Assembly (NCBI GenBank): GCA_946478915.1
Contig: CAMLER010000002.1
Coordinates: 1-28,143, forward strand
Direction of reading: 5' to 3'
Length of the DNA: 28,143 bases
Source of the DNA: an uncultured Chryseolinea sp.
GTDB lineage: Bacteria > Bacteroidota > Bacteroidia > Cytophagales > Cyclobacteriaceae
Shown here: positions 1 through 28,143 of the stretch, one piece after another
Layout: each line of letters starts with the position of its first letter
Numbering within the stretch: position 1 is the stretch's first letter
Program-made: the position numbers and the translations under genes
Notes under the pieces: generated by a model
What the model saw: the letters and a program-made list of their open reading frames with translations, nothing else
Database searches by the model: none
What the model was told of the DNA's origin: nothing

Positions 1-1
1 G

Positions 2-349
2 ATCTTGCAACTTTTCCTTTTAAGAAATTACGCATTGTCACACGGCGATATCGAAAAAGAAATCGAGAATAATCTTGATCGTGTTACTGTCTATAGAACG
101 CTTAAAACATTTTTGGATAAGGGACTCATCCACAAAGTTCTCGACGACGAGGGAAGTCTTAAATATGCACTTTGCAAAGAAGCATGCAATACAGCGGAAC
201 ATCACCACGATCACGTTCACTTTAAGTGTGACAAATGTGGTCACACCAGCTGCCTCAACATTGATGTTCCCACTATCAGATTACCTAAAGGGTATCAGGC
301 GAAAGAAGTGAATTTGCTGATCCAGGGCACATGCGAAAGATGCAATTAA
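2..349 (+). CDS. Fur-family transcriptional repressor (5' truncated by window edge)
   Basis: A metal- or peroxide-sensing repressor of the Fur/Zur/PerR family. The visible 115 or so residues contain the winged-helix part (ALSHGDIE, then DRVTVYRTLKTF, the usual recognition-helix signature) and the C-terminal metal-binding part: a histidine-rich stretch HHHDHVHF and two Cys pairs, CDKC and the terminal CERC, that normally hold a structural zinc. The reading frame is open back to base 2, and the family normally has 10-20 more residues before ALSHGDIE, so the real start lies outside the window; the TTG at 5 is not a convincing start. Which metal it senses cannot be told from the sequence; the two Cys pairs fit Zur or Fur about equally. 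Its neighbour TerC may or may not be regulated by it. Confidence 0.88.
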   Translation: MLQLFLLRNYALSHGDIEKEIENNLDRVTVYRTLKTFLDKGLIHKVLDDEGSLKYALCKEACNTAEHHHDHVHFKCDKCGHTSCLNIDVPTIRLPKGYQAKEVNLLIQGTCERCN

Positions 350-371
350 TTATTATTTATTACATGGTTCC

Positions 372-395
372 TTTTACCCCCCGTTAGGGATAAAA
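372..395 (+). terminator. Weak hairpin after the Fur-family gene
   Basis: The arm TTTTACCC (372-379) can pair with GGG-A-TAAAA (387-395) with one bulged base, about 20 bases after the stop codon. The T and A tracts on both sides would let it act in either direction, but only three G-C pairs hold it, so this is a weak call. Confidence 0.25.
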
Positions 396-407
396 CGAAA
401 GACCGAA

Positions 408-438
408 TTTCAAGGATTAGTATATATTTGTAATTTTG
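408..438 (+). promoter_or_regulatory. Possible promoter for the TerC-family gene
   Basis: Two Bacteroidota-type -7 boxes sit in tandem, TATATTTG (423-430) and TAATTTTG (431-438). The second has a near-match -33 element TTTC (408-411) at a spacing of 19. The expected transcript start near 445 would leave a leader of about 60-70 bases before the gene. Confidence 0.4.
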
Positions 439-503
439 ACATCCACATGGTTCGGGGATTGTATTTTTTAATGTTTACGCTTGAATAACTGCACATAACC
501 TCC

Positions 504-1490
504 TTGCTATCATTGGTGAACATACTTTTATTTTCCCCTTTCAGCGGTATTGATAGGGAGACGATCTTATTTGGGGTTTTTGCGTTCATTATTGTCTTGT
601 TTCTTCTGCTCGACCTTGGTGTTTTTAACAAGAAAGCACACAAGACTTCGACAAAATCTGCGTTATACCAATCCATTTTCTGGGTTTCCATTTCCACGCT
701 CTTCGGATTTTTTATCTATAAATATGATGATGGGGGTGCCACTGCAGCCGTAGAGTATTTCTCGGCATACCTGACCGAGTATGCCCTTTCGGTTGACAAT
801 ATTTTTGTGATTCTCCTCATACTAAAATACTTTCAGGTTAAGGAAGAATACTATCACAAAACGCTTTTTTGGGGGATTCTCGGAGCGATCGTTTTCCGCG
901 GAATCTTTATATACATCGGCGGTATACTTATTGAAAAAGCACACTGGCTTCTTTACGGATTTGGCGTGTTACTGATCTACTCGGGGATCAGGATATATTT
1001 TGAGGACGGTGACCAAAAGATTGATCCCGAGAAGAATGTGGTGATGAGACTCTGCCGAAAGTACCTGCCCATTACTAAGGAAGATCAAGGCGGAAAATTT
1101 TTGGTGAGGCATCAGGGTAAGCTAATGTTTACACCGTTGTTCCTGGTAATTGTTCTTATTGAAACGACCGACCTGCTTTTTGCCGTGGATTCAATACCTG
1201 CTGCGTTTGCAATAACCCAAAACGAATTCCTTGTATACACTTCTAATATTTTTGCTGTGATGGGCCTGCGGGCAATGTTCTTCCTTCTGGCGGGCATCAT
1301 CGACAAGTTTTATCTCTTGCAAAAAGGATTGTCAATTATCCTTTTCTTTATTGGAGCCAAAATGCTACTGGAAATATTCGATGTTCACGTTGGTGTATAT
1401 ACTTCATTTTCAGTAATCATTGCAACGCTGACCTTATCCATTATTTTTTCTCTGATTGTACCGCGCAAGGCGGAGAAGCAAGAAATCTAG
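504..1490 (+). CDS. TerC/Alx-family integral membrane protein
   Basis: A polytopic inner-membrane protein of the TerC family, whose members Alx and YkoY are implicated in manganese export and metal homeostasis. Nine or so hydrophobic segments are visible. The family hallmarks are present: DLGVFNKKAH near the N-terminus, the conserved acidic stretch EYALSVDNIFVI, the IETTDLLFAVDSIPA motif, and MGLRAMFFLL; the two acidic motifs lie in the membrane and are thought to bind metal. Length (about 325 residues) is normal. No in-frame ATG precedes the first membrane helix, so the start is TTG (504 or 513) or GTG (516); GTG at 516 is equally plausible. It converges with the TerB/LETM1-like gene, with one base between the stops. 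The Ter name does not by itself imply tellurite resistance. Confidence 0.93.
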   Translation: MLSLVNILLFSPFSGIDRETILFGVFAFIIVLFLLLDLGVFNKKAHKTSTKSALYQSIFWVSISTLFGFFIYKYDDGGATAAVEYFSAYLTEYALSVDNIFVILLILKYFQVKEEYYHKTLFWGILGAIVFRGIFIYIGGILIEKAHWLLYGFGVLLIYSGIRIYFEDGDQKIDPEKNVVMRLCRKYLPITKEDQGGKFLVRHQGKLMFTPLFLVIVLIETTDLLFAVDSIPAAFAITQNEFLVYTSNIFAVMGLRAMFFLLAGIIDKFYLLQKGLSIILFFIGAKMLLEIFDVHVGVYTSFSVIIATLTLSIIFSLIVPRKAEKQEI

Positions 1491-1491
1491 A

Positions 1492-2763
1492 TTATTCCTT
1501 AATTCCTTCGGCAAACAGATTCTTTGGCAGAATCTTGAGGAGTATAGGCAGAGTGAGAAATTGCTGAGGCAGGGCAAGTAGTCCAAACGTTGGGATAGAT
1601 CTCAACACATTCACAAGCTGAAGTCTTACTTTTTCTTTTTCCTCCAGGGTAAGTTCGTTAGAACTGGCTTTCTTCATCAACATCGAAGCCTCTTCGTTCT
1701 CCTGAATTTTCTTTATCAGCCTGCTCTTATTTTTTTCAGCAAGCTTCCCGACCCGTTTGATAAACTGATCGCTAACCTGAAAATAGTCTTGTTTGTCCTG
1801 AAGATACTCAAGTTCCCCCCAGTGTTCAAGCATAAAGCCCTCGATGGAAATCATGCTGTTCTCCAGGTCATCGTCGGAAAAATTAAGATAATGACAAAAT
1901 TGTTTCAGGAAATCCAATTCGACCTGCTCAACCTTTTTATCGGCCCAAATCGTAAGGATGGCAACTTCCAGAAAAAATCTTTTCAGTATCCAGGAGTTTT
2001 CCGACGGCAGATTTATATCCTCTATTGAAAATCCTTCTTCAAAAATTTTTAAAGCTTCTTTTCTTCTTTCCGCGGATAGATCGGTGCTGTCGATGAAGTA
2101 TTCATAAAGACGTCGCTCCTCCTGTGCCACGTCTTTGTTTGCATGCGAAGCAGCGGCAATCACTTTCACCACCGAGAATCGTAATTCCTCGCGTTCATAT
2201 CGAAAAAAGTCTGCTACAATTCTATCCGCATTGGTATGGATCCACTGGCCAAAAATAAATACGTCCAGAAACAGCAGGCTGTTATGGAAAAAGTATATCC
2301 AGAAATTTCCTCCAAAGTTGCTTGCGTGTTCAATTCTTTTGTCAAGTACCCGCTCGGCAAGTTCCAGCGGTGACTTTTTCCGTCCGAAAATCGTCTTGGT
2401 GGATGTAGCAAGTTCGGGAAAAATGTTATTGTAGAAGTTCCCGATGTTTTCAATTGTTTTGTCTATAGCATCGGCTAGATCTTCTTCAGTCCTCAAGGGC
2501 TTGTCGTAGAACAGAAGCGAATTGCTGATCAAGCTTTCCGTCAATAGGATTTTGAGTTTTTCTTTCTCGTCCCAATGATCGATGTCAGGAATTCCCATTG
2601 AGGCCACAGACTGTCCGTACATCAAACCCGTGGGCTGAAGGACCCGATATAATGTATACTCCGGATGGGATGTGCGCCGAATGTCAGGATTCGAAAGGTC
2701 CATCAGCGCACTTTTTCTAAGTTCTAAGTACTCCTTGAACCAGCCTTTGTCGTTAGGTCTCAT
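1492..2763 (-). CDS. TerB-like / LETM1-like domain protein
   Basis: A 423-residue protein with no signal peptide. Residues about 195-315 resemble a TerB-type helical domain (VIAAASHANKDVAQEE and a second acidic helix pair). The last 65 residues resemble the end of the LETM1 domain: LTLEEKEKVRLQLVNVLRS, then a hydrophobic helix IPTFGLLALPQQFLTLPILLKILP. Hydrophobic stretches near 155-175 (WIYFFHNSLLFLDVFIFG) and 395-415 suggest membrane contact. I recognise it as the Bacteroidota group annotated as LETM1-related biofilm-associated protein; the biochemical role is unknown. In mitochondria LETM1 acts in cation exchange and ribosome binding, but that should not be carried over. It follows purE on the same strand after 56 bases and may be read from the same transcript or its own promoter. 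Confidence 0.75.
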   Translation of the reverse strand: MRPNDKGWFKEYLELRKSALMDLSNPDIRRTSHPEYTLYRVLQPTGLMYGQSVASMGIPDIDHWDEKEKLKILLTESLISNSLLFYDKPLRTEEDLADAIDKTIENIGNFYNNIFPELATSTKTIFGRKKSPLELAERVLDKRIEHASNFGGNFWIYFFHNSLLFLDVFIFGQWIHTNADRIVADFFRYEREELRFSVVKVIAAASHANKDVAQEERRLYEYFIDSTDLSAERRKEALKIFEEGFSIEDINLPSENSWILKRFFLEVAILTIWADKKVEQVELDFLKQFCHYLNFSDDDLENSMISIEGFMLEHWGELEYLQDKQDYFQVSDQFIKRVGKLAEKNKSRLIKKIQENEEASMLMKKASSNELTLEEKEKVRLQLVNVLRSIPTFGLLALPQQFLTLPILLKILPKNLFAEGIKE

Positions 2764-2819
2764 AAAACCGGTATTCGAGATTTCAAATTACTGATTTTAT
2801 CTCAAACATATCTGGTTTT

Positions 2820-3332
2820 TCACAATGCTTCTTTCCAACCCTTAGATTCAATTTTTTTGGCTGCTGATTCCACTTTTGTTTTTAGTGCTTTCTTGAATTT
2901 GTCAAGACGTTTCGAGAGGTCGCGATCGGAAACCGCAATAATTTGTGCGGCCAAAATCCCGGCATTCCGGGCTCCATCAAGAGCAACAGTTGCGACGGGC
3001 ACACCAGCCGGCATTTGTAGAATCGAAAGTGTTGAATCCCAACCGTCGATTGAGTTTGAAGATTTGATAGGAACACCAACGACCGGCAGTATCGTGACAG
3101 AAGCCACCATACCTGGCAGATGCGCAGCGCCTCCAGCGCCAGCGACGATCACTTTAAGCCCTCGCGAACGCGCGGTATTTGCATAGTCCATCAACCGTTG
3201 AGGCGTGCGATGCGCCGAAACAATTGTAAGCTCATAGGGAACATTTAACTCTTCGAGAACTTCGGCGGCGTCCTTCATGATCCTAAGATCCGATTGGCTG
3301 CCCATGATTATGCCTATCAATGGTTTGCTCAT
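2820..3332 (-). CDS. purE: N5-carboxyaminoimidazole ribonucleotide mutase (PurE, class I)
   Basis: Purine biosynthesis enzyme that moves the carboxyl group of N5-CAIR to carbon 4, giving CAIR, in the cytoplasm. The 170 residues show the class I signatures: IIMGSQSDL at the N-terminus (substrate phosphate binding), SAHRTPQRL with the catalytic histidine, GAGGAAHLPGM, and GVPIKSS...DSTLSILQMPAGVPVATV. Length is typical. It starts one base after the purK stop, so the two are certainly co-transcribed and probably translationally coupled; PurK supplies its substrate. Nothing unusual is seen apart from a lysine-rich C-terminal tail. Confidence 0.98.
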   Translation of the reverse strand: MSKPLIGIIMGSQSDLRIMKDAAEVLEELNVPYELTIVSAHRTPQRLMDYANTARSRGLKVIVAGAGGAAHLPGMVASVTILPVVGVPIKSSNSIDGWDSTLSILQMPAGVPVATVALDGARNAGILAAQIIAVSDRDLSKRLDKFKKALKTKVESAAKKIESKGWKEAL

Positions 3333-3333
3333 T

Positions 3334-4473
3334 TCACGAAATAACTTTTAGTGTTTGCTTTACAAAACTTGCTTTGTTTCTTAACGATGTAGAATCCTCG
3401 TCAACAATAGTAACATGTCCCATTTTTCGAAATGGTTTGGTGATACGCTTTCCATACAGGTGCACATGTACTCCTGGAATTTTCATAACCTCTTCCAAAC
3501 CTTTATATCGCGCTAATCCTTCAAAATCCGGTTCACCGAGAAGGTTAACCATTGCGCTAGGTAAAATCTGCCGGGTATCACCCAGCGGCAAATCAAGAAT
3601 CGCTCGAAGATGCTGTTCATATTGAGATGTACAGTTCGCTTCGATCGTCTGATGACCACTGTTGTGGGGCCGTGGAGCAATCTCATTTACTAATACCTGA
3701 CCCTCTCGGGTAATAAACATTTCAACGGCAAGGATACCTGTCATTCCGAGCTTTTGTATCACGGTTCGCGCAATTTCATCAGCATCACGCCTTATGTTGT
3801 CCGGTAATTCAACAGGCGCAAACAGATATTCTACAAGATTTTGAACAGGATGAAATACCATTTCCACGGCAGGAAATGATCGTACTTCACCTGTTGCGTT
3901 GCGCGCTACGATTACGGCGATTTCCTTTTCAAAAGGGATTAACTTTTCAAGCAGCCCTGGAGCATTGAAAGCTTTTGGCAAATCAGCGGCAGTTTTTATA
4001 ATCTGTACACCTCGACCATCGTAACCCTCTTTCCCTAGCTTATTCACAGCAGGAAGAAACCCTATTTGGTCACTTACTTCATTGGCATTTTCAACTAAGA
4101 TAAACTCAGCGGTAGGAATGCCGTGTTCGTAGTAGAATTTCTTTTGCGTGCGTTTATCCTGAATGAGTTCTATTACCTCCGGTTGTGGATAAACCTTTTT
4201 GCCTCTTGCGACCAGTTCTTTTAAAGCACTGGTATTTACGTTTTCGATTTCAATAGTAATGATCTCGCAAGAAGAACCGAATTCCAACACTGTGTCGAAG
4301 TCAGTGAGCTTACCATGGAAAAATTCGGAAATGGTGGAGCATGGAGCATGGGCATCCGGATCCAGGACGGCAAACGGAATGTTGAAATCCATACCGGATT
4401 GAATGAGCATTCTTCCCAATTGGCCACCACCTAAAATACCAAGTTTAAAATTCTTGCCGAAAGCGTTTGTCAA
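3334..4473 (-). CDS. purK: N5-carboxyaminoimidazole ribonucleotide synthase (PurK)
   Basis: ATP-grasp enzyme that converts AIR, ATP and bicarbonate to N5-CAIR, the step before PurE. The 379 residues start with a Rossmann-like motif LGILGGGQLGRML, followed by the ATP-grasp core: KLGKEGYDGRGV (nucleotide-binding glycine loop), EKLIPFEKEIAV, and the metal-binding C-terminal part VNEIAPRPHNSGHQTIEA. All family landmarks are in place and length is normal. The gene is separated from the upstream HEAT/cyclophilin gene by 44 bases and from downstream purE by one base. The purE-purK pair is isolated from other purine genes here. Confidence 0.98.
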   Translation of the reverse strand: MTNAFGKNFKLGILGGGQLGRMLIQSGMDFNIPFAVLDPDAHAPCSTISEFFHGKLTDFDTVLEFGSSCEIITIEIENVNTSALKELVARGKKVYPQPEVIELIQDKRTQKKFYYEHGIPTAEFILVENANEVSDQIGFLPAVNKLGKEGYDGRGVQIIKTAADLPKAFNAPGLLEKLIPFEKEIAVIVARNATGEVRSFPAVEMVFHPVQNLVEYLFAPVELPDNIRRDADEIARTVIQKLGMTGILAVEMFITREGQVLVNEIAPRPHNSGHQTIEANCTSQYEQHLRAILDLPLGDTRQILPSAMVNLLGEPDFEGLARYKGLEEVMKIPGVHVHLYGKRITKPFRKMGHVTIVDEDSTSLRNKASFVKQTLKVIS

Positions 4474-4517
4474 GCGCGCAAAGTTTAGGCGTGCAAGTTA
4501 GCGCATGAAGTGAAATG

Positions 4518-6431
4518 TCAAAGGCCGGGAGAGTGGATTATCTCAATGGAAGTAATGGAATCGCCGATTTCAATTTGGTGTACGATATCCATTCCGCTAA
4601 CAACTTCTGCAAATAGTGTATAACGTCCCTCGAGATGTGGCGTTGGAGAGTGTGTTATGAACCATTGGGTACCTTCCGTATCCTTTCCTGCAGATGCCAT
4701 TCCTATACTCCCGGTCGAATATGAATGCGGCATAAATTCAGATCTTATTGAATAGTCTTCACTTCCCCAGCCATCGCCCCTTGGACAACCACCCTGGACC
4801 ACAAAATTCGGAGCTACACGATGAATCCGTTTACCGTCATAATACTTGGATTTTGCTAACGAGATAAAGTTTGCCACCGACCCAGGTGCTTCTTCAACAA
4901 ACAACCTGATTTCAATATTTCCCCTGGAAGTATTGATGATAGCTTTCTGATCGGCAGGGATCTTTCTCACTAAATTCCAGTCAATTGGATGATTGAAATC
5001 ATTAGCCAGCGTGGAGTTTTCATTCTTCCCTTCAAAATAATTGATAGCCATATTAAGCGGGAGGACTGACTCATAATCACGTGGAAGAGATAACTTGTCT
5101 TTAGCACGTTTAAGAAAATTAAAATCGTTTATTACCGATCTATAGTTCAACACTGAATCGGCCAGGGCGCTGCACACAATTCCGATGACGGCCACGTCAC
5201 CTCCGTTTATCGCTTCTTCATAGTATTTTGCAAATACGGGGGAAAGGCGCTTATCAAATTGCTCATCCTTGTTAATTTCAACTAGAGCAGAAGCCGTAGA
5301 TGTTTTAATGACCGGTTCTGTTCGATTCATCAATTGCTGGTAAAGATATTCGGCGCTTGATGGCATGTGCTGCAAGGTGGTAAGCAGTGCTGCTTGCTCA
5401 TAAGGATTAACTGCTTGCTCAATTGCTGCCCTTATTTCTGTCGCGACCTCCTCTGACGCTGAGATGGAAAGTGCTGCATTGAATAAATTCGCTCTGACGC
5501 GCCAATTAGTTGCCTTTCGCGCGGCCGTTAGAACTTCAGTCAAATTTTCTCTGGACGCAGAAGCTGTGATTATCTCTGCTGCGGATATGCTAACGTTGAT
5601 ATTGTTCTCATTAAGCGCGTTTAAAAGCGTTGTTTTTGTTTCATTGAAGGGGAAATTTTGCAGCGATCTTATGGCATTGAGGCGCACCCTATAGTCTGAA
5701 TCATTTTCCGCAATCGTGGTCAAAGCCTTTAGGGACTGCTGCGAAGTGATTTTTCCAAGCGCAAGGGCAGCGGCCATCCTTACTAACGGTGACCTATCCC
5801 CGGAGGCCAAGTCAATCAATTTGTCAGAGTACTTTTGAAAGCCGTTGGCACCACGGGCAAAATAGTGCGCGGCCGCCAGGCGTGTACCGCTGGAAGGAGA
5901 GTGCAGTAGCTCAGCTGATTTGCTATTCAGCAGTGTGTCGCTCTTTCCCCGCACTGCCATTCGATAATATCCCCAGGCCAGGCCCTCCGAAATAACGGTA
6001 TCGCTGGATGTCACATTTAACTTCCAGGATTGAGCTACCTTTCCATAAGCGCGGAGTATTTCACTCAGCACGAACGCTGATTTTTCTTTCGAAAAAGCCT
6101 CGTCAAGTATTATTTCGCTGCGCAACCCCGAAGTTTGACCTATCGCATAGGCAGCAGCGCGTCTAACTCTACTTTCTTTGTCTGAGAGTAATAGATTTTT
6201 TAACGGCTCGACGAAATTTGAATCTTGAATTGATCCAAATGCGAAGGCTGCGAATTCACGATAGCTCGGATTTTCATTTCCGAAAAAAAGAATAAGACTG
6301 TCTCCCGACCGATGATCCTGAAGATTAGCGATCGTAACAAGATTTGTATCACTGTATCTATTGGATCCAGTCTCGTTTTGAGTACAACCCCACAGACAGG
6401 CAAAAAGAAATATAAGACCCCGATAGTTCAT
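4518..6431 (-). CDS. Lipoprotein with HEAT repeats fused to a cyclophilin-type peptidyl-prolyl isomerase
   Basis: A 637-residue two-part protein. The N-terminus MNYRGLIFLFACLWGC is a lipoprotein signal peptide with lipobox LWGC, cysteine 16, so it is probably anchored in the periplasm or at the outer membrane. Residues about 35-490 are alpha-helical HEAT-like repeats (for example ESRVRRAAAYAIGQ, SPLVRMAAALALGKI, DYRVRLNAIRSLQNF). Residues about 495-637 form a cyclophilin domain: RIHRVAPNFVVQGG with the catalytic arginine 538, Phe543 and Gln546 retained, SIGMASAGKDTEGTQWFIT, and LEGRYTLFAEV. The usual tryptophan before the LxGxxT segment is histidine (PHLEGRY), as in many bacterial, cyclosporin-insensitive members. 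It should be active in proline isomerisation with the repeats as a docking surface. It lies 39 bases after feoB and 44 before purK; no functional link is obvious. Confidence 0.92.
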   Translation of the reverse strand: MNYRGLIFLFACLWGCTQNETGSNRYSDTNLVTIANLQDHRSGDSLILFFGNENPSYREFAAFAFGSIQDSNFVEPLKNLLLSDKESRVRRAAAYAIGQTSGLRSEIILDEAFSKEKSAFVLSEILRAYGKVAQSWKLNVTSSDTVISEGLAWGYYRMAVRGKSDTLLNSKSAELLHSPSSGTRLAAAHYFARGANGFQKYSDKLIDLASGDRSPLVRMAAALALGKITSQQSLKALTTIAENDSDYRVRLNAIRSLQNFPFNETKTTLLNALNENNINVSISAAEIITASASRENLTEVLTAARKATNWRVRANLFNAALSISASEEVATEIRAAIEQAVNPYEQAALLTTLQHMPSSAEYLYQQLMNRTEPVIKTSTASALVEINKDEQFDKRLSPVFAKYYEEAINGGDVAVIGIVCSALADSVLNYRSVINDFNFLKRAKDKLSLPRDYESVLPLNMAINYFEGKNENSTLANDFNHPIDWNLVRKIPADQKAIINTSRGNIEIRLFVEEAPGSVANFISLAKSKYYDGKRIHRVAPNFVVQGGCPRGDGWGSEDYSIRSEFMPHSYSTGSIGMASAGKDTEGTQWFITHSPTPHLEGRYTLFAEVVSGMDIVHQIEIGDSITSIEIIHSPGL

Positions 6432-6470
6432 GATAATAAAGTGATCAGCTAAAGATAAAAAAAGCGCCGA

Positions 6471-8591
6471 TCACGACATCGTTTGGTACACCAGCAACGC
6501 TGATAGGTAGGCCAGCGCAGTCATGTAGGCGACCTGGATTAGTGGCCACTTCCAGCCTTTTGTTTCCCGATAAACGACAGCAATGGTGCTCATACACTGC
6601 ATAGCGAATGTATAAAATACAAGAAGTGAAAAACCCACCGCAGGTGTAAACCTAGGTCCGCCCGTTTCCGGATTAATTTCTGATTTCAATCTTTCCTGAA
6701 TGGTTGCAGTATCGGAATCGCTCACACTTCCAATGCTGTAGATGGTAGCCATAGTACTAACAAATACTTCGCGCGCGGCAAAAGAAGTTATTAAGGCGAT
6801 ACCAATCTTCCAATCGTAACCTAGCGGTTTGATTATGGGTTCGATTCCTTTGCCAATAATTCCTGCATAAGAATTTTCAAGTTTGTAGGATGCAATACGG
6901 TCAGCCAGGCCTTCCTCGGTTAATCGCAGAGTACTTGACTGCTCTAGTACGGTGGCTTCTGCATTTTCCATAACATCGCCGGGGCCATAGCTTGCGAGAA
7001 CCCAAAGGACTATCGAAATGGCAAGAATGATCTTTCCCGCCTCAAAGACAAATGCTTTAGTCTTTTCGATAATTGTGAAGCCTACGTTCGACCACTTTGG
7101 AATTCTGTAGGTCGGTAGTTCCATTATGAGGAAACTTCGCTCCTTGACACGTATCAATTGTTTCATTACCCAGGCAGATCCAATAGCTGCAATGAATCCA
7201 AGCAGGTAGAGTCCCATTAATGCAAGACCCTGAAGATTGAAGAAGCCCAATGCTGTTTGATTGGGCACGATAAGAGCGATTAGTATGGTGAATACTGGCA
7301 GCCTTGCGGAGCAACTCATCAGAGGAGTAACCAATATGGTAATAGTTCGCTCCTTCCAATTATCTATGGTTCGCGTGGCCATGATTGCAGGAATAGCACA
7401 GGCAACTCCTGACATTAATGGCACGACACTCTTGCCATTCAAGCCGAACTTTCGCATAACCTTATCCATCATAAACACAACCCTTGCCATATACCCTGAT
7501 TCTTCCAGCACCGAAATAAAAGCAAAAAGGATAGCGATCTGGGGAATGAATATCATAATCCCCCCAATTCCGGGTATAATACCTTCGGCCAAAAGACTTG
7601 TCAATGGTCCTTCCGGCAAAACGGACATAGTGTAACCACTGATACTTGCGAAAAGTCCGTCGATAAAATCCATTGGCACTGTCGCCCACGCGAAAATTGA
7701 CTGAAATATCAGAAACAGAATCGCGAAAAATATGACGTACCCCCAGACTTTATGAAGAAGTATTTTATCAATTCGCGATGAGGTCTTTTTCCATGTCGAG
7801 ACAGGTTGTGTGGAGGTCGCTTCATTCAACAGATCCTGAATATAGCTATACCGTTGTATCGTCTCTGCACCTTGAAACTTCCCCGGGAAGAACTCATATT
7901 TCTTCCGAATCTCTTCAACTACATTCTGGCTTTCCTTATCTAAGAATGAAAGTGAATTAGGCTGTTCCAGGAAAAGATAAGCTTCATAATCATTGTCAAT
8001 ACCGAGGCGGTCGCGTAGCTCCCTCACTGGTTTCTCCACCTCTTTTGATACAGCGTTAATTTTTGCTGGTGCAGGGTCGAGTGGCCTTGACATCTGTTCC
8101 TTTAATGCGTCAAGCCCGGTTCCCTTGCGCGCATTTATAGGCACCACCGGAACACCAAGCCTTTTGGACAGGCCATTTAAGTCATAACTAATGCCAGCTT
8201 TGGCAGCGAGGTCAGTCATGTTTAAGGCCAGAATTGCTGGAAGTCCAAGGTCGACTATCTGGCTGAGGAGCAAAAAGCCACGCTTAGCATTAGTGGAATC
8301 TACAATAACTACGACTTTATCCGGAGTTGAGGGAGATCGGTGATCGAGCAATACCTCAGAAACGATTTGCTCATCCAGGCTTCTCGGATAGATGCTATAA
8401 GCACCCGGCAGGTCAATTATTTCGGCCTTTATATCAGACGTTAGCTGACAATGACCAGACCGCTTTTCAACCGTCACACCTGGAAAATTACCAATCTTCT
8501 GATTAAGGCCAGTGAGTTGATTGAACAGCGACGATTTGCCCGAATTGGGGTTTCCGGCCAGCGCAATCTTAAGCTTCTTCTGCGTAACCAT
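6471..8591 (-). CDS. feoB: Ferrous iron transporter FeoB
   Basis: Inner-membrane Fe(II) uptake protein with an N-terminal G domain. Starting at the ATG at 8591 it has 706 residues. G1 is GNPNSGKSS (residues 13-21), G2 lies in PGVTVEKRSG, G3 is DLPGAYS, G4 is NMTD. The membrane part shows the conserved gate and core segments (GSGIMIFIPQ-like PGIGGIMIFIPQIAILF, EESGYMARVVFMMD, the Cys-containing SCSARLPVF, and AAREVFVSTMATIYS). The frame stays open for 23 more codons upstream, but that stretch overlaps feoA in another frame and precedes the usual N-terminus, so the ATG four bases after the feoA stop is the right start. It forms an operon with feoA, and the likely iron-responsive promoter is upstream of feoA. 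Confidence 0.98.
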   Translation of the reverse strand: MVTQKKLKIALAGNPNSGKSSLFNQLTGLNQKIGNFPGVTVEKRSGHCQLTSDIKAEIIDLPGAYSIYPRSLDEQIVSEVLLDHRSPSTPDKVVVIVDSTNAKRGFLLLSQIVDLGLPAILALNMTDLAAKAGISYDLNGLSKRLGVPVVPINARKGTGLDALKEQMSRPLDPAPAKINAVSKEVEKPVRELRDRLGIDNDYEAYLFLEQPNSLSFLDKESQNVVEEIRKKYEFFPGKFQGAETIQRYSYIQDLLNEATSTQPVSTWKKTSSRIDKILLHKVWGYVIFFAILFLIFQSIFAWATVPMDFIDGLFASISGYTMSVLPEGPLTSLLAEGIIPGIGGIMIFIPQIAILFAFISVLEESGYMARVVFMMDKVMRKFGLNGKSVVPLMSGVACAIPAIMATRTIDNWKERTITILVTPLMSCSARLPVFTILIALIVPNQTALGFFNLQGLALMGLYLLGFIAAIGSAWVMKQLIRVKERSFLIMELPTYRIPKWSNVGFTIIEKTKAFVFEAGKIILAISIVLWVLASYGPGDVMENAEATVLEQSSTLRLTEEGLADRIASYKLENSYAGIIGKGIEPIIKPLGYDWKIGIALITSFAAREVFVSTMATIYSIGSVSDSDTATIQERLKSEINPETGGPRFTPAVGFSLLVFYTFAMQCMSTIAVVYRETKGWKWPLIQVAYMTALAYLSALLVYQTMS

Positions 8592-8595
8592 TAAC

Positions 8596-8829
8596 CTAAT
8601 TGACAATTGAAATAGTAGCAGCCTCTTCCAGCCTGAGCGATAACTCATAGCCAGAAACACTGATGCAGATGGGATCTCCGAAAGCAGCCGAAAAATTATA
8701 GCGGATTGCGGCCCCGGGAAGGCATCCCATTTCCATTAATTTTACTGAAAGGTGATCATCTGTGAATCCGGAAATTACTGCAAGCTCTCCTGGACGCATT
8801 TCTGCGACGTTTTTCATCCGCCCTGACAT
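8596..8829 (-). CDS. feoA: FeoA domain protein
   Basis: Small cytoplasmic SH3-like protein of 77 residues that partners FeoB in ferrous iron uptake. Family features: an N-terminal MKNVAEMRPGELAVISGF, the LSVKLMEMGCLPGAAI segment that is the FeoA signature (usually LxxLGLxPGxxI), FGDPICISVSGYELSLRLEEA and a closing strand. It ends four bases before the feoB start, so the two are co-transcribed. A second possible start at the internal Met5 would change only four residues. Upstream there is a good Bacteroidota promoter match on this strand. Confidence 0.96.
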   Translation of the reverse strand: MSGRMKNVAEMRPGELAVISGFTDDHLSVKLMEMGCLPGAAIRYNFSAAFGDPICISVSGYELSLRLEEAATISIVN

Positions 8830-8831
8830 TA

Positions 8832-8848
8832 TTTAGATTAATTTTAAA
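8832..8848 (-). promoter_or_regulatory. Candidate operator (imperfect AT-rich dyad) at the feoAB start site
   Basis: The stretch TTTAGATTAATTTTAAA lies between the feoA -7 box and its ATG, over the expected transcript start. Its left half resembles half of a DtxR/MntR-type site (TTTAGGTTAA) with one mismatch; the right half is poorer. AT-rich sequence gives such dyads by chance, so this is a guess. Confidence 0.2.
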
Positions 8849-8853
8849 CAAGG

Positions 8854-8884
8854 CAAATATAAAAGTGGTTCCTATGGTATCCAA
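8854..8884 (-). promoter_or_regulatory. Promoter of feoAB
   Basis: Read on the minus strand: a -33 TTG (complement of 8882-8884), 20 bases, then TATATTTG (complement of 8854-8861), an exact TAnnTTTG match. The predicted transcript begins about 18 bases before the feoA ATG. Confidence 0.55.
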
Positions 8885-8917
8885 TCAAATTGGGAGTTTT
8901 GAAGTAACTTGTTCCAG

Positions 8918-9070
8918 ATGACACGAAAGACAAAAACGAAAAAGAAGGAACACACGCAAAAACAAAAAAGTGAGCCAAAATCCGATGATGCGGCCTCAAA
9001 GGAGACTTTTTACGAAGAAGGTAACGACTACGGCGGCATCCCGGACCGGGTGGATGTGGATAGCGTCTAA
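8918..9070 (+). CDS. Putative 50-residue hydrophilic protein
   Basis: A small reading frame from ATG 8918 to TAA 9068-9070. The N-terminal 30 residues are very lysine-rich (MTRKTKTKKKEHTQKQK); the C-terminal part is acidic and ends YEEGNDYGGIPDRVDVDSV. It fills most of the gap between divergent feoA and convergent murF-alr and its stop codon overlaps the murF-alr stop by two bases. The charge asymmetry and the GNDYGGIPDR end look like a real short conserved protein rather than random sequence, but no clear promoter was found upstream (only TAACTTG, an incomplete -7). I do not recognise a function. Confidence 0.5.
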   Translation: MTRKTKTKKKEHTQKQKSEPKSDDAASKETFYEEGNDYGGIPDRVDVDSV

Positions 9071-11505
9071 ATACCGTTCGATACAAATACCCGCTTGACG
9101 CGTTCGCTCACATTGGTCAGAATCTCGTAAGGGATGGTTTGAATCCTGTTTGCGATTTCCTGGATAGGTAGATTTCCGCCGAATAGAATTACCTCATCAC
9201 CTTCACTTGCTTCAATTCCCGTGATATCGACCATCGTCATATCCATACAGATGTTTCCAACAATTTTAGCGCGTTTTCCATTTATCAACACTTCGCCAAC
9301 ACCCTGGCTAAGTCGTCTGCTGAAACCATCCGCGTAACCGACGGCAATAGTCGCAATTTTCATCTCGTTTTCGGCAGTTCCTCGCCGTCCATAGCCGATG
9401 CTATCCCCTTTTTTCAGCCGCTTTATTTGTGAAATAACCGTTTTCAAAGTTGCTACGGTTTGCATGTTCATTGCATCACTATGCGTTGGGTCGACTCCAT
9501 ACAATCCCACACCGAGCCTGACCATGTCGAACTGAAATGACGGAAAGCGCAGTATTCCGGCAGAATTTAGAATATGTAGCAAAGGTTTATAGCCAATCAC
9601 GGCCTTGATCCTTTCCGCAGCCGAATAAAACTTTTCAACCTGGTTGTTTGAAAAATTGTCGTGACGCGATTCGTCAGCTGCGGCAAGGTGGCTGAAGACA
9701 GAGGCTACATGTAGATTGGTATGTTCCTCCAACAGCTTCACCAATTCAGAAATATCTTCCTCCTCGAAGCCAAGTCGACGCATGCCGGTGTCTAACTTTA
9801 GGTGAATTCTGCATGACCGACCATTCAAAAATTTCAGGAAGGATTTTAGAATCCTGAAACTGTAAATTTCAGGTTCGAGATTGTATGTTAACAGAGGGTC
9901 GAAGCTATCTTCAGATGGATTCATGACCATAATAGGAAGACGAATGTTGTTCTTCCGAAGTTCAACACCTTCGTCCACATAGGCTACACCCAGGTAATCT
10001 ACCCTGTGATATTGAAGGACATTCGCAACCTCCGGGCTACCGCTTCCATAGGCAAACGCCTTTACCATCACCATGATTTTGGTGTCGGGTTTTAACCTGG
10101 AGCGGAAATAATTCAGATTGTGGACCAATGCGCCTAAATCCACCTCCATGACGGTGCCGTGAACTTTGCGCTGAAGTTTTTTGACAATGTTCTCGAACGC
10201 AAACTTTCGGGCACCTTTGATGAGAACAATTTCTTCGGAAATTGAATCCAGATCAAAATTTTTCAGAAAGTCGTCAGTAGTAGGAAAGAACTGATTATTG
10301 CCTGGAAATAAGTCCCTACTCGCTGTCAAGACTGTACCTATACCAACCAGACCGTGTACCGGATACTTTTCGAGCAATGACTTTATCTGCCGGGTTAACT
10401 GTTCGTCCGGCAATCCCGATTCTAAGATGTCCGAAAGAATAAGTCTCTTTTTCTTCTTTTGATTTTGGTGTGAGAGAAACTGAAGACTGAGTTCCAGTCC
10501 ACCCAGGTCGTTGTTATAGGTGTCGTCAATGAGGTACGATTGGTTAATGCACTCTTTCATTTCCATTCGCATCGGAACTGAACGCAGTGAATTGATCGCC
10601 TGTTGAATTCTCTTTGCCCCAAATCTCATGTACATCATGAGTGCAATACAATGCATGCAATTTTCGAAAGAAGCAGCATCGGAAAACGGCAATCGAAAAG
10701 TATGAACCTGGCCCGAATAGACAACCTCACACCTTTCCCCTTCCAATGAAGTTACCATATCTGCGGCCTTACTGTTTCCCCAGGAAAAACCTTTGAGCCC
10801 AGATTTTTTTATAGCGTTTTCCACTGCTTCCTGGTCAGCCCTGTAGATCACGATCTCTGCAGTCCGGAACAATTTTAGTTTTTCGTTGATTTTCTCCTCC
10901 TGGCTGCTAAATCCTTCATCATGGGCTGAACCGATATTGGTGAAAATTCCGATAGATGGCTGAATAACTTTTTGAAGCCTTTCCATTTCGCCCCGCGTAG
11001 AAATGCCAGCCTCAAATATGCCGATCTGGTGATGTGACTGCATTTGCCAGACGGATAACGGTACGCCTACCTGCGAATTGAAGCTTCCGGGGTTCTTAAC
11101 GATAGCCTGATCCTTTGACAACATCTGGAAGAGCCATTCTTTGACTATAGTTTTGCCATTGCTACCTGTAATTCCAATGACAGGGATAGAAAACGAACTT
11201 CTGTGAAATGCTGCAAGTTTCTGCAGCGCATCCACCGTGGAAGGAACGAACAAAAAATTAGCTTCCGGAAATTCACGTAGGTCAGACACCGCTTGCTCTA
11301 CAACAAATTGACGTATGCCCATCTGGTATAAGTCGTTTAAGTAGCGATGCCCATCGTGGCGAATGCCCCTTATGGCAAAAAAAATAGAGTCGGGTTGGGA
11401 AGACGCTTTCCTGCTGTCTATAATGATATTTACAATTGGTGCGTCGCGGTAATATTGGATATTCCGGCCGCCGGTGATCTCAGAGAGCTGCGAAAAGGAA
11501 ATCAT
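9067..11505 (-). CDS. murF/alr: Bifunctional UDP-MurNAc-tripeptide:D-Ala-D-Ala ligase / alanine racemase
   Basis: Cell wall precursor enzyme fusion of 812 residues, cytoplasmic. The MurF half (about 1-445) has the ATP loop GITGSNGKT (111-119), NPGSFNSQVGVP, EAGISTRGEM, GSAHDEGF with a carbamylation/metal region, and IDDTYNNDLGGLELSL. The Alr half (about 448-812) begins at HGTVMEVDLGALVHN; its PLP lysine is Lys482 in MVMVKAFAYGSG, followed by LDTGMRRLGF, VRLGVGLYGVDP, the catalytic tyrosine stretch ATIAVGYADGFSRR, and GNICMDMTMVDI. Alr makes D-Ala, Ddl (not here) joins two, and MurF attaches the dipeptide to the UDP-MurNAc-tripeptide, so the fusion brackets the branch. The same fusion is known across Bacteroidota. 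It starts two bases after the CsaA-like gene. Both active sites look intact. Confidence 0.97.
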   Translation of the reverse strand: MISFSQLSEITGGRNIQYYRDAPIVNIIIDSRKASSQPDSIFFAIRGIRHDGHRYLNDLYQMGIRQFVVEQAVSDLREFPEANFLFVPSTVDALQKLAAFHRSSFSIPVIGITGSNGKTIVKEWLFQMLSKDQAIVKNPGSFNSQVGVPLSVWQMQSHHQIGIFEAGISTRGEMERLQKVIQPSIGIFTNIGSAHDEGFSSQEEKINEKLKLFRTAEIVIYRADQEAVENAIKKSGLKGFSWGNSKAADMVTSLEGERCEVVYSGQVHTFRLPFSDAASFENCMHCIALMMYMRFGAKRIQQAINSLRSVPMRMEMKECINQSYLIDDTYNNDLGGLELSLQFLSHQNQKKKKRLILSDILESGLPDEQLTRQIKSLLEKYPVHGLVGIGTVLTASRDLFPGNNQFFPTTDDFLKNFDLDSISEEIVLIKGARKFAFENIVKKLQRKVHGTVMEVDLGALVHNLNYFRSRLKPDTKIMVMVKAFAYGSGSPEVANVLQYHRVDYLGVAYVDEGVELRKNNIRLPIMVMNPSEDSFDPLLTYNLEPEIYSFRILKSFLKFLNGRSCRIHLKLDTGMRRLGFEEEDISELVKLLEEHTNLHVASVFSHLAAADESRHDNFSNNQVEKFYSAAERIKAVIGYKPLLHILNSAGILRFPSFQFDMVRLGVGLYGVDPTHSDAMNMQTVATLKTVISQIKRLKKGDSIGYGRRGTAENEMKIATIAVGYADGFSRRLSQGVGEVLINGKRAKIVGNICMDMTMVDITGIEASEGDEVILFGGNLPIQEIANRIQTIPYEILTNVSERVKRVFVSNGI

Positions 11506-11507
11506 AA

Positions 11508-11861
11508 TTAAAAAAGTCGTGCGCCGTTTGGAACACTTTTATCGGCGGTGCAAAGCACCACATTATTTTCGATGTCGGGAAACCCGGTAACCAAGACCTC
11601 AGACACAAAATTCGCAATCTGGCGAGGTTCGAAATTCACCACGCACACAACCTGTTTCCCAACGAGGGTGTTGGGTTGGTAATGGATAGTAATTTGTGCG
11701 CTAGACTTTTTGATACCCAGTGGACCGAGGTCGACCCAAAGCTTGTAGGCCGGTTTTCTGGCTTCCGGGAAGGTTTCGGCACGAATTATGGTGCCTACCC
11801 GGAAGTCTACCTTTTCAAAGTCCGCAAACCGTATAGTGCCTGAAATTGGGTGTCTATCCAT
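11508..11861 (-). CDS. CsaA-like tRNA-binding (EMAP/OB-fold) domain protein
   Basis: A stand-alone tRNA-binding OB-fold protein of the CsaA family, proposed to act as a chaperone or tRNA-binding factor. With the ATG at 11861 it has 117 residues, near the usual 110. The fold signature is clear: [30 protein letters not shown], then [23 protein letters not shown], and the closing [12 protein letters not shown]...[15 protein letters not shown]. The frame stays open another 16 codons upstream, but that stretch has no family similarity, so the ATG was preferred. It lies two bases upstream of murF-alr and is almost certainly co-transcribed with it. Confidence 0.92.
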
Positions 11862-11945
11862 AGAAATGATGAAAAGGTCTAAAAAATTGGCTTGATCAGC
11901 AAAAATCAATATGTTACAACGATAAAGTAGCTAGCAATCCAAGTT

Positions 11946-11953
11946 TAATTTTG
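11946..11953 (+). promoter_or_regulatory. -7 box upstream of the secreted hypothetical gene
   Basis: TAATTTTG matches TAnnTTTG exactly, 53 bases before the ATG at 12007. No good -33 element is at the expected distance, so this is only half of a promoter. Confidence 0.3.
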
Positions 11954-12006
11954 TAATTTTCTGATATCGAACTTCAAAATTGGTTACCAACACGAACCGT
12001 ATCGAC

Positions 12007-12381
12007 ATGAGGATCAGACTGCGTGATCTCTTTCTTGCCTTCTCCTTGAGCGTAATTACGCCGTGTGGTATCCTTATGGTTCAAGCTCAGGACACAAGTT
12101 TTCCAGGGACAGAGATGGATGAAGTGGGAGTTGACAAGGAAACTGAAAAAATGATGTATTCACCGGGAGAGCTTGACCCAGCATTTAAGAAATCGCAGGC
12201 CGGTGCAATCGCTAAGGATTCGGCTGGCATCAAAGCGGTGCTGCGGCCCACCAGGGTTCAGTCACCCGATTCGTCTAAGACCCCGGTCAAGCGCCCTGCG
12301 CAGGACGATGATTCAATACTTTCATTCAATTTCCTGTACTACATCTTTCAGAAATATAAGATGCAGGATATGGTAGATTGA
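12007..12381 (+). CDS. Small secreted hypothetical protein
   Basis: A 124-residue protein I do not recognise. From ATG 12007 it begins MRIRLRDLFLAFSLSVITP and has a typical Sec signal peptide ending near VQAQD, so the mature part should be periplasmic. The mature chain is hydrophilic and probably disordered (acidic first, then basic PTRVQSPDSSKTPVKRPAQ), ending in a hydrophobic, aromatic segment ILSFNFLYYIFQKYKMQDMVD that could be a membrane-contact or docking tail. A longer frame starting with TTG at 11980 only adds nine residues before the signal peptide. It is convergent with the HisA-like gene, seven bases apart. Confidence 0.7.
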   Translation: MRIRLRDLFLAFSLSVITPCGILMVQAQDTSFPGTEMDEVGVDKETEKMMYSPGELDPAFKKSQAGAIAKDSAGIKAVLRPTRVQSPDSSKTPVKRPAQDDDSILSFNFLYYIFQKYKMQDMVD

Positions 12382-12388
12382 AATGCTG

Positions 12389-13132
12389 TTAGGCTTGCTT
12401 TTTTATTAGAAAGTGCTCTAAATCCTTCAGGTTTAATACCCCCTCGTAGTACGCTTTGCCAAAGATCACAGCAAAGATCCCCATATCATTTAGCCGCTTG
12501 ATATCATCAATTCCTCTCACACCACCGCTGGCAAGCACAGAAATTTCCGGAAAGGCATCCCGAATTTCCTGATAGAAATTGAACGCGGGTCCCTCCAAAA
12601 CTCCATCCCGGGAGACATCGGTTGATTTGACATACTTCAAACCCCTGGAGTAAAAATATTCGAGATGTTCGAATAGCGTCAATTTTGTTTTGTGCCGCCA
12701 CCCCCGATACAGCAATTCCTTTGTCTGAATATCCACAACGTCTGCCCCAAGCGTCATTTTTTCCCTGCCGTACGACACAATCCACGAAGCAAATAACTCC
12801 GGATCTGTTACAGCAATACTGGCTGCGGTTATGTAAGCAGCACCGTATTCATAAGCTTTGCTGATATCTCCATCAGTCGAAATCCCGCCTGTGAAATCAA
12901 TCTTTAGATCCGTGTGTCCTGCTATGGCTTCCAGCACGTGCCAATTAACGGGTTTTCCCTTTTCCGCTCCATCCAAATCCACCAGGTGAACGACATCAAT
13001 TCCGTGGTCCTCAAATCGTCTTGCTAAATCGAGCGGATTTTCATCATAAGCCTTCTCACTGGCAGGATCGCCCTTCCTCATTTTTATCACTTTGCCTTTT
13101 CTTATGGCGATTGACGGAATTACCTGTATCAT
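12389..13132 (-). CDS. HisA/HisF-related TIM barrel protein lacking the N-terminal catalytic aspartate
   Basis: A 247-residue (beta/alpha)8 barrel closest to HisA, the ProFAR isomerase of histidine synthesis, over its whole length (HLVDLDGAEKG, IDFTGGIST, TDVSRDGVLEGP, VLASGGVRGIDDI, VIFGKAYYEG). HisA begins with a strand carrying the general acid/base aspartate (IPAxDxxxG); here the same position reads IPSIAIRKG, alanine 9. The second catalytic aspartate is kept (GADV, Asp131). The first-half phosphate loops are changed (TGG for GGG at 81-83, AAS for the usual GGS or GST at 103-105), while the second-half loops SGG (202-204) and GKA (225-227) remain. No other his genes are nearby. It is therefore probably a paralogue with another substrate or activity, not the histidine enzyme; calling it hisA would be risky. 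Confidence 0.85.
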   Translation of the reverse strand: MIQVIPSIAIRKGKVIKMRKGDPASEKAYDENPLDLARRFEDHGIDVVHLVDLDGAEKGKPVNWHVLEAIAGHTDLKIDFTGGISTDGDISKAYEYGAAYITAASIAVTDPELFASWIVSYGREKMTLGADVVDIQTKELLYRGWRHKTKLTLFEHLEYFYSRGLKYVKSTDVSRDGVLEGPAFNFYQEIRDAFPEISVLASGGVRGIDDIKRLNDMGIFAVIFGKAYYEGVLNLKDLEHFLIKKQA

Positions 13133-13258
13133 TTACGCGAAATAAGTCAATTTTGAAGTGTGAACAAGATACAAGTAAATATGAAATAACGTGTGTCCAG
13201 CGTTAGGTATTCCGTCTGAATGGGATAATTGAATTATTTTAGTGCAACACCCCTAACT

Positions 13259-14845
13259 ATGAGAAAATTTTCCATGCTCCTGACCCTGCTCCACGTGTGT
13301 ATTTTATTTGCCGCTGGTCAGGCGAAAACCAGAAGGCTTCCCGGAATCATAAATCATCCTTCAATTAATGTGCAGGCGCCGTACATCAGCCACGATGGTA
13401 ATGCACTGTTATTTGTCTCTGATATGGGAGAAGATGGGGCGCTTACCGTCGCTTACACCTCGCGTGAAAATGATTGGGAGGAACCTGTCGAACTTCCCAA
13501 AACGATTAATAACAGATCAGTTTTCCTAAAGGGATTTGCACTTAGCGCGGATGGCAAGAGAATGTATTTTACTTCAGCCAAGGCCCCCGTTGTAGGGGGC
13601 TATGATATTTTAAGCAGTGAGTTGAAAGGAAAAACTTGGACCGAACCGCAGAATCTTTTTATGCCGGTAAACTCAAAGGCAAATGAAGGTTGCCCATCGC
13701 CGACAGCTGACGGAAAGAGCTTGTATTTCATGCGTTGTGACAATATGGATTACCGAACTGCTTCAGGATGCAAGCTGTTCCGCGTTGACAAAAAGCCAAA
13801 CGGACAATGGAATGAGCCTAAGGAATTGCCGGGAAATATTAATACCGGGAATTCTCAGTCGCCCCGAATAATGGCAGATAGTGAAACGTTAGTTTTTGCT
13901 TCCGACAAGATTCCTGGCGGAAGGGGAGGGATGGATCTGTATGTTACTCGATTGGTTAACGGTGACTGGTCAAATCCCAAACCGTTGGATTTTGTAAACT
14001 CAGAACTGGATGATCAATTTGTCACGGCGTCTGCGCTGGGACGCTATCTCATAAAGGAAACGACTGGCACGCGAAACAAATTGGAGTTGGTTGAATACCT
14101 GATTCCCGATGATCTTAGACCCAAAGGAATGATGAAGGTTGAGGGAAGCGTAACAGGTGAGAATGCAGCCGCAGTTCCTGCGTATATAACGATAACCGAT
14201 TTGACAAATGGGAAACGCGTGCATAGCGGGCGGCCCGCTGCCGACGGATCATATTTCGTATACGTGCGCGAAGGTAGCCGATATGAATTTTCCGTTGATC
14301 CGGAACAAAGCAAGCTTAGTTATTTCACAAAGCTTTTTGATCTTACGAGTGAAAAGATCCCGCAACGGGAGAAAATAAGCGTAGTACTGAAACAGCCATC
14401 CCCTGGCGAAGAAATCTTGTTGAATGGAATTCAATTCCAACCATCAACCGCAAACCTTGATGCATCCTCTGACAGGGAAATAAAAAAGCTGGTGCGGATG
14501 ATGAAAGCAAATCCTGAGATGATTTTCGAAATTCAGGTTCTGCTGGAAGGTTACGAAGAAGACTCTTTACAATCGTCGAATGATCTCACTGAAGTGCGGA
14601 TGGACTCCATTACTACCGCGATAGAAGATATTGATTCGCTCGGGCAGGTATTCAAACGGGATACAGTCCTCATCAAAACATTTTATCATAATGATCGGAC
14701 ACAAAAGCAGGCAGAAGCAATAACGAATCAGCTTGTTACGGCAGGTATTAACAGAGACAATATAAAAACACTAACAAATGCAATTGTAGCAGTAATTCCT
14801 GGAGATCGCAGATTGATCATCAAAGCCGTACCACGGTTAAAGTGA
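13259..14845 (+). CDS. PD40 beta-propeller protein with a degenerate OmpA-like C-terminal domain
   Basis: A 528-residue secreted protein. ATG 13259 gives a clean signal peptide (MRKFSMLLTLLHVCILFAAG...QAK). Residues about 30-285 are WD40-like PD40 repeats (YISHDGNALLFVSDM, FALSADGKRMYFTSAK, PSPTADGKSLYFMRC, PRIMADSETLVFASDK). Residues about 290-385 look like a carboxypeptidase-regulatory-like beta domain. The end (about 390-528) follows the OmpA peptidoglycan-binding fold (ILLNGIQFQPSTANLDASSDREIKKLVRMM...NPE, then AEAITNQLVTAGINRDNI) but carries an insertion of about 30-40 residues and lacks the GHTD-type motif (VLLE instead). Such propeller-OmpA proteins are outer-membrane-associated in Bacteroidota. 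It overlaps the convergent DUF2911 gene by nine bases. Confidence 0.85.
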   Translation: MRKFSMLLTLLHVCILFAAGQAKTRRLPGIINHPSINVQAPYISHDGNALLFVSDMGEDGALTVAYTSRENDWEEPVELPKTINNRSVFLKGFALSADGKRMYFTSAKAPVVGGYDILSSELKGKTWTEPQNLFMPVNSKANEGCPSPTADGKSLYFMRCDNMDYRTASGCKLFRVDKKPNGQWNEPKELPGNINTGNSQSPRIMADSETLVFASDKIPGGRGGMDLYVTRLVNGDWSNPKPLDFVNSELDDQFVTASALGRYLIKETTGTRNKLELVEYLIPDDLRPKGMMKVEGSVTGENAAAVPAYITITDLTNGKRVHSGRPAADGSYFVYVREGSRYEFSVDPEQSKLSYFTKLFDLTSEKIPQREKISVVLKQPSPGEEILLNGIQFQPSTANLDASSDREIKKLVRMMKANPEMIFEIQVLLEGYEEDSLQSSNDLTEVRMDSITTAIEDIDSLGQVFKRDTVLIKTFYHNDRTQKQAEAITNQLVTAGINRDNIKTLTNAIVAVIPGDRRLIIKAVPRLK

Positions 14846-15400
14846 CCGGTACGAGAAAGGCATCGCGACCAGTGTCTTGTCCCACATCAGAACCATCTCT
14901 GCGTCTTCGCCAACCCTTTCGAATGATATCGTGAATTGCTCGAAGACCCGTTCCTGCTGGACAGCAATTACGTCAGTCGCCAGTACATCATTTTTGGGAT
15001 TTCGATTCGCTTGTCCATCCGACCCTATGCCCCATTGACCATGTTCAGAATTGAAAATTATATTCCAGCTCTCTTGCCGAGGTATGGTCCACAAAGAATA
15101 TTTTCCCTTCTTCAGTGTTCGTCCTTCAATCAAAATATCCTTATTCGTTTCGAAAGTAGTTGCCTCGTTAGCACCAGTACGCCAGACCTCATCATATGGA
15201 ACCAGCGAGCCGAAAATGTCCCTACCTTTTTTGTACGGTCTGTTATAGAAAACGCGGATGGTGAGATCTTCCGAAGTAAATATCACTTCTTCTTCGGGGC
15301 TGAATGATTTATCATGTTGTTTAACGAAAAATTTAGCCACAAAGCCCAGGATAATCAACAATGCAACGGCCACACCAGCCACTATGAGGAATTTTTTCAT
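14837..15400 (-). CDS. DUF2911 membrane-anchored protein
   Basis: A 187-residue protein of unknown function. One N-terminal membrane helix (about residues 4-26, MKKFLIVAGVAVALLIILGF) anchors a periplasmic domain that matches DUF2911: LTIRVFYNRPYKKGRDIFG, LVPYDEVWRTGANEATTFETNKDI, LKKGKYSLWTIPRQESWNIIFN, and a closing LMWDKTLVAMPF. The family is widespread in Bacteroidota and has no assigned activity. Here the domain is held by a single transmembrane helix rather than a cleavable signal, since no cleavage site is evident. Its last codons overlap the end of the PD40/OmpA gene on the other strand. Confidence 0.9.
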   Translation of the reverse strand: MKKFLIVAGVAVALLIILGFVAKFFVKQHDKSFSPEEEVIFTSEDLTIRVFYNRPYKKGRDIFGSLVPYDEVWRTGANEATTFETNKDILIEGRTLKKGKYSLWTIPRQESWNIIFNSEHGQWGIGSDGQANRNPKNDVLATDVIAVQQERVFEQFTISFERVGEDAEMVLMWDKTLVAMPFSYRSL

Positions 15401-15461
15401 TGAACAGGCGTTATTTTGGTGTTGCTGACATGGGTTTCAAGCTAAAAACAATTTCGGAATC

Positions 15462-15495
15462 TTTGTTTAAAATTTTGGGGAATGCGTTATTTTTG
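15462..15495 (+). promoter_or_regulatory. Promoter of the 40-residue membrane peptide gene
   Basis: TTTG (15462-15465), 22 bases, then TATTTTTG (15488-15495), an exact TAnnTTTG match. The expected transcript start near 15502 leaves a short leader of about 13 bases before the ATG at 15515. Confidence 0.42.
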
Positions 15496-15514
15496 AGCTT
15501 TTAAAAATCAGATT

Positions 15515-15637
15515 ATGGACATAGCAGCTTGGTGGCCGTTTTTCGTAGTAATTGCACTTTTTATTTTGGCCATTATTTCTCCATGGATTTTTCCTAACAA
15601 AATGGTTAGCAAGAACAAGCACGACAACAAGTTTTGA
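15515..15637 (+). CDS. Putative 40-residue single-pass membrane peptide
   Basis: A short frame from ATG 15515 to TGA 15635-15637. It encodes an N-terminal acidic/aromatic start (MDIAAWWPFF), one strongly hydrophobic helix (VVIALFILAIISPWIF, about residues 10-27) and a short basic, polar tail (KMVSKNKHDNK). This matches a bacterial small membrane protein with the tail inside by the positive-inside rule. A full Bacteroidota promoter match lies just upstream, which is the main reason to believe it. The longer frames on the other strand across this region have no family-like features. No function is recognised. Confidence 0.55.
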   Translation: MDIAAWWPFFVVIALFILAIISPWIFPNKMVSKNKHDNKF

Positions 15638-15866
15638 CTTTCCTTCCCGTCTTTGGGAATATTCATTACAAATCTGCGGCTGTTGCAACGTTCCTGTGTT
15701 ATATTTACGTAAAGAGAAGTCGATAACGTTACAATTGGATTCATAAAATCAGCAGTATTTTCCAATGTACAGCTCTGGGTTATTCATACTTTGTCCGGAT
15801 TGGTAATTGTCTAAGATGAATAATCCTCAATTATCGGCAGCCTTCTTGAACGCTCGCATTTAACGT

Positions 15867-17099
15867 ATGGCCTGGAGATGTCTGGTATTCACTTTCTTTT
15901 TCTTACTCGTGATCGAAGCTCCATGCCAACATCTGGGATTCGCATTAACGAACGGCAAGAAGAAAGTCCAGATTCCAATCGAGATTTATAATAACCTGGT
16001 GGTTGTTCCAGTGGTGCTTAATGACGCGCTGCCGCTGAAATTCATTCTTGATACCGGTGTTCGCACTACGATTCTTACCCAAAAAACATTTTCCGATATT
16101 CTTAATCTGCCATATGCTCGCAAGTATACCATCTCCGGTCCAGGGGGAGATAAATTGGTGGATGCGTACGTTACAAACAACGTAACCTTAGATTTGCCCG
16201 GCGTGAGCGGTCGTGGCCACGCCATGCTTGTCTTAGCCGAAGATTATCTTGAGCTGCGAAATTATCTGGGAACCGATGTCCATGGCATATTAGGGTATGA
16301 GTTATTTAGCAGGTTTATTGTTGAGATTGATTATCAAAAAAAGCTTCTGACGTTGATGACTCCGGATCGCTTCCGGAAACGCGCTAAATTTGAAGCGTTA
16401 CCAATTGTCGTTGAAGACACCAAACCTTACATAGTCGTCCCGTTGGTTTTAAAGGATGGGACGTCGATGGATGCCAAGCTCATGATGGATTCTGGCGCAA
16501 GCCATGGATTAATGCTTGAGACCACATCGGATCCTCGCATTCAGGTACCGGACAAAACGGTTAGCAGTTTGCTGGGCCGCGGCCTCGGTGGAGCTATCTA
16601 TGGGAAGGTCGGAAGAATTAACTCATTAACCCTCGGCAGCCACAACCTTGAAGGCGTAATTGCAAATTTTCCTGATCCCAACAGTTATGCGGATAGTATC
16701 AAAGTTGGCAACGTATTTAGAAATGGCGCTATCGGTGGTGAGGTGATGAGCCGGTTTACAATCGTTTTTAATTTCCCAAAAGAGCGGGTTTACATTAAGA
16801 AGAATTCAAGCTTCAACAACAGTTTTTACTACAATCTGAGTGGGATAACTGTTAAAGCGATCGGGTCAGCGTTAAACATTTTCGAGGTGACAGAAGTGCG
16901 CGACCAGTCGGCATCTCAACGCGGTGGTATTTTGCCCGGGGACCAAATATTAAGCGTCAATGGGGTTGCTGCATCAAGCCTTGACCTCAATAGCGTTAAT
17001 GGATTTTTCAATAGCAAGCCAGGGCGAAAAATACGGGTAGAAATATCCAGAAAAGGAGAAAAAATTCGAAAGGAATTTCTTCTCCAGGATCAGATCTAG
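15867..17099 (+). CDS. Secreted retropepsin-like aspartyl protease with C-terminal PDZ domain
   Basis: A 410-residue protein with a signal peptide (MAWRCLVFTFFFLLVIEAPC, cut near residue 20; the cysteine is not in a good lipobox). It has two aspartyl-protease half domains in one chain: FILDTGVRTTILT with Asp62 in the first, and LMMDSGASHGLML with Asp208 in the second. Each half is followed by the expected hydrophobic-hydrophobic-Gly turn (DVHGILGYELFSRF and GAIGGEVMSRF). Residues about 330-410 are a PDZ domain (SASQRGGILPGDQILSVNG). Single-chain proteins of this type are found in many Bacteroidota; substrates are unknown. Likely periplasmic. Its stop overlaps the convergent receiver gene by four bases. 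Confidence 0.9.
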   Translation: MAWRCLVFTFFFLLVIEAPCQHLGFALTNGKKKVQIPIEIYNNLVVVPVVLNDALPLKFILDTGVRTTILTQKTFSDILNLPYARKYTISGPGGDKLVDAYVTNNVTLDLPGVSGRGHAMLVLAEDYLELRNYLGTDVHGILGYELFSRFIVEIDYQKKLLTLMTPDRFRKRAKFEALPIVVEDTKPYIVVPLVLKDGTSMDAKLMMDSGASHGLMLETTSDPRIQVPDKTVSSLLGRGLGGAIYGKVGRINSLTLGSHNLEGVIANFPDPNSYADSIKVGNVFRNGAIGGEVMSRFTIVFNFPKERVYIKKNSSFNNSFYYNLSGITVKAIGSALNIFEVTEVRDQSASQRGGILPGDQILSVNGVAASSLDLNSVNGFFNSKPGRKIRVEISRKGEKIRKEFLLQDQI

Positions 17100-17560
17100 T
17101 AGCTGAATTTTAGCAATTCAGTCTTTCTCTTTTGATATATTTTTTGGAGGTACTGTTGTGTCTTTTGAAATTTCAACGAATTCTTAACGGTGTTGTACAG
17201 TGCCTCGGCAGAGAGATTTTGCTTTAACAGGTAGTCTAAAATGCTTCCTGAACCAAGAGCCTCATGGTAGTTCGAGCTCTTTAGCACAGTAATGGGAATA
17301 TGTTTTGTCCTTTTACTACTTGAAAGTCTTTTGATGGTCTCGCGCATTTCAGCGCGCCCAATATTATCGTCGATAAAAATAAAATTTGGATTGAACATCA
17401 CGAGGCGCTCGACGATACCTTTCAGGTCGAATGCAATTTCGATGATGATTTTTTGTGCCCGAACCTGTTTGAGGTGTTCGAGGATCGTACCCAGTTCCAT
17501 CGGATTATTTCCAATGAGAAGAACATTAAGGGGAGTAGAATTTTGTGAATCGGATTTCAT
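17096..17560 (-). CDS. Stand-alone degenerate receiver (CheY-like) protein
   Basis: A 154-residue single-domain protein with the receiver fold pattern: strand LNVLLIGNNP, strand FIFIDDNIG carrying an aspartate at the phosphoacceptor place (Asp64), IPITVLKSSN, and DYLLKQN with the conserved lysine (Lys113). The acidic pair that binds magnesium is replaced by Asn18-Asn19, and the usual Thr/Ser at the end of strand 4 is lysine (Lys94). That makes normal metal-dependent phosphorylation unlikely, so it may be a pseudo-receiver acting by protein contact. The last 30 residues are a lysine- and glutamine-rich helix. No histidine kinase is nearby. The gene is divergent from the FAD oxidoreductase. Confidence 0.75.
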   Translation of the reverse strand: MKSDSQNSTPLNVLLIGNNPMELGTILEHLKQVRAQKIIIEIAFDLKGIVERLVMFNPNFIFIDDNIGRAEMRETIKRLSSSKRTKHIPITVLKSSNYHEALGSGSILDYLLKQNLSAEALYNTVKNSLKFQKTQQYLQKIYQKRKTELLKFSY

Positions 17561-17692
17561 AAGCCAACTGAGATTTAAACAGTATATTAACGTAAAAGGT
17601 TACTAAACAAGATCTGTTCCTATGCAAATTTTGTTGGGCCAAAGCCTTTTGTTCAATTTAATTTCTCATTTAAAGAAAAGGTTAATCAATTT

Positions 17693-18805
17693 TTGAAGAA
17701 CGTAGTTGTTATAGGAGGAGGAATTTCCGGGCTGCTTACTGCTATCCAGATCGTTAATGCTGGAATTCCGTGTTCGGTAATCGAAAAAAAGAGATTTCCG
17801 TTCCATCGCGTTTGCGGTGAATATATTTCGAATGAGGCTGTGCCATTTCTCAAGACTCTTGGGCTGTTTCCTTCGGAATATGCGCCAGCAGACATTAAGC
17901 GATTCCAACTGTCTTCTATTTCCGGGAAAAACGAAATTCTCAATTTGGATCTTGGTGGATTTGGGATCAGCCGTTATCTATTCGACAAATTTTTGTATGA
18001 AAAAGCACAATCGGCAGGAGTAGAATTCTTTCTCGACACAGAAGCACACGAAATTCAATTCGCAGATGATGCATTTCTTGTAAGGACGTCTCGTCAGAGT
18101 CTTGAAGCCCACTTAGTGGTTGGCTCATTTGGAAAGAGATCCAAAATCGATGTTTATCTCAAAAGAAAATTTATTCAGAAACGTTCTCCATATGTTGGAG
18201 TGAAGTATCACATCCGCGCAGATCATCCGCACGACTTGATCGCTTTGCACAACTTCGATGGCGGATATTGTGGTATTAGCAACGTTGAAGATGGAAGAAC
18301 AAATTTGTGCTATCTCACTCATCGCGACAATATCAAAAAATTTAAAAGCATCAGGGAAATGGAGATGGCTGTACTACACCAGAATCCTTTTTTAAAAAAA
18401 ATATTTCTGAATTCCGAATTCTTATTCGATAAACCCGAAACCATCAACGAGATATCTTTTGAAACGAAATCGCCAGTGGAGGATCATGTGTTAATGACAG
18501 GAGATGCAGCCGGGATGATCACGCCGCTTTGCGGAAACGGGATGGCAATGGCGATTCGGTCTTCGAAGTTATTAAGTGATCTCTTAATAAAAAATATCAG
18601 GCAAAATGAGACACGCGATGTTCTTGAAAGGAATTATACACACGCCTGGAATGCGCAATTCAGAAACAGATTATGGTACGGAAGACAAGTCCAGAATCTT
18701 TTTGGAAATCGTACGGCTTCTAACATCGCCGTTAACCTTGCAGTTCACTTGCCATTCGTCGCGAATGCAATGATCAAAGGAACACACGGCGAACCTTTCG
18801 TCTGA
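17693..18805 (+). CDS. FAD-dependent oxidoreductase, geranylgeranyl-reductase type
   Basis: A 370-residue flavoprotein. Residues 4-13 form the dinucleotide motif VVIGGGISG; EKKRFPFHRVCGEYIS (31-46) with Cys41 is the substrate-side signature of the geranylgeranyl reductase/FixC group; VLMTGDAAGMITPLCGNGMAMA (about 267-286) is the second FAD contact. No ATG precedes the GxGxxG motif, so the TTG at 17693 is the likely start. Members reduce isoprenoid double bonds or hydroxylate aromatic rings. With a type III polyketide synthase, methyltransferase and UbiA protein within 4 kb, it is a good candidate for ring oxidation or tailoring in the same pathway; which reaction it performs cannot be told. 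A hairpin (ATCCC/GGGAT, 18805-18820) starts at its stop codon but lacks a T tract. Confidence 0.88.
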   Translation: MKNVVVIGGGISGLLTAIQIVNAGIPCSVIEKKRFPFHRVCGEYISNEAVPFLKTLGLFPSEYAPADIKRFQLSSISGKNEILNLDLGGFGISRYLFDKFLYEKAQSAGVEFFLDTEAHEIQFADDAFLVRTSRQSLEAHLVVGSFGKRSKIDVYLKRKFIQKRSPYVGVKYHIRADHPHDLIALHNFDGGYCGISNVEDGRTNLCYLTHRDNIKKFKSIREMEMAVLHQNPFLKKIFLNSEFLFDKPETINEISFETKSPVEDHVLMTGDAAGMITPLCGNGMAMAIRSSKLLSDLLIKNIRQNETRDVLERNYTHAWNAQFRNRLWYGRQVQNLFGNRTASNIAVNLAVHLPFVANAMIKGTHGEPFV

Positions 18806-19106
18806 TCCCTGTTTTGGGATAGCCTTACCGTTATCAGTCCATCGTATGCGCGAGAACCGCAAGATGACTCAACAAGCGATATGATTCTATATTCAAGTTT
18901 GCGCAGAAAACTCACGTGTACCGATCAGTGAAACTTCGATCACCATTATTTATCCTGATTACGATCGATGATCAATGTTGATTATACTCTACAAGGATGA
19001 TGAATCACTGACTTCTTAATTTTATTAAAAGTGTCTTTCTATCCTACTTACGACTGATTCCTGAATGGGTACATATTTTGTGAGGTAGTATAAAAACTTA
19101 AACACT
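18806..19106. other. 301-base gap with no recognised gene
   Basis: Between the oxidoreductase and the H1-like gene. It begins with the hairpin ATCCC-loop-GGGAT (18805-18820) and contains several short GATCA repeats around 18920-18975, including ATCAA-TG-TTGAT. No open frame longer than about a dozen codons with a plausible start was found, and there is no tRNA-like TTC-loop. A near-match -7 (TATTTTG, 19074-19080) lies 27 bases before the H1-like gene. It may be a long leader or an eroded gene. Confidence 0.5.
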
Positions 19107-19376
19107 ATGGCAAAATATTCAAAAGGAGCTCAAAAAAAAGTAAGAGATGTGATGCGCGAAAAAAAACGCGGTACTTTGAAGAGCGGAAGAAGCGGTAAGA
19201 AAGTTACAAGCCGTAAACAGGCGATCGCTATCGGGCTCTCCGAAGCGCGAAAAAAAGGCGCAAAGGTCCCAAAGAAGGCAGCGAAAAAGACGGGTAGAAA
19301 AACTGCAAAAAAGACAGCCAGGAAAACTGCAAAGAAGACGGCAAGAAAGAGAACTGCAAGTAAAGGCAGAAGATAA
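19107..19376 (+). CDS. DUF6496 protein with histone-H1-like lysine-rich tail
   Basis: An 89-residue very basic protein. Residues 1-55 match DUF6496 (MAKYSKGAQKKVRDVMREKK, LKSGRSGKKVTSRKQAIAIGLSEARKKGAKVPKK). Residues about 56-89 are an H1-like low-complexity tail of KKTARKTAKK-type units repeated about three times. It most likely binds DNA or RNA without sequence preference; other DUF6496 proteins are small nucleoid- or stress-related candidates with no proven role. It sits between the FAD oxidoreductase and UbiA genes of the putative polyketide cluster but is unlikely to be an enzyme of it. The convergent UbiA stop is nine bases away. The repeats are prone to copy-number change. Confidence 0.85.
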   Translation: MAKYSKGAQKKVRDVMREKKRGTLKSGRSGKKVTSRKQAIAIGLSEARKKGAKVPKKAAKKTGRKTAKKTARKTAKKTARKRTASKGRR

Positions 19377-19385
19377 ACTTCAAAG

Positions 19386-20267
19386 TCAATGTAGAAATCT
19401 GGTTCTGTCTATAAACAAGTAGAGGAAGAACAGATTCAAACAAGTAGATGAAACGAAGTTGAGCCACATTGTATGTCTATAGTCGGCTTTGCTTTCATTC
19501 TGATACGTTTGAAAAAACCAGGCTAAGAAGTAGGCGACGACGGGAAAAAGTGTGGCCAAAAAGATCAGGGAGTACTTAAGGGCAAAAGTTTGCAGGTAAA
19601 ATATAAAACCGACCGTTACCACGGTAAACGTCGCCCCGACAAAGTAAAACGTACCTCTTATTCCTAGCATTCTGCTTAGGGTCAGGTCGCCGCGCTTTGC
19701 ATCTTCATCGTGTTGATAAATTTGCGTCATGGGATAGTTTGCCCAAAGCATTATGGTAGATAAGGTTCCAGGTACCAGGACTGTCCAGTTGAATATGGTT
19801 TCAATCCCGAAACCATTTATTCCAACGTAACACATCGCAAAGGTGAACAGCCCCTGAAAAAGGCCAGCAATCAGCCATCCGAGAACAGGAAATTTTTTCA
19901 AACGTATGGAAGGATGGCTGTAAGCCTTTGAGACAAGCCCATAGACAAAAAGCATAATTGCGAATGTTGCATTAAGGAAAATCAGTCCGAATAGAATTGC
20001 AACCAGATCAAACGCGAGGGATAAAAAGTACAGCCCTTTCTTTACGGGTGGCGGATTTTGTAACCCGCCAATACTTTTTTCATCTTTATCAAAATAGCTA
20101 TTATAGCCATTACTTGCCGGATAGAGAAAGAGGTGAATAATTAGAAAGGTCCATAGGATATGAGATCCATTAATATTGGGCGAAATGGCCAAACTGAATA
20201 GAAAAACAGGTAAGAGAAAATATGAAAACGGGATGCGCAGGTGAAGCCAGGACGAGGAAGAGAACAT
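19386..20267 (-). CDS. UbiA-family prenyltransferase
   Basis: An integral membrane protein of 293 residues with eight or nine hydrophobic helices. The two aspartate motifs that bind the prenyl diphosphate through magnesium are present: NSYFDKDEKS (56-65; usually NDxxDxxxD) with Asp60 and Asp62, and QHDEDAKRGD (184-193) with Asp186 and Asp188. The YSHPSIRLKKFPVLGW loop (115-130) is also typical. The usual NDxxD has NS, seen in other diverged UbiA members. These enzymes attach an isoprenoid chain to an aromatic ring or a small lipid acceptor. It is divergent from the type III polyketide synthase with only 70 bases between, so a shared control region is likely, and its acceptor may be the synthase product. 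Confidence 0.88.
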   Translation of the reverse strand: MFSSSSWLHLRIPFSYFLLPVFLFSLAISPNINGSHILWTFLIIHLFLYPASNGYNSYFDKDEKSIGGLQNPPPVKKGLYFLSLAFDLVAILFGLIFLNATFAIMLFVYGLVSKAYSHPSIRLKKFPVLGWLIAGLFQGLFTFAMCYVGINGFGIETIFNWTVLVPGTLSTIMLWANYPMTQIYQHDEDAKRGDLTLSRMLGIRGTFYFVGATFTVVTVGFIFYLQTFALKYSLIFLATLFPVVAYFLAWFFQTYQNESKADYRHTMWLNFVSSTCLNLFFLYLFIDRTRFLH

Positions 20268-20337
20268 TGGAAAATTTTTGAGACGTCGGTTTGAACAGCT
20301 TTCCCTAAATTATAGTTTTTTGAAATATATCGTATAA

Positions 20338-21441
20338 ATGAGTTACATCACGGCGATTGGGACTGCTAACCCCCAATACAGAATTAGTCAGTCTACAATT
20401 GCTGATTTTATGGTTAAGGCGATGCAACTGGGCCAAAATGAAACCCGGTTGCTGCAAACCATCTTCCGATCCAGCGGGATCGATTTCCGACATTCGGTTT
20501 TGGCTGACTATGGTTTGAAGGAGGATTTCACATTCTATTCGAACGCTTCGGATTTTGAACCATTTCCAACGACAGTAAAAAGGTTATCCTCCTTTAGACA
20601 AAATGTTGTTGGGCTTAGTTCGCAAGCCGTGGATAACATGCTGTTGACAGTTCCTGCCTTCGATATCCAATCCATTACACACCTCATCGTTGTTTGTTGC
20701 ACAGGAATGTATGCACCGGGTCTTGATATTGATTTGGTTAAGAAATATGGTTTGTCATTGTCAGTTCACCGGACGGGAATCAATTTCATGGGATGTTATG
20801 CTGCATTCAATGCGTTAAAAGTGGCGGATGCCTTTTGTCATCGCGATGCAGACGCCAAAGTTTTAATTGTCTGTACAGAGTTGTGCAGTTTGCACTTTCA
20901 GAAAAAAGCAACGGAAGATAACTTGCTGGCAAATGCACTATTTGCAGACGGATCAGCGGCCATATTGGTAGAGGCTCAAACACGCCAAAACCGAAGACTC
21001 AGGCCGATCGGCTTCCACAGTGAGTTGGTGCCTAAAAGCGATCAAGACATGGCCTGGACCATCGGTGACCTTGGATTCGAGATGAAACTGTCCACCTATG
21101 TACCATCCATCATTAAGGATGGCATTGGAGAGCTTACACAAACGTTGCTCAAAAAAACCTCTAAAGATCTTTCTGACATTCGTTATTTTGCCATTCATCC
21201 GGGTGGTAAACGCATCTTAGAAAACATAGAAAAGGAACTTCGGATTCCCAGGGAAAAAAATCAGGCTGCACACTTTGTTCTTCGTAACTATGGCAATATG
21301 TCGTCGCCAACAATTTTGTTTGTGTTGAATGAAATTTTTAAGGCACTGGTGCATGGCGACAACGACGAATACATTTTGAGCTTTGCATTCGGTCCAGGAT
21401 TAACGTTGGAAAGTATGGTCTTGCAAATTGAAATTGATTGA
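20338..21441 (+). CDS. Type III polyketide synthase (chalcone/stilbene synthase-like)
   Basis: A 367-residue homodimeric condensing enzyme that extends an acyl-CoA starter with malonyl-CoA and cyclises the chain, usually to a resorcinol, pyrone or phloroglucinol. The catalytic triad is visible: Cys153 in INFMGCYAAFNAL, His287 in YFAIHPGGKRIL, and Asn320 in NYGNMSSPTI. ADGSAAILVE (203-212) and the closing FAFGPGLTLESMVL also fit. Length is normal for the family (350-400). The gene is followed two bases later by a methyltransferase and diverges from UbiA, so these form a cluster. The starter cannot be read from sequence; a fatty acyl starter making an alkylresorcinol or pyrone would be the default guess for bacteria. 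A near-consensus -33 TTTG (20290-20293) is present, but the -7 is imperfect. Confidence 0.95.
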   Translation: MSYITAIGTANPQYRISQSTIADFMVKAMQLGQNETRLLQTIFRSSGIDFRHSVLADYGLKEDFTFYSNASDFEPFPTTVKRLSSFRQNVVGLSSQAVDNMLLTVPAFDIQSITHLIVVCCTGMYAPGLDIDLVKKYGLSLSVHRTGINFMGCYAAFNALKVADAFCHRDADAKVLIVCTELCSLHFQKKATEDNLLANALFADGSAAILVEAQTRQNRRLRPIGFHSELVPKSDQDMAWTIGDLGFEMKLSTYVPSIIKDGIGELTQTLLKKTSKDLSDIRYFAIHPGGKRILENIEKELRIPREKNQAAHFVLRNYGNMSSPTILFVLNEIFKALVHGDNDEYILSFAFGPGLTLESMVLQIEID

Positions 21442-21443
21442 AT

Positions 21444-22151
21444 ATGCCGGACTTTTCCACCAGGTCAACTAGCCCTGAAATAATGGATGATCTGGAATGT
21501 TCGGGGGAGGTACTTAACCAAACTCTGCGCGAACTGGAGTTTATCAACAAGTGGCTTGGCGGAAACCGAATCACAATAAGCGCAATTGAGCAGTTATGCA
21601 GGAAGGCTCCAGGCAGGGAAATTACTATTGTAGATCTCGGATGCGGAGGTGGTGAAATGCTCCGATTGATCGATGCATGGGGCAAAAAGAATAATCTTCA
21701 GTTAAAACTCATTGGCTTTGATGCCAATCCCAACGTTGTTGCATTTGCAAAGAAAAATATTGCTGACTGTCCCCATATTTATTTTAAAGCTGTCAATGTT
21801 TTAAGTAGCGAATTCTTTCAAGAAGAATATGACATCGTAATTGGTACACTTTTTTTTCATCATTTTAGTGATGATAAGCTAAAGAATTTTTTTAGCAAGC
21901 TAGGTAGAAGCGTGAGACTGGGCTATATAATTAATGATATCCACAGGCATTGGCTGGCGTTTTATTCGATTAAACTTTTAACGATTCTTTTTTCCCGATC
22001 GGCTATGGTCAAATATGATGCACCTTTGTCTGTTCTTCGTGCTTTTAAAAGAAAAGAACTAGCGTCCATATTGGGGCAGGCCGGTGCGGCTCACGTTTCG
22101 ATTCGCTGGTGTTGGGCATTTCGGTGGCGAGCGATAGTCCACGCTTTTTAG
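21444..22151 (+). CDS. Class I SAM-dependent methyltransferase
   Basis: A 235-residue Rossmann-fold methyltransferase. Motif I is IVDLGCGGGEMLRLI, motif II acidic loop is IGFDANPNVVAFAKKN, and the post-II strand is YDIVIGTLFFHHFSDD. ATG 21444 is preferred over the TTG at 21438 because it is the only ATG and lies two bases after the polyketide synthase stop, so the two are co-translated. The next helical part (YIINDIHRHWLAFYSIKLLTILFSRSAMVKYD) resembles small-molecule C- or O-methyltransferases. By analogy with bacterial type III synthase clusters, it probably methylates the polyketide ring or a hydroxyl; the exact position is not known. Confidence 0.9.
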   Translation: MPDFSTRSTSPEIMDDLECSGEVLNQTLRELEFINKWLGGNRITISAIEQLCRKAPGREITIVDLGCGGGEMLRLIDAWGKKNNLQLKLIGFDANPNVVAFAKKNIADCPHIYFKAVNVLSSEFFQEEYDIVIGTLFFHHFSDDKLKNFFSKLGRSVRLGYIINDIHRHWLAFYSIKLLTILFSRSAMVKYDAPLSVLRAFKRKELASILGQAGAAHVSIRWCWAFRWRAIVHAF

Positions 22152-22164
22152 TTTTTTAGCGCTG

Positions 22165-22193
22165 TTTGGTCTGGCATAATTTTTCGTATTTTG
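22165..22193 (+). promoter_or_regulatory. Promoter of the LPP20-like gene
   Basis: TTTG (22165-22168), 18 bases, then TATTTTG (22187-22193), one base short of the TAnnTTTG consensus. The spacing equals that of the metK promoter. The ATG follows 22 bases later. Confidence 0.4.
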
Positions 22194-22215
22194 GCTAAGA
22201 AATGGTTCTTACTTT

Positions 22216-22776
22216 ATGAAAACATTATACACCATTGCGCTTGCTTGTTCGGTTGTGTTGTGGATAGGATGTTCATCGAGTCCCTTGGGACAAAAGGTGA
22301 AAGAGCCATTTAGGGGTAACGCATACGAATCGAACAACCGGTTTTTCCGGGCAACAGGGAAGGGAGTAAGTTCGCAAGACAATATTGCGCGAGGTAAGGC
22401 CGATATTGAAGCGAAGGCCCAACTGGCTGGTCAGGTAAACACTACAATGAAACAAGTTGCCGATCAATACCTTGGTCAAACGGAAAATGAAAGAGGCGCG
22501 GATGTTGCTGATAAATTTCAAAGCCTGGTAAGACAGGTTATGAATACCGACATGGCAGACCTGCGAAAGATTGGCGAACAAAAATATTTTAATGAAAAGA
22601 CCAACGAGTATTCTGTGTTTATAGCCTATGAGATTAAGAAGAATGCTATGTTGCGTTTCATGAAAAAGCAGGCGAAGGTTGATAAGACGATAGATGAGCG
22701 GCAACGCGAGGTGATTGAAAAGATTATTGATGAGGAGCTTAAGAAAGCAGATGAGGCGGACGAATCAGAAACATAG
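22216..22776 (+). CDS. LPP20-family lipoprotein
   Basis: A 186-residue predicted lipoprotein. The signal peptide MKTLYTIALACSVVLWIGC ends in a lipobox (WIGC, cysteine 19). The mature part has the LPP20-type pattern: FFRATGKGVSSQDNIARGKADIEAKAQLAGQV, a helix-rich middle, and YSVFIAYEIKKNAMLRFM. The C-terminal 35 residues are a highly charged helix (TIDERQREVIEKIIDEELKKADEADE). LPP20 proteins are surface or outer-membrane lipoproteins of unknown function. The gene has its own promoter match and ends before a strong terminator, so it is probably a single-gene transcript. Confidence 0.85.
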   Translation: MKTLYTIALACSVVLWIGCSSSPLGQKVKEPFRGNAYESNNRFFRATGKGVSSQDNIARGKADIEAKAQLAGQVNTTMKQVADQYLGQTENERGADVADKFQSLVRQVMNTDMADLRKIGEQKYFNEKTNEYSVFIAYEIKKNAMLRFMKKQAKVDKTIDERQREVIEKIIDEELKKADEADESET

Positions 22777-22804
22777 TTAAAGATTCTTTTACAGGTTGAA
22801 TTGG

Positions 22805-22835
22805 ACCTGTTGGGTTTTACCCGGCAGGTCTTTTT
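22805..22835 (+). terminator. Intrinsic terminator after the LPP20-like gene
   Basis: An 11-pair stem: ACCTGTTGGGT (22805-22815) with ACCCGGCAGGT (22819-22829), including two G-T wobbles, a TTT loop, then CTTTTT. It begins 28 bases after the stop codon. Its 5' arm can alternatively pair with ACAGGT at 22791-22796. Confidence 0.78.
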
Positions 22836-22897
22836 CTTTCCGTTGTCATCGCATGTCATTTAAAATATTGGTCATACCTTGCGCCTACAAAAGAATT

Positions 22898-23848
22898 ATG
22901 ATTCGGGTTTATACAGCAGTTCAGGGGAAGATCACGCAATACAAGAATATTTCTTTTGAAGAAATCCGCAGTATCAATAACATCGTCTGGATAGACCTGC
23001 AAAATCCTTCGCAGGAGGAGCGTGAGTTTGTTGAAAGGAATTATAAAATTGAATTTTTTACTTCTCTCGAGATTCAGGAAATAGAAAGCAGCTCGAGGTT
23101 TCTGGAAACAGAGGAAACTATCGAGATCAACCTTGGAGTACTTTCCAGCGACGCAGAACTGACACTTCAGAATACAACATTTATCCTAAAGGGAAATATA
23201 CTATTCACCTACCGCCAGGGAGAGCTCAGGGTATTCGCCGAAACTGTTCGCAAATTAAAATCAGCTTCAGCGGAAATGAAGGAGCATGGGCTTGATGTCC
23301 TTCTGTCGATCCTTGAAACTCATATCGATAGCGACGCAGATATAATTGAGAGCATTAATCGCAAAGTGAATCTTATTAGCAAAGAGATGATTTCCCAGCG
23401 GACTTTCAACGAGGATCTGCTACTGGGAATAGCGCAATTGCAGGAAAACGTAATGGTTTTACACGAAACAACAACAGAAAAACAGCGGATAGTCAGTTCC
23501 TTGATAAGGGTGCCTGAATTTAACAAAATTGAAAATGAGCGGTTGAAGATTATTATGAAGGATATCGCCTCCTTGTTACAACACACTCAATTCAGTTCCG
23601 AGCGGTTAGAGTATATGCAGAACACTTTTCTAGGTTTGGTTAATATTGAGCAGAACCAGGTTATAAAGATCTTTACTGTGGTCACAGTTATCTTTATGCC
23701 CCCGACGCTCATAGCAAGTATTTATGGAATGAATTTCAGGTTTATGCCTGAGTTGCAATGGTTGATGGGCTATCCATTTGCCGTTACTTTAATGGTTTTG
23801 TCGTCGATGACCTTTTTGTGGTACTTTAAGCGAAAAAAATGGTTATAG
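22898..23848 (+). CDS. corA: CorA-family magnesium/cobalt transporter
   Basis: Pentameric divalent-cation channel of the inner membrane. Starting from ATG 22898 it has 316 residues, the usual length. The large N-terminal cytoplasmic domain (WIDLQNPSQEERE, then long helices) is followed by two C-terminal membrane helices with the signature YGMNF between them (IASIYGMNFRFMPELQW), and a basic tail FKRKKWL. An upstream frame (from about 22796) runs through the LPP20 terminator and is not coding. The terminator just upstream separates it from the previous gene; no clear promoter was seen in the 60 bases left. Confidence 0.96.
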   Translation: MIRVYTAVQGKITQYKNISFEEIRSINNIVWIDLQNPSQEEREFVERNYKIEFFTSLEIQEIESSSRFLETEETIEINLGVLSSDAELTLQNTTFILKGNILFTYRQGELRVFAETVRKLKSASAEMKEHGLDVLLSILETHIDSDADIIESINRKVNLISKEMISQRTFNEDLLLGIAQLQENVMVLHETTTEKQRIVSSLIRVPEFNKIENERLKIIMKDIASLLQHTQFSSERLEYMQNTFLGLVNIEQNQVIKIFTVVTVIFMPPTLIASIYGMNFRFMPELQWLMGYPFAVTLMVLSSMTFLWYFKRKKWL

Positions 23849-23885
23849 GGCAAGTAGTAGTATCAACGGTGTGACTACTGGGTGG

Positions 23886-24515
23886 ATGAGCACATTGCGA
23901 CACATTGCTGTATGCGGAAATATTGGGTCCGGAAAAACTACGCTCACTGAAAAGCTTGCAAAACATTATGGGTGGAATGCCCTGTACGAGTCCGTCGACA
24001 CAAACCCCTACCTGCGTGATTTTTATACAGATATGAGCAAGTGGGCGTTTCACGTCCAGATTTATTTTCTAAATAGTCGATTCCGACAGATCAATGAAAT
24101 TCAGGGGAGTGACAAGCCTACTATTCAGGATCGGACCATCTATGAAGACGCATATATATTTGCTGCGAATCTGCATAAGAATGGACACATGTCTGAAAGG
24201 GATTACCAAAGCTACCTCGATATCTTCCGTTCGATGATCACATTTGTAAAGCCCCCGGATCTGCTCATTTATTTGAAAGCAAACATCCCAAAACTTGTGA
24301 AACAGATAGAAAAGAGAGGGAGGGATTTTGAGTATGCAATAACGTTGGATTATCTACGACAGTTAAACAAGCAATATGATTCATGGATCGCTAACTATCG
24401 CGATGGAAAGCTTCTTACTATCGACGTCAATGATCTTGACTTTGTAGAAGATCCGGATGATTTCAGTTTTGTGGTCAGTAAAATAGATTATGAACTCAGT
24501 AATCTTTTTGAATGA
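23886..24515 (+). CDS. Deoxynucleoside kinase (dCK/dGK family)
   Basis: A 209-residue kinase that phosphorylates deoxynucleosides for salvage. The P-loop is CGNIGSGKTTL; YESVDTNPYLRDFYTDMSKWAFHVQIYFL carries the substrate-side residues (the ES and the aromatic W-F-Q set); DRTIYEDAYIF is the family DRS/DRx motif; KRGRDFE matches the LID region. ATG 23886 starts one residue set before the first strand (STLRHIAVCG). A GTG at 23871 in frame would add five residues. It follows corA by 37 bases and converges with the YCII gene. Which base it prefers cannot be told. Confidence 0.93.
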   Translation: MSTLRHIAVCGNIGSGKTTLTEKLAKHYGWNALYESVDTNPYLRDFYTDMSKWAFHVQIYFLNSRFRQINEIQGSDKPTIQDRTIYEDAYIFAANLHKNGHMSERDYQSYLDIFRSMITFVKPPDLLIYLKANIPKLVKQIEKRGRDFEYAITLDYLRQLNKQYDSWIANYRDGKLLTIDVNDLDFVEDPDDFSFVVSKIDYELSNLFE

Positions 24516-24520
24516 CTGCC

Positions 24521-25144
24521 TTATTTTTCACAGAAAGAACCTCGTGCAATCCATAATTTCTTAGCTTCCGGCTTAAGATGCCCACCCTGGACTGCGGGGT
24601 TTGTTGCCAGAAACTTTTCCTTCACTCCTGTTTTAAGGATTAGAATATTCCCCGATGGTTTAAACTGACCTGCTGTTACCACATTGCCATTTTCCGATTC
24701 TTGCTGCACCCGTTGTTGATGTTCCAATAGTTGATTATTTGAAGTTTCCGAGAAACGGATAAAATCATACGTAACCATTTCATAAGGTTCTTTTACAGGG
24801 CAGATCGAACCGACCTGGGGAGAATATTCCAGCATTTCAACGTCCCAACGGTTGGCCTGTATGCCAGGGTCTGTTTTTATCCACTCGTTGGCTTCTTCCT
24901 TCGATGTGGTATTTAAGATAAATATCCCTCCTCCACCCTCGAACGGTCCTGCTGCAAGAAGTTTTTCTTCCCTTGCAAGGCGTTCCATATTTTCCATATG
25001 ACCTTTCATAAGATGTTCCACGGTATCCTTTGCAACTTCTGAGATGTCGGCTTTCTTATGAAGAAAAACAAAAATGTATGATTTCGATTGCGCGTGAGCC
25101 GTTATAGCGAGGGCTATTATCGAAAGGAGCAGAAAGTAGCGCAT
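24521..25144 (-). CDS. Secreted protein with two YCII-related domains
   Basis: A 207-residue protein with a signal peptide (MRYFLLLSIIALAITAHAQ, cleavage after AHA). Residues about 22-110 fit a YCII/YciI-type ferredoxin-like domain: HMENMERLAREEKLLAAGPFEGG, ILNTTSKEEANEWIKTDPGIQ, WDVEMLEY. Residues about 118-205 are a second, more diverged copy (YDFIRFSETSNNQLLEHQ, VVTAGQFKPSGNILILKT, NPAVQGGHLKPEAKKLWIARG). YCII domains are usually cytoplasmic and of uncertain enzyme activity, so a secreted tandem version is unusual. The first copy keeps the conserved histidine and the AGP stretch; the second lacks the proline. Role unknown. Confidence 0.85.
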   Translation of the reverse strand: MRYFLLLSIIALAITAHAQSKSYIFVFLHKKADISEVAKDTVEHLMKGHMENMERLAREEKLLAAGPFEGGGGIFILNTTSKEEANEWIKTDPGIQANRWDVEMLEYSPQVGSICPVKEPYEMVTYDFIRFSETSNNQLLEHQQRVQQESENGNVVTAGQFKPSGNILILKTGVKEKFLATNPAVQGGHLKPEAKKLWIARGSFCEK

Positions 25145-25250
25145 AAGTTTTTGTGATTACTCTACCGGAATTTAAAGGATTGTGCTGAGAAATTAATCGG
25201 TTAATCTAATGCGTTTACTCAACTGGAAGAATTCCGATCTGAAGCAGCAG

Positions 25251-26180
25251 TTATTTCTTGCTGATAATCAGAATCCCTGTTAGAATAAGCGCAGTGCCCA
25301 ATAGTTGCAGTGCATGGATTGGTTCCTGAAGGAAAAAGTACGCCTGAACGATTGTGGATATCGGTCCTATGCTCCCGATGATGGCCGCATTTCCGGAACC
25401 AACTCTTTTGATGCCGAACGCGACGAGGTACGAAGGAATGACCGTGCCAATGATAGCCATCAAAAAGCTGTAGGTATATACCTGGCTATCCATGTTCAAA
25501 AGAGAATTATCGTTGTTAACAAAAAAATGTATTATCACCGCTAATGCCGCAAAACTCATTGCGTAACTATTAAATTTTGCGGCCCCGACTATGGGTATCA
25601 GCTTCCCACTTCCCACAATATACATCGCGTAGGTAACGGCGCAGACAAAAATGGAAGCGGCTCCGAGATAGAAGTTTTTTGTTTGACCTTCAAAATTGGC
25701 TTCTCCCCAAAAGGCCACCATCAATCCAGCGTAGGTTATGGCAAGGGCAGCCCATTGCGCCCCCTTAATTTTAGCCTTGAAAATGACTGCCGACATCAGA
25801 AGCACGAGAGTTGGATAAATGAAAAGGATAAGACGTTCGATGCCCGCTGAGACATATTGCAGCCCGATAAAATCCAGCAGACTGCTGACATAATAGCCCA
25901 GGCATCCAATCGCTGCAACAGCCAACCATTGCATCGGAGTGAACCGCACATTCGTACTTTGGGAGGATGACCACCAGGCCGAGATCATAAAGAACGGTAG
26001 CGAAAAAATCATACGCAATGCTAACAAGGTGACCGCGTCTACGCTTGTTTCCCGGTAGGCAAGTTTTACAAAGATCGCTTTCGTCGAAAAACATATGGAA
26101 CCGCACAGGCAAATTATGACTCCGGCAACAAAGTATGTGTAAGACCTATTTTCAGCTGGAACGGCAGTAGTGCGGGACAC
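25251..26180 (-). CDS. EamA-family (DMT superfamily) transporter
   Basis: A 309-residue membrane protein with about ten hydrophobic helices and two EamA repeats: the first around residues 15-150 (GSICFSTKAIFVKLAYRE, then LDFIGLQYVSAGIERLILFIYP), the second 170-305 (ending IGPISTIVQAYFFLQEPIHALQLLGTALILTGILI). These export or import small metabolites; the substrate is not predictable. It follows the DUF2905 gene by five bases on the same strand, so the two are co-transcribed. The initial methionine is in a good context and there is no better start. Confidence 0.92.
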   Translation of the reverse strand: MSRTTAVPAENRSYTYFVAGVIICLCGSICFSTKAIFVKLAYRETSVDAVTLLALRMIFSLPFFMISAWWSSSQSTNVRFTPMQWLAVAAIGCLGYYVSSLLDFIGLQYVSAGIERLILFIYPTLVLLMSAVIFKAKIKGAQWAALAITYAGLMVAFWGEANFEGQTKNFYLGAASIFVCAVTYAMYIVGSGKLIPIVGAAKFNSYAMSFAALAVIIHFFVNNDNSLLNMDSQVYTYSFLMAIIGTVIPSYLVAFGIKRVGSGNAAIIGSIGPISTIVQAYFFLQEPIHALQLLGTALILTGILIISKK

Positions 26181-26185
26181 TCTTT

Positions 26186-26398
26186 TTAGTTTTTAAACTT
26201 ATTGTATAGGAATACAATGAGGGTTAGAATGATGCTAATGATAATACTTGTCGCTAATGGGAAATAGAATTTAAAATTTTCGCGCTCGATAGTTATATCT
26301 CCCGGCAATTTACCCAGAAACGGAATTTTTGGAAGATAGGTTATCAAAAGTCCGGCAACGATAAAGAATATTCCGACGATAATAAGAAATTTGCCCAT
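26186..26398 (-). CDS. DUF2905 small membrane protein
   Basis: A 70-residue protein with two membrane helices (residues about 3-22 and 48-66). Between them is the family signature LPKIPFLGKLPGDITIERENFKFYFPLATS. The family is widespread and has no known function. It leads the DUF2905-EamA pair. Its start is only 23 bases from the divergent RsmI-like gene, so promoters must overlap the coding sequence of one or both. Confidence 0.92.
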   Translation of the reverse strand: MGKFLIIVGIFFIVAGLLITYLPKIPFLGKLPGDITIERENFKFYFPLATSIIISIILTLIVFLYNKFKN

Positions 26399-26421
26399 GG
26401 CTCTTTTTAGCTATTCGTTTA

Positions 26422-27132
26422 ATGAAAAAAGGAAAGTTATATCTGATTCCAAACGTTATTGCCGACGGGACCCAACGAAGTGTCATCACCCCGCAGGTTT
26501 ATCAGGTTTTGCCTACCGTAGCCCATTTCCTGGTAGAAGACTTGCGAAACGCTAGACGGTTCATAAGCTCGCTTAAAATTTACGATTCAATAGAGCATCT
26601 AAGCTTTCAAGTATTAGATAAGGATACAAAAAAAGAAGACCTGACATCACTCTTCGGCCCCATTTTACAGGGGTTAAATATCGGGATAATTTCTGAAGCC
26701 GGATGCCCCGGGGTGGCAGACCCAGGTGCGCTGGCGGTAAAGTTTGCGCATGAGAATGGCATCCAGGTGGTCCCGTTAGTTGGGCCGTCTTCCCTGCTAC
26801 TGGCTTTGATGGCCTCTGGCCTCAACGGTCAGCGCTTCACTTTTCATGGATACCTGCCAATCGACGCTAAGGAAGGTTCTGTGGCAATTCGCAATCTTGA
26901 AAGGGAATCAAAAGAGAAAGGCCAGACCCAAATATTCATTGAAACACCCTACAGAAATAATAATCTTAAGCGGATGTTGCTGAATAACCTTCGAAATGAA
27001 ACTCTGCTTTCGATTGCAGTCGATATCACTGGGGAAACGGAGAATATCAGTACTTTAACAATCCGGGAATGGAAAACCCGAGAGGTAGATATTCCCAAGT
27101 TACCTGCAGTATTTATGATTCTGGCTTCTTAA
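26422..27132 (+). CDS. RsmI-like tetrapyrrole-methylase-fold SAM methyltransferase
   Basis: A 236-residue protein with the two-lobed tetrapyrrole (corrin/porphyrin) methylase fold. It has KLYLIPNVIAD at the start, LNIGIISEAGCPGVADPGALAV, QVVPLVGPSSLLLALMASGL, RFTFHGYLP, and ETPYRNNNLKRML. RsmI 2'-O-methylates C1402 of 16S rRNA in E. coli; this protein belongs to the Bacteroidota paralogue that is shorter at the C-terminus, so the rRNA role is likely but unproven. It needs SAM, and metK, the SAM source, follows 95 bases downstream; metK has its own promoter. Confidence 0.86.
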   Translation: MKKGKLYLIPNVIADGTQRSVITPQVYQVLPTVAHFLVEDLRNARRFISSLKIYDSIEHLSFQVLDKDTKKEDLTSLFGPILQGLNIGIISEAGCPGVADPGALAVKFAHENGIQVVPLVGPSSLLLALMASGLNGQRFTFHGYLPIDAKEGSVAIRNLERESKEKGQTQIFIETPYRNNNLKRMLLNNLRNETLLSIAVDITGETENISTLTIREWKTREVDIPKLPAVFMILAS

Positions 27133-27135
27133 GTT

Positions 27136-27157
27136 GGCCGCCACCGAAAGGCCTTTT
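27136..27157 (+). terminator. Weak hairpin terminator after the RsmI-like gene
   Basis: GGCC (27136-27139) and GGCC (27150-27153) can pair across a 10-base loop, followed by TTTT. The stem is only four pairs, so the call is weak. The T tract overlaps the -33 region of the metK promoter. Confidence 0.3.
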
Positions 27158-27184
27158 GCTTTTAATTAAATCAATCTAAATTTG
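27155..27184 (+). promoter_or_regulatory. Promoter of metK
   Basis: TTTG (27155-27158), 18 bases, then TAAATTTG (27177-27184), an exact match to the Bacteroidota consensus in both boxes. Expected transcript start near 27190, giving a leader of about 38 bases. This is the clearest promoter in the window. Confidence 0.6.
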
Positions 27185-27227
27185 GCGTTCCATTTTTTAG
27201 CTTAACAACAAACAATACAAAATCCTT

Positions 27228-28143
27228 ATGCCGTATCTATTTACCTCGGAGTCCGTCTCAGAAGGACATCCCGATAAAGTTGCAGACCAGATTTCTGACG
27301 CGCTTATTGACTATTTTTTAGCCTATGATCCTTCATCAAAAGTTGCATGTGAAACCTTAGTAACTACAGGCCAGGTTGTGCTGGCCGGCGAGGTAAAGTC
27401 GGATGCTTATCTGGATGTACAGGATATCGCTCGCGAAGTGATTCGAAGAATCGGATACACTAAAAGTGAGTATATGTTTGAGTCGGATTCATGCGGTATT
27501 CTTTCAGCGATACATGAACAATCCCCTGATATCAACCAGGGGGTCGAAAGACGCAAGAAGGAAGACCAGGGTGCGGGCGACCAGGGTATGATGTTTGGCT
27601 ATGCCACCAACGAAACGGATAACTTCATGCCGCTTCCGCTTGAGCTTGCACATTTGTTGTTGCGCGAACTTTCCCTCCTTAGAAAGGAAGGTAAACTAAT
27701 GAACTATCTGCGCCCTGATGCCAAATCGCAAGTGACCATTGAATATAGTGACGATAACAAACCACAACGCGTTGACACGATCGTAATTTCTACTCAGCAT
27801 GATGATTTTGCAAAAGATGCAGCGATGTTAAGCAAGATCAAGGAAGATGTGATTAACATTGTAATACCGCGGATCAAAAAGAAATTACCGAAGAGAGTAC
27901 AAAAGCTTTTTGGAAGTGATATAAAATATCACGTGAACCCTACAGGAAAATTTGTGATCGGCGGGCCTCATGGCGATACGGGCCTGACAGGACGTAAAAT
28001 AATTGTTGACACGTACGGAGGAAAGGGCGCGCATGGTGGAGGAGCATTTTCGGGAAAGCATCCATCTAAGGTTGACCGCTCAGCTGCGTATGCTACGCGG
28101 CATATTGCAAAAAACCTCGTAGCTGCGGGAGTAAGCTACGAAG
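27228..28143 (+). CDS. metK: S-adenosylmethionine synthetase (3' truncated by window edge)
   Basis: Makes SAM from methionine and ATP. The first 305 residues are visible of about 415 usual for Bacteroidota. Seen: [17 protein letters not shown] (ATP site), [18 protein letters not shown], the loop [53 protein letters not shown] and [19 protein letters not shown] with the catalytic lysine and aspartate. The MFG variant rather than the more common GxMFG context is normal. The ATG at 27228 opens the conserved first strand. It has its own promoter. The remainder lies beyond the window. Confidence 0.98.

Follow-up and report, generated by a model that had tools for sequence, protein, structure and literature searches.

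The locus analysed here raises the question of whether a UbiA-superfamily membrane protein encoded beside a type III polyketide synthase (PKS) works in the same pathway as the synthase, and what that pathway would make. The window, i.e. the whole stretch of DNA analysed, comprises 28,143 nucleotides of contig CAMLER010000002.1 from an uncultured Chryseolinea sp.; the features of the locus are presented in Table 1. An ORF check locates there all four genes of the initial annotation, and the spacing it described also holds: the ATG of the methyltransferase (MT) at 21444 lies two bases downstream of the PKS stop codon (21439-21441), UbiA is divergent from the PKS with 70 bases between them, and the start of the flavoprotein gene (FAD) is 2.6 kb from that of the PKS. 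The FAD gene is convergent with UbiA and apart from PKS–MT. From this layout, the promoters of both UbiA and PKS are presumed to lie in the 70-base stretch. Based on the gene set, its conservation, the co-occurrence of UbiA with certain PKS types, the PKS triad, the predicted UbiA fold and the separate menaquinone genes of relatives, the unit is probably dedicated to the biosynthesis of a prenylated phenolic or quinone lipid; the chemical steps, their order, the starter, the donor and the product are what we infer from these data.

Table 1. Features of the locus, with positions in the window
Feature	Position	Strand	Remarks
FAD-dependent oxidoreductase	17693..18805	+	class A monooxygenase / geranylgeranyl reductase / halogenase superfamily; TTG start
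DUF6496 gene	19107-19376		between the FAD and UbiA genes
UbiA-superfamily membrane prenyltransferase, unnamed subfamily	19386..20267	-	N56-SYF-D60-x-D62; Q182-x-x-Q185-x-x-x-D189
Intergenic stretch UbiA/PKS	20268..20337	no strand	70 bases, divergent; from coordinates
Type III polyketide synthase	20338..21441	+	Cys153/His287/Asn320; PF00195 + PF02797
Class I SAM methyltransferase	21444..22151	+	ATG start; PF13649

The synthase contains both the N- and C-terminal Chal_sti_synt domains over the Pfam cut-off (PF00195, 89.8 bits; PF02797, 98.6 bits) and the intact Cys/His/Asn triad noted earlier (C153 and H287, whose columns were counted in the alignment, and N320, read from the GNMSS motif), and is therefore classed as a type III PKS. 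Its nearest solved structures are 4b0n, Steely1, stilbene synthase 1z1e and PKS18; against the DpgA model NF042429 it scores 151.3 bits, under the cut-off of 425. UbiA matches PF01040 with 64.5 bits (cut-off 34.2) and has a predicted UbiA fold, which together place it in the UbiA superfamily. The MT matches PF13649 (46.3 bits, Pfam scan) and reaches 142.6 bits with NF004851, under the cut-off of 243. The FAD protein matches PF01494 (49.5 bits, Pfam scan); its AF2 model has a pLDDT of 88, and the solved folds among its best 50 include the halogenases ChlB4 and PltA, 3-hydroxybenzoate 6-hydroxylase, the GGR-like 3oz2, PqsL and UbiH. The hallmark of flavin-dependent halogenases is a WxWxIP motif; the window protein reads YCGISNV where the halogenase has WVWQIPI, and this assignment was rejected.

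The proposed pathway would comprise four steps. The PKS would add malonyl-CoA to an acyl starter and close an aromatic ring, the product most likely being an alkylresorcinol or resorcylate. UbiA would then put an isoprenyl group on this ring in the membrane, drawing on a diphosphate pool shared with menaquinone; the MT would methylate a ring carbon or oxygen, and the FAD enzyme would hydroxylate or oxidise the ring to a hydroquinone or quinone. That PKS, MT and oxidoreductase form a trio making phenolic lipids and quinones, as the initial annotation stated for srs, agrees with passages of two papers (PMC10896814, PMC9927152).

Conservation was examined in 15 related loci, found with the PKS of the window. 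UbiA adjoins the PKS in all of them (in the 3.2-kb locus L014 it is in two pieces), the MT is present in 14, and FAD is nearby in 11, where PKS, MT and FAD all lie in the fetched stretch. The expectation that the four genes are conserved together is thus borne out, with FAD missing near four of the 15 loci; in L004, L006 and L007 it was not found despite 5.7-7 kb of sequence upstream of UbiA. Three linked orders are seen in a sample of 100 Bacteroidota loci: UbiA>PKS>MT>FAD (seven loci), FAD> <UbiA PKS>MT (three) and <UbiA PKS>MT>FAD (one); by profile, 34 of the 100 have PKS, MT and FAD within 7 kb. The pairwise distances of PKS and UbiA are correlated (rho 0.82, 27 loci and the window), as expected for co-inherited linked genes; the values for PKS–MT and UbiA–MT are both 0.83.

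Among 395 sampled Bacteroidota genomes, whose completeness is not given, 190 have a type III PKS (PF02797) match. The UbiA subfamily is found in 60 genomes, all of them among these 190 and none among the other 205; at most six first-look candidates were scored per genome, and some UbiA may be missed. When the 12 genomes which supplied rows to the UbiA profile are excluded, 48 of 48 UbiA genomes have the PKS (hypergeometric 2e-18, a statistic that ignores shared ancestry). As a control, 16 of 86 genomes with only weak, generic UbiA matches (<=51 bits) have PF02797. The 60 genomes comprise 26 with close UbiA homologues (tier 1, the source of the 12 seeds) and 34 others (tier 2). UbiA adjoins the PKS in 20 of the 26 tier-1 genomes (8 of the 14 unseeded) and is away from it in the remaining six and in all 34 tier-2 genes; in the 14 tier-2 loci fetched it lies in another conserved block. 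The PKS often does without UbiA, since 130 of the 190 PKS genomes, including those of 12 of the 33 group I loci, have neither a tier-1 nor a tier-2 UbiA. By PKS type, in the 100-locus sample, genomes with the subfamily account for 21/33 of group I, 14/14 of group II (a group defined by adjacent UbiA), 3/7 of group V and 3/15 of other loci, and for none of the ketosynthase-linked (0/21) or ICMT-linked (0/10) loci. The 60/60 co-occurrence and the restriction to some PKS types strengthen the earlier proposal of UbiA as a pathway partner.

The menaquinone test covers the 26 tier-1 relatives rather than the window's own genome. MenA and MenB are over the cut-off in 16, and the other 10 have two PF02621 matches and a TIGR01475 prenyltransferase elsewhere; because all 26 thus carry separate menaquinone genes, the subfamily is not their menaquinone prenyltransferase (MenA or MqnP). 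EboC / Ubi-297 of marine Flavobacteria is, like the window protein, a Bacteroidota UbiA-like enzyme outside the characterised groups, but according to the relevant passages it has a DxxDxxxD-like motif and an ebo cluster, whereas the motif of the protein studied here is QxxQxxxD and its neighbour a type III PKS (PMC9235831). It was rejected as an identity for our UbiA on this motif; TatD-like or dehydroquinate-synthase-like Pfam matches, as for ebo neighbours, are found in 0 of the 20 window proteins scanned.

Another reading concerns the altered motif of UbiA. The second Asp-rich motif, sought as DxxxD, reads QxxxD in all 169 subfamily sequences (120 of which are the top matches of a search), whereas its first Asp is kept in controls from tier-1 genomes (MenA 3/3, TIGR01475 3/3). 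Prenyl-diphosphate transfer is not assured for a UbiA that lacks the first Asp of the second Mg motif, and the protein might act in the pathway with another donor, as a cyclase or as a docking protein; we regard this as rather improbable. We give a similarly small chance to the FAD enzyme being a prenyl-chain reductase (as MenJ or GGR), which would give a product with a saturated isoprenoid tail. TIGR02032 (geranylgeranyl reductase family) is its best NCBIfam match, and some relatives are named 'menaquinone-9 beta-reductase' in one source; however, the score of 101.9 bits is below the curated cut-off of 158.8, and the earlier label 'geranylgeranyl-reductase-type' stands for the superfamily but not for the family. 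Moreover, homologues of FAD that fall in its BLAST cluster occur in 20 of the 21 ketosynthase-linked loci, whose genomes do not have the UbiA subfamily; the one compared (L113), in a FAD-MT-PKS operon, is 42% identical to the window protein. A ring hydroxylase or oxidase fits better than a geranylgeranyl reductase.

The synthase could also make an alkylpyrone decorated by the other enzymes. Alkylpyrones are known type III PKS products, e.g. of the conserved myxobacterial cluster BGC0001831, in a text which has the word 'UbiA' 0 times (PMC12766979, in part). A portion of PMC9927152 gives Trp in the resorcinol-making ArsB and Gly in the pyrone-making ArsC at one position, which we assume to correspond to PKS residue 284. 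An aromatic residue (F, Y or W) occupies this position in the window PKS and in 28 of the 29 PKSs of the UbiA group, like the Trp of ArsB and unlike the Gly of ArsC, which argues against a pyrone, if weakly, as all 10 of the ICMT-linked PKSs carry F or Y at this site too. We consider this reading unlikely, as we do the one in which the locus is no more than a phenolic lipid or polyketide-quinone cassette of the ordinary srs/pkq/hid type, and UbiA a neighbour with another substrate. PKS, MT and FAD oxidoreductase, found together in the window, are by themselves a known cassette of that type; the tied UbiA is what varies. The three occur together without an annotated UbiA in five of five plasmid regions (Psychrobacter, two Deinococcus, Roseomonas and Paludisphaera, as listed in an incomplete gene table), and in the sample of 100 Bacteroidota loci, 86 are without a UbiA inside 7 kb. 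Against this stand the co-occurrence of UbiA and PKS in every subfamily genome, the linkage of UbiA in several gene orders and its lack in two PKS types, and a dedicated prenylated phenolic or quinone lipid pathway remains our preferred reading.

Plant meroterpenoid pathways have UbiA and flavoenzyme parts, and their core route is not known to include a methyltransferase. These pathways, from lineages unrelated to that of the window, give prenylated polyketide phenols via type III PKS (cannabinoids, daurichromenic acid), according to parts of PMC8309193 and PMC5037138. The same PKS, methyltransferase and hydroxylase/oxidoreductase unit is described in sections of PMC9927152 and PMC5916927 for srs (Streptomyces griseus) and pkq (Mycobacterium smegmatis, Streptomyces MNU77); in contrast to these, the window has its FAD gene on its own, in convergent orientation to UbiA. 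PMC9927152 does not contain the word 'prenyl', nor PMC5916927 the word 'UbiA' (0 occurrences each). The cyanobacterial hidABC (hierridin) and a planctomycetal operon contain the same three gene kinds in the order MT-FAD-PKS, unlike the window (PMC10896814, in part), and the plasmid-borne Paludisphaera set has a FAD 27% and an MT 24% identical to ours. Among these, a prenyltransferase is found only in one Raphidiopsis cluster, 'unique' per its authors in a passage of PMC8086630.

Tentatively, about one in seven of the Bacteroidota sampled (60/395) may make a membrane meroterpenoid of a class not yet described, namely a polyketide-derived phenol or quinone with a prenyl group, by way of a UbiA clade with a rebuilt Mg site (QxxxD). 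If so, this would be the bacterial equivalent of the plant logic that combines type III PKS and UbiA, running beside menaquinone, perhaps as a second redox lipid; a redox-active prenylquinone would widen the polyketide-quinone idea past Actinobacteria. Parts of Bacteroidota genome papers list type III PKS clusters without a named product (PMC10752948, PMC11225308, PMC12565237). About half of our sample matches the PKS, and about a third of these genomes have the matched prenyltransferase; the pairing gives a concrete, testable product class in cultured taxa (Fulvivirga, Chryseolinea), and the altered motif raises the question of how prenyl transfer works when the second Mg site is short of one Asp. 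The DUF6496 gene is present in only two of the 15 related loci (L001 and L002, tblastn).

The type III polyketide synthase (PKS), SAM methyltransferase (MT), UbiA-superfamily prenyltransferase (UbiA) and FAD-dependent oxidoreductase (FAD) genes described in the initial annotation are all present in the window, and both their existence and their positions are confirmed (see table). The DUF6496 gene is seen by tblastn only in L001 and L002, the two closest relatives among 15 related loci. The protease gene and the small orf preceding FAD are each found in nine of these 15 loci.

Features at and around the PKS locus of the window
Feature	Position	Strand	Remarks
Aspartyl protease with PDZ domain	15867-17099		immediately upstream of FAD; Pfam
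Small orf	17096-17560		immediately upstream of FAD; without Pfam match
FAD	17693-18805	+	convergent with UbiA
DUF6496 small protein	19107-19376		Lys/Ala/Arg-rich; between FAD and UbiA
UbiA	19386-20267	-	divergent from PKS, 70 bases apart
PKS	20338-21441	+	over both chalcone/stilbene synthase Pfam cut-offs; Cys153, His287, Asn320 kept
MT	21444-22151	+	ATG at 21444, two bases past PKS stop

The related loci, collected by a genome scan with the window PKS as query, belong to Chryseolinea, Fulvivirga, other Cyclobacteriaceae or Flammeovirgaceae and one 'Bacteroidia bacterium'; the closest named relatives of the window are Chryseolinea, with a PKS identity of 75-76%. UbiA adjoins the PKS divergently in all 15 loci (split in two on the 3.2-kb contig L014), and the MT follows the PKS in every locus except L014. 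The FAD is present in 11 (the L003 copy lies about 4 kb farther out; the L001 copy is split across two frames) and was not found in L004, L006 and L007 despite 5.7-7 kb searched upstream of UbiA.

A profile (A1) of 15 PKS-adjacent UbiA proteins was searched in 395 genomes, a tool-drawn Bacteroidota sample, with at most six candidates scored per genome. Tier 1 comprises 26 genomes (345-441 bits) and tier 2 comprises 34 (127-160 bits); after a gap, 86 genomes score 51 bits and below with generic UbiA proteins (a fragment in G098). PF02797 is matched in all 60 tier-1 and tier-2 genomes, compared with 190 of the 395 overall (187 above cut-off; a single match in 185) and 16 of the 86 in the lowest band. 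Twelve tier-1 genomes contributed seed sequences to A1; leaving these out, the match is found in 48/48 (hypergeometric 2e-18, a figure which ignores shared ancestry). The dependence runs one way: UbiA is never found without the PKS and the PKS is often found without UbiA, a distribution like that of a tailoring enzyme acting on particular PKS products.

The tier-1 UbiA lies no more than 4 kb from the PKS in 20/26 genomes (8/14 among those unseeded). The 34 tier-2 genes are on a different contig from the PKS or far off, as judged from places compared by eye. In all 14 tier-2 loci fetched (L152-L165), UbiA is flanked by the same two conserved genes: a divergent one (299 aa and without Pfam or NCBIfam match in the tested member) and a Thioredoxin_9-like one (Thioredoxin_9 match in the tested member). 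The second Mg-binding motif has the QxxxD form in 14/14 of these proteins, and NS[YWF]WDxD is found in 11, the other three frames having been trimmed by script ahead of the motif. The tier-2 proteins are taken as the same subfamily as those of tier 1.

A role of UbiA as the menaquinone prenyltransferase in the tier-1 genomes is ruled out by separate menaquinone genes in 26/26: MenA and MenB are above cut-off in 16, and the remaining ten carry two genes of the futalosine route (PF02621), along with a TIGR01475 prenyltransferase encoded elsewhere. These ten (G039, G396, G007, G128, G156, G305, G022, G258, G017 and G132) have futalosine-type genes without a MenA match; the other 16 are the exact reverse.

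Concerning gene arrangement, 100 PKS loci were fetched from PF02797-matching genomes, hand-picked down the list of places, and neighbours were named by the Pfam match of one member per neighbour cluster. In 74 of these loci, the MT profile has a match no more than 7 kb from the PKS. Group I (33 loci) has PKS-MT-FAD_binding_3 protein, with a MatE-type gene upstream in 23; group II (14) has UbiA adjoining the PKS; group V (7) has the MT and window-type FAD without adjacent UbiA; 15 loci are unclassified. The 21 group III operons (L109, L113, L114, L116 and 17 others) share an MT-PKS pair, preceded by FAD in 20 of them; after the PKS come FabA-like and ketosynthase genes, in some cases along with SDR and ACPS-type genes, a content that looks suited to supplying a dedicated acyl starter. 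In the ten group IV loci (L097, L108, L111 and seven others) the PKS precedes an ICMT-type methyltransferase, so called from the Pfam match of one member; the pair is reminiscent of Bacillus BpsA/BpsB. Whether the UbiA subfamily is present depends on PKS type: it accompanies 21/33 PKSs of group I, 14/14 of group II (by definition), 3/7 of group V and 3/15 of the others; among the sampled loci it is absent with groups III (0/21) and IV (0/10). Where UbiA is close, seven sampled loci have a co-directional UbiA-PKS-MT-FAD run, three have UbiA divergent with FAD beyond it, and one has UbiA divergent with FAD after MT. A PKS tree built by a quick method, with SH-aLRT as its sole support measure, sets group III on one side of a branch with support 99 and group IV likewise but weakly (77); the UbiA-group PKSs are scattered over several branches.

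By analogy with known trios, as described in the accessible text of the respective papers (hierridin and a planctomycetal cluster, PMC8086630, PMC10896814; polyketide quinones, PMC9927152, PMC5916927), the PKS would, on our favoured reading, form a resorcinol-type ring, which UbiA would prenylate in the membrane; the MT would methylate the ring product and the FAD would oxidise it to a hydroquinone or quinone. For the planctomycetal cluster, C-methylation by the Gimesia MT is probable, and the accessible text leaves the FAD role open (PMC10896814).

The PKS-MT-FAD trio is of an established kind, and we file the UbiA tied to it as what varies. In one cyanobacterium, Raphidiopsis, a prenyltransferase is reported to lie beside such a trio, which the accessible text calls unique among the clusters surveyed (PMC8086630). 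Among the UbiA proteins of marine Flavobacteria, the accessible text of one survey lists MenA, Ubi-297/EboC, a DGGGP-synthase-like group and heme O synthase, with 0 occurrences of 'type III polyketide synthase' (PMC9235831); the present subfamily may fall inside the third of these groups. The literature searched, which lacked most subscription journals, yielded no article describing a type III PKS together with UbiA in Bacteroidota.

Outside the phylum, PKS, MT and FAD genes cluster on plasmids from Psychrobacter, two Deinococcus, Roseomonas and Paludisphaera; in none of these five regions is a UbiA annotated beside them. The PKS of the Psychrobacter urativorans plasmid (L166), which carries all three genes, is 46% identical to that of the window, the highest among 30 listed of 172 plasmid matches.
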